Assembly (NCBI RefSeq): GCF_002000055.1
Contig: NZ_MVBD01000014.1
Location: 1 to 64,000, forward strand
DNA: 64,000 nt
DNA from: Marinicella sediminis
Lineage (GTDB): Bacteria; Pseudomonadota; Gammaproteobacteria; Xanthomonadales; Marinicellaceae
Direction of reading: 5' to 3'
Shown: one piece after another, positions 1 to 64,000 of the stretch
How positions within the stretch are numbered: position 1 is the stretch's first letter
How the letters are laid out: each line of letters begins with the position of its first letter
Translations under genes and position numbers: made by a program
The notes under the pieces: generated by a model
The model's input: only the letters and a program-made list of their open reading frames with translations
Databases searched by the model: none
Told to the model about the DNA's origin: nothing

Positions 1-41
1 TGTTGCCACTGCTGTTTATTCAAAGGATCGGATTTTTTCAT
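1..41 (-). CDS. possible start of a gene running off the left edge
   Basis: An ATG on the minus strand at position 41 opens a frame reading MKKSDPLNKQQWQ to the window edge. Only 13 codons are visible, so no family can be named. The upstream sequence has a TATACT hexamer near position 90 on the minus strand but no convincing -35 and only a weak ribosome site (GGTGAT). This could equally be chance; it is listed because the next minus-strand gene (sigma factor) ends almost 1 kb away and some gene must follow. Confidence 0.22.
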   Translation of the reverse strand, partial: MKKSDPLNKQQWQ

Positions 42-1032
42 GTCATCACCAGGCCACACGCAGCCCGCGGAAAAACGTTGCACAGTATAACCCAATTGAT
101 GGGCTAAACATGGGACTTCACTCACAGATAACGCCTTTTTAAGCAGTTACACAAAAATCCCATGTTGTTCAGAACTGAACCGCCGTTCTGAGTTGTTGGT
201 ACACACCATCCCTGACTCATCCCTGGGTAATGACTTCCTGTGATCCTTATCTCATGAAGCGCCCGGTGTGTGACGGGCGCTCACGGTCTTCCCTGATTCA
301 TCCCTGATCATTAACCATCCCTGCATTCCTTATGACAGCAGCCCTGGCTGGAGCCATTGTTGACTGTCATACCTTTATAAACGCAAAAACCTGGCAAAGC
401 TTGTCAAAAATGTGAAGGTTTTTTACTGATTCTGGTCTGTACTGTATTTTTGCTGGCTGATCAACACAGCAAGCCTGTGCAACAACAGGGTGCCGGCCAT
501 TGATCTTTACCAGAGAGTGAATTCGGCGAGGTACGCCAATTCAGCTGATTCGGGTCCTTGTCTCATCCCTGAGCATTGTTTCCCTGTCTTCCTTAATTGA
601 CCTTTAACACATCCGCTGAAATGCGGACATTGATCCCGCATCCATGGCTCATCCCTGAGCAACATCTGTCCTTAATAGTCCCTTCGACAACAAAAGAAGA
701 AGAAGGAGAAACTTTTGCTGTCTTACTTTGATAAACGCAATGCACAGAAAAACCTTGTCAAAAAAAATGATTTTTTATCAAAAGTGACGAAATGCAAATC
801 TTCAGACCGACCCTCAGACGAGTTTAGCCGCTGGGAGAATAGGCGTCATGCGGTCTTGTCCCTGATTCACAGATGTGCCGGACATGCCATCCTGCACCCA
901 CTTAAGCCAGGCGTTCAGAACCGGTCAGCAGGCCCTGATGAAAAGATTGATCAATCCAGCTGTTTTTGTGGTTATCGCGAATAAACCTGACGTGTCAGAC
1001 ATTGACTCAATTTGCAGCCTGTCGGGGATGGC
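42..1032. other. long non-coding stretch with degenerate repeats
   Basis: No convincing gene is seen in almost 1 kb. The motif CATCCCTGR occurs six times (207, 218, 299, 316, 564, 650). Two stretches near 374-426 and 728-776 are similar to each other: both contain ATAAACGCAA, then CTTGTCAAAAA and a T-rich tract. A GC-rich hairpin lies at 258-281 (arms AGCGCCCG and CGGGCGCT). A TTG-initiated frame at 715-984 has a good AAGGAG ribosome site at 703-708, but its 89-residue product has no recognisable domain and looks like translated non-coding DNA. Confidence 0.6.
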
Positions 1033-1608
1033 TTACTTGAATTGCATGAGAATCCAGGTCCTGGCAAATTGCCAGTTTCTGGAGATGGTAGATTCTGAAA
1101 CTTCCATCACAGCAGCCATTTCAGGTATGGTCAATCCACCAAAGATTTTGTATTCAACCACGCTGGCTGCGTCTTCATCAATGGCTGACAACTGGGTGAT
1201 CAGGTCATCCAGTTCAATCCAGTTGACGTTTTGCTGATCAGGCTCTTCAATGAATTCCTGAATCCTGTCCAGGGTGAGGTGTTGATGTTCTCCGCCCCTT
1301 TTATGACTGTGTTCTGCACGGTACTGATCGATGATCACACTGCGGATGACCTTGGCTGCTATGGCCAGAAACTGACTTTTGTTTTTCCAGTCCAGTGCTT
1401 TGTGATGATTCAGCTTGATGAATGCTTCGTTGACCACTTCAGTGGTTTGCAGTGCACTGGCAGATTTTGATTTCAATTGAAAATGGGCCAGTTTGTGAAT
1501 ATATGGATACAGGGATTCAATCAGCTTGTTCTCCACAGCACGGTCACCGTGCGACCACTGATCCAGCAGTAAAGTGATTTCTTCCTGAGGTATCCGGGAT
1601 TGATTCAT
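1033..1608 (-). CDS. ECF-type RNA polymerase sigma factor (TIGR02999-like)
   Basis: A 191-residue sigma-70 family protein of the short extracytoplasmic-function type. Region 2 is seen around residues 10-90 (LLLDQWSHGDRAVENKL, LQTTEVVNEAFIKL, SQFLAIAAKVIRSVIIDQYR) and region 4 near the end (VVEYKIFGGLTIPEMAAVMEVSE followed by the helix STISRNWQFAR). This subgroup is usually encoded next to a serine/threonine kinase, but here no kinase follows: the next kilobase is non-coding. It lies 27 bases after glmS on the same strand and may be read through from it. The start is the ATG at 1608. A second, related sigma factor at 35737-36294 does have its kinase. Confidence 0.9.
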   Translation of the reverse strand: MNQSRIPQEEITLLLDQWSHGDRAVENKLIESLYPYIHKLAHFQLKSKSASALQTTEVVNEAFIKLNHHKALDWKNKSQFLAIAAKVIRSVIIDQYRAEHSHKRGGEHQHLTLDRIQEFIEEPDQQNVNWIELDDLITQLSAIDEDAASVVEYKIFGGLTIPEMAAVMEVSESTISRNWQFARTWILMQFK

Positions 1609-1635
1609 CTGATTACCATTCTGTTAGCCATATAA

Positions 1636-3468
1636 TTATTCGACCGTGACCGACTTGGCCAGGTTCCTGGGTTGATCCACATCGGTGCCACGCAACACAG
1701 CTACATGATAAGACAACAGCTGTAAAGGGACGTTAAAAACGATGGGCGAAGTAAAAGAACCACTGGCTTCGAGTTCGATCAGGTGATTCACCCTGTTGGC
1801 CAGACCATGTTTTGACTTGTGATCAACAAAAGCATACAACTCACCGCCCCGGGCCCTGACCTCTTCAATGTTGGATTCCAGTTTTTCCAGCAGCTCATCA
1901 TTGGGACAAACCGCGATCACCGGCATGTTCTCATCCACCAGCGCCAGTGGCCCGTGTTTCAGTTCACCGGCAGGATATCCTTCTGCATGGATGTAAGAAA
2001 TCTCTTTCAATTTCAGAGCACCTTCCAGGGCAATCGGGTAATGCACCCCACGACCCAAAAACAGCGCATGATCACGGCGCACAATTTGCCGGGCAATCAC
2101 CTCAATCTGGTCATTCAGCATTAAGGATTGGTTGATGATTCCTGGCAGGGTCCTCAATTGTTTGGCCAGATTGGTTCGAACAGCAGGATCGACCCCTTTG
2201 ATCTCTGCCAATTTGAGGGTCAACAGCGCCAAAACTGTCAACTGTGTGGTCAGTGCTTTGGTCGACGCCACCCCGATTTCCGGGCCGGCATGGGTCAGGA
2301 AACACACATCAGTTTCTCTGTCCAGAGAAGAATTGGCCACATTACACACCGCAAAAGTGGATAAATAGCCCGCAGTTTTGGCAAACCTCAGGGCGGCCAG
2401 CGAATCTGCTGTTTCTCCAGATTGTGAAATGGTCAGAAACAAGGTGTCATCGGGCACCACGGGTTTACGGTAACGGTATTCACTGGCGATCTCTACCTGG
2501 GTGGGTATCTGGGTGATGGCTTCCAGCCAATAGCGGGCCACCAATCCGGCATGGTAGGAGGTACCACAGGCGATGATGTGTATGTTTTTTACTTTTTTCA
2601 AGATATCAGCGATGGGTTCATCAATGAAATATTTACACACCTGATCATTGTACAACCGACCAGCAATGGTGTTGGCTACTGCTGTGGGTTGCTCATGAAT
2701 CTCTTTAAGCATGTAATGAGCAAAACCATCTTTACTCAGCGCATCAGATGACAGGTTGACGGTTTTCAGAGGCCGTTCAACAGGTTGTCCGGCGTGGTCA
2801 TAAATCTCACAGCTGTGCTGGGTGATTTCTACCACATCACCTTCTTCCAGGTAATAAAACTGATCGGTTTCATTGATCAATGCCTGAACATCAGACGCCA
2901 CATAATTTTCGTTATCACCCAAACCAACCACCAACGGACTGCCTTTTCTGGCTGCGATGATGCGGTCCGGATCGGACATACAGGTAATGGCCACGGCATA
3001 GGCACCTTCCAATTCTCCAATGGCCTGATGACTGGCCGCCGAAAAATCCTTACCCTGGGCCTGATAATAATGAATCAGGTGCACCAGGGTTTCGGTGTCC
3101 GTTTCAGATTTAAACACGTAACCGGCAGCCACCAATTTATCACGCAATGGGCGGTAGTTTTCAATGATGCCATTATGCACCACCGCAATGGCGTTATTCG
3201 AATCATGTGGGTGGGCATTGGCCGATGTGGGCTCACCATGCGTGGCCCATCGGGTGTGTCCAATTCCCACATGTCCACTCACTGGATGTTCAATCAGTTC
3301 CTGTTTGAGCTGAGACAGTTTGCCGGCCTGTTTACGTATCGCAATCTCATTTCCGGAGATGATGGCGATGCCGGCTGAATCATAACCCCGGTATTCAAGG
3401 GTCTGTAATCCATGAACAATGATGTCAACCACATTTCTATGGGCGCTGACTGCTACAATTCCACACAT
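1636..3468 (-). CDS. glmS: glutamine--fructose-6-phosphate aminotransferase (isomerizing)
   Basis: GlmS makes glucosamine-6-phosphate from fructose-6-phosphate and glutamine, the entry step to UDP-GlcNAc for peptidoglycan and lipopolysaccharide. The 610-residue length is normal for the family. The N-terminus MCGIVAVSAH gives the catalytic Cys2 of the class II glutaminase domain; GHTRWATHGEP and HNGIIENY follow. Two SIS sugar-isomerase domains fill the second half (IIACGTSYHAGLVARYW, TISQSGETADSLAALR, ALEGALKLKEISYIHAEGYP). The C-terminus DQPRNLAKSVTVE is the conserved end with the active-site Lys. It starts one base after glmU ends, so the two form an operon. Confidence 0.98.
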   Translation of the reverse strand: MCGIVAVSAHRNVVDIIVHGLQTLEYRGYDSAGIAIISGNEIAIRKQAGKLSQLKQELIEHPVSGHVGIGHTRWATHGEPTSANAHPHDSNNAIAVVHNGIIENYRPLRDKLVAAGYVFKSETDTETLVHLIHYYQAQGKDFSAASHQAIGELEGAYAVAITCMSDPDRIIAARKGSPLVVGLGDNENYVASDVQALINETDQFYYLEEGDVVEITQHSCEIYDHAGQPVERPLKTVNLSSDALSKDGFAHYMLKEIHEQPTAVANTIAGRLYNDQVCKYFIDEPIADILKKVKNIHIIACGTSYHAGLVARYWLEAITQIPTQVEIASEYRYRKPVVPDDTLFLTISQSGETADSLAALRFAKTAGYLSTFAVCNVANSSLDRETDVCFLTHAGPEIGVASTKALTTQLTVLALLTLKLAEIKGVDPAVRTNLAKQLRTLPGIINQSLMLNDQIEVIARQIVRRDHALFLGRGVHYPIALEGALKLKEISYIHAEGYPAGELKHGPLALVDENMPVIAVCPNDELLEKLESNIEEVRARGGELYAFVDHKSKHGLANRVNHLIELEASGSFTSPIVFNVPLQLLSYHVAVLRGTDVDQPRNLAKSVTVE

Positions 3469-3469
3469 G

Positions 3470-4819
3470 TTATCTTTTTCCTGGTTTTTGCCAGTTGTCG
3501 ACGGTTTTTTGCCGGCTTCTGGATAAGGTCAGTTGGTTATCCGGGGTGTCTCTGGTGATCGTTGAACCAGCCCCAATGGTGGCATTTTTGCCAATGGTGA
3601 CCGGTGCCACCAGTTGACTGTCTGAACCAATAAACGCACCATCACCAATGGTGGTGGTGAACTTATTTACGCCATCATAATTACAAGTAATGGTGCCGGC
3701 ACCCATATTGACACCTTCACCTATTTCAGCGTCGCCGAGGTAGCTGAGGTGACTGGCTTTGCTGTTTTGACCAAGCCGGGCCTTTTTGGTTTCCACAAAA
3801 TTTCCAATCTTGCAGCCGGCAGCCAGTTGGGTACCAGGTCGCAAACGGGCAAAAGGCCCCATAGAACAGGCACCGGTGGTGGTCACGCCATCAAGCATGG
3901 TATGCGGTTCCACCACTGTTCCTGCCGCCAACCGGCAATTTTTCAGCACTGAATAAGCGCCAACCCTGACGTTGTCTCCGAGGGTCACTTTACCTTCCAA
4001 CAGCACCCCTTTATCGATCACCACATCCTGGCCGCAATCCAGCTGACCACGCACATCTACCGAATGAGGCTTCAATAAACGCACACCCTGTCGCATCAGC
4101 TGCTCACGAATGCGTTGTTGCATCAGGTCTTCCAGCTCTGCCAGTTGAGCCATGTCATTGGCCCCTTTCACGGCATTGGCATCGGCCAGTTGTACCGCCT
4201 CGAAAGGTGTACCATCTTCTGCAGCCAACCCAATCACATCGGTCAGGTAGTATTCAGCCTGTTGGTTGTTATTGGACAGTCGAGCAAGCCACTGATCGAG
4301 TTTCGCCGCCGGTGCCTGAATGATGCCAGAATTGATTTCTTTGATGGCCAACTGCTCTGTTGAAGCATCTTTTTGTTCAACAATGGCCTCAATGTGTGCC
4401 CCATCACGAATGATGCGGCCATATCCTGTGGGATCACCCAAAGTAGCCGTGAGAACAAACTGACTGGCTGTGATGGCGGACAAATCTTCCGGCATCACCA
4501 ATGGCGCATCTCCATAAAGTACCAACACATCTTCATCATCCCGAAAGAATGGCGTTGCTTGCCGGACCGCATGACCGGTTCCCAGCTGTTGTTGTTGCTC
4601 TGCCCAGTTGACCTGTTCATGTTGTAAATGTTGAATCAACTGATCTCCCTGATGACCAAACACCACGGTGATCTGAGCTGGTTTGAGTTGTTTGGCCAGC
4701 GACAAAACGTGATCCACCATTGCCAGTCCGGCTACTTCGTGGAGTACTTTGAGTTTGGCTGATCGCATCCGGGTGCCGGCTCCGGCAGCCAGGATAACCA
4801 CATGCAATGGGTGGCTCAC
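3470..4819 (-). CDS. glmU: bifunctional GlmU (GlcN-1-P acetyltransferase / GlcNAc-1-P uridyltransferase)
   Basis: GlmU acetylates glucosamine-1-phosphate and then joins it to UTP, giving UDP-GlcNAc. The N-terminal uridyltransferase shows the signature ILAAGAGTRMRSAKLKVLHE and GTGHAVRQA; the C-terminal half is a left-handed beta-helix of hexapeptide repeats (GDNVRVGAYSVLKNC, SHLSYLGDAEIGEGVNMGAG, TITCNYDGVNK). The start is taken as the GTG at 4819 because an AGGAG site sits 7 bases upstream of it; a GTG two codons earlier at 4825 would lie only one base from that site. The gene is directly followed by glmS. In many relatives atpC lies just upstream, but here it is 36 kb away. Confidence 0.97.
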   Translation of the reverse strand: MSHPLHVVILAAGAGTRMRSAKLKVLHEVAGLAMVDHVLSLAKQLKPAQITVVFGHQGDQLIQHLQHEQVNWAEQQQQLGTGHAVRQATPFFRDDEDVLVLYGDAPLVMPEDLSAITASQFVLTATLGDPTGYGRIIRDGAHIEAIVEQKDASTEQLAIKEINSGIIQAPAAKLDQWLARLSNNNQQAEYYLTDVIGLAAEDGTPFEAVQLADANAVKGANDMAQLAELEDLMQQRIREQLMRQGVRLLKPHSVDVRGQLDCGQDVVIDKGVLLEGKVTLGDNVRVGAYSVLKNCRLAAGTVVEPHTMLDGVTTTGACSMGPFARLRPGTQLAAGCKIGNFVETKKARLGQNSKASHLSYLGDAEIGEGVNMGAGTITCNYDGVNKFTTTIGDGAFIGSDSQLVAPVTIGKNATIGAGSTITRDTPDNQLTLSRSRQKTVDNWQKPGKR

Positions 4820-5007
4820 AGACACACTCCTGATGACTCTTGTGACAGGTTGAGTTGAAAAAAAGTTGACTTCAAAGCTTAAAACGGTTGTTTAAAAACA
4901 GTCATTATAAGTCATCTCAGCCGGAAGCCAAAGTGATAGCGGAATCAGCCAGCCGCAGGCAGGACAGCTGACCCTTGTGCAGGGTCAGAATGCACGGTCT
5001 GATTAAC

Positions 5008-5289
5008 TTAACGAGGCCTCTGTCGGTACACCTGAATCACAATCTCAGTGAGGTCACTGTCTGCATCAGCCAGTAACTGCTCCAGAACCTTTTTTCTGGA
5101 TGTGGTGTCCAGTCGCTCATAATAACGGAATGTACCTGGCATCTCGTTTTTCAGGTAATCAGTCAGGTCCTTGGTGGACTGGAAAGCAGGCAGCGGTTGT
5201 CCGGTGGCAAACAGACCTGTGTCATTGGTTTCTTGTGCCTGACTCAGGCTGCCAGACAGCAAGCAAACCAAAATAATCAATGTTCTCAT
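5008..5289 (-). CDS. small secreted protein of unknown function
   Basis: A 93-residue protein with a clear signal peptide (MRTLIILVCLLSGSLSQAQ) and a mature part of about 74 residues ending KVLEQLLADADSDLTEIVIQVYRQRPR. The ATG at 5289 is chosen because GAGGG lies 7 bases upstream; a longer frame to 5334 would put extra charged residues before the signal peptide. No family is recognised. It is transcribed away from the GntR operon and may share the divergent promoter region around 5290-5540. Confidence 0.7.
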   Translation of the reverse strand: MRTLIILVCLLSGSLSQAQETNDTGLFATGQPLPAFQSTKDLTDYLKNEMPGTFRYYERLDTTSRKKVLEQLLADADSDLTEIVIQVYRQRPR

Positions 5290-5480
5290 GGTAAACCCTC
5301 TTAATTTAAACGCCTTTCTAATATGGATCATCACATTAGAGTAAAAAATCTAATTGCCCGGATCGGTTGCCCATTTTCTGCCTGAGGCCACCAACAGTCA
5401 TTCTCTTTCCAGCAAACCCTGGAGAACAGTGAAGTCAATCATCCCGATTGAATCAGTTGCAACACATACAATAAAAACAC

Positions 5481-5508
5481 TTGACACTTCGATCACTGTG
5501 TATATACT
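5481..5508 (+). promoter_or_regulatory. sigma-70 promoter of the GntR/ABC operon
   Basis: A consensus -35 TTGACA (5481-5486) and a -10 TATACT (5503-5508) are separated by 16 bases, about 30 bases before the GntR start codon at 5540. Confidence 0.75.
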
Positions 5509-5528
5509 GTGCATACATAATATATACA
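5499..5528. promoter_or_regulatory. inverted repeat overlapping the -10, likely GntR operator
   Basis: Arms TGTATATA (5499-5506) and TATATACA (5521-5528) are perfect inverted repeats with 14 bases between them, covering the -10 and the transcription start. Such a place suits autorepression by the GntR protein encoded immediately downstream; this role is inferred. Confidence 0.55.
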
Positions 5529-5539
5529 GTAGTTACTCT

Positions 5540-5935
5540 ATGGATGCTCACTTAATACTCTCTCAGAAAGACGGCCGACCCATGTACATACAAATCATGG
5601 AACAAATCAAACGCCTGGTAGCACAAGGTGATTGGCCCGCTGGCGAGAAAGTGCCATCCATCAGGGAATTGGCCGTGGCGACTCAAGTCAGTGTCATCAC
5701 GGTTAAAAGGGCATACCAGGAACTGGAGCGGGCCGGCGTGATCATCACGCGGCACGGTATTGGTTCATTTGTGGCAGGCCACAAAGATTTAGGAGATCAA
5801 ATCATGAAAGATGAAATAGACCAGCACCTGCTGAAGGCCATTCAACAAGCCAAAAGTTACGGAGTGACCATTGAGACATTGCTTGAACGCATCAAAACCT
5901 TGTCAGACGATCCCAGCGGAGGCGATCATGAATGA
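5540..5935 (+). CDS. GntR-family (YtrA-like) transcriptional regulator
   Basis: A 131-residue repressor-type regulator. The winged helix-turn-helix is seen at residues 12-75 (GRPMYIQIMEQIKRLVAQGD, KVPSIRELAVATQVSVITVK, RAYQELERAGVIITRHGIGSFV). The short C-terminal helical tail, without a large ligand domain, is typical of the YtrA subgroup, which usually controls an adjacent ABC transporter operon. That fits here: the ABC ATPase gene overlaps its last 8 bases. The ATG at 5540 is used because it lies just after the promoter and operator and opens the conserved fold; the frame runs open further upstream through the promoter itself, which cannot be coding. Confidence 0.92.
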   Translation: MDAHLILSQKDGRPMYIQIMEQIKRLVAQGDWPAGEKVPSIRELAVATQVSVITVKRAYQELERAGVIITRHGIGSFVAGHKDLGDQIMKDEIDQHLLKAIQQAKSYGVTIETLLERIKTLSDDPSGGDHE

Positions 5936-6827
5936 TTACACTTTTCAATTTGATAAGGTGTCACGCCGCTACCCCCACTTTCAATTACAGGACATTAACC
6001 TCAAGCTGCCCACCGGCGGCATCATGGGCCTGATTGGCCCGAACGGCGCGGGTAAATCGACACTGATCAGGATCCTTATGGGCCTGATTGCTGCCGATGA
6101 GGGAACAGTGACTGTGTTGGGGCAACCCATCCCTGAGCAACAACAAGCGGCCAAACGCCATATCGGCTTTGCTTCAGAAGACATGCGACTGTATAAGAAT
6201 GCCACCCTTGACTGGCACATGAGCCTGATCGGCCGTATTTACCCGGAGCAATGGGACAGCAAGTACGCCAATCACCTGCTGAAAGCTTTTGATCTGATTG
6301 CTGAGCAAAAAATCAAAGGCATGTCCCATGGTCAACGGGTCAAATCCGGCCTGCTGCTGATGCTGGCCAGGCATCCGAAGTTTCTGATCCTTGATGAACC
6401 CACCACTGGACTTGACCCCGTGGCCCGCAAGGAGGTACTGAATGAAATGATTGCGGTATTACAGGACGAGGAGCGCAGCATCCTGTTCTCTTCTCACAAC
6501 ACCCAGGATGTTGAGCAAATATCTGATCAAATCACCTTCATCGACCGGGGCACGCTGGTCAGTTCCAATGACAAGGAAAGCTTCATCGAGGAATGGCGTC
6601 GGGTACGCATGCGGACACCTGAAAACCTGATGCTACAAGCTGATGGCAACATCAAAGAGCTGATCAGACAGGGGGCCAACACAACCCTGTTGGTCCGGGG
6701 ACTGACTGATCAGATGGTCACCGACTGGCAACAACAGGGGGCCACCATTCAACACATTGATTACCTGAGCCTGGAAGAAATATTTGTCGCTGAGGTTGAA
6801 GCCAAAAGACAAGGAGATAATTCATGA
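5928..6827 (+). CDS. ABC transporter ATP-binding protein
   Basis: A 299-residue ATPase that powers a membrane exporter. Walker A is GLIGPNGAGKST (about residues 35-46), the signature is degenerate as MSHGQRVKSG, Walker B is FLILDEPTTGLDP and the switch histidine is in SSHN. A C-terminal extension of about 80 residues follows the nucleotide-binding domain. The ATG at 5928 overlaps the end of the GntR gene and has GGAGG just upstream. Its last bases overlap the permease start (ATGA), so the three genes are translated as a coupled unit. The substrate is unknown; YtrA-type systems are often linked to envelope stress. Confidence 0.94.
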   Translation: MNDYTFQFDKVSRRYPHFQLQDINLKLPTGGIMGLIGPNGAGKSTLIRILMGLIAADEGTVTVLGQPIPEQQQAAKRHIGFASEDMRLYKNATLDWHMSLIGRIYPEQWDSKYANHLLKAFDLIAEQKIKGMSHGQRVKSGLLLMLARHPKFLILDEPTTGLDPVARKEVLNEMIAVLQDEERSILFSSHNTQDVEQISDQITFIDRGTLVSSNDKESFIEEWRRVRMRTPENLMLQADGNIKELIRQGANTTLLVRGLTDQMVTDWQQQGATIQHIDYLSLEEIFVAEVEAKRQGDNS

Positions 6828-7495
6828 ACCACATCATCAAAACCCTGGTCTTCAAAGACATCCAACTCAATCGCTTGCCATTGTTTATTTATCTGCTGCT
6901 TGGACTGAGCAGCCTGGTGATGCTGTCATCTGAAACACCAATACTGTTCTATGCCGGTGTGACCATCCTGCTGTCCGCCATCATCATCACCGGTGCGCAA
7001 ATGGTCATCACCACCGTGACCAATGAACGCACCGATCAGGTTATGCCATTCATCATGAGCTTGCCCATTTCATTTCGCCAATACACCCATGCCAAGGTGT
7101 GTGCCAACCTGGGTGTTTTTCTGGTGTTCTGGCTACTGATGCTCGGCGGTCTGATGGTGGTGATCTTTGGTCAACCGCAGGTACCTGACGGCCTGGCAGT
7201 CTATGCGGTCATTCTGTTGCTTGAAATGTTGGCTGTGTTTTGCCTGGTACTGGCAGTGGGGCTGATTTCAGAATCACATGCCTGGACCATAGTGGTGATC
7301 TCGCTGACCAATGTGGCCTTGTCCATTTTCATGTTCTGGACCGCCAGTTTTGAGGGCATCCAGCAACACATGCAAACCGATGCAGTGGTGTGGAATCAGA
7401 CCGCCGTCACCTTTGTGATCACAGAAGTGTTGATGATTGTGGCCTGCCTGATCCTGACTTATGTGATTCAGGGTCGTAAAAAAGACTTTGTTTAA
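6824..7495 (+). CDS. ABC-2 type transporter permease
   Basis: A 223-residue integral membrane protein with about six hydrophobic segments (for example LPLFIYLLLGLSSLVML, LFYAGVTILLSAIIITGAQM, LGVFLVFWLLMLGGLMVVIF, VLMIVACLILTYVI). It is the membrane half of the exporter whose ATPase lies upstream, with a 4-base ATGA overlap between them. The motif TNERTDQVMPFIMSLPISFRQY in the first cytoplasmic loop is typical of ABC-2 permeases of the YtrC/BcrB type. Substrate cannot be told from the sequence. Confidence 0.88.
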   Translation: MNHIIKTLVFKDIQLNRLPLFIYLLLGLSSLVMLSSETPILFYAGVTILLSAIIITGAQMVITTVTNERTDQVMPFIMSLPISFRQYTHAKVCANLGVFLVFWLLMLGGLMVVIFGQPQVPDGLAVYAVILLLEMLAVFCLVLAVGLISESHAWTIVVISLTNVALSIFMFWTASFEGIQQHMQTDAVVWNQTAVTFVITEVLMIVACLILTYVIQGRKKDFV

Positions 7496-7509
7496 TCAAG
7501 GAGATGATG

Positions 7510-8649
7510 ATGCACCAGACAGAAAATTTTCGCCGACTGCACCACATGGACAACCTGCGGGCCCTGGCCATGCTGTTGGGTGTGGTGTTCCACGCCAGCC
7601 TGGCTTACAGCCCGATGCTGCACTTTTTCTGGCTGTCATCAGACACCGAAAAGTCTGCCTCTATTGATGTGTTTGCCTGGTTTACCCACTTGTTCCGCAT
7701 GCCACTGTTTTTTTTGATTGCTGGCTTTTTCGCTGTGTTCCTGTTGCACAAGCGGGGACTGACCGGTTTTTTGAGGAATCGGCTGCTGAGGGTGCTGACC
7801 CCGTTGTTGATCTTTTTACCCTTGGTGTTGTGGACCATGTACCTGGCCATCATCTGGGCCAGCCAAAACGTGGAAAACCCCTCTCCGGTACTGAATTTCA
7901 TCTTTATGGCCATGGATTCCGAACAATCCTCTGAGCAACCCATCAGTACCGCTCACCTGTGGTTTTTGTATTACCTGTGTTTTTTCTATCTGATCACCGC
8001 GGTGTTCTGGAAGCTGGGTTTATACCAGTTGAAACAGACTGCGCTGTTGTTCAAACCCTGGGTGATGGTTGTACTGGTGCCGTTGTTGTTTGTTCCAGGG
8101 TTTTACCTGGTCAATGCCCCTCATCCGGCGCCGGAAGGTCTGCAGCCTTTATTCTGGCCGTTCATCCTCTACGGCTTGTTCTTCCTCATCGGCTCACTGT
8201 TGTACCATCATCAGCAGGCGATTGATCAACTGACTGGCTATCGCTGGTGGCTGCTGCTGGCCGGCCTGGCCAGTTACGGGTATTTTAACCACCGCGTACC
8301 GGCGGCTGAAGGAGATGTATTGATGGCCTTGTCAGAAAGCATCACTGCCTGGTATCTGACCTTGTGGTGCGTGATTGCAGGACAGCGATACCTCAATCAG
8401 CACAACCGTACATTTCGCTACATCGCTGATGCATCATACTGGATTTACCTGATTCACCTGCCATTACTGATGGTTATTCAATACGCCATGCTCGATACAG
8501 CCTGGAACCTGTGGTTGGAATTTAGCTTATCGGTCTTGCTGACCATGGTCATTGGCTTGCTCAGTTATGCCCTGCTGGTCAGGCACACGCCGATTGGCTG
8601 GATGCTCAATTGTAAAAGACCCAGGGCTTCAAAGCAACAACAGCATTAA
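7510..8649 (+). CDS. acyltransferase 3 family membrane protein (OpgC/MdoC-like)
   Basis: A 379-residue polytopic membrane protein of the acyltransferase 3 family, which transfers acyl groups to envelope sugars. The N-terminus RLHHMDNLRALAMLLGVVFHASLAY carries the family's conserved R and H; HLWFLYYLCFFYL and ASYWIYLIHLPLLMVIQY are further family motifs. About ten membrane segments are visible. Three ATG codons in a row begin at 7504; AAGGAG at 7498-7503 favours the third (7510). It sits 14 bases after the ABC permease, so it probably belongs to the GntR-controlled operon. OpgC succinylates periplasmic glucans in E. coli; that specific substrate is only a suggestion here. Confidence 0.88.
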   Translation: MHQTENFRRLHHMDNLRALAMLLGVVFHASLAYSPMLHFFWLSSDTEKSASIDVFAWFTHLFRMPLFFLIAGFFAVFLLHKRGLTGFLRNRLLRVLTPLLIFLPLVLWTMYLAIIWASQNVENPSPVLNFIFMAMDSEQSSEQPISTAHLWFLYYLCFFYLITAVFWKLGLYQLKQTALLFKPWVMVVLVPLLFVPGFYLVNAPHPAPEGLQPLFWPFILYGLFFLIGSLLYHHQQAIDQLTGYRWWLLLAGLASYGYFNHRVPAAEGDVLMALSESITAWYLTLWCVIAGQRYLNQHNRTFRYIADASYWIYLIHLPLLMVIQYAMLDTAWNLWLEFSLSVLLTMVIGLLSYALLVRHTPIGWMLNCKRPRASKQQQH

Positions 8650-8982
8650 GCCTACCGCTGCAGGCAGAGCCTGAATGAAAAAGATTTTTGGATTGGCTGT
8701 GACCGCGCCAAATACACCGGCAATCAACACACAAAGCAGAAAAAACAATTGCAGGTGGGTGCCGGCAGGTCCCAGCCACAAACCCCAGATCAACCCGACG
8801 GCCAGAAAGCCATTGTACAAACCCTGATTGGCCGCCAACACCCGGGTTTGTTCTGCCTGCTCGCGACTTTGCCCAAAGGCTTTTAACCCCAGTGGACTGG
8901 TCCACAAAAACATTTCCAGCACCATAAACCACAGGTGCAGCAATGCCACCAACCCAACCACAATCATCGTCACATCAACCAC
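8629..8982 (-). CDS. DUF1304 family small membrane protein
   Basis: A 117-residue protein with four membrane helices. The sequence IVVGLVALLHLWFMVLEMFLW and RVLAANQGLYNGFLAVGL are hallmark DUF1304 motifs; function is unknown. The GTG at 8982 is chosen as start because alignment to family members from memory places their methionine at exactly this point and GGGGAA lies just upstream. It converges with the acyltransferase gene and overlaps its 3' end by 21 bases. Confidence 0.88.
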   Translation of the reverse strand: MVDVTMIVVGLVALLHLWFMVLEMFLWTSPLGLKAFGQSREQAEQTRVLAANQGLYNGFLAVGLIWGLWLGPAGTHLQLFFLLCVLIAGVFGAVTANPKIFFIQALPAAVGLMLLLL

Positions 8983-9038
8983 TGGTATTCCCCGGATAAA
9001 GTCAATCCATTAAACCCGGGAAGCCACGGGTTGTCAAT

Positions 9039-9539
9039 TCAACGGCTGTTCAGATCCAGCACCTGTAAACTCACCATTTTGCCGTTATGGGTTTGCTGCG
9101 CCATTTCCTCAAACCCAAACCGTTGATGAAAACGTGCCGAGGGGCGGTTTGGGGGGTGCAGGTTGTATTCACAGGCCAACTGAACAATGCCCTCATGCTG
9201 TGCTGCCTGACACAGGTCCTGGTATAACTGAACACCCAACCCTTTGCCGGCCTGATTGCTGTTGATGACGATGCGGTCTATGTACCAGAAATCAGTCAAT
9301 TGGGTGCTGAACCAGCGGTAATTGTCACTGGCATAATCAGCACCGGCCGGTAATACCAATAAGAAGCCAACAGGGACGTCAGGTTCCTCACAGATCACCC
9401 GATGGTAACAAGCCTGCTGATCCAGGTACACCAATTGCTGGTGATTCAGAGGACTGGTCCAGCGAACTTCCGCATCATTGAGGCTCAGAATCAAAGACAG
9501 GTCTGATGCGATCGCTGGCCGGATCACCACATCACTCAT
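9039..9539 (-). CDS. GNAT family N-acetyltransferase
   Basis: A 166-residue acetyltransferase. It has the usual GNAT layout: N-terminal VIRPAIASDLSLILSLNDAE, a strand WYIDRIVINSNQAGKGLGVQLYQDLCQAA containing the acetyl-CoA loop (Q/RxxGxG/A as QAGKGLG), and a late segment CEYNLHPPNRPSARFHQRFGFEEM. The substrate is not predictable. The ATG at 9539 follows a TTG. The gene overlaps the last 8 bases of the SDR gene upstream, so they are probably cotranscribed. Confidence 0.9.
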   Translation of the reverse strand: MSDVVIRPAIASDLSLILSLNDAEVRWTSPLNHQQLVYLDQQACYHRVICEEPDVPVGFLLVLPAGADYASDNYRWFSTQLTDFWYIDRIVINSNQAGKGLGVQLYQDLCQAAQHEGIVQLACEYNLHPPNRPSARFHQRFGFEEMAQQTHNGKMVSLQVLDLNSR

Positions 9540-10359
9540 CAAGGTACAGATCGCGCATCAATTCTGTGGCGTCAGGAGCAAATTTATAGCGCTCAAAATC
9601 GTTGACACCCTGAGCCCTGAGGATGGCTTCATCCACCCAACTTTGCCCTGAAAATGACAGGTCATTGCTGTTGATGATGGCCAGAGCTGCCTCCGCCATG
9701 ATCAACGGGGTCCTTGATTGCTGCATGATTTTTTCATCCAGGGCATATTGAACCGCCGCGGTGGCGATGGCCGTTTGAGGCCAGAGGGTAGAAGCCGATA
9801 CCCCATCATCACGCAGCTCTTCGGCCAAACCGAGGGTCAGCAGCGTCATGCCATATTTGGACAAAGTGTAAGGAATGAACGGCTTGAGCCAATGCTTTTT
9901 CAGGTTCAGCGGCGGTGAAAGGCTGATGATGTGCGCCTGATCACTCTTTTTCAAATGTGGAATAGCGGCCTGTGCACAAACCAGTGACCCCCGTGTGTTG
10001 ATCTCATGAATCAAATCAAAGCGCTTGACCGAAGTGTCCTGCAAACGGGTCAGCGAAATGGCACTGGCATTGTTGACCAGCACATCCAGTCCACCAAATT
10101 GTCTCACCGTCTGCTCCATGGCCTCCTGCACCCGGTCTTCATCACGCACATCAAGCTGAATAGCCAGGGCTTGACCGCCCGCGGCTTCCACCTCCTCGGC
10201 CACGCTGTGAATGGTACCTGGCAATTTGGCATGGGGTTCAGCGGTTTTTGCAGCAATCACCACATTCGCACCTGCAGCGCCACACAGCAGGGCTATTTCC
10301 CGGCCAATGCCCCGGCTGGCACCAGTGATGAAAATGGTTCTGTTTTTGAGTGATGACAC
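9532..10359 (-). CDS. SDR family oxidoreductase (HSDL2-like)
   Basis: A 275-residue short-chain dehydrogenase. The cofactor motif is ITGASRGIGREIALLCGAAG near the N-terminus, followed by LVNNAS, a segment IISLSPP carrying the catalytic Ser position, and the active-site pair YTLSKYG (Tyr-x3-Lys). The SPPLNLKKHWL and HAKLPGTIHSVAEEVEAAGG segments resemble the hydroxysteroid dehydrogenase-like 2 subgroup, whose substrates are poorly known. It is upstream of and overlaps the GNAT gene. Confidence 0.9.
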   Translation of the reverse strand: MSSLKNRTIFITGASRGIGREIALLCGAAGANVVIAAKTAEPHAKLPGTIHSVAEEVEAAGGQALAIQLDVRDEDRVQEAMEQTVRQFGGLDVLVNNASAISLTRLQDTSVKRFDLIHEINTRGSLVCAQAAIPHLKKSDQAHIISLSPPLNLKKHWLKPFIPYTLSKYGMTLLTLGLAEELRDDGVSASTLWPQTAIATAAVQYALDEKIMQQSRTPLIMAEAALAIINSNDLSFSGQSWVDEAILRAQGVNDFERYKFAPDATELMRDLYLDE

Positions 10360-10622
10360 AATGCCTCCTGATGATGAAAGTTATGAAACCAATATCATAC
10401 CTGTTTTGATCTGTTGGGGGGAGGTTGGTGCCATTGAACGGTGGGTTTTATCAGGGGGTCAGCATCCTGTTGCGGTTTATTTCAACCGCTGGTAAGTGCT
10501 GCCCTTCAGCCGGGTCATGTACTGATCGCTGATCAGTTTTATTCATCCCCGACGACTGACTTCAGTCTTCAAGTCAGCTTTTGATGAACCCGAGCCGCTA
10601 ACACGGTCAGGCCAACGCCCTT

Positions 10623-10841
10623 CTAATGCCAGCCGACACGCCACTGACTGTTGTCTTTGAGCTGCTGCCAGTCAATTTTAAACAGTTTGTGGGTGAGGAT
10701 GGCTTCAATCTGACAAAACACGGGCTTACCCTTGGCATTGAGCTCGGCATTGACCACCATGAAATGTCGTTCTTTGAAGTCGGGAGTGAGTGAAGTCCAT
10801 TTGCTGTTGAGTAGCTTTCTTGGATTGATTTTCTGTTGCAT
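10623..10841 (-). CDS. TIGR02450 family Trp-rich small protein
   Basis: A 72-residue protein starting MQQKINPRKLLNSKWTSLTP and ending QLKDNSQWRVGWH. The placement of tryptophans (KWT, IDWQQL, QWRVGW) matches the small Trp-rich family TIGR02450, whose function is unknown. The ATG at 10841 is used because GAGGTG lies 5-6 bases upstream; the ten extra codons of a longer frame are not conserved in style. It stands alone between two intergenic stretches. Confidence 0.8.
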   Translation of the reverse strand: MQQKINPRKLLNSKWTSLTPDFKERHFMVVNAELNAKGKPVFCQIEAILTHKLFKIDWQQLKDNSQWRVGWH

Positions 10842-11304
10842 AAAGCACCTCATGTGATGAGCATTAAACACACAATCATTTCAGGGCTTTGAGCCATGGT
10901 TGGCCACTTCAGGATGACCACCTTGCTGAACAGTTGATCGAAATAACCAACCAAACCCCCTGAAAGTCATTCGAAACCTCACTCAATATCATAGGGTTTC
11001 AAGCCACATAATTCCAGCAGAAAATCAGCCATTGCATGTTCCTGAAAAAATCACCCGGTCCGGAGAAACCGGTTGTCAGGCGAGGCTGTGTTATCATGAC
11101 TTATTTATCCACATCAATTCCATGAATCCATTGGAAAGGCTCCTGACTGTTCACAAGCAAACCATTCAGCTGTTCGGTTTGTTGACGGGTGCACTCACCT
11201 CTCCCATAACTTCGCAACTCATCATCAACTTTTATGCCTTGGTTTTTTACAGTTAAGACCATTCACTGCCCTGAATTTCACAGTCGCTTTGTTACATTGA
11301 CCCG
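10842..11304. other. intergenic stretch without a supported gene
   Basis: About 460 bases between the Trp-rich small protein and the secreted esterase. A single perfect DnaA box TTATCCACA lies at 11105-11113. A 74-codon frame at 11032-11256 has no ribosome site and no recognisable protein features. Nothing else is seen. Confidence 0.5.
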
Positions 11305-12198
11305 ATGATTGTTTTCACCTCTATTTGGTTTAGGGCCCTGATGACCATGCTGTTGTGGATTGGTCTGACATGGTGTCATTCAATACAAGCCAATGGGCTG
11401 GCACTGTGGCCATTGAACACCAGTCTGAAAATCTCCCATCCGATTGAATCAAGCAAAAACATCCGCTATGGTCCGCTCAAACATCAGAAGTTGAATGTCT
11501 ATGGCCAGAATGCGGATACCATTAAACCTGTGGTGATGTTTATTTATGGTGGCGGTTGGAACAAAGGCAAAAAAAATCACTACCATTTTGTTGCTGATGC
11601 CCTGGTCAGGCGCGGTTACCTGGTGGTCATCGCCGATTACATCAAATTTCCGGAAGGCCGCTTTCCGACATTCATTGAAGACATCGCCCAGGCGGTGGCC
11701 TGGACCAAAACCCACATTGCACAGTATGGCGGAGATCCAGAGCAGCTGTTTCTGACGGGTCACTCGGCAGGCGCCCATACCGGCGCACTGCTGATCAGTG
11801 ATGCCAGTTACCTGAATGCGGTTGGTCTGCAACCCACAGACATCATGGGATTTGCCGGTCTGGCGGGCCCTTACAACTTCACCCCGGAGTATCACCGCTT
11901 CGTCAAAACATTTGGTCAGGCCAATTTTAAGCGCATGAAAGTCAATAACCACGTCAATGGCGATGAACCACCGGTGCTGTTGTTACACAGCCGCAATGAC
12001 CGGGTGGTAGGCCAATTCAATTTCGACACCTTCAGAAACCAACTTCAGGCTCGGGGTGGCCAGGTGAAAGCGGTGTTGTTTGATGATCCGGGCCATGTCG
12101 GCATGGTCATGAAAATTCACCCGTGGTTTGCCGATGATGTCAATCTGACAGATCACATGGATGACTTTTTCCAAAGCCTGATGAACAAGGCACCATAA
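11305..12198 (+). CDS. secreted alpha/beta hydrolase (esterase/lipase type)
   Basis: A 297-residue alpha/beta hydrolase with an N-terminal signal peptide (hydrophobic core ALMTMLLWIGLTWCHSIQANG). The oxyanion-hole region is VMFIYGGGWNKGKKNHYHF, the nucleophile elbow is TGHSAGAHTGALL (Ser), the acid lies in LHSRNDRVV and the histidine in DDPGHVGMV. This order and the GGGW motif fit the hormone-sensitive-lipase / BD-FAE-like esterases. No strong ribosome site precedes the ATG at 11305; an in-frame ATG at 11341 is a possible alternative that would shorten the signal peptide. Confidence 0.85.
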   Translation: MIVFTSIWFRALMTMLLWIGLTWCHSIQANGLALWPLNTSLKISHPIESSKNIRYGPLKHQKLNVYGQNADTIKPVVMFIYGGGWNKGKKNHYHFVADALVRRGYLVVIADYIKFPEGRFPTFIEDIAQAVAWTKTHIAQYGGDPEQLFLTGHSAGAHTGALLISDASYLNAVGLQPTDIMGFAGLAGPYNFTPEYHRFVKTFGQANFKRMKVNNHVNGDEPPVLLLHSRNDRVVGQFNFDTFRNQLQARGGQVKAVLFDDPGHVGMVMKIHPWFADDVNLTDHMDDFFQSLMNKAP

Positions 12199-12252
12199 AA
12201 TCGTGCTGACCAGACCCAGGTCATTATTCGGTCACAATTTGACTGATTTGCC

Positions 12253-13359
12253 TCACTGATTTGGCAACGTCAGATCAAAACCATTGTCAAAAATCAAATC
12301 GTTCACCCGTGCCCTGAAGTCGGCCGCGATGGGAACGGTTTGTTCCAATGATCTGGCGTTGTCACGTTCATCTTCTGTGCCAGTTGGCAAATTATTGAAC
12401 AACACATCCGGATTGGAGAAATAGGGTCTTCTGGTACAGCCACTGCCACATTGGGCAGAATAAGACAACACCGTCCGGTATGAGCCATTGTGGTAGTGCC
12501 CATATGACCAGGGGAAAGACGCATTGGCCGGTGGGGTATTGCTGTTTTCCGGGTTGTGTTGCAGCCCAAGATTGTGACCAAATTCATGGGCGAATGACAA
12601 ATTACCCACCGCACAGCCCCTGGCTGTAACCTGGAAGGCAAAACTTTCAAAACCCGGGCCCGGAGTGTTCATGACGTAACCACGGCCACAAGAACCACCG
12701 ATGTTGTTGGCCAGCAAGGAAACCAAATCTGCCCCCACTGAGTCCCTGATCGCAGCCACAGTGGGGTCAGCCCTGACCCAGTTGAGGTCATCTGATGAAC
12801 TGCCTGAATCATTGTAAGCAACCAGCTGAGCCCGAACCAACACACCTTCAGCATCAACCCCACTGTTGGAAAAAGACAGGTTCATGGCATCCACCGCAGC
12901 CTGTGCGGTGGCCTGAATACCGGCATCACCACCTGACGCATCTCTGGCCTCAGGCGTGTATACCACAAGTACATCAAATGAATCAGTGATGCCTCTGGTT
13001 GAAGTTGCCTCCGGCTGTGCAGCCGATACCGCTACATTAACCGGAACATCACCATCACACTCATGAAATGCTGCTGACTGCAAAGCAGCCACCCGCAACT
13101 GGCCCTCCCCGCTGGGAGATAACTCATAAACCGTGGACTTGGAATACAAAGCGCCGGCATAAAAACCATTCACCGCACTGATGATGAGCTGTTCTTCAGG
13201 TTGACCTTTTAAATGCCCGGACCAACTGTAACGCTGATCGCTGCGGATTTTCAAATCTTCGAACACCACCGTCACCAATACACCATCCGGTAATGTCACA
13301 TCAAACTCTGCCACCCGGTTTGTCAATAACTGGTGATTCAGCTCAACCAGTGAAGCCAC
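12253..13359 (-). CDS. zinc metalloprotease (M12-like), body separated from its signal peptide by a stop codon
   Basis: A 368-codon frame encoding a reprolysin-type metallopeptidase: FDVLVVYTPEARDASGG, then SFAHEFGHNLGLQHNPEN, which is the extended zinc site HExxHxxGxxH, and SYSAQCGSGCTRR. The C-terminus carries DLIFDNGFD, close to the IFxNGFE motif of the giant secreted protein at 28135. The first usable start is a GTG at 13359, directly after an in-frame TAA (13360-13362). Upstream of that stop the same frame encodes a proper signal peptide (13363-13473). As it stands the product lacks an export signal, so the gene is probably inactivated by one nonsense change, unless the stop is read through or is a sequencing error. 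Confidence 0.82.
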   Translation of the reverse strand: MASLVELNHQLLTNRVAEFDVTLPDGVLVTVVFEDLKIRSDQRYSWSGHLKGQPEEQLIISAVNGFYAGALYSKSTVYELSPSGEGQLRVAALQSAAFHECDGDVPVNVAVSAAQPEATSTRGITDSFDVLVVYTPEARDASGGDAGIQATAQAAVDAMNLSFSNSGVDAEGVLVRAQLVAYNDSGSSSDDLNWVRADPTVAAIRDSVGADLVSLLANNIGGSCGRGYVMNTPGPGFESFAFQVTARGCAVGNLSFAHEFGHNLGLQHNPENSNTPPANASFPWSYGHYHNGSYRTVLSYSAQCGSGCTRRPYFSNPDVLFNNLPTGTEDERDNARSLEQTVPIAADFRARVNDLIFDNGFDLTLPNQ

Positions 13360-13362
13360 TTA

Positions 13363-13473
13363 TTCAGTGGGGCTCAAGGAGCGGGAATCAACTGGAATAA
13401 TCTTGCCAAACAGTTGCTCTGCGATGACCGCCGGTGTGGCACCCATCAATATCATCAACATCATTTTTTTCAT
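13363..13473 (-). pseudogene. signal-peptide portion of the metalloprotease, cut off by TAA
   Basis: Thirty-seven codons from the ATG at 13473 read MKKMMLMILMGATPAVIAEQ and continue to SRSLSPTE, then TAA, exactly in frame with the protease body. The first 18 residues form a typical signal peptide ending AVIA. A change of one base in the TAA (to CAA, GAA or AAA) would restore one open frame of about 406 codons. Confidence 0.8.
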
Positions 13474-13706
13474 GCTTGTTTCATCTGATACCTGATTGTC
13501 TCAGCCAGCCTTGGTCAAAGCATGCAGACTGTTTCATCAGTGACTTGGTCAAATAAAACCCCATTATGCGAGGTAAATGGTTCGTTGAACAGCGGTTTTC
13601 AGCAAAATCACATGATTCAAAGCAGAACGCTCAACGCAAACCCCCTTTGGTTCACGGAAACAACCCGACAGGTGGCCGTTTTTTATATCAGGTCAACAAT
13701 GATGCC

Positions 13707-13735
13707 TTGTTTTTTCCCTGTATGTTCCCTATAAT
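13707..13735 (+). promoter_or_regulatory. promoter of the LexA/radical SAM cassette, probably leaderless
   Basis: TTGTTT (13707-13712), a 17-base spacer and a perfect TATAAT (13730-13735). Transcription would begin about 7 bases later, at the ATG of the lexA-like gene (13743). No Shine-Dalgarno sequence precedes that ATG. Confidence 0.65.
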
Positions 13736-13742
13736 CAAACAC

Positions 13743-14363
13743 ATGTTGACCACCCGCGAACAAGACACCCTGGCGTTCATTGAACGTTACCTCAGGGAAC
13801 ATCAGAAGCCGCCCCGTCTGGTAGACATTGGCGAAGGCCTGGACATCAAAGCCATGGCCCACATTTCCCGCCTGCTAAAGGCACTGGAACAGAAAGGCTA
13901 TATTCAGCGCAGCCGTGCCAACCGTGGTATTCATTTATTAAAAACCAGTGACCAACCATTGACTGGCCTGAGCATCAGTATGGAGCCCGGTGAATTGCCC
14001 GTGCTGGGCCGCATTGCAGCGGGTTCTCCGATCGAAGCAGTCAGTGATGATGAAAGCATCGACATCAATGCCATGCTTGCCGGTCAGGATCATTTTGTGC
14101 TTAAGGTTGAGGGCCAATCGATGCAGGATGTGGGCATCATGGATCAGGATTGGGTGGTGATCCGGGCCTGCCAGACGGCGCGAAATCATGAGATTGTGGC
14201 GGTGATGATCAATGGCTGGGAAACCACCCTGAAACGCATACAATACATCGATGAGCAAACCATCCGTCTGATTCCCGAAAACAGCACCATGGATGCGATG
14301 GAGTACCACCCGGATCAGCTGGCCATTCAGGGCGTTCTGGTGGGGCAGTTCCGCCGTTACTGA
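13743..14363 (+). CDS. LexA-like SOS repressor
   Basis: A 206-residue LexA-family repressor-protease. The winged helix at residues 1-65 starts LTTREQDTLAFIERYLREHQ and has SRLLKALEQKGYIQ; the recognition-helix region (GLDIKAMAHI) differs from the usual RSPNAAEEHL, so the operator is probably different from the E. coli box. The self-cleavage site is A93-G94 in LGRIAAGSPIE, the catalytic Ser is S126 (VEGQSMQDVGI) and the Lys is K164 (TTLKRIQ). The ATG at 13743 is chosen from family alignment; the frame stays open upstream to 13566. The stop overlaps the next start (TGATG), linking it to the radical SAM gene. Confidence 0.92.
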   Translation: MLTTREQDTLAFIERYLREHQKPPRLVDIGEGLDIKAMAHISRLLKALEQKGYIQRSRANRGIHLLKTSDQPLTGLSISMEPGELPVLGRIAAGSPIEAVSDDESIDINAMLAGQDHFVLKVEGQSMQDVGIMDQDWVVIRACQTARNHEIVAVMINGWETTLKRIQYIDEQTIRLIPENSTMDAMEYHPDQLAIQGVLVGQFRRY

Positions 14364-15652
14364 TGAAACTGATTGATAAACTTGCGGTATTGGCCGATGC
14401 TGCCAAATACGATGCTTCTTGCGCCTCCAGTGGAACCAGCCACAGAAACTCCCTGGATGGCAAAGGCATCGGCTCAGCCGGCGGCACAGGGATTTGTCAC
14501 AGCTACACACCAGATGGCCGTTGTGTGTCTCTGCTGAAAATCCTGCTGACCAACTTTTGTATTTATGAATGCAGTTACTGTGTCAACCGGGCATCCAGTC
14601 AGGTACGTAAAGCACGATTCAGTGTCGCTGAAGTGGTGAAACTGACATTGGATTTCTACCGCCGCAATTACATCGAAGGGTTGTTCCTCTCATCCGGTAT
14701 CATCAACAACGAAGATTACACCATGGAACAACTGATCCTGGTGGCCAAAGACCTGCGCCTGAAACATGGTTTTCGTGGCTACATCCACCTGAAAACCATT
14801 CCGGACGCTTCACCTGAGTTGCTTAAAGAAGCCGGGCGCTATGCCGACCGCCTGAGCATCAACATTGAATTGCCGACGCAGCAGAGCCTACAGAAACTGG
14901 CCCCGGAAAAAAGCCTGCAAGGCATCACCAGTACCATGTCACGGCTCAAATCAGGCATTGAAGAGGCCAAAGAACAACACAAAAACCACACCCGGATCAG
15001 CAACCAAAAGACCCGCAGCCGGCTGGTGTTTGCGCCGGCAGGCCAGAGCTCTCAAATGATCATCGGTGCCGATGATTCCACCGATGGCACCATCCTCAAA
15101 ACCACCGACCGGCTGTACAGCCGTTATCGCATGCGGCGGGTGTACTATTCGGCCTTCAGCCCGATACCGGATGCTTCATCGGCACTGCCCCTGCAGGCTC
15201 CACCATTGGTGCGGGAACACCGCTTGTATCAGGCGGACTGGTTGTTGCGGTTTTATGGCTTCCGTACCGATGAAATCGTGCCCACACAAGGCACTGATGC
15301 CGGCATGCTGGACCTGCACATTGACCCCAAACTGGCCTGGGCGATCCGCCACCGTGACTGGTTCCCGGTGAACATCAACCGGGCACCGCTGGAATTGCTG
15401 TTGCGGGTGCCCGGTATTGGTGCGCGCACCGCGTACAAAATCACCACGGTGAGAAAACACCGTCTGCTGAGGCTGGCTGATCTGCAAAAACTGAGGGTTC
15501 CTTTGAAAAAATGCCGGCCTTTTATCGAAACCCTGGACCACACCCCAAACAGCCAATTGCTCGAACATGACAACCTCAGGGCACAGTTTGTACCACCGGT
15601 CCAGCAGGAGCTCGCCTTGTTCCAGTCCACTGCATCGATGGTGTTTTCATGA
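14363..15652 (+). CDS. putative DNA modification/repair radical SAM protein (TIGR03916)
   Basis: A 429-residue radical SAM enzyme. The iron-sulfur site is C66-x3-C70-x2-C73 in NFCIYECSYCVNR, and the conserved segments GLFLSSGI, LRLKHGFRGYIHLKTIP and RLSINIELPT follow. Near the C-terminus a helix-hairpin-helix DNA-binding motif is visible (NRAPLELLLRVPGIGARTAYKI). This matches the family usually found next to a DUF4130/uracil-DNA glycosylase protein and thought, without direct proof known to me, to act on DNA. It overlaps lexA at its start and the DUF4130 gene at its end (ATGA), so all three are translated together. Confidence 0.93.
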   Translation: MKLIDKLAVLADAAKYDASCASSGTSHRNSLDGKGIGSAGGTGICHSYTPDGRCVSLLKILLTNFCIYECSYCVNRASSQVRKARFSVAEVVKLTLDFYRRNYIEGLFLSSGIINNEDYTMEQLILVAKDLRLKHGFRGYIHLKTIPDASPELLKEAGRYADRLSINIELPTQQSLQKLAPEKSLQGITSTMSRLKSGIEEAKEQHKNHTRISNQKTRSRLVFAPAGQSSQMIIGADDSTDGTILKTTDRLYSRYRMRRVYYSAFSPIPDASSALPLQAPPLVREHRLYQADWLLRFYGFRTDEIVPTQGTDAGMLDLHIDPKLAWAIRHRDWFPVNINRAPLELLLRVPGIGARTAYKITTVRKHRLLRLADLQKLRVPLKKCRPFIETLDHTPNSQLLEHDNLRAQFVPPVQQELALFQSTASMVFS

Positions 15653-16536
15653 ACATCGACGGCGTGAGGGATTTCAAAACCTGGCGACAACACGCCAGGG
15701 ATTTACTCAGGCAGCAGGTCCATCCGACGACCATCAACTGGGCTGGTGACCAACAGACTCAGCTGGCATTTGCCGAACCCATACAGATTCAGGAATCAAC
15801 CAGTGCTTACCCACCCACCAAAACCCAGGTCCCGGCCAACTTTCTGAAGCTGGCCCGGGCTGCTGCCTGTTACCGCGACGATGACCGCTGGGCTTTGCTC
15901 TACAGCCTGTTGTGGCGCCTGACCCATGATGAGCCGCACTTGCTGCACCTGATCACTGATCCTGAAGTCCGTCGCTTGCGCCACATGGCCCAGGCCGTGC
16001 GCCGGGATGCGCATAAAATGCATGCCTTTGTGCGCTTTAAAAAACAGCAGATTGACGGGCAGGACTGGTATGTTGCGTGGTTCGAACCCAACCACCTGAT
16101 TGTGCCTGACACGGCAGACTTTTTCATCCGCCGCTTCAACACCATGAACTGGTCCATCCTGACTCCGGATGCCTGTGCCCACTGGGATCAGCAACAACTG
16201 AAGTTAACCGAAGGCTGCGAAAAACCCACTGACATCGATTGCACTGGTGATGACATGGATGATTACTGGCGCCAGTACTATCGACACATCTTTAATCCGG
16301 CACGCTTGAAAACCCGGGCCATGCAAAGTGAAATGCCAAAGAAATACTGGCACAACCTGCCTGAAGCTGAACTGATCAATGAACTGACCCAGGGCTCAGG
16401 ACAACTGACCGAACAGATGCTGCGCAATGCCACCCGGCACCCCGATCACTTGCGCCAAAAATCAAAACGCCTGCGCGAACAACAGGACCGCATCAGAGCC
16501 AAAAATGAGATCCTCAATCATCCCATCACTGAATGA
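15649..16536 (+). CDS. DUF4130 domain DNA-metabolism protein (TIGR03915), without glycosylase domain
   Basis: A 295-residue protein matching the partner of the radical SAM repair protein. Family motifs include ALLYSLLWRLTHDEPHLL, VRRDAHKMHAFVRFK, YVAWFEPNHLIV, DFFIRRFNTMNWSILTPD and YYRHIFNPARLKTRAMQSEM followed by PKKYWHNLPEA. In many proteobacteria this domain is fused to a UdgX-type uracil-DNA glycosylase; here the protein stops after the DUF4130 part and a short basic coiled tail (LRQKSKRLREQQDRIRAK), and no glycosylase gene follows. It converges with the hydrolase gene, overlapping by 11 bases. Confidence 0.9.
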   Translation: MNIDGVRDFKTWRQHARDLLRQQVHPTTINWAGDQQTQLAFAEPIQIQESTSAYPPTKTQVPANFLKLARAAACYRDDDRWALLYSLLWRLTHDEPHLLHLITDPEVRRLRHMAQAVRRDAHKMHAFVRFKKQQIDGQDWYVAWFEPNHLIVPDTADFFIRRFNTMNWSILTPDACAHWDQQQLKLTEGCEKPTDIDCTGDDMDDYWRQYYRHIFNPARLKTRAMQSEMPKKYWHNLPEAELINELTQGSGQLTEQMLRNATRHPDHLRQKSKRLREQQDRIRAKNEILNHPITE

Positions 16537-17362
16537 ACTGCTGGCGCAGGTATTCAATAATCCTGGGAAATTGAGTCAGCACCGAAGCATGATCACCGGA
16601 CAAAGACCAATGTTCATAATCATGGCCAAACCGATGCTTTTTCAACCGTTCCATCACCAAATCAGACATCCGGGTTGACGGCCAGACCTCATCCTCCTGT
16701 GCTGATATCAGGATCACCGGTCCATTGATCCGTTCTACCGCAATCAACGCTGGATGATCATCACCAACATCCTCCAGCAAAACGGTGAATACCTGATGAA
16801 TATCCCCAGTCATTCTTGGCACCACAATATCTGGTGTGGCTTTGACAAACTGGACTTCCTCACCCAGGTACATCCAGGATGAATGTTTCATCTCATAAGT
16901 CAATCCGGGAAAACTCACATGAGACGGCACCAGGGCAATCACCGCACCAATGTCCTGATAACGACTGGCCAGATTCAACACCAGCTCACCACCTTTGGAA
17001 CCGCCAATCACTATGATTTTTTGGCCATCGATTTTTGCATTACCGGCGGTATCAACAATCAAAGCATGAATGGCATCAAGGGAAATACGGTCCAGTTGCT
17101 GTGAGGTGTTGGGCATACCAAAATAGCCCACCGCCAGAAAGGCAAAGCCGGCATTGATGAAATCATCCCTGACCGCTTTCCAGTGCTCACTGGCCCAGGC
17201 ATTACCGCCTTCACTGCCACCAAACCCGACCACCAAAGGCTGTTGGTCACCATCACCCAGATACAGTTGTGCATCCAGCTGCCCATGTCCTTTCGGTGGG
17301 TTGGCACGGATCATCATCACAGTCATCAAACCAAGCAGTGTCCAAATCAGTCTGTTATTCAT
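16526..17362 (-). CDS. secreted alpha/beta hydrolase with BAAT/acyl-CoA thioesterase C-terminal fold
   Basis: A 278-residue protein with a signal peptide (NNRLIWTLLGLMTVMMIRA). After PLVVGFGGSEGGN comes the nucleophile elbow VIGGSKGGELVLNLA, then VIALVPSHVSFPGL, ILISAQEDEVWPS (acid) and SGDHASVL (histidine). The GSKGGE elbow and overall order resemble the C-terminal domain of bile acid-CoA:amino acid N-acyltransferases and acyl-CoA thioesterases. A periplasmic or secreted esterase is likely; the substrate is unknown. The ATG at 17362 follows a TTG at 17365. Confidence 0.82.
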   Translation of the reverse strand: MNNRLIWTLLGLMTVMMIRANPPKGHGQLDAQLYLGDGDQQPLVVGFGGSEGGNAWASEHWKAVRDDFINAGFAFLAVGYFGMPNTSQQLDRISLDAIHALIVDTAGNAKIDGQKIIVIGGSKGGELVLNLASRYQDIGAVIALVPSHVSFPGLTYEMKHSSWMYLGEEVQFVKATPDIVVPRMTGDIHQVFTVLLEDVGDDHPALIAVERINGPVILISAQEDEVWPSTRMSDLVMERLKKHRFGHDYEHWSLSGDHASVLTQFPRIIEYLRQQFIQ

Positions 17363-17468
17363 CAATAGGTGTCTCCAGTCAGGTTTTAATCAATCTAATT
17401 AAACATACATTTTAGAACAACAGTATGTGGTTGTAACCTCCCGGAAGTGATGGTTTACCCAAAATTTT

Positions 17469-19025
17469 TCACTCTGCTGATCTGAGCAGTGGATGCACAT
17501 GAATGTGGTTCAGGCGGCGCTTTTCCGGGTCCAGTAAGAAACGCACCAGAATAAAGTAGATGTCCAGATCAAAAGCATCCAGACCCTCATCACACTCAAG
17601 CTGATGGCTTTCGGGCAACCTCGCTGCAGGCTGTTTTCTGACGACAAAACCTGCCTCCCTGAGCTGCTCTTCCGAATCAATGCCTCGTAAATAGACCCAT
17701 TGATTGACCAGGTGAAATTGTGATGGCCTGTGTTCATCCGTAGACCGTTCTTCAACCAGTACCGCTTCCGGCCAGGGCCAGATTTTCTGTTGATAGCCAT
17801 TGAGCGCACGAGCCAGTCGTTGGTTGTGATCAGCGTATGTTTCCTGACCACAACACACCCCCTGGCATTTTTTCAGCTGGTGCCTGAAACAGGACTTTTG
17901 GTTGCTGACTTTTTGGTTTTCGATGCCCAACACCTGATGACACAGCATGAAATGATCCGCCAATTTATGCAGCTTGTTGTGCACCTGTCGGCGGCTGCGG
18001 AACAGGCCATAGCTGTTTTGCACCAAATGGTCGGAGTCTTCCACATCAACCGCCACAATTTCCGGATAATCATAGCCCTCAGGGTGGTGTCTGATCACCA
18101 GGCGGTAGAGCTTGCGGACCCGTCGCAATCGCGAGTTATACAGCGGTTTGAGGGCTTTGACTTGTTGGCTTTCCAATAACTGGGCACCCAGGTCAGAGAC
18201 CGTGCACTGATAGGTGATTGAGGCGATCGAGGCGCTCATTTTCAAGTCCTTGTGGTTCTGGTGGTCCTGGGAAAAATGACTCAACACCCGTTGTCTGATG
18301 TTGACGCTTTTACCGACATACAACAACACCTCCCGGGCATCATAAAAATGATACACCCCTGGTGATTTCGGCAAGGCATCCACATCGCTTTGCCTGATCT
18401 GTGATGGCAGGCTGTGTTCTTTGAGCAATTGCTGACAGGCCGCCTCAATATCCGCTGTGGTATGAATCTGTGTGGTTTTTAAGAAAAACCGGTGAATCAT
18501 TTGTGCATCATCCAGCGCCCGGTGCCGGTTTTCGATGCTCAAGCCAAATCGCCTGATGATCTGGTCCAGCCCATGCCGGTTGAATTGCGGGTACAACATT
18601 CGACTGAGTTTCACTGAACACAGCGGTTTGTCCTGATAACTGATGCCTGAGCGTTTGAACTCCTGTTTCAGAAAACCATAATCAAAGCGCGCATGATGTG
18701 CCACCAGGGTGCGATCAGCCAGCACCGCCAGTAATTCATCAGCCAGCTCTGCAAAAGTGGGCGCGGCATTGACCATGGACTGGGTGATACCGGTCAGACG
18801 GGTGATGCCCGGTGGAATCGGGCGTTCAGGGTCTACAAAGCTTTGCCAGGATTTAATCAACTTGCCGTCTTCAACGATCAGCAAGCCGATTTCAATGATG
18901 CGGTGGTAGGTGGCCCGCCCGCCAGTGGTCTCGCAATCGAGCAACACCATGCGCGGTGGAAAGCCAGAAGAAAGCTGACCGGCTGATGCAGCATCCAGCC
19001 AGTCCAGTTGTGTGGATAAGGTCAT
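17469..19025 (-). CDS. DEDD exonuclease fused to a GIY-YIG (UvrC/Cho-like) nuclease
   Basis: A 518-residue two-nuclease protein. The N-terminal half is a DnaQ-type 3'-5' exonuclease: VLLDCETTGGRATYHRIIEIG (metal site 1), LVAHHARFDYGFLKQEF (site 2) and HRALDDAQMIHRFF (site 3). The middle is a GIY-YIG domain: SPGVYHFYDAREVLLYVGKSVNIRQRVLSHF. A Cys cluster follows (CFRHQLKKCQGVCCGQE), as in UvrC/Cho homologs. Such fusions are annotated as Pol III epsilon-like or Cho-like proteins and probably act in repair. The start is uncertain: ATG codons at 19025 and 19049 and a TTG at 19058 all lack a ribosome site. Confidence 0.9.
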   Translation of the reverse strand: MTLSTQLDWLDAASAGQLSSGFPPRMVLLDCETTGGRATYHRIIEIGLLIVEDGKLIKSWQSFVDPERPIPPGITRLTGITQSMVNAAPTFAELADELLAVLADRTLVAHHARFDYGFLKQEFKRSGISYQDKPLCSVKLSRMLYPQFNRHGLDQIIRRFGLSIENRHRALDDAQMIHRFFLKTTQIHTTADIEAACQQLLKEHSLPSQIRQSDVDALPKSPGVYHFYDAREVLLYVGKSVNIRQRVLSHFSQDHQNHKDLKMSASIASITYQCTVSDLGAQLLESQQVKALKPLYNSRLRRVRKLYRLVIRHHPEGYDYPEIVAVDVEDSDHLVQNSYGLFRSRRQVHNKLHKLADHFMLCHQVLGIENQKVSNQKSCFRHQLKKCQGVCCGQETYADHNQRLARALNGYQQKIWPWPEAVLVEERSTDEHRPSQFHLVNQWVYLRGIDSEEQLREAGFVVRKQPAARLPESHQLECDEGLDAFDLDIYFILVRFLLDPEKRRLNHIHVHPLLRSAE

Positions 19026-19167
19026 GGTCAATGGATTTTTATTGACCATTCTAGCCAATGGCGGTGAATATTTTGTGTGCGGCTTAAGCTGTCAAATGGA
19101 TTACGGACCTGTTGAATGACAAGCGGTCTTTGATCACCTGATCCCACAAACTTTTGCCACATTTATC

Positions 19168-19203
19168 TGACACCTTTCTGACAATTCAGCCAGAAAAGTG
19201 TCA
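19168..19203. terminator. hairpin after the first beta-helix gene
   Basis: Arms TGACACCTTTCTG (19168-19180) and CAGAAAAGTGTCA (19191-19203) pair over 13 bases with one mismatch and a 10-base loop. It lies 34 bases past the stop of the minus-strand gene at 19237. There is no clean T tract, so it may stabilise the 3' end rather than terminate alone. Confidence 0.5.
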
Positions 19204-19236
19204 CTTGGTTGGTCTTTAACAGACCCCGGTTCAGCT

Positions 19237-21135
19237 TTATTGAATCAGGTATTGATCTTTGCTGGTAACCAAAGGATATTCATCAAAAGCATCCTGACCG
19301 GGCCATGGGTGATCTGCATCAGCCAAGCCATCACCGTTTTGGTCTGAATGGTTACCATCGATATAAAAATTACCCAAATAGCTGGTCAAATTTTGTCCCT
19401 GATATTGATAATTCACTGGGTCCTTGCCACGCCAGATGGCACGACTGGCATCATTGATGCATACCTCTCCGCCGGCAAAATCAAAATGATTGCGACTGAA
19501 GTAGTTGAACTCAGCATCATGTAACCGAAAAGCACAGTCCGGAAAATCAGCGCCTTCAAGACCCTGAAAATCATTGCCAATAAATTCGTTGCGTTCAGCA
19601 AAACCCAAAAACAACATGACCTGATTTTCAGTTACCAGGTTGTTTATGAACACATTGTTTCTGGTGTACCTGATGTTCATGCCATAGTCATTCTGATTCA
19701 GGTCATTGTCTGCGATCAGGGAATAATCTGTACCCGTTACGAACAGTCCCATCCAATTCTGATTGCTCTGGTTATCAGTAACTTCATTGTAGTAACCAGC
19801 ATTCAGGTACAACGCATAAGAGGTGCCTGAAACAATGTTACTTGTCACCTTGACTCTGTTGGAGTTGGAAATCCATATACCACTGTATCCATTATCAATG
19901 GTCTGATTGTCAACGACCTCAAAATCTTCACTCAACCACAAGTGAATACCTGTAGATGAAACGTTGATTTGATGGTCTGAACTGATGTTTGCCTGAATAA
20001 TTCCATTGTTTGACTCTACGACATAAATCCCGGCATCATCATTGGCTCGGATTTGATTACTGCGAATCACAACATCCTGGGCATTGTTGATGTATATACC
20101 GAATTCAGCCTGATGACTGATCTGGTTGTCTGTGAATTCACCACCGGTTATTTGTTCGGCATAGATGCCTTGCAATCCCCTGGCATCACACTCCAAACCA
20201 CTGACCCTGATCTGATTCGCACCGGTTATCCTGACTGCCACATCCGGTACTCCATCGACCTCAGTTTCAGCACATTTGGTGTTGATCACCTGACCGTTAT
20301 CAGCTCCGGCAGCATAAAAAACATCTGCTTCTGAGTCGGGGGCCAGGTTTTCCACCCCAAAACCACGAATGGTCACATCACTGGCCGTCACTTCAATGGT
20401 GTTGAGTGCTGTTGAGCCGCTGATGATACTGGACTCAGGACCATTGACTGACTCCACAGTCAGGGCTTTGTAAACCACCAGCGATTCAGGGTAAATTCCA
20501 TCATCCACCAACACCCGGTCTCCGGGTACAGCCGCATCAATCGCTGCCTGTATGGACAGGTATTCCTGTGGTACCCGCAATGTGCTCACGGTAGATGGCA
20601 CCACACGCACGGTGTAGTCTTCCGTTTCACCGGACAACATCGGCACACAAGGTTCGGTGTGGTCATCGAATCCGCCTCGGATACGCATCCTGGTCAATAA
20701 CTCATCATCGCCAATTAAGTCACTCAGATCAACCTCAGCGGTGACAGTCTCGAAACCACTGTTGGTATACAGCCTTTCGGCATCACTGAATTGACCATCC
20801 TGATTCAAATCAATCCAGACCCGCCAATACAGTGGATAGGCTTCCATGGCCGGATGATCCATTTTACCTGGTATCAGTTCCAGATGGTTCACCCCTTCCT
20901 GCCACTCAATCACCTGACTGGTGTATTCAGCGTACCCAATGTATAAATGATCCTGATCACCGTAATTATTATGATGGCGACCAGATATGTGGCCAAATGG
21001 CATACTGGTGACCCCCTCAACCCACATCCACTGATTATCAATAGCACCCCCTTCACAATAGGTCTGTGACCATGACTTCAATGACAACAAACTCAGGGCG
21101 CAACACAGCACCACCGTCAGGTATTTTTTTTGCAT
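19237..21135 (-). CDS. secreted right-handed beta-helix protein with GEVED domain (paralog 1)
   Basis: A 632-residue secreted protein. After the signal peptide (MQKKYLTVVLCCALSLLSLK...) a domain of about 170 residues ends in a GEVED-type segment (LTRMRIRGGFDDHTEPCVP, SGETEDYTVRV). Then YLSIQAAIDAAVPGDRVLVDDGIYPESL opens a pectate-lyase-like beta-helix, with many NosD-type repeats rich in asparagine (VIRSNQIRANDDAGIYVV, NRVKVTSNIVSGTSYALYLN). It ends in GNHSDQNGDGLADADHPWPG, a calcium-type loop. The protein at 23399-25285 is a close paralog in domain order. Such helices bind or cleave polysaccharides; no catalytic residues could be assigned. Confidence 0.88.
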   Translation of the reverse strand: MQKKYLTVVLCCALSLLSLKSWSQTYCEGGAIDNQWMWVEGVTSMPFGHISGRHHNNYGDQDHLYIGYAEYTSQVIEWQEGVNHLELIPGKMDHPAMEAYPLYWRVWIDLNQDGQFSDAERLYTNSGFETVTAEVDLSDLIGDDELLTRMRIRGGFDDHTEPCVPMLSGETEDYTVRVVPSTVSTLRVPQEYLSIQAAIDAAVPGDRVLVDDGIYPESLVVYKALTVESVNGPESSIISGSTALNTIEVTASDVTIRGFGVENLAPDSEADVFYAAGADNGQVINTKCAETEVDGVPDVAVRITGANQIRVSGLECDARGLQGIYAEQITGGEFTDNQISHQAEFGIYINNAQDVVIRSNQIRANDDAGIYVVESNNGIIQANISSDHQINVSSTGIHLWLSEDFEVVDNQTIDNGYSGIWISNSNRVKVTSNIVSGTSYALYLNAGYYNEVTDNQSNQNWMGLFVTGTDYSLIADNDLNQNDYGMNIRYTRNNVFINNLVTENQVMLFLGFAERNEFIGNDFQGLEGADFPDCAFRLHDAEFNYFSRNHFDFAGGEVCINDASRAIWRGKDPVNYQYQGQNLTSYLGNFYIDGNHSDQNGDGLADADHPWPGQDAFDEYPLVTSKDQYLIQ

Positions 21136-21215
21136 AACATTTCCTCAAATTAAGAACAAAACAGACACCCAACCAGCCCACATCAAGACTTATCCGGAAC
21201 GTCTTGTGTGGTTGA

Positions 21216-21241
21216 AAACAGCTCAATAAATGGAGCTGTTT
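21216..21241. terminator. hairpin between the proline iminopeptidase operon and paralog 1
   Basis: Perfect 9-base arms AAACAGCTC (21216-21224) and GAGCTGTTT (21233-21241) around an 8-base loop. On the minus strand it is followed by TTC, a short T run, so it may end transcription from the gene finishing at 21455. Confidence 0.5.
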
Positions 21242-21279
21242 CAGAACCGTTTGGATGAATTAATTATCGCATTGAGGGT

Positions 21280-21296
21280 TCGCAAAACCTGCGAAT
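21280..21296. promoter_or_regulatory. shared inverted repeat upstream of paralog 1
   Basis: The 17-base sequence TCGCAAAACCTGCGAAT forms an inverted repeat (TCGCA, TGCGA). The identical 17 bases occur at 25395-25411, upstream of paralog 2. It lies about 145 bases before the paralog 1 start codon. Confidence 0.6.
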
Positions 21297-21454
21297 CATG
21301 ACTTGATTGCTGAACAAATAGTTCATTTAATATCAATATGATAGGTACCGCTTAAATGAACTTTCAGCGATGGTTAAACATGCCCCATCAGGTCATCGCT
21401 GACGCCATTCCAAGCCTGGGCTGTGACCCATAGAAGGTGGTTTTTTTGTGGTAC

Positions 21455-21850
21455 TCAGCTCCTCAGGTCACCACGCAACAGCCGGGTCACCCACACTGTG
21501 GCTTCGGTGATGATCACTGCACCTGTCAGTACACTCAACGCAATCACCAACAACTCAGGATTGAACCCTTCATCCACCAACCAGTTCACCACCAACAGCA
21601 TCAGCAGTGCCGTCAGCCCATACATGACTTGTCTGAATCGTCTGAACACAATGGCACTCACATGCTGTTTGAACACAAAAATGCCGACAAACACCAGCCA
21701 ACACATCAAGATGAAGCCCTGCAGGTATACCATCAGCACCAGTTCAAACATCCCTTCCAGTGAAGATAACCCGCCATGTCCCATGGCGTCGGTCACACTC
21801 AACAACAAGGCTGTCCCCGCAGGCATGGTGTACTGTCTTAGCGTACGCAT
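21455..21850 (-). CDS. small integral membrane protein of unknown family
   Basis: A 131-residue protein with about four hydrophobic segments (MFELVLMVYLQGFILMCWLVFVGIF is the longest idea of the first two; then VMYGLTALLMLLVVNWLV and LLVIALSVLTGAVIITEATVWV). No family is recognised. Its ATG overlaps the stop of the proline iminopeptidase gene (TGATG), so it is translated with it. Whether the two share a function is unknown. Confidence 0.7.
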   Translation of the reverse strand: MRTLRQYTMPAGTALLLSVTDAMGHGGLSSLEGMFELVLMVYLQGFILMCWLVFVGIFVFKQHVSAIVFRRFRQVMYGLTALLMLLVVNWLVDEGFNPELLVIALSVLTGAVIITEATVWVTRLLRGDLRS

Positions 21851-22797
21851 CAGGTGGAAGACAAGCGTACCAACATCTCATCGGTGGCGCTGACCAGGGC
21901 GTGGGCCATGGCCGGTTCTTTGGAGGCATGACCGGCCCGGTCCACCACCGTCAATTGCGAATCAGGCAGGGCCTGGTGTAACAGATAGGCTTTTTCAGGT
22001 GGACAAAGCATGTCGTAACGGCCATTGACAATATAAACTGGCATACCTTTGAGCACTTCCAGGTGATCGGAAATCGGTCGGTCAGTGATGAAACAATCGT
22101 GCACACAGTAATGGGCTTCCAACACCCCCTGGTGGGAGTCAAAGTCATCATCCAACACCGGTACCGGGTTGTCCTGAATGGTGAAGCCAGCTTCTTCCCA
22201 ACGCATCATTTCATAAGCCGCGCGATCCCGCACCGCCTCATCGCCGCTGGTCATCATGGCGTAATAGGTTTTGAGGATCTGATGCTGTTGTCCTTCCGGC
22301 ACCAGGTTCCGGTAGCGCTCATAGGCTTCTGGATTGAACCGACTCAGGCCTTCCTGCCACAACCAACGGTTTTCTTCAGGAGTGCCAAAAAACACCCCAC
22401 GCACGATCAGACCCAACACCCGGTCACGGTGCTCTTGAGCATAGACCAGACTCAACGTCGATCCCCAGGAACCACCAAACACCACCCACTGCTCAATGCC
22501 CAGGTGCTCACGGATGGTTTCGATGTCAGCCACCAGGTGAGCCGTGGTGTTGTCGCTCAGGTCACCCAATGGCCGTGACCGGTTACAGCCGCGCTGATCA
22601 AACAATATGATGTGGTATTGTTCCGGATCAAAAAAACACCGGTCATCCTCCCCACAGCCGGCACCCGGTCCACCATGCACAAACACCACCGGCATGCCGT
22701 GCGGATTACCACAGGTTTCGACATAGATGTCATGTACATCACTGACTGAGAGGTGAAAGACTTGGTTCGGTTCTATCGGTGGGTAGAGGGTTTTCAT
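21850..22797 (-). CDS. pip: proline iminopeptidase
   Basis: A 315-residue cytoplasmic serine peptidase that removes N-terminal proline (family S33). The family motifs are PVVFVHGGPGAGCGEDDRCFF, ILFDQRGCNRSRPLGD and the nucleophile elbow VVFGGSWGSTLSLVYAQEH; the acid and histidine lie in VNGRYDMLCPPEKAY and VDRAGHASKEP. Length is normal for the family. The ATG at 22797 is chosen over the longer frame (to 22962) because AGGA lies just upstream and family members begin near this point. It is followed without a gap by a small membrane protein gene. Confidence 0.95.
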   Translation of the reverse strand: MKTLYPPIEPNQVFHLSVSDVHDIYVETCGNPHGMPVVFVHGGPGAGCGEDDRCFFDPEQYHIILFDQRGCNRSRPLGDLSDNTTAHLVADIETIREHLGIEQWVVFGGSWGSTLSLVYAQEHRDRVLGLIVRGVFFGTPEENRWLWQEGLSRFNPEAYERYRNLVPEGQQHQILKTYYAMMTSGDEAVRDRAAYEMMRWEEAGFTIQDNPVPVLDDDFDSHQGVLEAHYCVHDCFITDRPISDHLEVLKGMPVYIVNGRYDMLCPPEKAYLLHQALPDSQLTVVDRAGHASKEPAMAHALVSATDEMLVRLSST

Positions 22798-23398
22798 GGG
22801 GCTTCCTGGTTGGTTTTGGAAGCAACCATTATAATCAAATACAAAGTAACAATTCATCCATGACATTTGACCTGCTGATTTCACACCACCCAATGTCCTG
22901 TGGTGGCAGAAACCGTCACTACCTGCTTTTCCGGCTTCATTGCTACCAATGAATTTAATCATTGATAAGCCGGTGTTAGATGGTTGATTTCACCAATGAT
23001 CAGAAAATGTTGACCCCTCTTTCAAATGACACCGGCTGAAGCCGGCGCTCCAAAGTGTTTACATTGATTAGAATTCATCGGTGAAAAACAAACTGTACTG
23101 GGACGTTGACTTCTCATGTTTAAATGAAATGAGTGTGATTGAGTTGACTCAATCAGATTTATACCAGATCACTTGACCAACCAACTACTTTCATTTTTTT
23201 CATCTTGCAACTCATTGACAAGGATGTTGAGGATAACTCAAGCCCTGAACACCTGGCTTACCGAGCCATTGCCAATCCTTCACACCTGTGAAAATGACCC
23301 ACGTCCTTGTGGATCACATTCGAGGTAAAGAGACTCAGCCAGTCGTGCAGTGTATTGTCATTAATGGTCCATGGCACTTGGGCACTTGTATCACTTAG
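22798..23398. other. intergenic stretch with one REP-like element
   Basis: About 600 bases without a supported gene. A REP-like hairpin lies at 23029-23052 (listed separately). The rest has no repeat, promoter or frame that I can support. Confidence 0.5.
23029..23052 (-). repeat. REP-like element, GGAG head plus CTTCAG hairpin
   Basis: Read on the minus strand: GGAGCGCCGGCTTCAGCCGG. The stem pairs CCGGC with GCCGG around TTCA. It shares the GGAGCG head and the central CTTCAG with elements at 54119, 54280 and 57250, although the stem letters differ. Confidence 0.6.
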
Positions 23399-25285
23399 TT
23401 AGGGTTTTTGTAACAAATAGAATGACAAAAGTTGAGACAATGGACGGGTGTCAACAGTCGGCCCTCCGGAAACGGGATGTGTGAGCTCAGCAACCCCGTC
23501 ACCATCCACATCAAAGTGATCTGCGTTGTGGTAGTAATTACCCAATTGGACAGTCCAGGTCTGCCCCCCGAATTCATAAGTGAATGAATCAACCGAAGTC
23601 CATGAACTTTGATCACTGGATGACAAACAGATCTTTCCGCCCTTTGTCCAATTGAATTCATTCAGATAGAACATATTGTTTGAGGACCGGGTTGCAAAGA
23701 TTCGACAACGGGACGCGCCACCTACCATGTCATTGGCTGAGCTGTTTCCTGTGAATACATTTCCGTATGAAAATGTATACCTGATCATTCCAAAATTGTT
23801 GATCCACAGGTTATCGCTCACCAAACTTTGATCCATGCCTTCAGCCACCAAGGCATATTCTTGGTTCGTTTCAAAGGAATTTTCGTTAATTTCCAGATCG
23901 AATGAATCAAGGACATGAAGCCCAAAGTCAAAGCCGCCCTTCACGGTGTTGCCCCGGAATGTCACCAGATTGGACTCCTTCAGCAGCACCCCTTGATAAC
24001 CAGAATCAGCAATCAGATTGTCCTGTACCAATGAGTTTTCAACTTGGGTGATGTACAACCCAAAGCTGCTGCTGCGATTGCACCGATTATTGGTTATCAG
24101 CAAATCGACAGAGTCACCAATACTCATACCCAATCTGTTGTCATCACACAGGTTGTTGGTAATCACATTGCCATTGGACGCTATCAGACTCAAACCTGCA
24201 CTCAGGTTGTTATTCAAAACATTGTTTTCAATCAAACCGTCATCAACCAGTAAAAACCTGATTCCAGTTCTGCTGTGTCCATTTAAGGTGCTGTTGGTGA
24301 TGTGAATGCCCGAGGACCGATCGGCGTAGACCCCCCTGGACCCCCTGTTCACACAATGCAACTGATCAATTTTCACATCATCTGCATGGTCGATGTGAAT
24401 GTTGATGTAGTCGGTTTCAGCGGAAATTTCCGTTCCACAGTCCACATTTTTAATCAATCCCCGGTCTGCACCAGGGGTGTAATGAATACCTGCCAAATCA
24501 GCTTGGCGCTCACCGCTCAAATCAAACCCTTGGATGGTGACATCGGGTGCCATAACAACGATGGTTGGTTCAGTCAGCACCCCGGTGATGTTGGTGTTTG
24601 CAGGACCGTTAACTGAGGTCAACGTCAGCGGTTTGTCAATCAACAAACTTTCCGCATACACCCCATCTTGAACCACAATTTGATCTCCTGCGTGAGCCGC
24701 ATCAATCGCCTCTTGAATGGAGCCATAAATGGCAGGCACATGCAAAACCGTTGCATCAATCGAAACCGTGTAGTCTTCCACTTCTCCGAGTCCAATGGAG
24801 CCACAAGAAGGCGCGTCCTCGAACAATCCCGATGAGACGCGCATGCGCGTGGTCAACTCGCCATCAACCACCAGTTCGGACAAGTCGATGGTTTCGACCA
24901 GCATGTCCACACCGCTGTGGGCCAACACCCGTTCATCAGGGGCAAATATCAGGTCCTGGTTGAAATCAATCCAGACCTGCCAATGTGACGGATAGGCATC
25001 CATCCAGGGCTGGTCAAAACGTCCCGGCACCAAGACCAGTTCATTCAAACCTGTTTGCCACTGAATGACTTGGTCAGTTTGGTCATCGTAACCGATATAC
25101 AAGTGGTCTTGATCGCCATAATTGTTGTGGTAGGGCCCGGTGAAGTGGAAAAAATCACCACTCATCAGGGCATCAATCCACAGATAGTGATTGCCATAGG
25201 AACCATTTTCGCAATAATCAAGTTGCTGCGAATGCACATCTTGTCCACTGGCCAACAGCATCAGACACACACATTTTTTCAACAT
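23399..25285 (-). CDS. secreted right-handed beta-helix protein with GEVED domain (paralog 2)
   Basis: A 628-residue secreted protein with the same plan as the one at 19237-21135. Signal peptide MLKKCVCLMLLASGQDVHS, then FTGPYHNNYGDQDHLYIGYDD (paralog 1 has the same NNYGDQDHLYIGY), the GEVED-type segment TTRMRVSSGLFEDAPSC with LGEVEDYTVSI, and AIYGSIQEAIDAAHAGDQIV opening the beta-helix. Repeats such as DLLITNNRCNRSSSFGLYIT continue to a C-terminal loop HFDVDGDGVAELTHP. It probably acts on or binds polysaccharide outside the cell; no active site is assigned. The shared inverted repeat lies 110 bases upstream. Confidence 0.88.
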   Translation of the reverse strand: MLKKCVCLMLLASGQDVHSQQLDYCENGSYGNHYLWIDALMSGDFFHFTGPYHNNYGDQDHLYIGYDDQTDQVIQWQTGLNELVLVPGRFDQPWMDAYPSHWQVWIDFNQDLIFAPDERVLAHSGVDMLVETIDLSELVVDGELTTRMRVSSGLFEDAPSCGSIGLGEVEDYTVSIDATVLHVPAIYGSIQEAIDAAHAGDQIVVQDGVYAESLLIDKPLTLTSVNGPANTNITGVLTEPTIVVMAPDVTIQGFDLSGERQADLAGIHYTPGADRGLIKNVDCGTEISAETDYINIHIDHADDVKIDQLHCVNRGSRGVYADRSSGIHITNSTLNGHSRTGIRFLLVDDGLIENNVLNNNLSAGLSLIASNGNVITNNLCDDNRLGMSIGDSVDLLITNNRCNRSSSFGLYITQVENSLVQDNLIADSGYQGVLLKESNLVTFRGNTVKGGFDFGLHVLDSFDLEINENSFETNQEYALVAEGMDQSLVSDNLWINNFGMIRYTFSYGNVFTGNSSANDMVGGASRCRIFATRSSNNMFYLNEFNWTKGGKICLSSSDQSSWTSVDSFTYEFGGQTWTVQLGNYYHNADHFDVDGDGVAELTHPVSGGPTVDTRPLSQLLSFYLLQKP

Positions 25286-25394
25286 AATTTTTCCTCATTT
25301 TTTATTTGATTAAAATAAAAGACAGCCCGGATCTCAATGAGATTTAACCCGTTTTAGACCCTGGCTGACTGATCCATATGATCGCCTGATTGAC

Positions 25395-25411
25395 TCGCAA
25401 AACCTGCGAAT
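25395..25411. promoter_or_regulatory. shared inverted repeat upstream of paralog 2
   Basis: TCGCAAAACCTGCGAAT, identical over 17 bases to 21280-21296. It lies about 110 bases before the paralog 2 start codon and 30 bases after the stop of the neighbouring gene. Confidence 0.6.
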
Positions 25412-25440
25412 TCAGAGCTTTAAATCTTCTGCTTCCCTGC

Positions 25441-26469
25441 TCATTGCAAAGTCGCCAAAGCGGCCTCGAGCTGCGGCAATATGAATGACTTCTGTGTTAA
25501 TTGTTCAACCGTTCGGTTGGGCCAAATCAAAGTGGCCACCGTCAAAAAATCAGCAATGCGTAATCGGCTGTTGTGGTTGATGCTTTTCAACCGATTAACG
25601 TATGCTGGGTTGGTGGCGATGTCGCGGTTGCGGTGATCCCGAACACCGCTGAGCACCCGTTGTAAATGGGTTTCATACCATTGATCCAGGTAACTGCGTG
25701 TGTAAATCGTGCCAGACTCGATGAGGAAGGCGCCTCTGAACTCAGGATCGGTGAATAACAACCAACTGTCACCCAGGTAATGTTCCAAATCAGCAGCCAT
25801 CAACAAGGGATTGCCTTCGTAATACCAGGCATCACCCCATCGCGGATCTGGAATATCTCTGATGTTGTAACCACCCAATACAGTGGCCCTGACTTTGTGA
25901 CTGAAACAACCAGCTCCCTGGCTGCAATTGGCACGGCTCAAGGCCAGAGTCAACTTATTGTGCTCACCACCGATCGCCACCACCAAAGGATTTGCAGCAG
26001 TGATGCCAGCGCAGTTTTGTCCCAACAACATCAACTTAGAGATCATGTCTGACTGATGCCAAACCTCAACCTGCGTCTCCCGCTCGTTGGCCCGCACAAT
26101 GGCTTGCACCAATCGGTGGGCATTGGGGTCATTGTTGCTTGAACCCACGGCCAGCAAATTGATTCGTCCTGCGTGTTTTTTTGCCAAGCCCAACACCAAA
26201 GCCAGGTCTTGATACGCATTGGGGTCATCTCCGCCATTGACCTGACCACTGGCTTGTGGATCTCCTTGTTTCATAGGGCCCAAATCATCAAAATAAACCA
26301 CATTGACTCGATTGTTTTTTACCCGACTACAAGGGTGTGATTGACCTATCATCAAAGGCAAGGTAAAGCCTTCATAAGTCACTGATTTGGTTTGCGAATT
26401 CACTGGGCTTAACACCCATACCATGAACCATGTCAGCCCAACCAAAAAGCCCTTATTGTATGACTTCAT
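25441..26469 (-). CDS. secreted protein, possibly nucleoside-hydrolase-like
   Basis: A 342-residue protein with a signal peptide (MKSYNKGFLVGLTWFMVWVLSPVNSQ). The part NVVYFDDLG, DDPNAYQDLALVLGLAKKHA and INLLAVGSSNNDPNAHRLVQ resembles the layout of nucleoside hydrolases and their DUF1593-like relatives, but the classical DxDxxxDD site is not complete, so activity is doubtful. Several cysteines suggest disulfides. The ATG at 26469 has GGAG 8 bases upstream; a TTG at 26481 overlaps that site. It is preceded by a small secreted protein gene on the same strand, 30 bases away, and followed by beta-helix paralog 2. Confidence 0.7.
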   Translation of the reverse strand: MKSYNKGFLVGLTWFMVWVLSPVNSQTKSVTYEGFTLPLMIGQSHPCSRVKNNRVNVVYFDDLGPMKQGDPQASGQVNGGDDPNAYQDLALVLGLAKKHAGRINLLAVGSSNNDPNAHRLVQAIVRANERETQVEVWHQSDMISKLMLLGQNCAGITAANPLVVAIGGEHNKLTLALSRANCSQGAGCFSHKVRATVLGGYNIRDIPDPRWGDAWYYEGNPLLMAADLEHYLGDSWLLFTDPEFRGAFLIESGTIYTRSYLDQWYETHLQRVLSGVRDHRNRDIATNPAYVNRLKSINHNSRLRIADFLTVATLIWPNRTVEQLTQKSFILPQLEAALATLQ

Positions 26470-26499
26470 GTTCTTCTCCAATCGCTTTTCTCATCGGCT

Positions 26500-26826
26500 T
26501 CATTGTGCAATTAAATGAGCTATTTTGGGCTTGTTCCGTGAGCAGCCTTGTAAATAGACTTGTGCCGGTTCATTGGCAAACTTCGAAGCCATCAAAGCTG
26601 AATAGATTTGTTCAAAACCGCTGTTGTTGGGTTCCAAAACATACCAATCCTGTTGTGCACAATGATCAGGGTTAGATAAGGTGCCGCTGAATTTAACAAA
26701 CACATGACATTCACTGCGGGCATATAGCCGACTGACGGTGGCATTGTTGGACCAACCCGCTGCATTAACCGACTCAGGTGTCAAAAATGCAGTTAAACAA
26801 AGTCCAAAGGTATATACTTTTTTCAT
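26500..26826 (-). CDS. small secreted cysteine-containing protein
   Basis: A 108-residue protein with a signal peptide (MKKVYTFGLCLTAFLTPESVNA) and a mature part with GWSNNATVSRLYARSECHVFV, LSNPDHCAQQDW and QVYLQGCSRNKPKIA. This layout, with three cysteines and a final GC, resembles small secreted proteins of unknown role that I recall from marine gammaproteobacteria. A GAGGAAA site precedes the ATG. Probably one transcript with the following gene. Confidence 0.72.
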   Translation of the reverse strand: MKKVYTFGLCLTAFLTPESVNAAGWSNNATVSRLYARSECHVFVKFSGTLSNPDHCAQQDWYVLEPNNSGFEQIYSALMASKFANEPAQVYLQGCSRNKPKIAHLIAQ

Positions 26827-27313
26827 GATTTTCCTCTATCAATTATGATCAGACATATTTAATCCAACTGCACTTAACAGGGTCAATGTCCCATGATGAA
26901 AATGTCAGGAACGCTAAAAAAAATGACGCTATTTTGAAAATCTCAGGAGAGCTGATGATCAGCTCGACCCGCTGACTTGATTAGGCAGATCATGCAGATA
27001 TGGTGGTTTGACGAAGTCAAGAAGCCATAATGGAATGATCGATAAGCCGTGAGCGATAGCGAATCAGAGCGTCGAGCGCTTGATCACACGACATGATCAC
27101 CGAGGCCTCGGTCTCTGTTCCAGACGAGACCCTAACTCCTCCATCCGTAGAGTCGGCATTCACTTTTGTCAGCAACAAAAGTGAATGAAGTCCCAAGGTC
27201 ATTCCTATGACATGCTTAATGGCTCAATCGAAGACCTTTAAATAAGTAAACCGCCACTGATTTGTGTCAGGTCACTTGACCACCACAAAACTTCATAGTT
27301 AAATCCTTTGATC
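26827..27313. other. intergenic stretch with a strong hairpin
   Basis: About 490 bases. A perfect 12-base-arm hairpin lies at 27158-27186 (listed separately). A 61-codon minus-strand frame at 27017-27202 spans the hairpin and has no ribosome site; it is not called. A GC-rich patch at 27080-27125 (GAGGCCTCGG) is next to it. Confidence 0.5.
27158..27186. repeat. perfect 12-base inverted repeat
   Basis: Arms ATTCACTTTTGT (27158-27169) and ACAAAAGTGAAT (27175-27186) with the loop CAGCA. It lies alone in an intergenic region between divergently transcribed genes, far from either start, so it may be a mobile-repeat remnant rather than an operator. Confidence 0.65.
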
Positions 27314-27991
27314 ATGCCCATCGTACTCATCATCATCTTTATATTGATCATCTTTGGCCCTCAATTGTGGGTGAAGTATGTGCTGCGCAAACACAACGCC
27401 CAATTGGATCATCTGGACGGCACCGGTGGAGAGCTGGCCGTACACCTGATTGAACGTTTTGAGCTTGACGGTGTGCGGGTGGTCAAAGGCCAACCCGGCG
27501 AAGACCATTATGATCCACAAAACAAAGTGGTTTCGCTCAGCCCCGATCATTTTGATGGTAAATCACTCACCGCGGTTGCGGTAGCCGCCCATGAAGTGGG
27601 TCACGCCATCCAGTTCTGCCGTGAAGAACCCGTCAGTCGCCTGAGGGACAAATACCTGGGGAAAGCCTACCGCATCCGTCACTTTGGGGTGATGTTTCTC
27701 ATGGCTGCGCCCTTTTTGGCAGTGGTATTCCGCATTCCTCATTTGGCTGTACTGACCATCATCATTGGACTGGCGACCATGATTGTTTCGGTGTTGATGC
27801 ATGTGGCGGTGTTACCCGAAGAGTACGATGCCAGTTTCAACAAAGCCATGCCAATACTTTCTGAAGGCTACCTCAGCAGTGACCAGCTGCCGAAAGTACG
27901 CCAGATCCTCAAAGCCTGCGCCCTGACCTACGTCGCCGCAGCCATGGCCGACATCCTCAACCTGTGGCGCTGGATCCGGTTTATCAGATAG
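27314..27991 (+). CDS. YugP-like zinc metallopeptidase
   Basis: A 225-residue membrane-bound metallopeptidase of the Zn_peptidase_2 family. The N-terminal segment PIVLIIIFILIIFGPQLWV is a membrane anchor; the zinc site is VAVAAHEVGHAIQ (HExxH) at about residues 95-100; two further membrane segments follow (VMFLMAAPFLAVVFRIP, VLTIIIGLATMIVSVLMHVAVL) and LPEEYDASFNKAMPIL is the conserved third-ligand region. The ATG at 27314 gives the normal family length. A decayed fragment matching its C-terminal codons lies at 38400-38480. Confidence 0.92.
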   Translation: MPIVLIIIFILIIFGPQLWVKYVLRKHNAQLDHLDGTGGELAVHLIERFELDGVRVVKGQPGEDHYDPQNKVVSLSPDHFDGKSLTAVAVAAHEVGHAIQFCREEPVSRLRDKYLGKAYRIRHFGVMFLMAAPFLAVVFRIPHLAVLTIIIGLATMIVSVLMHVAVLPEEYDASFNKAMPILSEGYLSSDQLPKVRQILKACALTYVAAAMADILNLWRWIRFIR

Positions 27992-28134
27992 ATTGGAATT
28001 GAAAAATCATGGCGATTTGCTGAACAGCTTGCAAAGACTTGGTGCAAAAGCCCATTGTGCAAGCAATGGGCTTTGAATTGTCAGTTTCTCCCTTGTTGTT
28101 AATGAGCGAACTGTTCCTTTGTACTGATCACTGT

Positions 28135-31100
28135 TTATTCAAATCCATTGGAAAAAATCTCTTCAACCACCAACACTTCAACCGCACCTGAATCACACAA
28201 AACATGCCCGTCCATATCGCCATCAGCTGGACGTGGTAAACCGCGTTGATCGACTGCTGCATCACAGTTGCTTAGTCCAATGTCTATGGCCACTGAACCC
28301 GATCGGGGTTTGTGGGTGGGTGTTTGTCCACCATAATCACCCAAAGGAAACAACATGGGATCGGTCGACAGCAGATCCAAACCATTGCCATTGCCACACC
28401 ATTGACCCAGGACATTGTAACCAAAGCTGATGAACTGACCGTTTGTGGAGATCTGACAATCGTTGGCTGACAAGCCCGTCTCTGTGGCGCGTTGATTGCC
28501 ACTGAGGATGCTCATATACACATCCAGCCGTGAGCCACTGTTCACCGACACACCGCCGGTGGTGAGCTGACTGATGTTTTCGGTGATGGTGCTGTTGAAA
28601 ATACCCGCCGAGGCGTTGTTGGCCACAGCGATGCCAGCGGCCAGTGTTTCTGAACTGTTGTTGGAAACGGTGGTGTTTTGTAATTGGGCAAAGCCCCCCA
28701 AATACAGGCCACCGGCCAATGAATTTTGACCGTTTCCATCCAGTGCCTGGTTGTCAGTGATGCTCACTGAACGCAACATCAGCTGATCGCCCCGGTGGTG
28801 AATGCCGCCACCTGACAGGGCTTTGTTACCCGTCACCCAGACGTCTTCTAAAGTGACCTGAGCACCGGGACTGATGGACAGGCCACCACCGGAGAATTCG
28901 GTGAAGCCATCACGGATGGTCAGGCCACTGATGTGGGCATTGTTGCCACTGGAAACACTCAGGACCCGGCCGGCATTCATGCCTGAAAGCACCGTTTGAT
29001 CGACGCCACTGCCGAGTAACCGGGTGTCATCAAAGATGTACCACTGACCCACATCGGGGTCCACCCGATGCACCTGAGTCCCCAGACCGATGCTTTGTTC
29101 ACCGGGTAAACCATTGGCCAGTTGTAAAGCCGAGCGGAGCGAGCATTGGGGCATGTATTCACCCACTGCCGGGCAGGACAAACCATCCTCGCCACACAAC
29201 AAGGCACATGAGGTGCTTTCATCCACCGCTGTGTTGACGATGATGTCACTGATCGGTGCGACAGAAACATCCAATGCGGCCGCATTGGGCAGCAAGGGAT
29301 CATCCTGGTCCGCGGTTGTATCAACCATGATGAGGTAGCGATCTCCGGCTTGCTGAGTGTGATCCAATGAAACCGTCATGGGTATCACGGTCTGACTCCC
29401 TTGAGTTAAGGTGTTGATGGTGCATTGAAAGTCATCGCCATTGAGGTTGCATTGACCACCGGATGGGTTTTGCCAATTGATCACATTCAGTCGTTGATCC
29501 AGAATCAGTGATGTCGAGACATTGTTGGCATCCAGGGCCGAATTATTCTCGGCCGCCCGGTTGCGCAACACCACATCAAAGGTTAAATGATTCTGTATTC
29601 GGGAAACCACCTGGCTGCCTTCGATGCTGACCTGCACATCGGCCATGGGAATGGCATTGATTTGAAAGACCTCACACACTGTGGTTGATGTCGCTGTGGG
29701 CAGTTTAATGCCTTCCAAGAGAACCACATTATCCGTCACACAGACCTCCATATCGGCATCCTCAGTGTAGGTGTGTTGGATCACCAAATCAGCACCCCGT
29801 AAATCCGGCAACAAAGCGATGCCATCGATGCTGCCATCGGTGATGTCATCTTCATAGAGCATTTCACTGCCATCACCCAAGTCAATGCTGACCCAATACA
29901 AATCCACATCATCAATTTCATCCACCCGGAAGGTGAAATCTGTCGCATACCCACGGGCGATATTGATGGTGTTGTTGGCAATGCTTCGCGAGGCGACGCC
30001 TGACTCACGCAATGAGATCGTTGGCGGATCATTGACCGGTTGAACCACAATGGTGACTTCCGCCAGATTGGAACTTTCAATGCCATCATTGCTGATAAAG
30101 GTGAATGAATCGCTGCCATTGAAATCAGCTTCGGGGGTGTAGGTGTAAGGCTGGCCCAAGCCGTTGACCGCACCATCAAAAGCCAACGTGCCATGACTGG
30201 GCGGATCGATGATGGTGAAACTGAGGGTGTCCAGTGAACCATCAGGATCGGTGGCCAGCATGATGGATTGTCTGACCTGGTCTTCTGTGGCGAATAAGGT
30301 CACGCTTTCAGATATTGGTGGGCGGAAATTTCTCGACACATTGATGTTGACGGTGGCCGGTTCACTTTCGCTGGATTCAAAGCCATCACGTACCCGGAAA
30401 GTGAAACTGTCGGTGCCGGTGAACCCTTCATCAGATGCATACGTCACCATCGCAGTGTCATTGGACACATCCCGGTTGTATTCGATGACGCTGGTTTGAA
30501 ACACATGCACCAGATCCAGTTGTTCATCGAGCACGAACATTTGATCAGCATTCACCCCGATCGCTCTGGGTCTGGAAAAATCTCCCAACACAAAACAGCG
30601 GGTGTCAGTGGGGCAGCTGGATTTGGCTTCCCCGGCAAAAAAACCGTCCGGACTGAAGCGCTGGATGCGCCCTTTGCTGCCGCCATCGCCGAACTGACCC
30701 CAATCTGCGGTATAGATGTTGCCATTGGGGTCCACATCGATGCCGCTCAATTGGTAAAACTGTCCTCGTCCATTGCCAGCACTGCCGCCACCCGAACAGG
30801 TCACGCCATCAATGCAGGTGAAGCCAAAACTCGCACCCCGCGTGATGTCACAGCCTGATCCTCCGGAACACCTGCCTAACCACCTGATGTCATTGCTGAG
30901 GATCAGATCGCCGTTGGCGTTGCGCTTGGGGGCTTTGATTTTGAATAAACGGTGGGCAGTGGACACCAGGATGTCACCCTCAGCGGTGAAGTTGATGTCC
31001 CGTGCCACGTCGCGGTCATCATCGACGCAGTTATTGCCATCACACAACTTGATCAACTGAAAACCTGGTGGGGCGGTATCCGGACAAGGACCTGGGTTGG

Positions 31101-33141
31101 TTGACGTACCGGGCAGATAGTTGGCAATGGGGTTGATGGGAATGGCGTCATGCAAATCAAACACCCAGACCCGATCGCAACCCGGAGACAGGTACATCAC
31201 TTCGTCATCACTGATGTTGGCCGCATTGACCGAGCTCCAGGGTGCGTCTTCAGTGGTGTATTGTTGTACGGTTTGCAGGGTTTGTGCATCCAGGCGATAA
31301 ATGATGGGGCGTTGAGGTTCATTAACCGGGTCATACGCCGTGTAAATCACTTCATTGCGTTCAGGGTGCACTTTCAGTCCAAAAATATCCGCCTTTCTGG
31401 GCATGTTTCTGTGCGTCACATATTGTCCATTTTCATCGAAGATGGCCACCCGATGATTGGCCAGAGGATTTTGGTTATCCGGATCACAGCCTGAATTGGT
31501 GCCCACATCCAGTACATAGGTGATCTTATCGTCGGTGGTGGTGACATAAGAGGGGTTGGCCACTTGCTCAGGTGGCCGGTCCCGGCAATCAGTGGACAGC
31601 TTAGGCAGTCGGAAATCATCAATGAAAAATGGCAACAAAGGTGATTTGAAAAAGCCGTTTTGCGGCAGTGTCTCAAGGTGAAAACTCAGCGGGTCACCAT
31701 CGGGGTCAAAACCTTGTAAGGGGATTTGAACAAAATCAAAAGTTTGCGCATTGACGCTGTTGGCATCGGCCGATGGCAGCTGATTGGTGCCCTGTTGTTT
31801 GACGTTGATGATTTGAGTGACAGAGGCACTGTTGCCACTGGTGTCGGTGGCGGTCCAGATGACTTCGTTGATACCCCCCAACAACTCAACCCGCTCTCTG
31901 TTGAAGTTGTCGGTAAAAAAAGTCACGCCTGTGGCGGTGATGCTGATGTCGGGGTCACCCAAATCAAACACCTGAGGGACACCCATGCCCATACGTGAGA
32001 TGTTGGTTTTGCCATCAACCAGGTTACCCTCAAAAGCCAGGCTGGGTGGGGCCACAATGATCGGGTCTATGGTGTCAACCACGGTGATGTTTTGCGTGAA
32101 GGTGGTTTCATTCCGCTCACCTTCGGCATTGGGGCCATTGTCTTTGGCGGTCCAGGTGTGGGTGCTTTGTTCATTCAGTGGCCAAAAGCCTTTCTCTGCG
32201 ATCAGTTCGACCTGTCCATCACAGTTGTCCTCCACGATGAATGCCTGGCGCAGTACATCGCCATTGCTCAGGTTGGTGGCCACATTGAGTGAATCAAATG
32301 TGGTGCCACCAATGTCCACGGCTTCAAAAACGAAATCCTGACTGCCCAAGGCGCTGAATGTGGGCGCAAACAGATCCAACACACTGACTTTTTGATAATC
32401 GATGTTGATGGCACCACTGGGAAACGGATCAAACACTTCATTCAAAGCGGTACCCAGGGGAAATTTGCCCAACTCAATGCCGATGTTTAAAATGGTTTCA
32501 GCGGCTATTACACCGGCAGTGCCACCCAGATATTTTTCCACCCCTTTGGGCAAACCCGGAATGTAGATGAACACAAAATCAATCGGAGAGACCAGGGTTT
32601 CTGCTGTCCATTGTAGGTAATGGTTACCAACCGGCACCGTGTATTGGTCGTTTAAATCAGTGGTGATGTCGGTGCCAAAAGTATTGAAGTCAACCCGTGT
32701 GGCAGTGTTCCAGTGAAAAGTCGTGGGTGTGCCAAATGCACCCCAGTGCTGATCCCGCGAAGTCGGCACACTCAGAATGTTGTTGCGGTATTCAACTTCC
32801 CTTTCATGATCGACAGTGACACTGCAATTGTTGCCCGGGTTGAAAACAACATCTTCAGGCCGGTACAAGATGGGCGCACAACCCTTGAGCCCAAGGTTCA
32901 ATGCATAGCTGGCAAGTGACGCTTCAAAACTGCCCACCAGCGCGGCGCCAAAAGCCGCGTTGTAAGCTACACCCTGGCCATAAACACACGCATCATTGAT
33001 GGCATCACCCCGTTGTTCAAAGGCTTTTTCGCGATCAAACACTGCAGTTTGGGGGGGATTGGCGTAGGCCGGAGCGGCTAACAAACAACCCAGCACCAGG
33101 GTCACCCGGTTCAGGCGATTCAATCGTTTTGGTAAAGACAT
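28135..33141 (-). CDS. giant secreted multidomain protein ending in IFSNGFE
   Basis: A 1668-residue secreted protein. Signal peptide to about residue 27, a region of unknown fold (30-330), an HYR/Ig-like domain (about 335-450), and a cadherin-like domain that begins GFDPDGDPLSFHLETLPQNG (about 477-496) and resumes at VTYASDEGFTGTDSFTFRVRDG (about 899-920). Between these lies some 400 residues resembling an NHL-type beta-propeller (GIDVDPNGNIYTADWGQFGD, GRIQRFSPDGFF). A second cadherin-like domain (940-1035), a DUF11-like part, a CSLRSALQLANG segment and a beta-helix of the choice-of-anchor type follow. The last residues are VVEEIFSNGFE, a likely sorting or anchoring signal. It starts 61 bases after the kinase gene and may be cotranscribed. 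Confidence 0.88.
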   Translation of the reverse strand: MSLPKRLNRLNRVTLVLGCLLAAPAYANPPQTAVFDREKAFEQRGDAINDACVYGQGVAYNAAFGAALVGSFEASLASYALNLGLKGCAPILYRPEDVVFNPGNNCSVTVDHEREVEYRNNILSVPTSRDQHWGAFGTPTTFHWNTATRVDFNTFGTDITTDLNDQYTVPVGNHYLQWTAETLVSPIDFVFIYIPGLPKGVEKYLGGTAGVIAAETILNIGIELGKFPLGTALNEVFDPFPSGAINIDYQKVSVLDLFAPTFSALGSQDFVFEAVDIGGTTFDSLNVATNLSNGDVLRQAFIVEDNCDGQVELIAEKGFWPLNEQSTHTWTAKDNGPNAEGERNETTFTQNITVVDTIDPIIVAPPSLAFEGNLVDGKTNISRMGMGVPQVFDLGDPDISITATGVTFFTDNFNRERVELLGGINEVIWTATDTSGNSASVTQIINVKQQGTNQLPSADANSVNAQTFDFVQIPLQGFDPDGDPLSFHLETLPQNGFFKSPLLPFFIDDFRLPKLSTDCRDRPPEQVANPSYVTTTDDKITYVLDVGTNSGCDPDNQNPLANHRVAIFDENGQYVTHRNMPRKADIFGLKVHPERNEVIYTAYDPVNEPQRPIIYRLDAQTLQTVQQYTTEDAPWSSVNAANISDDEVMYLSPGCDRVWVFDLHDAIPINPIANYLPGTSTNPGPCPDTAPPGFQLIKLCDGNNCVDDDRDVARDINFTAEGDILVSTAHRLFKIKAPKRNANGDLILSNDIRWLGRCSGGSGCDITRGASFGFTCIDGVTCSGGGSAGNGRGQFYQLSGIDVDPNGNIYTADWGQFGDGGSKGRIQRFSPDGFFAGEAKSSCPTDTRCFVLGDFSRPRAIGVNADQMFVLDEQLDLVHVFQTSVIEYNRDVSNDTAMVTYASDEGFTGTDSFTFRVRDGFESSESEPATVNINVSRNFRPPISESVTLFATEDQVRQSIMLATDPDGSLDTLSFTIIDPPSHGTLAFDGAVNGLGQPYTYTPEADFNGSDSFTFISNDGIESSNLAEVTIVVQPVNDPPTISLRESGVASRSIANNTINIARGYATDFTFRVDEIDDVDLYWVSIDLGDGSEMLYEDDITDGSIDGIALLPDLRGADLVIQHTYTEDADMEVCVTDNVVLLEGIKLPTATSTTVCEVFQINAIPMADVQVSIEGSQVVSRIQNHLTFDVVLRNRAAENNSALDANNVSTSLILDQRLNVINWQNPSGGQCNLNGDDFQCTINTLTQGSQTVIPMTVSLDHTQQAGDRYLIMVDTTADQDDPLLPNAAALDVSVAPISDIIVNTAVDESTSCALLCGEDGLSCPAVGEYMPQCSLRSALQLANGLPGEQSIGLGTQVHRVDPDVGQWYIFDDTRLLGSGVDQTVLSGMNAGRVLSVSSGNNAHISGLTIRDGFTEFSGGGLSISPGAQVTLEDVWVTGNKALSGGGIHHRGDQLMLRSVSITDNQALDGNGQNSLAGGLYLGGFAQLQNTTVSNNSSETLAAGIAVANNASAGIFNSTITENISQLTTGGVSVNSGSRLDVYMSILSGNQRATETGLSANDCQISTNGQFISFGYNVLGQWCGNGNGLDLLSTDPMLFPLGDYGGQTPTHKPRSGSVAIDIGLSNCDAAVDQRGLPRPADGDMDGHVLCDSGAVEVLVVEEIFSNGFE

Positions 33142-33202
33142 GTTGGCTTATTTCTCTGTGGCTCAGTGATATAGGCGTAAGCCATCAGTCTTTGGGATCA
33201 TC

Positions 33203-35740
33203 TCATTCCAGTTTGTGCAATGCTTGTTGGGTTTTAACCGTTCGGGGATCTCCCGGTGGGAAGGCTTTGGTGGCATGGTTCAATACAGCTTGCCAGTGTG
33301 CTCTGGCTGTTTCAATATCGCCCAAACCGTGTGCAGCCTCACCCAGATCATAACGGGTCCAGACCGTGACCCAGCTGTCCGGACCATCCATTGTTTTGCG
33401 GGTCTCCCAGGTGTCATTGAGGATGTTTTGGGCCTGTTCAAACTGACCTTTGGCGTTGTAAACCCGACCCAGGCCCTGTTGTGCAGTCATCAGGATGTAG
33501 TCAGGTTGATCGCTGGCAGCCTGCATGATCTGTATGGCTTCGGTGTAGCTTTGTTCTGCCTCATCAAGCCGTCCGATACCCAACTGTCCCCGTCCCACCA
33601 GATTCAAATCATAAGCCACATAAGGGTGTGCGTTGCCACGGGCCCGGCGTTCAATCATCAACACCTCTTCAGACAATGGCAAAGCCTGCGCAAACTCCTC
33701 CAGCTGATTGTGTAGAAAGGCTTTCATTAACAGTATGCCAGCCAACTCAGGACTGTCAGCAGCATGCACTTGTCGGGCAGATTTGACCGCCACCACCAGG
33801 TGTTCTTTCGCCTCATCGGTGTGACCTGCCTGGGTCAAACCTCCAGCCAGGTTGGCATGACCATCAATCACTTTTGGGTGTCGCTCACCGAAGCTCAATT
33901 TGAGGATGCGCAACGCTTCACGGTAATGTCCAATGGCTTCATCAAACATCCCCTGATGATCATAGGCCATGGCGACGTAATTATGCGCCGTACCCACCCG
34001 GTCATGATCAGGGCCATGCAAAGCCGTCCGAATGGCCAGTGATTGTTGGTGATGGGATAGACACACCTCAAACTGGCTGGCGTTGCATGCCATAACGCCG
34101 AGGTTGTTGAGGGCTGTGGCCACCACCCTGTGGTATTGACCAAACCGCTTTGTGACGATGTCTTTGGCGAGGGTTGAATGGTGTTTGCTGTCCTCAGCAC
34201 TGCCTGAATTGAACGTAATGTCTGCCATCAACAGATGTAAACCGGCCCGTTGCTCGACATCTTCGTCTTCGGTTCTGTCCAACCCGGCCAGGGCTTTTTC
34301 GATGGCTGCTTTGGCGTCCGGGTATTTCCCCAGCTTCAGGTAAGCCCGACCGATGGTTTGGTAGAGCTGGGTTTGTAATTCTGGTTCATCCGCCAGTTCT
34401 GATTCAATCTCCTTGAGGCCTTGATCCAACAATGCTTTGGGATCAATGGCTTGTCCTTGAGCCACCATGGGATTAGCCCGGTCAAATAAATTCACCATAA
34501 ACCCGGAAACCCGATCAGACCGTTCTACCTGTGCCAGCACACGGCTTTGTTCAATGTCCAGTCGGTACAAATGAAACCCCAACAGCAACGACAGCACCGC
34601 AGTGAATGCAACGGCAGCAACCACTCCCCCGGTGTTTCTTTGACAAAACAAACGGACAGATTGCCAAAAACCAGGTGGCTTCATCAGGATGGGCTCATGA
34701 TGAACAAACCGTTTGATGTCCTCAGCCAACAAGCTGACACTTTGGTACCTGTTGGCCGGATCAGCCTGACAACATGCCAATAAAATGGGGTCGATGACAG
34801 GATCGATCTTCGGGTTTAACTGACTCAATGGCGTAGGCTGTGCTTTGTGCAACAAATTGGCTATTTCTCCAATCGCCTTGTCTTGTAGTTCATGCGGCCC
34901 TTTCCCGCTGAGCAAATGATACAGCAGCACACCCAAGGCATACACATCTGTGGCCGTCGTCAATAAACCACCATTCAACTGTTCCGGAGAAGCGAATTGC
35001 GGGGTCATGATGCTGGTCATGGAGCCCGTATTGGCATGACCCTGGTCTTCATCGATCCATTTGGCAATGCCAAAGTCCAACAATTTCACTTGTCCCGAGT
35101 CATCAATCAACACATTGGCTGGTTTGATGTCCCGGTGCACGATCAGCCGCTGATGTGCAAACTGAACCGCCGCACACAAGTCAAGAAACAACGCCAGACG
35201 TTGGCGCTGATTGAGGTCATGTTTATTCGCATAACTGAGAATGTCTTCACCCTGAACATATTCCATCACCAGATAAGGCTGCACCGTTTCGTCATCACTT
35301 TGCCATTGCCCGCCATCCAGTAAAGTGGCAATATTCGGGTGCTGCAAACTGGCCAATACCTGACGCTCCTCAACAAACCGATGACGGAGGTTCTGCTGAC
35401 CTGAGCGCATCAGTTTGATCGCCACCTGACGCTCATACTCGCCATCATCCCTTTGGGCCAGATACACATCCCCCATACCGCCACGGCCCAAAAGATTCAG
35501 CACCCGCCAGGAACCGATGCGTTCCGGTGGTTCTTCGTCAAACATTTGACTGGCTGAAACAACGGCAGATTCCACAGAATCTTGTTCAGACTGGTGTACC
35601 TTGAGCATGTCTTGCAGGGTGTTGAGCAACTCAGGGTGTTTGCTGGCAAAAGCATCAATGGCCTTGGCCTGCTCTGATTGAGGCAGCTGGATAATGGCCT
35701 GAAAATGCTCATCCAGGATGAGAAAGGATTGATTATTCAT
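33203..35740 (-). CDS. PknB-type serine/threonine kinase with transmembrane segment and TPR repeats
   Basis: An 845-residue signalling kinase. The catalytic domain (about 75-345) has the glycine loop LLGRGGMGDVY, Lys109 in VAIKLM, the HRDIKPANV loop (Asp204) and DFG (222-224), so all key residues are present. A single membrane helix follows (about 371-392, GGVVAAVAFTAVLSLLLGFH), putting the C-terminal 450 residues outside the cytoplasm. That part is built of TPR units (for example VATALNNLGVMACNASQFEV, GTAHNYVAMAYDHQGMFDEA). The start overlaps the sigma factor stop by four bases, a tight pair typical of this family. The targets are unknown. Confidence 0.95.
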   Translation of the reverse strand: MNNQSFLILDEHFQAIIQLPQSEQAKAIDAFASKHPELLNTLQDMLKVHQSEQDSVESAVVSASQMFDEEPPERIGSWRVLNLLGRGGMGDVYLAQRDDGEYERQVAIKLMRSGQQNLRHRFVEERQVLASLQHPNIATLLDGGQWQSDDETVQPYLVMEYVQGEDILSYANKHDLNQRQRLALFLDLCAAVQFAHQRLIVHRDIKPANVLIDDSGQVKLLDFGIAKWIDEDQGHANTGSMTSIMTPQFASPEQLNGGLLTTATDVYALGVLLYHLLSGKGPHELQDKAIGEIANLLHKAQPTPLSQLNPKIDPVIDPILLACCQADPANRYQSVSLLAEDIKRFVHHEPILMKPPGFWQSVRLFCQRNTGGVVAAVAFTAVLSLLLGFHLYRLDIEQSRVLAQVERSDRVSGFMVNLFDRANPMVAQGQAIDPKALLDQGLKEIESELADEPELQTQLYQTIGRAYLKLGKYPDAKAAIEKALAGLDRTEDEDVEQRAGLHLLMADITFNSGSAEDSKHHSTLAKDIVTKRFGQYHRVVATALNNLGVMACNASQFEVCLSHHQQSLAIRTALHGPDHDRVGTAHNYVAMAYDHQGMFDEAIGHYREALRILKLSFGERHPKVIDGHANLAGGLTQAGHTDEAKEHLVVAVKSARQVHAADSPELAGILLMKAFLHNQLEEFAQALPLSEEVLMIERRARGNAHPYVAYDLNLVGRGQLGIGRLDEAEQSYTEAIQIMQAASDQPDYILMTAQQGLGRVYNAKGQFEQAQNILNDTWETRKTMDGPDSWVTVWTRYDLGEAAHGLGDIETARAHWQAVLNHATKAFPPGDPRTVKTQQALHKLE

Positions 35741-36294
35741 GGTTTAATTTGACTGCCTATCCAGGCCCTGGCGGTGATCAGGTCTCGTTTAATCGTGGCT
35801 TCACCCACTGCGAAATGTGTGGCCATTTCCTTCACCGTCATGCCACCAAAATAGTGGCATTCAATGACTTCAGCTTTTCTGGCATCCAGAGCAAGTAGCT
35901 GATTCAATGCGGCTTCCAAATCCAGAATTTCATAGCCATTGTGGGCCTCTTCGGCCAAATCAGCATGGATGTTCATGGTGATTTTCTGAGGGTTATTGCC
36001 GCGTTTTTGGGCATGACGTGAACGGGCTTCATCGACCAGGACATTGCGCATGACTTTGGCCATGATGGCCATCCAGGCCAAAGGTGAATGGGGCGATTGC
36101 TGACCTTTGAACCAGCGCATCACGGCCTCGTTAACCAATTCTGTGGTTTGAAAAGCCTGACCTGACTCCCGGCGCAATTGTCGCCGTGCCATGCGTTTGA
36201 GCTCCGGGTAGGCCTCATTGATCAACTCATCGGTAGTCCATGTGTTTTCATTGGTCTCAACGGGTCTTTCATCTGAGTTGTTTTCTTCTGTCAT
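35737..36294 (-). CDS. ECF sigma factor paired with the Ser/Thr kinase
   Basis: A 185-residue sigma factor of the kinase-linked ECF type (TIGR02999-like). Region 2: YPELKRMARRQLRRE, FQTTELVNEAVMRWF, AWMAIMAKVMRNVLVDEARSRHAQKRG; region 4: KAEVIECHYFGGMTVKEMATHFAVGEATIKRDLITARAW. Compared with the factor at 1033-1608, the first helix is changed (WTTDELINEAYPEL instead of LLLDQWSHGDRAVENKL). The ATG at 36294 has AGG upstream and starts the conserved part; the frame runs open to 36576 but that extension has no sigma features. It overlaps the kinase gene. Confidence 0.92.
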   Translation of the reverse strand: MTEENNSDERPVETNENTWTTDELINEAYPELKRMARRQLRRESGQAFQTTELVNEAVMRWFKGQQSPHSPLAWMAIMAKVMRNVLVDEARSRHAQKRGNNPQKITMNIHADLAEEAHNGYEILDLEAALNQLLALDARKAEVIECHYFGGMTVKEMATHFAVGEATIKRDLITARAWIGSQIKP

Positions 36295-36605
36295 TAAAAC
36301 CTGTGGCCAAAGATACGTGAGGCCAAAAGCACCACAGACCATTGAATTATGGAGTTTTATTAGTGTATCAGAAACCACAAGACAGATAAACACAGCCCCC
36401 TTCGACTTTGAGCTGTTGAAAAACAACGATACATTGAAGTCATTCTCCCAGGCAAACATTTTACCAGCCCATGGGATAGGAACACTGTACATCTGGAGGA
36501 CTGTTGAACTGCTCGGGCCACCGACTTGGTTGGTGAACGAATAACGACTTATTAAGTCGTTCACTTGAACCATCAAAATGAAGTCCAGACATCATGTATC
36601 AATCC
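36295..36605. other. upstream region of the sigma/kinase operon
   Basis: About 310 bases that hold the nested inverted repeats at 36533-36564 (listed separately) and probably the promoter. A plus-strand frame (36218-36544) overlapping it has no protein features and is not called. Confidence 0.5.
36533..36564. promoter_or_regulatory. nested, mutually exclusive inverted repeats
   Basis: Outer arms GTGAACGA (36533-36540) and TCGTTCAC (36557-36564) are perfect; inner arms AACGACTTA (36543-36551) and TAAGTCGTT (36553-36561) are also perfect. The two share bases 36557-36561, so only one hairpin can form at a time. It lies 42 bases after the FG-GAP gene stop and 240 bases before the sigma start. 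Confidence 0.55.
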
Positions 36606-38267
36606 TTAATATCGCGGTTCAAAATTTTGTCGGCGGATCAAATCAGGATCCTGGAACAGCACCATGACCGAGTCGGGCGGGCCAGCGGCATTGAGCACAA
36701 CTGAACTGATGAGCAAGTCGTTTTTGCCGTCCAGATCGGCATCACCAATGGTTAAAGCGGCCCCAAATCTTGTGTGCGCAGATACGACGCCCGGCTCATC
36801 TAAAAAACTCATATCAAAATCATCATAAGTACTCAAATCCAAACCGCTATCTGACCCATAGACAATACCAACCAGACCACTGTTTTCCAAATCACCGATG
36901 TCTTCATTAGGGATACCAATAACCAAATCGGCAAAATCATCAGCATTGAGGTCACCACAAGCCAGTGCTTTACCAAACTCATCACCTTGTTCAACAAGAC
37001 CAGCTATTCCAGCGGTGTCCTGATGAATCATGATGTTCCTGGCATCACTTAAGCCACCGCCATTACCAGCCTGGTCTGACGCTGTGCCGTAGAGGATGTT
37101 CACCGCGCCGGCCATGTCCTGATCATTGAGCCGTTCTCCGGGAACCCCAATGGCCAAGTCATCATTACCATCGTTGTCAAAGTCACAGGCCGCCAACGAG
37201 TAAGCAAACCGGTCGCCCTCTTCACTGCCGCCAGCGATGCTGCCTGAGTCCTGGTTAAAGATTTGGCTGGCAACGTTGGTCAGGCCATTTTGATTGACAT
37301 TGGGAACGCCTGTTTCCACACCGCGAAGCACATGCAAACTGCCGGCACGCTCCCCGCCCACCTGATCAGAAGGTGCTCCAATGGCCAGATCATCTATGCC
37401 ATCTCCATTAAAGTCACCGGTTGCCAGGCTGTAGCCAAACTGTTCGCCTGGATTGGCGCCACTGGGAATTGAGGGGGTATCCTGACTGAACAGTTGTTGG
37501 TTGTTGGCAGACAGCTCAATGCGTGCTAAATTCATATTAAACTGCGAATCACCCATGACAATATTGACGGCGCCCGCAGCAACATCACCACCGATGGACT
37601 CACCGGGTACACCAATGGCCAAATCATCGGCGTTGTCACCATTGAAATCACCAGTAACCAAAGCAAAACCAAATAAATCAAAGGCTTCAACCGATTCAGA
37701 AATGCCGTCAATGTCCTGGTGTATTAGCACAAATGGCTCAGGATCGGATAATTCAGGATACAAATTATGGACCACACCGGCATTATCATCACCACTCAAT
37801 TGTTCGCGAGGTGCGGCGATGATGAGATCCCACTTAAAATTTTCTGCGGTTTCACTGCCGCCAAACCTTCCTGCCGCAAGGGCATAACCAAAACCATCGT
37901 CATCCTCTTCACTGTCAGCAACATTCGGTGAGTTTTGGGTGTACAGAACATTGCTGCTGTCGGCGTAAGGCCCTTTACCGGGTGATAGCCTGATCTGGCT
38001 TACCGCACCGTTTTCAAGCAATCCATCCGAGCTGTAATTGGGGATACCAATGTATAAATACCCATCAACATGTTCTGTTGTGGTCTGCCCATTGGTGGTG
38101 GTGTATTGACCAGGCCGTATCAGTAAAGTATGACCAAATCTTGATTGAACTTGAGAATCGCCATCAATGAATGCAGCATCATGGGTGAATTGAATGTTGC
38201 CAACCAATGAAACACCATAACTTAGGTTGATCCACATCAAACCAATCAAACACCATTTTTTACCCAT
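36606..38267 (-). CDS. secreted FG-GAP repeat protein
   Basis: A 553-residue secreted protein with a signal peptide (KKWCLIGLMWINLSYGVSL) and about seven FG-GAP (integrin alpha-type beta-propeller) repeats, each with a calcium loop such as TGDFNGDNADDLAIGVPGE, TGDFNGDGIDDLAIGAPS, CDFDNDGNDDLAIGVPGE and CGDLNADDFADLVIGIPNE. The protein ends DPDLIRRQNFEPRY, which only loosely resembles the IFxNGFE ending. It may bind surfaces or other proteins. The ATG at 38267 is used; a GTG at 38270 is equally placed relative to GGAG. Confidence 0.87.
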   Translation of the reverse strand: MGKKWCLIGLMWINLSYGVSLVGNIQFTHDAAFIDGDSQVQSRFGHTLLIRPGQYTTTNGQTTTEHVDGYLYIGIPNYSSDGLLENGAVSQIRLSPGKGPYADSSNVLYTQNSPNVADSEEDDDGFGYALAAGRFGGSETAENFKWDLIIAAPREQLSGDDNAGVVHNLYPELSDPEPFVLIHQDIDGISESVEAFDLFGFALVTGDFNGDNADDLAIGVPGESIGGDVAAGAVNIVMGDSQFNMNLARIELSANNQQLFSQDTPSIPSGANPGEQFGYSLATGDFNGDGIDDLAIGAPSDQVGGERAGSLHVLRGVETGVPNVNQNGLTNVASQIFNQDSGSIAGGSEEGDRFAYSLAACDFDNDGNDDLAIGVPGERLNDQDMAGAVNILYGTASDQAGNGGGLSDARNIMIHQDTAGIAGLVEQGDEFGKALACGDLNADDFADLVIGIPNEDIGDLENSGLVGIVYGSDSGLDLSTYDDFDMSFLDEPGVVSAHTRFGAALTIGDADLDGKNDLLISSVVLNAAGPPDSVMVLFQDPDLIRRQNFEPRY

Positions 38268-38270
38268 CAC

Positions 38271-38832
38271 ATCACGCTCCCATTGTTCATCAAATTTACC
38301 TGTTCACTTTTTATAGGCGGAAGCGGCCATCATTTGGGATCACCACAGCTGTATTTTCAATGACCTGATCTGGGGACCTGAGTCCTTTTTAAACCATGAC
38401 GACCTGCTGTGACCAGCTTCTGAAAGTACGCCAGATCGCCATAGCCAGGCCTGATTTTAGTTGCTGCAAGCCAGACCCTCATCCCCATACCAATGAGTCT
38501 AATTCAAGTTTGCTCTGATAGCCTGACAATGATCAATCACGCTTTTTGTGAAGGTTCCGCAACCCCGCCAAAGCGCCTGTGACTGACAGAGCAATGAATA
38601 AATCAGCTGACTCCCATTGCAGTCAGTGGAAAGTACTGATCAGAATCATGAGATTGCCACACCACTGTCGTAGCTCGAAATGACCGCGATGTTGATACCT
38701 TATTCATGTGGGATGATTCAACTCGGTTTAACTGTCATGGCAGCTAGCCAAAGCCTGAATTAACTTCTGCTTTCTGCAGTGACCGCTGAAACCAATACCT
38801 TAACCTGGTCTGCGGTACCTGGTCATCACCAT
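38271..38832. other. intergenic stretch holding a yugP fragment
   Basis: About 560 bases with no intact gene. The decayed yugP-like piece at 38400-38480 is listed separately. Otherwise no promoter or repeat could be supported. Confidence 0.5.
38400..38480 (+). pseudogene. decayed fragment of a YugP-like peptidase gene
   Basis: From 38411 the bases GACCAGCTTCTGAAAGTACG and the following CCAGATC match the intact yugP-like gene (27880-27910: GACCAGCTGCCGAAAGTACG then CCAGATC), and similarity continues less well to about 38480. The frame first reads DQLLKVRQI against DQLPKVRQI and then breaks. It is on the same strand as the intact gene, 10.5 kb away. Confidence 0.6.
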
Positions 38833-39879
38833 TTAAATTTCGATGAGCTCATAGTCAGGGCCCAAACGAAACATTTGGATCAAAGAACCTTTTAACACGG
38901 GTATAAACAATGCTTTGAGGTCACCAAATGTATATGCTGATTTGGTTTCCATGCCAACCAATACCTTACCTGGCTGACCATGTTCCACCAAGCCCTGAAG
39001 AAAACTGAGCAGCTCCTGGCGATTCAGCTCCTGACCATCAACGGCGAACACATCAGTTGATCGTTTTTCAACCACCGTATACTCATCCAGGGTTAATGTC
39101 GCATACAATCGATTGGCGGTGCTTTGTTGATTAATGATGCCATGACGTGTGAAAGTATCCAATAAGCCCTTGAGCACCAGGTTTTTCAATATCTGCTCAA
39201 TGCGCTGTTGCTCATCAACTGAATACATGCTGTGAGACTTCTTCCATGGGATCCCCAGCGGTTTCACATCCCTGCCATACAAGCAAAACTGATCCAATTT
39301 CTTTTTTTCAGGTATGGTTTCTGTCACCTCATGCCGGGCGTCTTTGCTGCTGCCTTGCAAATCAATATGGAAATACCCCAGGGTGTGATAAATACAATGA
39401 GAACCAGGGATCTTATACATGCCATACCCATTGATCATCGGTATCCCAAGACGGTGTTCCCTGATGTTGTGTGGAAAAAAATGGAAACTCATCAACTCAC
39501 TGAATCCTTGCTGCCTCAACTCACCCAAAAATGCGTCATAGGCTTGCTTGTGCAGTTTTCGCTGTGCCCGTTTTTTCAGACCGGCCAAATCTGCTTGACT
39601 GGGTTTTTCACGCGCCACCAGGGCGTGATCAATGCCCAGCTCTCTGAAGACACTTTCGATGTGTTCGGTGATGTATTGGGGCATGTGGTAACCGGTGCTT
39701 TGTTCTTCACTTTGGTAGTCACCAAAAACGGTAATCCCCATCCTGATTTGTTCTGCCAGGTCTTTGATGTTGACTTCGACCGCCACTTTGCCCTGAATGG
39801 CCGGGTCTGGTTCGTTTTTGGCTTCAACTTGAGAAAAAATCACTCCTGTCAGGCACAAGGCCAGTATCAGATAACGCAT
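38833..39879 (-). CDS. secreted protein of unknown function
   Basis: A 348-residue protein with a signal peptide (MRYLILALCLTGVIFSQVEA). No family was recognised. It has segments such as HMPQYITEHIESVFRELGID, KRAQRKLHKQAYDAFLGELR and HSMYSVDEQQRIEQILKNLV, and a few cysteines (SHCIYHTLGYFHID, QFCLYGRD). The ATG at 39879 lies 6 bases from an AAGGAG site; a GTG at 39885 overlaps that spacing and is less likely. It stands alone on its strand, with 230 bases to the next gene. Confidence 0.72.
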   Translation of the reverse strand: MRYLILALCLTGVIFSQVEAKNEPDPAIQGKVAVEVNIKDLAEQIRMGITVFGDYQSEEQSTGYHMPQYITEHIESVFRELGIDHALVAREKPSQADLAGLKKRAQRKLHKQAYDAFLGELRQQGFSELMSFHFFPHNIREHRLGIPMINGYGMYKIPGSHCIYHTLGYFHIDLQGSSKDARHEVTETIPEKKKLDQFCLYGRDVKPLGIPWKKSHSMYSVDEQQRIEQILKNLVLKGLLDTFTRHGIINQQSTANRLYATLTLDEYTVVEKRSTDVFAVDGQELNRQELLSFLQGLVEHGQPGKVLVGMETKSAYTFGDLKALFIPVLKGSLIQMFRLGPDYELIEI

Positions 39880-40113
39880 GTACACTCCTTTGATCTGTCA
39901 ATTGGATGGGTTCGAGACATTATTTACCGCAGATCAGGCACAAAGTGAAGTGTTTTCTGTGACAACTGTCCGATTCAGGTATACCGAATATGCACTTTTA
40001 TAAACCTCAATCAAACCAAGATCTGCAACATCTACCTGTGACACTGCTTGTGATTGTTCAGAGAGGCCTTGGCGCACGGCCAGACGCTGGAACGGGTTGA
40101 ATGACAGCCATGA

Positions 40114-40515
40114 TTAACCGGTAAACCCTTCCGGATGTTGTTTCCCATCATCGGCAATCTGATGCCAGGGGGCCTTGGAATCAACAAAGATGTGGTGGGC
40201 GACTTTCAGGTGCTTGATTCCTGTTGTAATCAATCCGGCCGGTACAAAATACCGCGCATCATCATTGTGTCCTGGCACCGTGGATCCACAGGTCTGACAA
40301 AACCAGGTTTGCCAGTCATGCCCGGGTTTTCGCCAGGAAGCAATGTTGTCTTGACCACTGAGCCAGGCCAATTGTTGTTTGGGGATTACCAACACGGCCA
40401 TACCGAACACCCCCGATGCCCGTCGACAAATGGAACAATGGCACTGATAAATGTCCGCCTGATCGGCCTGGATGGTGAACGCCACCTGACCGCAGTTACA
40501 GGCTCCTTTAAGCAT
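40114..40515 (-). CDS. GFA family protein (CENP-V/GFA domain)
   Basis: A 133-residue zinc-binding protein of the glutathione-dependent formaldehyde-activating enzyme family. The cysteine ligands are seen in GACNCGQVAFTI, YQCHCSICRRASG and WFCQTCGSTVPGH, the standard CxC, CxxC, CxxC layout. Most members have no proven activity, so the name is a family label. It lies five bases downstream of the lipoprotein gene on the same strand and is probably cotranscribed. Confidence 0.9.
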   Translation of the reverse strand: MLKGACNCGQVAFTIQADQADIYQCHCSICRRASGVFGMAVLVIPKQQLAWLSGQDNIASWRKPGHDWQTWFCQTCGSTVPGHNDDARYFVPAGLITTGIKHLKVAHHIFVDSKAPWHQIADDGKQHPEGFTG

Positions 40516-40520
40516 GGCTT

Positions 40521-41084
40521 TTACGATTCATTTTTTGATTGACTGAGCTTAGACAAATTGATGACCTCAAATGTTGACCTGACATCATCATAGGGAAGGG
40601 CAGGTAACTCATCGATATAAAACCTGACCTGAATGGTATCAGCATCCGAGTTACACATGATGTCTGTCTCGTACTTTGAGGCTCTTTGTAACATATAGAC
40701 TTTTCCTGCTTCAAATGTGGTTTCAAGAACCACAGGGTGTTCACTGGTTAACATCACCCTGCCGCATTGTCCAAAACCCTGATTCAAACTCAACCCCAAA
40801 GTGTATGAACCAGCATCTAGCTCTATATATGTAGGTGACTGAGCAGATGTTTTGATGGAGTTGTTCAATTCAACACCATTGATACTGACCAGCTTGATAG
40901 GAAAATTTTTAACTGCGTGAAGCAGCAAAGCAGTACCATTTGTGTCAACATGGGTATCGGGTTTAATCACATACCCGTGATATTGAGGACTACCGCAGGC
41001 CACCAACACCAGGAATGACATGAGTGTCAGTACAGGTTTATCAGCCGTTTTTATCATGCGTTTGTATATTGGAGAAAGCTTCAT
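40521..41084 (-). CDS. putative lipoprotein
   Basis: A 187-residue protein with an N-terminal hydrophobic stretch ending in a lipobox (LTLMSFLVLVAC, then GS). The mature part resembles a small beta-sandwich (TYIELDAGSYTLGLSLNQGF, VVLETTFEAGKVYMLQRA), similar in style to DUF2846/PEGA-like lipoproteins, but no family is claimed. The residue after the Cys is Gly, which fits outer-membrane sorting. Confidence 0.7.
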   Translation of the reverse strand: MKLSPIYKRMIKTADKPVLTLMSFLVLVACGSPQYHGYVIKPDTHVDTNGTALLLHAVKNFPIKLVSINGVELNNSIKTSAQSPTYIELDAGSYTLGLSLNQGFGQCGRVMLTSEHPVVLETTFEAGKVYMLQRASKYETDIMCNSDADTIQVRFYIDELPALPYDDVRSTFEVINLSKLSQSKNES

Positions 41085-41162
41085 CTGTTAGTGATCATCA
41101 GCTTGTCATGTTCTGGTGCTTCGATTATAAGCCTTATACGACAATCACGCCAATCGACAATA

Positions 41163-41190
41163 AAAAAGCCGACCCAAAGGCCGGCTTTTT
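41163..41190 (-). terminator. Rho-independent terminator of the atp operon
   Basis: Arms AAAAAGCCG (41163-41171) and CGGCTTTTT (41182-41190) around a 10-base loop, 24 bases after the atpC stop. T runs on both strands allow termination in both directions. Confidence 0.85.
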
Positions 41191-41213
41191 CAAGAAAACA
41201 AATCGTTTTCGAT

Positions 41214-41636
41214 TTATCTTTTGAGGTTCTTTTTCAAACGGGTGATGGCTTGAATCTGCGCCACGGCTTTGGCCAGTTCGGCCTGTACTTTGGCGAGGTC
41301 TTGTCGTTTGGACTTGTCCTTCAGCAAAGCTTCGGCTTCTTCTTTGGCCTGGATGGCAGCGGCTTCATCAATGTCATCAGCACGCAAGGCAGTGTCAGCC
41401 AACACAGAAACCAGGTATGGTTGTACCTCGAGGATACCACCGGAGACATAAAAGTCTTCTTCGGTACCGTCTTCCAGGTGGACGCGCACCTGGCCGGGTT
41501 TCAGTTGTGTGATCAACGGCGCATGTCTTGGGGCAATACCCAATTCACCGGCCACACCACTGGCTACGACCATGGTCACTTCGCCTGAATAAATGGCTTT
41601 TTCTGCACTGACGATATCACACTTAATGGTTGACAT
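41214..41636 (-). CDS. atpC: F0F1 ATP synthase subunit epsilon
   Basis: A 140-residue subunit of the F1 central stalk that regulates ATP hydrolysis. The N-terminal beta-sandwich begins STIKCDIVSAEKAIYSGEVT and has GELGIAPRHAPLITQLKPG; the C-terminal helical hairpin is rich in Ala and Lys (EAEALLKDKSKRQDLAKVQ). It is the last gene of the operon, followed by a strong terminator. Confidence 0.98.
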   Translation of the reverse strand: MSTIKCDIVSAEKAIYSGEVTMVVASGVAGELGIAPRHAPLITQLKPGQVRVHLEDGTEEDFYVSGGILEVQPYLVSVLADTALRADDIDEAAAIQAKEEAEALLKDKSKRQDLAKVQAELAKAVAQIQAITRLKKNLKR

Positions 41637-41647
41637 GATTATTTACC

Positions 41648-43075
<1,428 letters not shown>

Positions 43076-43936
43076 CTATACTGCGGCCGCGCCGCCGACA
43101 ATTTCTGAAATTTCTTGGGTAATGGCTGCTTGTCTTGCTTTGTTGTAAATCAACTGCAAATCTTTGATCAAATCTGATGCATTATCAGATGCAGATTTCA
43201 TCGCCACCATTCTTGAGGCATGCTCTGATGCCAAATTCTCTAAAACACCCTGGTAAACCAGAGATTCGATGTAGCGGTTCATCAGTTGATCCAGTACATC
43301 TTTGGCTTCCGGCTCATACAGGTAATCCCAGTTGTCTGAGATTTCCTCTTCTTCGGTTTCCGGCAAGGGTAATAACTGATCAACCGCAGGTTTTTGGGTC
43401 ATGGTGTTGATGAAGTCGTTGTAAACCAGGTACACATGACTTAATTCACCATTGACATAGGCATCAAGCATGACTTTAACCACCCCAATCAATTTAGTCA
43501 GTTCGGGGGTGTCACCCAATGCAGATATGTTGGCTTTTAAATCCACATCGACGTTTTTGAAAGTCGAAGCGGCTTTATTACCAATCGTGACCACATCAAT
43601 TTTTGCACCTTTTTGCTGCCAGTCACGCATGTGCATGACACATTTTTTGAACAAAATGGAGTTCAAACCACCACACAATCCACGATCAGTGGAAATGATG
43701 ATGTAACCCACACGATCAGCCTGCTGATCATGCATGAACGGGTGTTTGTACTCTGGCGTCGCTTTGGCCAAATGACCAATCATTTGCTTGATTTTATGGG
43801 TGTAAGGTCGCGAGGCATTCATTTGATCCTGTGCCTTTTTGATCTTACTTGCTGAAACCATCTCCAAAGCGGTCGTCACTTTACGTGTCGAGGTGACGCT
43901 TTTGATCTTGGTTACAATTTCACTACCAACTGCCAT
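43076..43936 (-). CDS. atpG: F0F1 ATP synthase subunit gamma
   Basis: A 286-residue rotor-shaft subunit. The N-terminal helix is [19 protein letters not shown], then [17 protein letters not shown]; the central fold has [13 protein letters not shown] and the C-terminal helix ends [20 protein letters not shown], the conserved signature. Position between atpA and atpD is standard. Confidence 0.98.
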
Positions 43937-43975
43937 AGTTATTACCTGTTTTTAGCCGTTTGATTTAAGCCGTAT

Positions 43976-45523
43976 TTACCAGCTGCCTGTTTTTTTGAAA
44001 TCTTCTACGCCGGCTTTCAGCTCAGCTTCGATTTCCTCATTGAAGTCACCGGATTCGTTCAGTGATTTCATGAAGTCAGCTTTGGTGTTGTTCATGTGGT
44101 CAATCAATGAATCTTCGAATGCACCGATTTGGTTCATTTCCACATCATCCATATAACCACGGTCGATGGCGAACAATGAGACAGCCATTTCAGCCACACT
44201 CATTGGAGAGTATTGCTTCTGTTTCATCAACTCGGTGACTCTTTGACCACGTTCCAGCTGGGCTCTGGTGGCATCATCCAAATCAGATGCAAACTGAGCA
44301 AAAGCCGCCAATTCACGGTATTGAGCCAGTGCCAAACGCACACCACCACCAAGCTTCTTAACGGCTTTGGTCTGTGCTGCACCACCCACACGAGATACCG
44401 ACAAACCAGCATCAATCGCAGGACGAATACCTGAGTTAAACAGGTCAGTTCCCAGGAAGATCTGACCATCAGTGATCGAAATCACGTTGGTCGGTACAAA
44501 GGCGGATACGTCACCAGCCTGCGTTTCAATGATTGGCAGAGCGGTCAATGAACCGGTTTTGCCTTTGACTTCACCGTTGGTGAAACGCTCAACATAATCA
44601 GCATTAACCCGTGCGGCACGTTCCAGCAAACGTGAATGCAGATAGAATACATCACCAGGATAAGCTTCACGACCCGGAGGACGTTTCAACAGCAAAGATA
44701 CTTGACGGTAAGCCCATGCTTGTTTGGTCAGGTCATCATAAATAATCAAACCATCTTCACCACGATCACGGTAATATTCACCCATCGCACAACCTGAGTA
44801 AGGAGCAATGTATTGCATGGCAGCCGAATCGGAAGCGGTTGCCGCAACAATGATGGTGTGATCCATGGCACCATGCTCTTCAAGTTTACGAACCATGGCA
44901 GCAACAGAAGATCGTTTTTGACCTATGGCTACGTAAATACAGATAACACCTGTGCCTTTTTGGTTGATGATGGCATCAATCGCCACCGCGGTTTTACCGG
45001 TTTGTCTGTCACCAATGATCAATTCACGCTGTCCACGTCCAATGGGCACCATGGCATCAATGGATTTCAGTCCGGTTTGTACCGGCTGGTCAACCGATTT
45101 ACGGTCAATTACCCCTGGGGCAATTTTTTCAATTGGCGATGTCAGTTTAGCTTCAATCGGACCGTTGCCGTCAATGGGGTTACCCAATGAGTCAACCACA
45201 CGGCCAATCAATTCAGGGCCAACAGGTACTTCAAGAATACGACCAGTACATTTGGCTTTGTCACCTTCTGAAATGTGTCCGTAATCACCCAGGATTACCG
45301 CACCGACTGAGTCTCTTTCCAGGTTCAACGCCAGGGCATAAGTGTCGCCTGGTAGCTCAATCATTTCACCTTGCATCGCATCGGCCAGGCCGTGGATGCG
45401 AACAATACCGTCCGAAGTACTGACAACAGTACCTTCAGTGCGGGCCTCTGACTGAACTTTAAAGTCCTTAATTCGATCTTTAATCAGTTCACTGATTTCT
45501 GATGGATTCAATGTCGTTTGCAT
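43976..45523 (-). CDS. atpA: F0F1 ATP synthase subunit alpha
   Basis: A 515-residue non-catalytic nucleotide-binding subunit. The N-terminal signature [16 protein letters not shown] is followed by the P-loop [18 protein letters not shown], the segment [20 protein letters not shown] and the family signature [17 protein letters not shown]. Length is normal. A 39-base gap separates it from atpG. Confidence 0.99.
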
Positions 45524-45561
45524 TGCATTTCCTCGTATTCTCTTAAGTCTGCTGACTTAAA

Positions 45562-46089
45562 TTAATTAAATAATTCTGTTTTCATTCGTTCAACTTTACC
45601 GCTCAGGGTGCCGTCAATCACCAAATCACCACAGTGAATTCTGGCACCGCCCATCAATGATTCATCGATGTGCGTTTGTAAGCTGATGTCTTTACCTGTT
45701 CGCTTGCTGAGGGCCACAGTCATGTTTTGCTTTTGTTCATCAGACAGCTCAACCGCTGAATAAACATCCACAGTTAATGACTGGGAATCCTGCTCCAGAT
45801 AATGCTGGAACAAATCGGCCACTTCAGGCAATAAACTCAAACGGTCATTTTGCACCAACAGGTGAACAAAATTCTGGTAGGATTCGCTGGCATCATTGCC
45901 ACAAACCAGATTGACCAGTTCTTCGTCTCGAACATCCGGACGACTGAAATAATTCAGAATCTGATCATCATGAGCCATTCCGGCTGCGACCAATAAGTTC
46001 TTGGACCACTGCTCCACAACCGACTCACTTTTGGCAAATTCAAATGCCGCTTTGGCATAGGGTCTTGCTAATGTGATGGGTTCGCTCAT
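45562..46089 (-). CDS. atpH: F0F1 ATP synthase subunit delta
   Basis: A 175-residue stator subunit that ties F1 to subunit b. It begins EPITLARPYAKAAFEFAK, the conserved N-terminal helix, and ends in MGGARIHCGDLVIDGTLSGK, the conserved C-terminal signature, followed by VERMKTELFN. It lies one base after atpF. Confidence 0.97.
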   Translation of the reverse strand: MSEPITLARPYAKAAFEFAKSESVVEQWSKNLLVAAGMAHDDQILNYFSRPDVRDEELVNLVCGNDASESYQNFVHLLVQNDRLSLLPEVADLFQHYLEQDSQSLTVDVYSAVELSDEQKQNMTVALSKRTGKDISLQTHIDESLMGGARIHCGDLVIDGTLSGKVERMKTELFN

Positions 46090-46090
46090 A

Positions 46091-46561
46091 TCAGATCTCT
46101 TTGATTAAATCGTCCAGCAAATCGGCGTGCTTACCGGCATCAACTTCTTTAGAAATCAATTTTTCAGTTCCGGCAATGGCCAATGCAGACACCTGCTGAC
46201 GCAAGGCTTCTTTGGCACGATTTGCTTCTTGTTCAATTTCAGCCTTGGCGGCGTTCATCTGGCGCTCTTTCTCTGCCAGGGCGTCGGCTTTGGCCTGATC
46301 CTTGATTTTGGTTGCCATTTGAGTGGCCTGGTCTTTGATGTGACTGGCTTGTTCTTTGGCTTCCACAATCAGGGTATCAACCTTGGCTTTGGCCTGATTC
46401 AGTTCTTTCTCAGCACGATCGCCGGCGGCCAGGCCGTCAGCGATCTTTTTCTCGCGCTCTTCCATGGCGCCCAGAATTTGCGGCCAGATGTACTTCATGG
46501 TGAACCAAATGACGGCAAAGAACACCAACATTTGGATGATTAAAGTGACATTTATGCTCAT
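46091..46561 (-). CDS. atpF: F0F1 ATP synthase subunit b
   Basis: A 156-residue peripheral-stalk subunit: one membrane helix (INVTLIIQMLVFFAVIWFTM) and a long charged coiled-coil (KKIADGLAAGDRAEKELNQ, KAEIEQEANRAKEALRQQV). KYIWPQI after the membrane segment is typical for proteobacterial b subunits. Length matches E. coli AtpF. Confidence 0.97.
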   Translation of the reverse strand: MSINVTLIIQMLVFFAVIWFTMKYIWPQILGAMEEREKKIADGLAAGDRAEKELNQAKAKVDTLIVEAKEQASHIKDQATQMATKIKDQAKADALAEKERQMNAAKAEIEQEANRAKEALRQQVSALAIAGTEKLISKEVDAGKHADLLDDLIKEI

Positions 46562-46600
46562 GTGTGTACTCCGACTAACGTTTAACTGACTGGCTTGTTA

Positions 46601-46906
<306 letters not shown>

Positions 46907-46916
46907 TCAATAAAAA

Positions 46917-48168
<1,252 letters not shown>

Positions 48169-48242
48169 TTCAGGCTTGGGTCAATCAAAAAACTGGCTTG
48201 GATGCGCGAGTCAATCTGATTGCCTCAACTAAAAGCGGGTGC

Positions 48243-48271
48243 ATTATAATGGTTTAAATAAGGCAACGCAA
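48243..48271 (-). promoter_or_regulatory. promoter of the atp operon
   Basis: On the minus strand TTGCGT (48271-48266), a 17-base spacer and a perfect TATAAT (48248-48243), about 75 bases upstream of the atpI start codon. Confidence 0.8.
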
Positions 48272-48375
48272 CGGTTTTAGGGCAAAATTAGCAATGATTG
48301 TTGTTGTCGATTTCAGCCCTGATCCACCGGCCGTTTTTCACATGCGCCACAGACTGTCTGAGTTGTTGATAAAGG

Positions 48376-49275
48376 TTATTTACGCTTTTTTCTGGCCCGT
48401 GGGTGCGCCTTGTCGTAAACCTGCGCGAGGTGTTGAAAATTCAGGTGGGTATAGATCTGGGTAGTGGCCAGATCGGCATGACCCAGCATTTCCTGCACAC
48501 TGCGTAAATCTCCCGAAGATTCCAGCATGTGACTGGCAAACGAATGGCGCAGCAAATGCGGATACACCCGCTCCCACAGCCCTTGCTGCTGAGCCCAATT
48601 CTTAACCCGTGCCTGGATGCTTCTGGGCTTAAGCTGTCCGCCACGCTTACTGATGAACACATATGGCCCGCTGTGCTGATTCCACAACACACTGATCGGC
48701 TGCCATTGCTGTAGTGCACTGATCGCCTGTTGACCCACTGGCACCAACCGCTCCTTGCTGCCTTTGCCCAATACCCTTACCAATCCGGCATTCAAATCCA
48801 GGTCAGGCCACTGCAGGCCGCTGAGCTCGGACAAGCGCAATCCAGATGAATAGAACAATTCCAGTATGGCCTTGTCACGGATTGCCAACTCAGAATTCAG
48901 GGGGATTTCGAGCAATTGAAACAAGGTGTCCACATCCAGCACCTGCGGTAAGGTGCGTTTAATCCTCGGCGTGGAAACCAGTTCAACCGGGTTGTTTTCC
49001 AACACGCCCTCGCCCACAAAATAATCAAAAAAGTTTTTCAGGTGCGAGCGGTACCGGGCCAGCGATTTGGCAGCGAGTCCAGATGCCGAACGGGCCATCA
49101 GATAACTGCGCAGATCACTTTCGGTCAACCGACTGATGTTTTGCTGTTTGGCTTCAGACAAATGGTCAATGAAGTGACTCAGGTCGCGGCGGTTGGCGGA
49201 CACCGTCAGCGGTGATAAGCGCCGGTGTTCAGCCAGGTGCTGAACATACTGCTCAAGACATGACCTGAGTTTCAT
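48376..49275 (-). CDS. xerC: site-specific tyrosine recombinase XerC
   Basis: A 299-residue recombinase that resolves chromosome dimers at dif with XerD. The N-terminal SAM-like domain covers about residues 1-100; catalytic residues are visible as the Arg in SSGLRLSELSGL, Lys in GKGSKERLVPVG, HLLRHSFASHML (His, Arg), LGHADLATTQIYTHL (His, Tyr nucleophile). The ATG at 49275 gives the usual length and overlaps the end of the DUF484 gene by 23 bases, the same order as in E. coli. Confidence 0.96.
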   Translation of the reverse strand: MKLRSCLEQYVQHLAEHRRLSPLTVSANRRDLSHFIDHLSEAKQQNISRLTESDLRSYLMARSASGLAAKSLARYRSHLKNFFDYFVGEGVLENNPVELVSTPRIKRTLPQVLDVDTLFQLLEIPLNSELAIRDKAILELFYSSGLRLSELSGLQWPDLDLNAGLVRVLGKGSKERLVPVGQQAISALQQWQPISVLWNQHSGPYVFISKRGGQLKPRSIQARVKNWAQQQGLWERVYPHLLRHSFASHMLESSGDLRSVQEMLGHADLATTQIYTHLNFQHLAQVYDKAHPRARKKRK

Positions 49276-49939
49276 CGCCTGAATGGGTTTGTTGAAAATA
49301 GTGACACAGAACACCGGTCAGTTTTTGCAGGATGTCGCTGGACGCATTGGGCGGGAATTTATCTTCTTCCTGACTGGCAAATGCCAGTAAACCAAATTCA
49401 GCCTGATTGCCGATGGGTAAAACAATGGCTGAACCAATCTGCTGCTCACCAAACAGGCTGTTCAGCTGTTCCGATTTCAAGCGGCCTGCCAAAGGTTCGG
49501 TTTTCATTTGAAACAGAGAAAACTGCTGCCTGATTGCAGCGGTCATCATGATCAGGTCATCATGCCGGTTATCACCTGCCAGCCCTTCAGGCAGCACCAA
49601 TCGGGTGTGCTCACTGGGAAAACGTTCATGCAGTTGCTCAACAAATGCCGTCAGATAATGGGCTGCCGACACCCCTGTCAGATCGGTGAGCATATCCACC
49701 AGGCGATTCATCAAGGATTCACTTTGCTGGGCATTGCGGATCAATTGATTCAATTGCTTATTCAGGACCTGATTTTTGTCTTGCAAGATACGCAGCTGAT
49801 GAGTGGTCAGGTTGGTCAGCTGACCTTTGGGCGAGGTCACTTTCAGCTGATTAAGCAATTGCGGGTGTTCGGCAAAAAATTCCGGATGGCTCTCCAGATA
49901 GGCTTTGATGTCTGTGGCTTTGATTTCTGACTCACTCAT
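49253..49939 (-). CDS. DUF484 family protein
   Basis: A 228-residue cytoplasmic protein of the DUF484 family. The N-terminus IKAYLESHPEFFAEHPQLLNQL is the family signature, a coiled segment (LRILQDKNQVLNKQLNQLIR) follows, and the C-terminal part is GAF-like (IGSAIVLPIGNQAEFGLLAFA, SQEEDKFPPNASSDIL). Function is unknown, but it is conserved between dapF and xerC as here. It overlaps dapF by 8 bases. Confidence 0.93.
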   Translation of the reverse strand: MSESEIKATDIKAYLESHPEFFAEHPQLLNQLKVTSPKGQLTNLTTHQLRILQDKNQVLNKQLNQLIRNAQQSESLMNRLVDMLTDLTGVSAAHYLTAFVEQLHERFPSEHTRLVLPEGLAGDNRHDDLIMMTAAIRQQFSLFQMKTEPLAGRLKSEQLNSLFGEQQIGSAIVLPIGNQAEFGLLAFASQEEDKFPPNASSDILQKLTGVLCHYFQQTHSGDETQVMS

Positions 49940-50708
49940 GATTGATTTGTCCTCTGTACACCAATCGGGCCGGGCCCGTTAGTTTGATTTTATCACAGTC
50001 CAGGTCGTAGTTGACCTGCACATCTCCTCCCGGCATGGATACCGTGATCGGGTTGCCGGTACCGAGCAATTGTCCGGCGGCAATGGCGGCGGCACAGGCA
50101 CCGCTGCCGCATGCCAGGGTTTCCCCAACACCCCGCTCAATCACACGGATGCGGATGTGCTGATCATTGATGCGGCTGATGGCTTCGGTATTAACCCCCG
50201 ATTCGTGGACCTGTCTCGCTTGCGCACTGATGGCCGGCAAGTCAGAAGCTTGCAGGTCTTCTGCCACATAAGCCCAATGGGGGTTGCCCAGATTGACATA
50301 ATGCCCGTTTACCCCGGCAATGGTTTGTGCCTGCTGAGTGATTTTTTGTGCCAGCTCAACGCTGATGTGATCCTCATCCTGGTAACTGAGCGTCACTGGC
50401 CCACCGGCACCCATGATGGTTATCGGCTGATCCAGTTCACCCTGGCGGTACAGATAATGAGCAATGGCCCGCTGACCATTTCCACACTGTTCCGCTGCGC
50501 CACCATCGGCATTGTAAAACTGGTATTGGATGCCAGCGGGTTGTTGACTGAGCACAATCAACTGATCGAAGCCCACCCCATAGCGGCGATCGGCCCATTG
50601 CGCAATGAGTGCAGCGTTGAGTGTCAGTGGTGTTGCGCCATCTCGCCAGTCGAGCAACATGAAATCATTGCCCAGGCCATGGAGTTTCTCAAACGCCAAA
50701 CTGATCAA
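49932..50708 (-). CDS. dapF: diaminopimelate epimerase
   Basis: A 258-residue enzyme converting LL- to meso-diaminopimelate for lysine and peptidoglycan synthesis. It starts FEKLHGLGNDFMLLD, and carries both catalytic cysteines in NADGGAAEQCGNGQRAIA and ETLACGSGACAAAIA. The start is a TTG at 50708 that overlaps the stop of lptM (TTGA); there is no ATG at the right place, and family members begin at this point. Confidence 0.97.
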   Translation of the reverse strand: MISLAFEKLHGLGNDFMLLDWRDGATPLTLNAALIAQWADRRYGVGFDQLIVLSQQPAGIQYQFYNADGGAAEQCGNGQRAIAHYLYRQGELDQPITIMGAGGPVTLSYQDEDHISVELAQKITQQAQTIAGVNGHYVNLGNPHWAYVAEDLQASDLPAISAQARQVHESGVNTEAISRINDQHIRIRVIERGVGETLACGSGACAAAIAAGQLLGTGNPITVSMPGGDVQVNYDLDCDKIKLTGPARLVYRGQINHE

Positions 50709-50875
50709 GGGTTGGTTTCCTGGGCGGTTTGGGCGGCCGATTCAGCCGGCTCATCAGGAATGTATAAGTCTCCTTTGTTGCCACAGGCAGTCAATGCCAG
50801 TGCAAAAAATACCACACTGGTGAGGGTTTTGTTGATGGATTTAAGCCATGCGATTACGGGTTGTTTGTTTTTCAT
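50705..50875 (-). CDS. lptM: LptM-like small lipoprotein (LPS translocon maturation chaperone)
   Basis: A 56-residue lipoprotein read directly from the minus strand from the ATG at 50875 (MKNKQPVIAW...). The signal segment TSVVFFALALTAC ends in a lipobox cysteine, followed by GNKGDLYIPDEP, the LptM/YifL signature (G-x-KG-x-LY-x-P). In E. coli, LptM helps oxidative folding of the LptDE translocon in the outer membrane. It is placed just upstream of dapF, as in E. coli, and overlaps its start. Confidence 0.85.
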   Translation of the reverse strand: MKNKQPVIAWLKSINKTLTSVVFFALALTACGNKGDLYIPDEPAESAAQTAQETNP

Positions 50876-50947
50876 GATTGGGGTTACCTGGCGGATCTGT
50901 CACGGTATAATAGAACGCTTTGCTCAGGATAACAAGTCACAGTCATT

Positions 50948-51607
50948 ATGTTAGATTTCATCACCCAAAAAACCGGCGACAACCCCGAACTGCTCATCAT
51001 CTGGCTGCATGGCCTGGGCGCAGATGGCCATGACTTTGAGCCAGTGGTGCCTCAATTCGCCAATCCGGATTGCGCCATCCAGTTTATTTTTCCTCATGCA
51101 CCAGTGCAACCGGTCACCATCAATGGTGGCATGCGCATGCGCTCCTGGTATGACATCAAAATGATGGATATCGGCAAAATGCCCGATGAAGACGGTATCC
51201 GCGAATCTGAACAACGGGTTATGGAATTGCTCAATGCCCAAATCGATGCCGGCTTCAAGCCCGCACAAATCATCCTCGCAGGTTTTTCTCAGGGTGGTGC
51301 CATTGCACTGCATACCGCAGTGCGTATGAAACACAAACTGGCTGGCGTGATCGCCCTCAGTTGTTACCTGCCCATGAATGATCGGCTCACCACTGAACAA
51401 TCTGGAGCCAACCTTGAAACCCCATTTTTCATCGGTCATGGCAGTTTTGATCCGGTGGTACCCATGGACCTGGGTAAAAGCGCCTATGAAACCCTCAGTG
51501 CCGCCGGCTACCCAGTCAGTTGGCATGAGTATCCGTTGCAACATGGCGTATCCATGGATGAACTGGAAGACATCAAACGCTTTGTTTTGGGGTTGAATCG
51601 CACTTGA
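50948..51607 (+). CDS. carboxylesterase (alpha/beta hydrolase fold 2)
   Basis: A 219-residue cytoplasmic esterase. Features are LLIIWLHGLGADGHDFEPVV, the RSWYDIKMMD segment, the nucleophile elbow ILAGFSQGGAIALHTA, the acid in FIGHGSFDPVVPM and the histidine in LQHGVSMDEL. This matches the EstB/acyl-protein thioesterase-like family of proteobacteria. The ATG at 50948 begins close to family alignments. Its stop overlaps the birA start (TTGA). Confidence 0.93.
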   Translation: MLDFITQKTGDNPELLIIWLHGLGADGHDFEPVVPQFANPDCAIQFIFPHAPVQPVTINGGMRMRSWYDIKMMDIGKMPDEDGIRESEQRVMELLNAQIDAGFKPAQIILAGFSQGGAIALHTAVRMKHKLAGVIALSCYLPMNDRLTTEQSGANLETPFFIGHGSFDPVVPMDLGKSAYETLSAAGYPVSWHEYPLQHGVSMDELEDIKRFVLGLNRT

Positions 51608-52359
51608 GCCATTTAACGGCCAGTCAACAACTGATCGCCCGGCATCACCCTGAAATCCAGGTCGACTGGGTTGAGACCATTGATTCTACCCAATCCAGGG
51701 TTCGACCCAACAGCTTATTGATCAGCGAACACCAGGGTGCCGGTGTCGGCCGCCGGGGCAATCACTGGCTAACCCCGTCAGGTCAGGCCATTTGCCTGTC
51801 ATACCGGTTCACGCTACCGTTGACTGCCAATCAAATGCATGGCTACGCCCTGGTGGTCGGCCTGTCAATTGCCGCCACCATCCGGCACTTTGACCCGACA
51901 GCACAACCTGGCCTTAAATGGCCCAACGACCTGTATCACCAGGGCCAGAAATTTGGCGGTATATTGATCAACCTGCACACCAGCACCAACAACGGACTCG
52001 ACATCACCGTTGGCATTGGCATCAATTGGACGCTTGACCAGACCCAGCTTGACTCAGTGAACCAGCCAGTGACCAACATACCGCTCAAACAGCCACCCGC
52101 CCGCGCTGAATTCATCAGCCAATTGATCACCCGCATCAAGACCAACAACCAACGATTCACACAGCGTGGCTGGCCGGCCTTTCTGTCTGATTGGTTGCCG
52201 CTGGATGTCTTGCTGGACCAGCTGATCACCGTTCAGCAAGATGGACAACAACACCAGGGCTTGTGTCAGGGGGTCGATGAACAAGGGCGGTTACTGGTAT
52301 TGATCGATGGCCGAATGAAGCACTTCTCCGGTGGTCAAGTGAGCGTCAGGGCGATATAA
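51604..52359 (+). CDS. birA: biotin--[acetyl-CoA-carboxylase] ligase (no DNA-binding domain)
   Basis: A 251-residue biotin protein ligase that attaches biotin to acetyl-CoA carboxylase. The catalytic loop is GAGVGRRGNHWLTP and the biotin site includes GLKWPNDLYHQGQKFGGILI; the C-terminal beta-barrel ends RMKHFSGGQVSVRAI. The N-terminal helix-turn-helix of E. coli BirA is missing, so it is not a repressor. The start is a TTG at 51604 overlapping the esterase stop. Confidence 0.93.
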   Translation: MSHLTASQQLIARHHPEIQVDWVETIDSTQSRVRPNSLLISEHQGAGVGRRGNHWLTPSGQAICLSYRFTLPLTANQMHGYALVVGLSIAATIRHFDPTAQPGLKWPNDLYHQGQKFGGILINLHTSTNNGLDITVGIGINWTLDQTQLDSVNQPVTNIPLKQPPARAEFISQLITRIKTNNQRFTQRGWPAFLSDWLPLDVLLDQLITVQQDGQQHQGLCQGVDEQGRLLVLIDGRMKHFSGGQVSVRAI

Positions 52360-52385
52360 TTGCCGTTTTACTCAACCGGCAGCCA

Positions 52386-53045
52386 ATGCGATACCTCTTT
52401 ATAGTTTTGTTGATGGCCAATATTGCGTTCTTTGTCTGGACGCAACGCATTGCCCCGCCGGAAAAGAAAAGCTTTCAGGTGGTTGACCCAGGCGTGAAAG
52501 CCTTGCAACTGGTGGCCGAAGCCGAACCCGACAAACCCACCGAAAGCATCAACAACCAATCCAGCGTCAACGATGACGTCAAACAAATGTGCTTTTCTGC
52601 CGGGCCATTTGACATCGAAGCCAATGTCCATGCTGCCGCTGAGATCGTTAACCCAGTGGTGCTGAAATCCAATATCCGCAAAATCACCACCACCCAGGAA
52701 GCGGGCTACTGGGTATATCTGCCAGCCCTGTCGAGCCGGGCCGAAGCCCTGAAAAAAGGCCGTGAACTGGCTGCTGCTTTTGTTAAAGATTATTATGTGG
52801 TCACCTCGGGAGACAATGAAAATTCGATTTCCCTTGGTCTCTATCGCGAACCTTACAACGCCGACAGCCGGATTGCTGAACTGCAGAAAAAAGGCTTTCA
52901 GGTCAACAAAGAAATCCGCATTGAACAATGGCCGGAATTCTGGTTGGACTTCAGCGTCACTGAAACCCAGCTACCGGGTCTGCCGGATCTCAAAGCCTCA
53001 TACCCTGATGTCAGTCAGAATGAAGTGATCTGCAAAAACAACTGA
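52386..53045 (+). CDS. SPOR-like membrane-anchored protein
   Basis: A 219-residue protein with a signal anchor (MRYLFIVLLMANIAFFVW) and a C-terminal half resembling a SPOR fold: AGYWVYLPALSSRAEALKKG, ELAAAFVKDYYVV, SISLGLYREPYNADSRIAEL and QKKGFQVNKEI. SPOR domains bind peptidoglycan lacking stem peptides. A similar gene follows birA/coaX in related genomes; here coaX is absent between them. The family assignment is from repeat pattern, not certain. Confidence 0.75.
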   Translation: MRYLFIVLLMANIAFFVWTQRIAPPEKKSFQVVDPGVKALQLVAEAEPDKPTESINNQSSVNDDVKQMCFSAGPFDIEANVHAAAEIVNPVVLKSNIRKITTTQEAGYWVYLPALSSRAEALKKGRELAAAFVKDYYVVTSGDNENSISLGLYREPYNADSRIAELQKKGFQVNKEIRIEQWPEFWLDFSVTETQLPGLPDLKASYPDVSQNEVICKNN

Positions 53046-53054
53046 CTCACCAGT

Positions 53055-54089
53055 ATGGCCCGCATCCTGTTCGCCGACACCAGCCACCCCAAACCCTATG
53101 ATTACCAGGACCTGGCCGCACTGGCCATGGGAGGCACCGAATCCAGCCTGCTGCGAACCGCCCGGATTCTGCAAGGCAACGGCCATCAGGTCACGGTGTT
53201 TCAACAAGCCCGCGAACTGGCCGATGAACAACACGGTGTGCGCCTCATCGGCCCTGACCAACTGGACAACACCCAAGCACCGGAACATGTGGTGGTGTTG
53301 CGCAAGTTTCCCCAACTGCTGCGCTTTCAGCAGCAGTTCCCTGAGGCCCGGCTGCACCTGTGGATTCACACCTACAAGAACTGGGAATATGTGCTCAAGC
53401 GCGGCTTTCGGCTGAAACAGCCCTGGCAACTGATCACCAACTCGCACACCCACGCAGCCCATTGTGACCGTCTGTTGCACAAAGGCTTCTTTGGCCGGCT
53501 GTACAGCCTGTTCAAGGCCAGGGTGCCCATCCACACCTGTTACAACCCGATCCCCGCTGAACTGGCCGCAAACCCCAAAACCGAACGCGACCCGAACAAG
53601 CTGCTGTTTCTGTCAGCACCCAACAAAGGCCTGGCCCAGGTGCTCAGAACTTTTCAACAGATCAACCGCCACCTCAAAGGCCTGCAGTTGTACGTCGCCA
53701 ATCCGGGCTACCGCAAAGACCACCCCGAAGACATCCCCAACGTGCATTATCTGGGTGCCCTGCCGGCTGAACAGGTACGCAACCACCTGGCCACCAGCCT
53801 GTGTGTGTTCTACCCGCAAGACAGTTTTGCCGAGACCTTCGGCCTGATCTACGCCGAAGCCAATGCCTTGGGTACCCCGGTGATGGCCCACGACATCGGC
53901 GCAGCCCGCGAAATCCTGCATCCCAACAACCCCCTGATCAAAGCCCACGACAACTACCAGATCACCAAAACCCTGGTCCACTGGCAACGCCAATTGCCCG
54001 AAGTCAGCTACAGAAAGGAGTTCGACGAACCGGCGATTTATCAGCAATGGGCAACGGCGTTGAGTTTGAATTCAAACACCACCCATTGA
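53055..54089 (+). CDS. GT4 family glycosyltransferase
   Basis: A 344-residue glycosyltransferase of the GT-B fold. The N-terminal half has ALAMGGTESSLLRTARILQG (a donor-side GG loop); the C-terminal half has LFLSAPNKGLAQVLRTF, HYLGALPAEQVRNHLATS and ETFGLIYAEANALGTPVMA, with the conserved Glu pair (E-x7-E). An acceptor cannot be named. It follows the SPOR-like gene after 9 bases and may share its transcript; no ribosome site is obvious. Confidence 0.88.
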   Translation: MARILFADTSHPKPYDYQDLAALAMGGTESSLLRTARILQGNGHQVTVFQQARELADEQHGVRLIGPDQLDNTQAPEHVVVLRKFPQLLRFQQQFPEARLHLWIHTYKNWEYVLKRGFRLKQPWQLITNSHTHAAHCDRLLHKGFFGRLYSLFKARVPIHTCYNPIPAELAANPKTERDPNKLLFLSAPNKGLAQVLRTFQQINRHLKGLQLYVANPGYRKDHPEDIPNVHYLGALPAEQVRNHLATSLCVFYPQDSFAETFGLIYAEANALGTPVMAHDIGAAREILHPNNPLIKAHDNYQITKTLVHWQRQLPEVSYRKEFDEPAIYQQWATALSLNSNTTH

Positions 54090-54118
54090 TTCAGCTTTGT
54101 CACAGATGAACAGGGTTT

Positions 54119-54147
54119 AACGTGGACTGAAGTCCACGCTCCAATCT
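54119..54147 (-). repeat. REP-like element, GGAG head plus CTTCAG hairpin
   Basis: On the minus strand TTGGAGCGTGGACTTCAGTC continues CACG: stem CGTGGACT / AGTCCACG around a short loop. It faces the element at 54276 in opposite orientation. Confidence 0.65.
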
Positions 54148-54275
54148 ATCGCTCTGTCACTGCCACATCAAAAACAGACAATGCAAACCAACAACAAAAA
54201 AATTGAATTCCAGGCTAAAAAAATAGGTGCACACCTCAATGCCCCAACAGAGGGCTTTGATATCATTAGCCCTAA

Positions 54276-54320
54276 CATGGAGCGTCGACTTCAGTCGACG
54301 ACATCAGCACAGCTGATCAC
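54276..54320 (+). repeat. REP-like element with two hairpins
   Basis: GGAGCGTCGACTTCAGTCGA begins at 54279 and forms a hairpin (CGTCGACT / AGTCGACG). It is followed by ACATCAGCACAGCTGAT, a second small palindrome (ATCAGC / GCTGAT). Confidence 0.68.
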
Positions 54321-54449
54321 CCGACCCACGAGCCACAACAACCGACGGAAGTCAGCAACATGAAAGACAGGACGAACCGGAAATGTTTCTTTATCTATGG
54401 GATGTGACGATGCGCTTGTTAAAACAACCCACCTAACTCAACCTGGCAT

Positions 54450-54764
54450 TCAGGCCTTTTGAAAAATAAACACCAACGCCAAGGCAGCCACACCTGCAAA
54501 ACCAATACATCGACCAACCAACTGACCATCAATCATCAAGTCATGATTCTCATAGCGCCCAAGCTCTTTTCCACTCAAGTCTTTAACCAGACCTTTTCCG
54601 AAGCTGGCTGTTTTTTCACCATCATTAGAATAAACGAATCCCTCCTCTCCATAGTCGTATTCACCCAGTCGGATGTGTTGCTCCACTTTTAGCCAGCCAA
54701 TTCCATGCCTGGCAAAAGCAATGATCTTTCCATCCTTATCAATTATGGTGTTCATTTCAGGCAT
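54450..54764 (-). CDS. small hypothetical protein with C-terminal membrane helix
   Basis: A 104-residue protein. Short repeats of the type IIDKDGKIIAFARHG, EGFVYSNDGEKTASFGKG and LVKDLSGKELGRYENH resemble a beta-flower or WG-like fold, and the end IGFAGVAALALVFIFQ is a membrane helix. The family is only suggested. The start is unsettled (ATG at 54764 or 54755); neither has a good ribosome site. It begins a group of small unknown genes after two REP-like elements. Confidence 0.55.
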   Translation of the reverse strand: MPEMNTIIDKDGKIIAFARHGIGWLKVEQHIRLGEYDYGEEGFVYSNDGEKTASFGKGLVKDLSGKELGRYENHDLMIDGQLVGRCIGFAGVAALALVFIFQKA

Positions 54765-54819
54765 TGATATCAATTAACTCAAATGATTGATGAATATCGA
54801 ATTTTCAAAAATGGAACCA

Positions 54820-55236
54820 TCAGTGCCCTATGTAAGCGTATAACCTCAGCTTATTGTCATCCGCCACACACTTAAATTGACCCAGTGCATTGATGAAGTC
54901 TTCAATGGCGGTGATGTCCTGCTTGTAAAGCCTGTTCCCTGCTTTGAGGTTATCTCTGGAAATGCAGTCCTCAAACTCTGATGGAAACTCAATCCACTCA
55001 ACCTCTTTGTATAAAATTGGCTCAGCAAAGAAGGGTTTGAAATCAGGCACATCAAAATATGTACTGTTCACCTCTTCTCCATAGACCAATTTGTAATTAA
55101 CAAAAAAACCATCAGCCAATCGGTCACACAACGCAGCAATCAATTTATCCCACTTGGCATCACTCATGAACGAAGCGGAAAACTTGGATTTGATGAGTTT
55201 GTTGATGGCTTGTAAAGATGGTCTGTCGTGCTTCAT
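54820..55236 (-). CDS. hypothetical protein
   Basis: A 138-residue soluble protein, MKHDRPSLQAINKLIKSKFS... with MSDAKWDKLIAALCDRLADG and EPILYKEVEWIEFP. It vaguely resembles DUF6678-type proteins, which I would not assert. Acidic and with several cysteines; its base composition is more AT-rich than the neighbouring housekeeping genes. No function can be named. Immunity-protein-like size and setting are noted but no toxin gene is nearby. Confidence 0.65.
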   Translation of the reverse strand: MKHDRPSLQAINKLIKSKFSASFMSDAKWDKLIAALCDRLADGFFVNYKLVYGEEVNSTYFDVPDFKPFFAEPILYKEVEWIEFPSEFEDCISRDNLKAGNRLYKQDITAIEDFINALGQFKCVADDNKLRLYAYIGH

Positions 55237-55273
55237 TTATTGTTGGTTATGATCCAAGTGAATCAATTGTACA

Positions 55274-55708
55274 TTATGGTTGATCTTCCCTGGAATGGTT
55301 CTTCCTCCACTCCATGATGTATTCACAAATTGGCCATGGCTCATATCCATCCAAACCCCAACACTCGAACCTGTATTCAAATTCATCTTGATGAATGTTC
55401 ATGTCTTGGTGCAGCCTTTTAAACACTTCGTTCTGTGATGGATGCGATTGAAGATGAAATGACACATAATCATTCAAACCCTCGATCAGAAAACAACCCA
55501 ACAAACGCTTTTCAGCCAGTGTGGTGTCTTCGTCTTGATAGAGCTTCAAATATGCTTCCAGCTCTTCGACACGGCAAGCCGTGTATTCAAAATCCTGATC
55601 ATATTGATCAAACCTTGAGGCTGGATCCACACCCAGCTTGCGCAATACGCTGGCAGCGGCATCCATGGTAGGGTATTTGATTTGAGTGTCATCAACCATT
55701 TCGTTCAT
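55274..55708 (-). CDS. hypothetical acidic protein
   Basis: A 144-residue protein, with the start at the ATG at 55708 (or 55699); the longer frame to 55864 would overlap the HD hydrolase gene out of frame and is unlikely. Visible parts: TMDAAASVLRKLGVDPASRF, YLKLYQDEDTTLAEKRLLGC and FECWGLDGYEPWPICEYIME. It is rich in Glu and aromatic residues and has no recognised family. The gap to the HD gene is 13 bases, so they are probably one transcript. Confidence 0.6.
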   Translation of the reverse strand: MNEMVDDTQIKYPTMDAAASVLRKLGVDPASRFDQYDQDFEYTACRVEELEAYLKLYQDEDTTLAEKRLLGCFLIEGLNDYVSFHLQSHPSQNEVFKRLHQDMNIHQDEFEYRFECWGLDGYEPWPICEYIMEWRKNHSREDQP

Positions 55709-55721
55709 CCATCGACATATA

Positions 55722-56243
55722 TCAACTTCGCACCAACCCATCCAACCGCTCCCACAAGTCATCACACAAGCCTTTGCGGAAAACCGCTTGCCTGAACGTC
55801 GGGTGTTCCTGCTGATACATGTTGAGTTTGTCCGTGCGGCCATGGTCCCCACAGGCCTGTACATTGGCCAGGCGGTCGGCGGTTTTCACCAACAGCGCGA
55901 TTTCCAGTTCTCCGGTGACTTCAGCCATCAGCGCATAGGTTTTGAGTTTGCGCTCTTTACGATCCGCTCCGGGCTGATCACTGAGGATGCCCACGGCACC
56001 GGCCACCAATGAACCGAACTTGGTTTCGATTTGTTCGACGGTCACAGCGGTGTCTTCGACCACGTCATGCAGGTAACCAATCACCTGTGCCACATCGCCA
56101 TAAGGTTTCAGCAAGGACACCACCGCATCCAAGTGGTAGGCATAAGGCTGATCGCCATAACGCTGCTCACCGTGGTGTTGGATGGCGAAGTTTCTGGCTT
56201 GTTCCACGATATTCAATGTCTTGCCCCCTTGAGTTCCACTCAT
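55722..56243 (-). CDS. HD domain hydrolase (RelA/SpoT-hydrolase/MESH1-like)
   Basis: A 173-residue metal-dependent phosphohydrolase of the small SpoT-hydrolase type. The HD motif residues are in YAYHLDAVVSLL (His), VIGYLHDVVEDTAV (His-Asp) and LLVKTADRLANVQACGDH (Asp). Such proteins may hydrolyse (p)ppGpp; this is a family inference. Start options are the ATG at 56243 and a TTG closer in with a GGGGG-containing ribosome site. A decayed, shortened copy lies at 60537-60909. Confidence 0.9.
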   Translation of the reverse strand: MSGTQGGKTLNIVEQARNFAIQHHGEQRYGDQPYAYHLDAVVSLLKPYGDVAQVIGYLHDVVEDTAVTVEQIETKFGSLVAGAVGILSDQPGADRKERKLKTYALMAEVTGELEIALLVKTADRLANVQACGDHGRTDKLNMYQQEHPTFRQAVFRKGLCDDLWERLDGLVRS

Positions 56244-56363
56244 GTCAGATAAACACACGTCGTTAACTGCTCATGTTATCACAGCTGTATCCAGCAGTTT
56301 CAATGAGGAATGATTTCTGAATGGGTCACATGAATGTGATCAAATGTAATTGTGCATTCAACA

Positions 56364-56387
56364 ATATGCAACCTAATGGTTGCATAT
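56364..56387. promoter_or_regulatory. perfect palindrome, likely ArsR operator
   Basis: Arms ATATGCAACC (56364-56373) and GGTTGCATAT (56378-56387) with the centre TAAT. It lies 52 bases upstream of the AHSA1-type gene, whose downstream partner is an ArsR repressor. The form matches sites I recall for ArsR/AHSA1 operons. Confidence 0.75.
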
Positions 56388-56438
56388 AGCTGTTCGCTGT
56401 GCTTTAATAATTTGACTCCATCACACGAGGCACACTCC

Positions 56439-56882
56439 ATGCAAAACATCATCGAACGATCCATCCGTATCCAGGCTTCCAAAGCAGCCATTTATGCCGC
56501 ACTCACTGAAGCTGACAAACTGACCCAATGGTTTCCCAGCAGCGTTGAAGGGGACTTGACCCCGGGCAGTCAGCCGCTGTTTGGCTTTGGCGAACACGGC
56601 AAAAGCCGGGTCAGTATCGTGGCTGCTGAGCCGCATCATTACTTTGCCTATCGCTGGGTTCCGGGGGCCAATCACTGCGAAGGTGATGTCTCGCTGGTGG
56701 CCACCACGCTGGTGGAGTTTCGCATCAGTGAGGCCGAAGGTGGCTTTTGTGAAGTAAAAGTCACCGAATCAGGCTTCAATGAATTACCGGCTGACATCAA
56801 AGCCGATGCATTCAAACAAAACAATCAGGGTTGGGATTACATGGTCAACCGCCTGGAACAATTATTCACTGAGGCCGCCTGA
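56439..56882 (+). CDS. SRPBCC (AHSA1) family protein
   Basis: A 147-residue START-like domain protein of the AHSA1/CalC type. It begins NIIERSIRIQASKAAIYAAL and has KLTQWFPSSVEGDLTPG and GWDYMVNRLEQLFTEAA. Such proteins bind small hydrophobic ligands and are often encoded with an ArsR repressor, as here. The ATG at 56439 has GAGG upstream; the longer frame would run through the operator. Its stop overlaps the arsR start (TGATG). Confidence 0.92.
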   Translation: MQNIIERSIRIQASKAAIYAALTEADKLTQWFPSSVEGDLTPGSQPLFGFGEHGKSRVSIVAAEPHHYFAYRWVPGANHCEGDVSLVATTLVEFRISEAEGGFCEVKVTESGFNELPADIKADAFKQNNQGWDYMVNRLEQLFTEAA

Positions 56883-57214
56883 TGCAGGCTCAGGTATTCA
56901 AAGCCATGGGCGATCCGGCCAGACTGACCTTGTTATCCCGCCTGGCCTCGGGTGAAGGCCACACCATCGGCTCCTTGTCAGAAAACCTCGGCATGAGCCG
57001 CCAGGGAGCGCGCAAACAATTGCAGGTGCTGGTAGCGGCTGAATTGATCGAGTTGCACAAAGTGGGCCGGGAAACCGAGGTCACCATCAACATCGGCCAA
57101 CTGCAACAGGCCAGGGCCTTCATCCGTGAGCTGGAACGCCAGTGGGATCAACGCTTGTCCGCCCTCAAAGCTTTTGTCGAACAGACTGACCCATCATCAG
57201 AAGCTGATGGCTGA
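56882..57214 (+). CDS. ArsR-family transcriptional regulator
   Basis: A 110-residue winged-helix repressor: FKAMGDPARLTLLSRLASGE, LSENLGMSRQGARKQLQVL (recognition helix) and AAELIELHKVGRETEVTI (wing). It lacks an obvious cysteine metal site, so its signal is probably not a metal. It is coupled to the AHSA1 gene and likely represses both from the palindrome at 56364. Confidence 0.93.
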   Translation: MQAQVFKAMGDPARLTLLSRLASGEGHTIGSLSENLGMSRQGARKQLQVLVAAELIELHKVGRETEVTINIGQLQQARAFIRELERQWDQRLSALKAFVEQTDPSSEADG

Positions 57215-57248
57215 ACATGGGTAGTGGCTGTTACGTGATACACAACCC

Positions 57249-57289
57249 CTGGAGGGTCGACTTCAATCGACGACATCAGCGCAGCTGAA
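57249..57289 (+). repeat. REP-like element with two hairpins (diverged)
   Basis: CTGGAGGGTCGACTTCAATC then GACGACATCAGCGCAGCTGA. It is very similar to 54276-54320 in order and spacing, with GGAGGG instead of GGAGCG and one stem mismatch (AATC). Confidence 0.62.
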
Positions 57290-57376
57290 CACTCAACCCT
57301 CAAGCCACTGACAAAACCAACTGACTCGGCTTTCTCGCAGATCAATGTGGTGTGAAGATCTGAGACCAGGACTGCA

Positions 57377-57997
57377 TCACTCAGCCTGTTCAAACACATC
57401 CGGGCGCATCGGCACATAACCTGGCAATTGTTCGATGCGCTGCAGCCACTGTCTAATGGCTGGATATGTGGTCAAATCAAAACCGCCTTCATGGGCCACA
57501 TGGGTGTAGGCATACAGCGAAAGGTCAGCGATGGTCAGCTGCTCTCCACACAAAAACGGGGTTTGTGAAAGCTGTTGTTCCATCACCACCAGGGCTCGGT
57601 GGCCGCCTTCTTGTTTGGTCACGTATTCAGCCCGGCGATCATCCGGTAAACCCAGGTACAGATTGATGTACCTGGCAACCGCGATGAAAGGCTCATGGCT
57701 GTATTGTTCAAAGAACTGCCACTGCAACACCAGCGCCCGTTGCCAGCGATCTTCCGGCAACAACTGGCTGCCTTCGGCCAGGTAATTGAGGATCGCATTG
57801 GATTCACTCAGAGTGTCACCCTCATCGGTCACCAGCAAGGGTATCTTGCCATTGGGGTTAAGCTGTTTAAACGCCTCAGTCTGAGTTTCTCCGGCCAGGA
57901 TGTTGACCGGCACCCATTCGTAATCGCGGCCCAACAGGCTCATCAACAGCTGCAGTTTGTAACAATTGCCGGAACGGCCATCACCATAAATTTTCAT
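57377..57997 (-). CDS. glutathione S-transferase family protein
   Basis: A 206-residue GST. The thioredoxin-like N-domain begins KIYGDGRSGNCYKLQLLMSL with an SGN serine in the usual place and QLNPNGKIPLLV then SESNAILNYLAEG (the Glu-Ser glutathione site). The helical C-domain has EQLTIADLSLYAYTH. The ATG at 57997 follows a GTG six bases upstream. Confidence 0.93.
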   Translation of the reverse strand: MKIYGDGRSGNCYKLQLLMSLLGRDYEWVPVNILAGETQTEAFKQLNPNGKIPLLVTDEGDTLSESNAILNYLAEGSQLLPEDRWQRALVLQWQFFEQYSHEPFIAVARYINLYLGLPDDRRAEYVTKQEGGHRALVVMEQQLSQTPFLCGEQLTIADLSLYAYTHVAHEGGFDLTTYPAIRQWLQRIEQLPGYVPMRPDVFEQAE

Positions 57998-58160
57998 GCC
58001 CACATTGTATGTCAGAATGACACTTGATCGACGATCACAGCATGGCTTTTAATCATCAACGCTTGCTCTGACCTTCCTCTGTGGGTGGCTGGCTGACATC
58101 TTTGGCCATCAGCATCTCATCAATCTGCCTGAAAGCAGTCACTCATAACCACACGGTTTA

Positions 58161-58185
58161 CATAGAAATCAGCGCAGCTGATCCT
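58161..58185 (+). repeat. partial REP-like element (second hairpin only)
   Basis: ATCAGCGCAGCTGAT at 58168-58182, the second small palindrome of the REP-like elements, without the GGAG head. It lies just beyond the stop of the FG-GAP gene at 58188 (minus). Confidence 0.4.
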
Positions 58186-58187
58186 GT

Positions 58188-60359
58188 TCAATTCGGAACG
58201 GGAGTGGCGTCAAAAGCATTGAACAGGCCATCACCATCAAAATCATCCAATGGAAATTGGTCAACCAGGATCGCTGTCATCCATTCGATGATTCTTTGTT
58301 CTGTCAACTGTGAATTGCCATGTCCTCTGAGTGAGAAAGTATGTCCCATGTATGCCAGGTTGTCATTCTCAGGGTTGTAGATTGGTTGTGGAAGCGGCTG
58401 TATTTTAAGCAAAAAAGCATTCAGATTTGTCAAATTCTGTAAGCCCTCAAAACCGCTGAGAAAGATCAGATCAGAGCGGGTTATCATGAATTCGATCAGC
58501 CCGGAAGTGTCATCGCCCTGATTTGCTGTTCCCCCATTATCCTGCATGGAGATTTGTACCAGGGCACTGCCATAATTGGCCGTGAATCCGACAAACAACT
58601 GTCCTGCATCGTTGACATCGATGTCTTGAATGACTGCATTGGTATCTGCCACCACAGTGAGGTGAAAATCCAACACCTGCTGCCAGTCTTCATCTGCAGG
58701 ACCGAAATTCAGGTCAAAGGCAAAAGCATCAACCCAAAGCTGGTTTTGATCATTCAGGTTGTTGGCAGCGAGCACATCTCCGGTCACCGCAAAAGACGGG
58801 GCATCATTGACACAAACCACCGTAACTTGCACCATGCCCTGAGCGCCTCCGTTTAATTCATATGAAAATTGGTCCGCGTTTTGATTGTCATTGCAATAAT
58901 CATCGGCTGGGGTGTACACCACTTCATTGTTTTGTACCGATGCGGTGCCAAAGTCAGGTTGGGTCAGCCCAACGATGATCATGGGACCACCATCACTGTC
59001 GGTATCATTTTGTGTCACATCAATGACCAGGTCATCATCCTCAATTCCTGTGGCCGCATCATCCACAGCTGATGGCAACAGGTCAATATCAAACACATAA
59101 GCCGCACCTGAATCATGTGCACTGCTGGCTTCCTGTGCATCATCTTTGTAGGCACCCACAACGGCTGTGCCTGCGGACAATGCCACCGCATTACCCAGTT
59201 GGTCGTTAACCCTTGGTGTACCATCGTTGGCCAGTAAGAGATTCGATTGAACCCAGTTGTCACCATTGTGATAAAATCCATATGCAGAACCGGAAGAAAT
59301 GCCATCATCATCATTACCAAAAGCCCCCACCAAAGTGCGGTTGCCTGAAATGGCCACGCTCCAGCCAAAATAATCGGACGCAACACCATCATCAGCCAAC
59401 AACTGCCCTGTTTCCAGCCAGGATGAGCCACCCAATGACTGAAACACATACGCAGCACCGCTGTCAACGTTGACGGCATCATGACGCGGTGCGCCCACAA
59501 TTAACTGGTTGTTGTCGGTTCTGATGCTGTAGCCAAATTGATCTCCCCCTGACGTATCACTGCCCCTCAATGCCTGGCTTTCAACCCAGTCTCCATTGAC
59601 CAGATCAAAAACGTAAACCGTCCCCATGTCTGCTTCGGTGTCACTGTGATCCAGGTGCGCTGCTACGAACGCAGTATTGGCCTCCAGTGCAACACTGAAG
59701 CCAAAGCTGTCTCCGGCTGCGGCGTCAGCGGCCGTTAACTTCTCCATTTCAGTCCAGTCAGTGCCATCAAACTCAAACACATAGGCCGAGCCCGAAGATG
59801 TACCAGCATCATCGTTGCGATGAGCACCAATCAGGGCCCGGTCACCAGACAGGCTGACTGAGTTACCAAACAAATCAAACGACGCTTTGTCTGAGGCATG
59901 GAGTTTGTCCATTTCCAGCCAATTGGTACCGTCAAACTCAAACACATAAAAAGCACCAATGCCACCTGTCAGACCATCTGTAGCTGCCGGTGCGCCCACC
60001 AAAAGACGATCACCCTCTAAGCTGACCGACTTACCAAAACCATCATTCACACCAGGCTCTGCTGCGGTCAGCCTGATCATTTGTTGCCAATTACTGCCAT
60101 CAAACTCAAAGACATAAACAGCCCCCGTGCGATCGCCTTCAACAATGGCTTGATTGGCGCCTATTGCCATGCGATCACCATCCACACTGATGGCTTGACC
60201 GAAAAAATCTTCGGCCTGACCGGCAGGATCGAATAGTTTTTCCAATTGTGTGATGGCAGCGAAGTTATTTTGATGGTCCTGACTGGCCATTGCGGTGGTC
60301 AGAACCAATGAAATAATGACCATACAGCCATGGAGTGTGCGGTTAATTTTGTTTGTCAT
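58188..60359 (-). CDS. secreted FG-GAP repeat protein with internal LSGFE motif
   Basis: A 723-residue secreted protein. The signal peptide ends near SLVLTTAMAS. About seven FG-GAP-type repeats fill the first 430 residues (FFGQAISVDGDRMAIGANQ, SVSLEGDRLLVGAPAATDG, DYFGWSVAISGNRTLVGAFG). A cadherin-like region (VDDAATGIEDDDLVIDVTQN) and a beta-sandwich end in ITRSDLIFLSGFEGL, like the IFxNGFE motif, but here followed by some 75 residues ending in a calcium-loop-like FPLDDFDGDGLFNAFDATP. The ATG at 60359 follows a TTG at 60368. The 36606 protein is a relative in domain type only. Confidence 0.88.
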   Translation of the reverse strand: MTNKINRTLHGCMVIISLVLTTAMASQDHQNNFAAITQLEKLFDPAGQAEDFFGQAISVDGDRMAIGANQAIVEGDRTGAVYVFEFDGSNWQQMIRLTAAEPGVNDGFGKSVSLEGDRLLVGAPAATDGLTGGIGAFYVFEFDGTNWLEMDKLHASDKASFDLFGNSVSLSGDRALIGAHRNDDAGTSSGSAYVFEFDGTDWTEMEKLTAADAAAGDSFGFSVALEANTAFVAAHLDHSDTEADMGTVYVFDLVNGDWVESQALRGSDTSGGDQFGYSIRTDNNQLIVGAPRHDAVNVDSGAAYVFQSLGGSSWLETGQLLADDGVASDYFGWSVAISGNRTLVGAFGNDDDGISSGSAYGFYHNGDNWVQSNLLLANDGTPRVNDQLGNAVALSAGTAVVGAYKDDAQEASSAHDSGAAYVFDIDLLPSAVDDAATGIEDDDLVIDVTQNDTDSDGGPMIIVGLTQPDFGTASVQNNEVVYTPADDYCNDNQNADQFSYELNGGAQGMVQVTVVCVNDAPSFAVTGDVLAANNLNDQNQLWVDAFAFDLNFGPADEDWQQVLDFHLTVVADTNAVIQDIDVNDAGQLFVGFTANYGSALVQISMQDNGGTANQGDDTSGLIEFMITRSDLIFLSGFEGLQNLTNLNAFLLKIQPLPQPIYNPENDNLAYMGHTFSLRGHGNSQLTEQRIIEWMTAILVDQFPLDDFDGDGLFNAFDATPVPN

Positions 60360-60368
60360 GAGGTTCAA

Positions 60369-60536
60369 TAAACAGATGAATTACCGGTATAAATATCTCT
60401 GCCAGTGTTTACTGACAATTAATTTTAAATTTCACAGACGCAGTCTGTCAGCACCGCCTGAAAAACAGACAACATGAAAAGTTGCAAGAGCTGGGCTGTG
60501 ATCAGGTATTGAAAACTGTTCAGCTGATTAATCAGT
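60369..60536. other. upstream region of the FG-GAP gene
   Basis: Holds a small palindrome ACAGACGCAGTCTGT at about 60431-60445. No gene is seen. Confidence 0.4.
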
Positions 60537-60909
60537 CCACATCAACCCATTCAATTGAGCCAATAAACCGTCCCACAAACCCCGGCGTGACACAGCTTAC
60601 CGGCAGTTTTGCTGTTCCTGTTGAATCATCCCCCAATTGTCTTAGCGGTTATGTTTGACAAAGGCTGGCACATTGGCCAGGCAATCCGCGGTTTAAACCA
60701 ATAAGGCGATTTTGAGATCACCTTTGGTTTTGGCCATCAATGCGTGGGATTTCTGTTTGCGTTGCTTGCGGTTCTCACCGGGCTAATCGCTGAAGGGGCC
60801 TGCAACACCAACCACCAGGAGCCGAATGAACCTGTCCCTTGGTCAAATAACGCAGATCACCGTGCTGGCGGATGAACAATTCTCTGACCTGAGTTATTGA
60901 ATCAATCAT
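60537..60909 (-). pseudogene. decayed paralog of the HD domain hydrolase
   Basis: The minus strand, translated, matches the intact HD protein at 55722-56243 over both ends but has several stops. It opens as QVRELFIRQHGDLRY (intact: QARNFAIQHHGEQRY), then jumps to LVVGVAGPFSD-stop-PGENRKQRKQKSHALMA (intact: LVAGAVGILSDQPGADRKER), IALLV-stop-TADCLANV (intact: IALLVKTADRLANV) and ends R-stop-AVSRRGLW. About 40 codons holding the HD motif itself are missing and the frame shifts there. It is a clear pseudogene. Confidence 0.85.
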
Positions 60910-60988
60910 TGTTTGCGGTCCATTGGATTACTTGATGTGAGGGATCATGTCACATCAAGCGATGAAGCCACAAAATCACTCCTTGATT

Positions 60989-61876
60989 TCAGTCCAGCAG
61001 CAAAGTCAGTGCCAACACCAGAGGAGTGAGGACTGCAGCCACCACATTGGCCGCCAGCAAGGCGGGACGCTGACCGATTGAATGCTGCCATTGAACCGCA
61101 CCTTTGACTGCCACAATGGCACCCAACATTGGGACCAGCGCCCACATGGATGTCCGTGGCAAGGCCTCAATGAAGACCATCATCATCAACAACACAACGG
61201 CCAACATTGCAAACAGAACATATACCACATGGCTGGCAACAAGACCGTATGCAATGGGGAAAGTACATCTGCCGGCCTGTCGATCAGCATTGATGTCAGG
61301 AACCTGGTTGAGCAGCAACAAATTGTTGATCAGACAAAATACCACGGCTGCCACCACCCATATCTGCCACGCCAGTACACCGGTCAAAATCACATATGTA
61401 CCGACCGTCATCACTGCGCCAAAGCCAAGCCCCGGTGCCAACAAACAAATCAACGGCCAACGATTCAACCAGGGGGTGTAACTGAGCACCAGCACAACAC
61501 CCAATAAGCCCAGTGGCAGAAGGGCCTGACCTGTGAATGACATCAGGTACAAACCAATAACCACAGAAACGGCCAGAAAGAACAAACCGAGGGCCAGCAC
61601 CACAGGAGCACTGGTAGCTTCAGCCGGTAAAGCACCGCTGCCACCGCTGAAAGGTGTTTGGTGGGTATTAAAATCCAGACCTGTCTTGAAATCGCTGTAT
61701 TCATTGAGCATGTTGACGCTGATGTGTGCGCACAGGGCAGCGGACATCACCAACAATAACAATCCTGTTTGACTGTTCGCTCCGCCTTTTAATGCCATGC
61801 TATAACCCAAAAACACACACACCGGACTAAGAATCAGGAACGGTGGCCGCATGGTTTTGATCACGGTCATCAGCAT
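60989..61876 (-). CDS. UbiA/MenA-family prenyltransferase
   Basis: A 295-residue membrane protein with about nine helices. The first Asp-rich site is in NMLNEYSDFKTGLDFNTHQT, with PFSGGSGALP after it, resembling MenA (1,4-dihydroxy-2-naphthoate prenyltransferase); the second is in NQVPDINADRQAGRCTFPI (DxxxD). It attaches a prenyl chain to an aromatic or similar acceptor. No other menaquinone genes lie nearby, so MenA function is not certain. The AGGTG ribosome site supports the ATG at 61876. Confidence 0.85.
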   Translation of the reverse strand: MLMTVIKTMRPPFLILSPVCVFLGYSMALKGGANSQTGLLLLVMSAALCAHISVNMLNEYSDFKTGLDFNTHQTPFSGGSGALPAEATSAPVVLALGLFFLAVSVVIGLYLMSFTGQALLPLGLLGVVLVLSYTPWLNRWPLICLLAPGLGFGAVMTVGTYVILTGVLAWQIWVVAAVVFCLINNLLLLNQVPDINADRQAGRCTFPIAYGLVASHVVYVLFAMLAVVLLMMMVFIEALPRTSMWALVPMLGAIVAVKGAVQWQHSIGQRPALLAANVVAAVLTPLVLALTLLLD

Positions 61877-61902
61877 GATTTAAACACCTGAATTGCTGGC
61901 AA

Positions 61903-62250
61903 CTACAGTCCTTGTTTCTGGTATTGTTCAACCGCTTGCATGGCCTCAATGCCATAGACCACTGAGGGGCCACCGCCCATCAGGATGGCCACCGCCACGG
62001 TTTCTGCAATTTCGGCTTCGCTGGCACCAGCGACCATGGCATCATGAACATGATAAGTGATGCAGCCATCACAACGCACAGTGATGGCAATACCCAGGGC
62101 AATCAATTCTTTGGTCTTACCATCCAGTGCACCGGGTTTGATGCTGGCTTCATGCAGCGCACCGAACCCTTGCATCACTTCAGGCATGGCTTGTCCCAGG
62201 TGTTCCATCCATTGATTCAATTCAGCATAATGTTCAGGGTAATTTTTCAT
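61903..62250 (-). CDS. carboxymuconolactone decarboxylase family protein (AhpD-like)
   Basis: A 115-residue AhpD-like protein. The redox CxxC with following histidine is in TVRCDGCITYHVHDAM, and KTKELIALGIAI and ASEAEIAETVAVAILMGGGP are the conserved helices. The ATG at 62250 has GGAG 8 bases upstream; the longer frame (to 62304) lacks a site. Probably a peroxide/thiol-related protein; it is upstream of the UbiA-type gene, 26 bases away on the same strand. Confidence 0.9.
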   Translation of the reverse strand: MKNYPEHYAELNQWMEHLGQAMPEVMQGFGALHEASIKPGALDGKTKELIALGIAITVRCDGCITYHVHDAMVAGASEAEIAETVAVAILMGGGPSVVYGIEAMQAVEQYQKQGL

Positions 62251-62446
62251 GGCGATCTCCAGGTATTGAGGTTTGTGATGAGTCTTTATTGTAAGTCTGA
62301 CCAAGCCATTCTTTTTTGACTGAAGTCAATCATCTGTATGATATCTGCCATCAGGCTTCACGCCTTTTTGAGATCCCCGACATTAAGATGGCCTGTCTTC
62401 TGCGGGGCTTGTATACTGATGATGAAAACACTGACACAAAAAAAAC

Positions 62447-63625
62447 ATGACTGACCACACATCCAACAAACCATCATCTGCCAAAAGCTGGCTGATCAGT
62501 CTGGTTATATTACTGGCGGGTGCCGGTTTTTCCTGGCTGATTTTCAGCACCGAACCCGAGGCTCAACGCGAGGGCGCGACTCGCAAATCCGCCATGCTGG
62601 TGGATGTCACGCCTGTACAGGTAGGCGACTACTCGCCAATCATTGAGGCCATGGGTACTGTGGTGCCGGCGAAGGAGATTGAATTGCAGGCCAGGGTCAG
62701 TGGCGAGGTCACCGGACTGGCCGACACGTTCATTCCCGGCACCATCATTCAAGCCGGCAAGTTGCTGGTTGAACTGGATGACACCGATTACCAACTGGCC
62801 GCACAACAAGCCCAGGTTGAGCGATTACAGGCCCAAGCTGCACTGCACATTGAACAAGGCGAACAGCTGGCGGCCCGACAACAGTATGAACAGTTAGGAC
62901 GTGAGGTCAGTGAACCACAAAAATCCCTGATCCTCAGGGCCCCTCAACTACAACAGGCAGAGGCTGCCGTGATGCTGGCCGACACCCGGCTTCAACAGGC
63001 TCGCACCAACCAGGAACGCACCCGTATCACCGCTCCTTTTACTGGCAAATTGCTCAGTACCGGGGTCAACCTGGGCTCACAGGTCAGTCCGGGTGATGAC
63101 CTGGGACATCTGGTGGGAGTTGACCGCTGGTGGATTGAAGCCACTTTACCTACCAGACAATTGCAGTGGCTGGACCAGGAAAACACGGCAGCGGTGATGG
63201 TGCATGACCGACAGGCCTGGACCGCTGGCGTGATGCGTGAAGGCAGCCTGATCAGTGTGCTGGGCCAGGTCGATGAACAAACCCGCCTGGCACAGGTATT
63301 GATTGCAGTGGATGACCCGTTGGGGCTGTATTCGGATCAGCCAGCCTTGATCATGGGCGCTTTTGTCAACACCCGGATACCGGCCAAATTACTGACCCAG
63401 GTGGCCCGCATTCAACGCGAGCTGGTGCGCAAACAAGACACCATCTGGTTGATGAATGATGAACAACTGGAAATCAGAACTTTGAATGTGGTATTCCGCG
63501 ATGAACAATATGTATATGTTAAAGGCAGCCTGAAAGCTGGTGAACACATCGTCACCACCGATCTGTCTCGGGTCATTGATGGTGCCGCTTTACGACTGAA
63601 TTCTGATCAATCCAATGGCAACTGA
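62447..63625 (+). CDS. RND efflux periplasmic adaptor (membrane fusion protein)
   Basis: A 392-residue adaptor with a membrane anchor ([19 protein letters not shown]). The lipoyl-like half motifs are [20 protein letters not shown] and [20 protein letters not shown], enclosing a coiled hairpin ([20 protein letters not shown]). It links an RND pump to an outer membrane channel. The permease gene overlaps its last 11 bases. Confidence 0.93.
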
Positions 63626-64000
63626 TCCCAGGCTAAACATCAAAACCGGACCGATAGCCTGGATGGCGGGCAACCCAGTGGCTGCCAATCTGCTGATGTT
63701 GATCCTGCTGGCCGGTGGTGTGTACATGGCCTTTGCCGTCAAAAAAGAGGTGTTCCCGTCATTTGAACTGGACATCATCAACATCTCAGTGGCTTACCCC
63801 GGATCATCACCAGCCGAAGTTGAGCAAGGCATATTACAACCCATTGAAGATGCCGTTCGTTCTGTACAGGGCATCAAAGAACTCAGCGCCACCGCCAGAG
63901 AAGGGTCCGGATCAGTAACCCTGGAGCTGGTCAGCGGCACCGATCGCATGAAGGCCTTCCAGGAAGTGGACCAGGCAGTCAACCGCATCCGCACCTTTCC
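63615..64000 (+). CDS. RND efflux transporter permease, start only
   Basis: From the ATG at 63615 the frame stays open to the window end: 128 complete codons. It begins [20 protein letters not shown], followed by [20 protein letters not shown] (first membrane helix), [20 protein letters not shown] and [19 protein letters not shown], then the porter-domain start ([20 protein letters not shown]). These are standard AcrB-like features. The gene is cut by the window edge. Confidence 0.93.

Follow-up and report, generated by a model that had tools for sequence, protein, structure and literature searches.

A lexA-radical SAM-DUF4130 operon in Marinicella that apparently carries its own, dedicated LexA

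Genes and promoter of the operon

The window, i.e., the 64-kb stretch of DNA that was analysed, originates from a Marinicella (Gammaproteobacteria) genome of 3.99 Mb that is 98.3% complete (referred to as G000). On its forward strand it harbors three overlapping genes. The first, lexA (13743-14363), has a leaderless-type start and encodes a 206-aa protein, identified by a TIGR00498 match above the cut-off, by matches to PF01726 and PF00717, by alignment and by the N-terminal part of a structural model. It is followed by the gene of a 429-aa radical SAM protein of the TIGR03916 family (14363-15652), with a C66-x3-C70-x2-C73 motif and a C-terminal helix-hairpin-helix, and by the gene of a 295-aa DUF4130 (TIGR03915) protein (15649-16536), recognized from profile matches. 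At the lexA/radical SAM junction, TGATG, the stop codon TGA (14361-14363) has one base in common with the ATG at 14363, while the radical SAM/DUF4130 junction is an ATGA overlap (15649-15652). Gene ends, overlaps and families were all checked and bear out the three-gene operon that a first-pass annotation of this DNA had described, and the two overlaps make the translational coupling it proposed probable.

The same order of lexA, radical SAM and DUF4130 genes is found in a relative, M. meishanensis (G005), where the first-pass annotation would have it looked for, and the order is therefore not due to chance. The three-gene operon is thus present in G000 and G005, and in M. marina (G004) lexA is solitary with the radical SAM-DUF4130 pair on a different contig. 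In three further genomes (G010, G015 and G016) lexA is also solitary and a TIGR03916 match was not found; some of the assemblies in this lexA-containing set are fragmented. Near the DUF4130 gene, the window also contains a gene for a fusion of an RNase_T exonuclease and a GIY-YIG domain (17469-19058, reverse strand); in G004, a similar exonuclease/GIY-YIG gene (L041 8281-9828, reverse strand) immediately adjoins the unlinked radical SAM-DUF4130 pair and is convergent with it. A PADLOC search returned 0 matches for the LexA, radical SAM and DUF4130 proteins.

Upstream of lexA, a weak -35-like hexamer, TTGTTT (13707-13712, forward strand; TTGTAT in relatives), is located 17 bases upstream of a perfect -10 element, TATAAT (13730-13735), which is invariant in an alignment of seven promoters. 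Between them is the candidate LexA operator, TTTCCCT-GTAT-GTTCCCT (13713-13730), a direct repeat with a period of 11 bases. This repeat, KTTCCCT-N4-KTTCCCT in general form, runs into the TATAAT, which in turn ends 7 bases before the ATG at 13743, so that a leaderless start is plausible, in line with the promoter type suggested earlier. A consensus promoter scan did not list the lexA promoter. The seven aligned promoters share a block of 26 invariant columns, including the start codon; the sequence TTGTATKTTCCCTNYWTKTTCCCTATAAT, ending 6-7 bases before the ATG, is common to the six lexA promoters and the radical SAM promoter of G004, and the window differs from it in that TTGTTT replaces TTGTAT. 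The putative operator is found by motif match in lexA's own promoter in all six lexA genes, and with the G004 promoter the direct repeat is the conserved upstream motif that the first-pass annotation had suggested seeking. Its geometry, with a period of 11 bases, is that of GTTC-N7-GTTC, named as the alphaproteobacterial box in the available part of PMC8565304. An exact GTTC-N7-GTTC is located upstream of the radical SAM gene of G004.

The LexA protein and the range of its operator

The LexA protein scores 158 bits against TIGR00498 (cut-off 111) and matches both PF01726 and PF00717, i.e., a winged helix-turn-helix and an S24 peptidase. The residues A93-G94, S126 and K164, which we take to be the self-cleavage site and the Ser/Lys dyad, are present and are invariant in an alignment of six Marinicella LexA proteins; the full set of self-cleavage residues ascribed to the protein at first reading was thus found. 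The AlphaFold model has a mean pLDDT of 47 and is usable over the first ~60 residues, where helices 4-20, 26-32 and 38-50 are followed by a wing, the remainder being poor. The recognition helix would correspond approximately to residues 38-50, and the earlier description of this helix as unusual is supported.

LexA proteins above the cut-off were found in 6 of 33 genomes of the family, all in Marinicella (6 of the 18 in the genus), while the other 12 Marinicella genomes gave none. The presence of lexA does not track the recA tree, which lacks resolution and does not discriminate between a gain and a loss of lexA. A member of the same family but of another genus (G001) has a LexA match below the cut-off in two adjacent pieces (L042 9412-10029); its sequence has an alphaproteobacterial look, and the split may reflect a frameshift or a mistake in the assembly.

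The first-pass annotation regarded the LexA encoded here as probably a second one. A profile search of G000, at 98.3% completeness, revealed no other LexA above the TIGR00498 cut-off; the only other match is a UmuD-like S24 peptidase of 139 aa without a DNA-binding domain, and the description as a second LexA is not upheld. At L002 1498-2566 (reverse strand), the gene of this UmuD-like protein is located directly after an SRAP gene (PF02586), and a gene for a UmuC-type (IMS) polymerase is found one gene beyond.

The operator is confined to a small number of sites. Without mismatches, KTTCCCTNNNNKTTCCCTA occurs at 7 sites in 33 genomes, which are the six lexA promoters and the promoter of the unlinked radical SAM-DUF4130 operon in G004; genome-wide, G000 has one exact site, before lexA. 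A looser form, KTTCCCNNNNNKTTCCC, yields 9 exact sites in the six Marinicella genomes with lexA and 0 in six without. Of the 2 extra sites, one is inside a kinase-like ORF and the other, in G015, precedes the gene of an exported-looking 168-aa protein. Because the reversed pattern gives 3 sites in the former and 10 in the latter genomes, the number of extra sites is at the level expected by chance. The one in G015 may be a genuine promoter site.

As far as detectable in the sequences, the LexA regulon is thus apparently this operon type alone, which supports the earlier proposal of a dedicated LexA. A somewhat unlikely alternative is that LexA controls a small regulon that extends beyond this operon type, with additional targets behind weaker or differently built operators. 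Such targets would explain why G010, G015 and G016 retain lexA and the operator in genomes without a radical SAM gene, where there is no nameable LexA target besides lexA itself, and the extra exact site in G015 is what this alternative would predict. However, one-mismatch sites of the form TTCCCTN5TTCCCT (30 in the six genomes with lexA, 25 in the six without) are not more common than those of the reversed pattern (38 and 26, respectively), and 23 of the 28 sites of one set are inside ORFs of at least 90 aa, the other 2 of the 30 having been read separately. All 30 sites in the lexA-containing genomes were read, and no recognisable SOS gene was seen downstream of them.

The protein might instead be a general LexA, with an ordinary SOS regulon of Marinicella under its control and the two enzymes located behind lexA by happenstance. 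This explanation, which we consider quite improbable, draws on the fact that bacteria usually have a general LexA and that the protein is the sole LexA above the cut-off in G000. It is at odds with the single exact operator site in that genome, with the 12 Marinicella genomes in which no LexA passes the cut-off and with the recA promoters, which are alike in species with and without lexA. In 8 readable of 10 fetched recA loci (4 with and 4 without lexA) no operator was found, the best match missing at least 4 of 12 bases. At 10 umuD loci, three of them from lexA-containing genomes other than G004, G005 and G016, there was no match better than 3 mismatches. A general SOS repressor would be recognized by operators at recA and further SOS genes, and no such operator was found in the loci that were read. 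The first-pass annotation had held that the lack of a second lexA would make this simply the general LexA, which does not follow, because the operator is found at this operon type only.

The enzyme pair and its control in relatives

The radical SAM protein scores 564 bits against TIGR03916 (cut-off 343.5), a family that we take to be the same as COG4277, and its partner scores 222 bits against TIGR03915 (cut-off 112). Together with the CX3CX2C motif, these are the features expected of a TIGR03916 member. The cysteines C66-x3-C70-x2-C73 as well as C20, C45 and C54 are invariant over nine homologues, and the helix-hairpin-helix (PF12836) scores 25.8 bits, just below the cut-off of 27. The AlphaFold model of the DUF4130 protein is poor, with a mean pLDDT of 42. 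Among the 33 genomes of the Marinicella family, 3 have a TIGR03916 protein above the cut-off, and all 3 have lexA. In the literature searched, no chemistry was found for any member of TIGR03916.

The absence of a uracil-DNA glycosylase (UDG) had been noted at first reading as a departure from the usual arrangement. When the 64-kb window was searched with a UdgX protein, the sole match was the DUF4130 gene, and the UdgX/TIGR03914-linked form of the system was not encountered there. At 32 radical SAM loci outside Marinicella, a DUF4130 gene is found in every case (32/32), and 19 of the loci, including the one that supplied the query, also have a UDG-like domain. With 13 of 32 loci lacking a UDG-like domain, a missing glycosylase is ordinary and does not set this operon apart.

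The position of lexA inside the operon was seen only in Marinicella. In a sample of the class (369 genomes), 11 exceeded the TIGR03916 cut-off, and none of the 10 other loci has lexA next door, as judged from ORF starts in the surroundings. In a sample of the phylum (398 genomes), 84 exceeded the cut-off. A LexA search covering 80 of them, the other 4 being among the 10 loci just mentioned, showed an adjacent LexA in G000 only, the next nearest being 35 kb away in G741 (from same-contig coordinates compared by eye).

LexA boxes of the host's type are, on the other hand, common. At 30 loci outside Marinicella the region before the radical SAM gene was examined for LexA boxes, 28 of them by scanning from -100 to +20 of the start and two alphaproteobacterial loci (G566 and G485) by coordinates; loci were labelled alpha or gamma/beta on the basis of kinship, LexA sequences and the box before lexA. 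The GTTC-N7-GTTC box is present at 11 of 11 scanned alpha loci (shuffle expectation 0.03) and also in G566 and G485, i.e., at 13 of 13 in total. The usual gamma/beta LexA box, CTGT-N8-ACAG, is found at 10 of 17 gamma/beta loci (shuffle expectation 0.03), the other 7 being without an exact match. When the boxes were swapped, matches were found at 0 of 17 gamma/beta and 0 of 11 alpha loci. In all, a host-type box precedes the radical SAM gene at 23 of 30 Pseudomonadota loci.

For Bacteroidetes, SOS control of the COG1573-COG4277 pair has been predicted (PMC8565304, in the part available), and the same text refers to SOS-controlled repair based on a UDG that is known from Verrucomicrobia and Alphaproteobacteria. 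LexA control of the radical SAM-DUF4130 pair is therefore not new in principle, and given this published control and the 23 loci with host-type boxes, the term undescribed system, applied to the operon at first reading, is too strong.

Recent transfer of the whole cassette from an alphaproteobacterium, together with a LexA and an operator of the GTTC-N7-GTTC type, appears very improbable: the repeat geometry, the exact box in G004 and the BLAST scores of LexA (107-134 bits to 13 alpha sequences against 59-100 bits to 7 gamma/beta sequences) fit such an origin, but identity to the alpha sequences is just 31-38% (26-35% to the gamma/beta sequences), and the Marinicella LexA (98/95) and radical SAM (97/92) proteins form clades of their own outside the alpha rows, so that the trees are unsupportive. 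The very long branches of G741 among the LexA rows and G463 among the radical SAM rows make the deep joins in these trees unsure.

The enzymes were also looked for on mobile elements. The radical SAM query gave 0 matches to viral contigs, and with the DUF4130 alignment a single locus came up, both distant and partial. Ten phage records were listed as having a radical SAM relative; the one that was read is a 240-kb contig labelled "Acinetobacter phage", which harbors glycyl-tRNA synthetase genes among bacterial-looking neighbours and is therefore not counted as phage evidence. The radical SAM gene is found on 158 plasmid records (for example L268), many from Phaeobacter, Paracoccus, Azospirillum and Leisingera, and in the one that was read a UdgX gene adjoins it.

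Proposed mechanism, related systems and a second motif before recA

We consider it most probable, at roughly 70%, that this is a damage-inducible operon for repair, self-contained in that it has a LexA of its own. Dimers of this LexA, bound to the direct repeat between the -35 and -10 elements, would shut off lexA and the radical SAM and DUF4130 genes jointly. Upon DNA damage, a RecA filament would trigger self-cleavage of LexA at A93-G94, involving S126 and K164, and the operon would be derepressed. Coupled translation would then yield the three proteins in step, the newly made LexA resetting the switch, while the radical SAM/helix-hairpin-helix protein and the DUF4130 protein may act jointly on a DNA lesion. 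In other Pseudomonadota this pair, whether accompanied by a UDG domain or not, presumably acts likewise under the general LexA, and the remaining repair genes of Marinicella, including recA, would be outside the control of this LexA. LexA binding and cleavage, joint action on DNA and the damage induction already put forward in the first-pass annotation are here inferred from the genes and motifs.

Several known systems resemble this arrangement in part. The Bacteroidetes COG1573-COG4277 operon has the same radical SAM family and damage-type control, but is controlled by the host SOS repressor, includes a UDG and, as described in the available part of PMC8565304, has no lexA inside. In Pseudomonas putida, lexA2-imuABC is likewise a LexA co-transcribed with a damage operon under its regulation; there, lexA2 is a second LexA beside the general one and the cargo is a mutagenesis cassette (PMC5261740, in the part available), whereas G000 has one LexA above the cut-off and no extra lexA beside a general one was found in it. 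HdiR of Streptococcaceae and UmuDAb of Moraxellaceae are S24 repressors of lineages that lack LexA and likewise control very few genes, but belong to other repressor families and target mainly error-prone polymerases, according to the same part of PMC8565304. A comparable division of labor is seen in Deinococcus, where LexA controls a mutagenesis cassette and IrrE/DdrO controls recA and other genes (PMC8072749, in the part available), with other cargo and in another phylum.

In the literature searched, which is a limited set, the lexA-radical SAM-DUF4130 arrangement was not found. What we describe is a known LexA-controlled radical SAM-DUF4130 operon that here carries its own LexA. Apparently new are the self-contained operon, the seeming single-operon regulon and a separate palindrome before recA, recQ and recC. 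A LexA seems to have shrunk here to a single operon, and most of the genomes searched in this family lack a LexA above the cut-off. The host-type boxes at most loci tested would tie the enzyme pair to DNA damage across Pseudomonadota and, with the private LexA found here, argue that these enzymes are worth keeping damage-inducible. The operon offers a small genetic handle both on the function of the enzymes and on how LexA regulons change.

The separate palindrome, TTCTCAAnnnTTGAGAA, is found in recA promoters of species with and without lexA. With at most one mismatch, 52 sites were counted in 12 Marinicella genomes, compared to 5 for the reversed pattern, and a site of this quality precedes recA in 7 of the 9 species whose upstream sequence could be read, the copy in G017 having 2 mismatches and G018 having no such copy. 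Among the sites that were read, it also precedes genes resembling recQ and recC, one of each being confirmed by Pfam (PF04257 in the case of recC). We regard TTCTCAAnnnTTGAGAA as a candidate operator of a repair regulon other than that of LexA, and its position before recA fits control of recA by another regulator, as in Deinococcus. A broader and more tentative reading, to which we give somewhat less than even odds, is that Marinicella is a living intermediate in LexA replacement, in which the general LexA was lost, a diverged direct-repeat LexA became private to a single repair operon, and an undescribed TTCTCAAnnnTTGAGAA repressor took over recA, recQ and recC. If this reading is correct, the lineage would allow a test of the idea, found in the available part of PMC8565304, that LexA, once diverged, goes on to regain control of the SOS network. 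The other TTCTCAAnnnTTGAGAA sites that were read are inside ORFs or before genes without an evident repair role, and the palindrome might serve something besides the damage response; in G000 a site is found at C44:39131 (L263:1501), in addition to 51 further sites in the 12 genomes.
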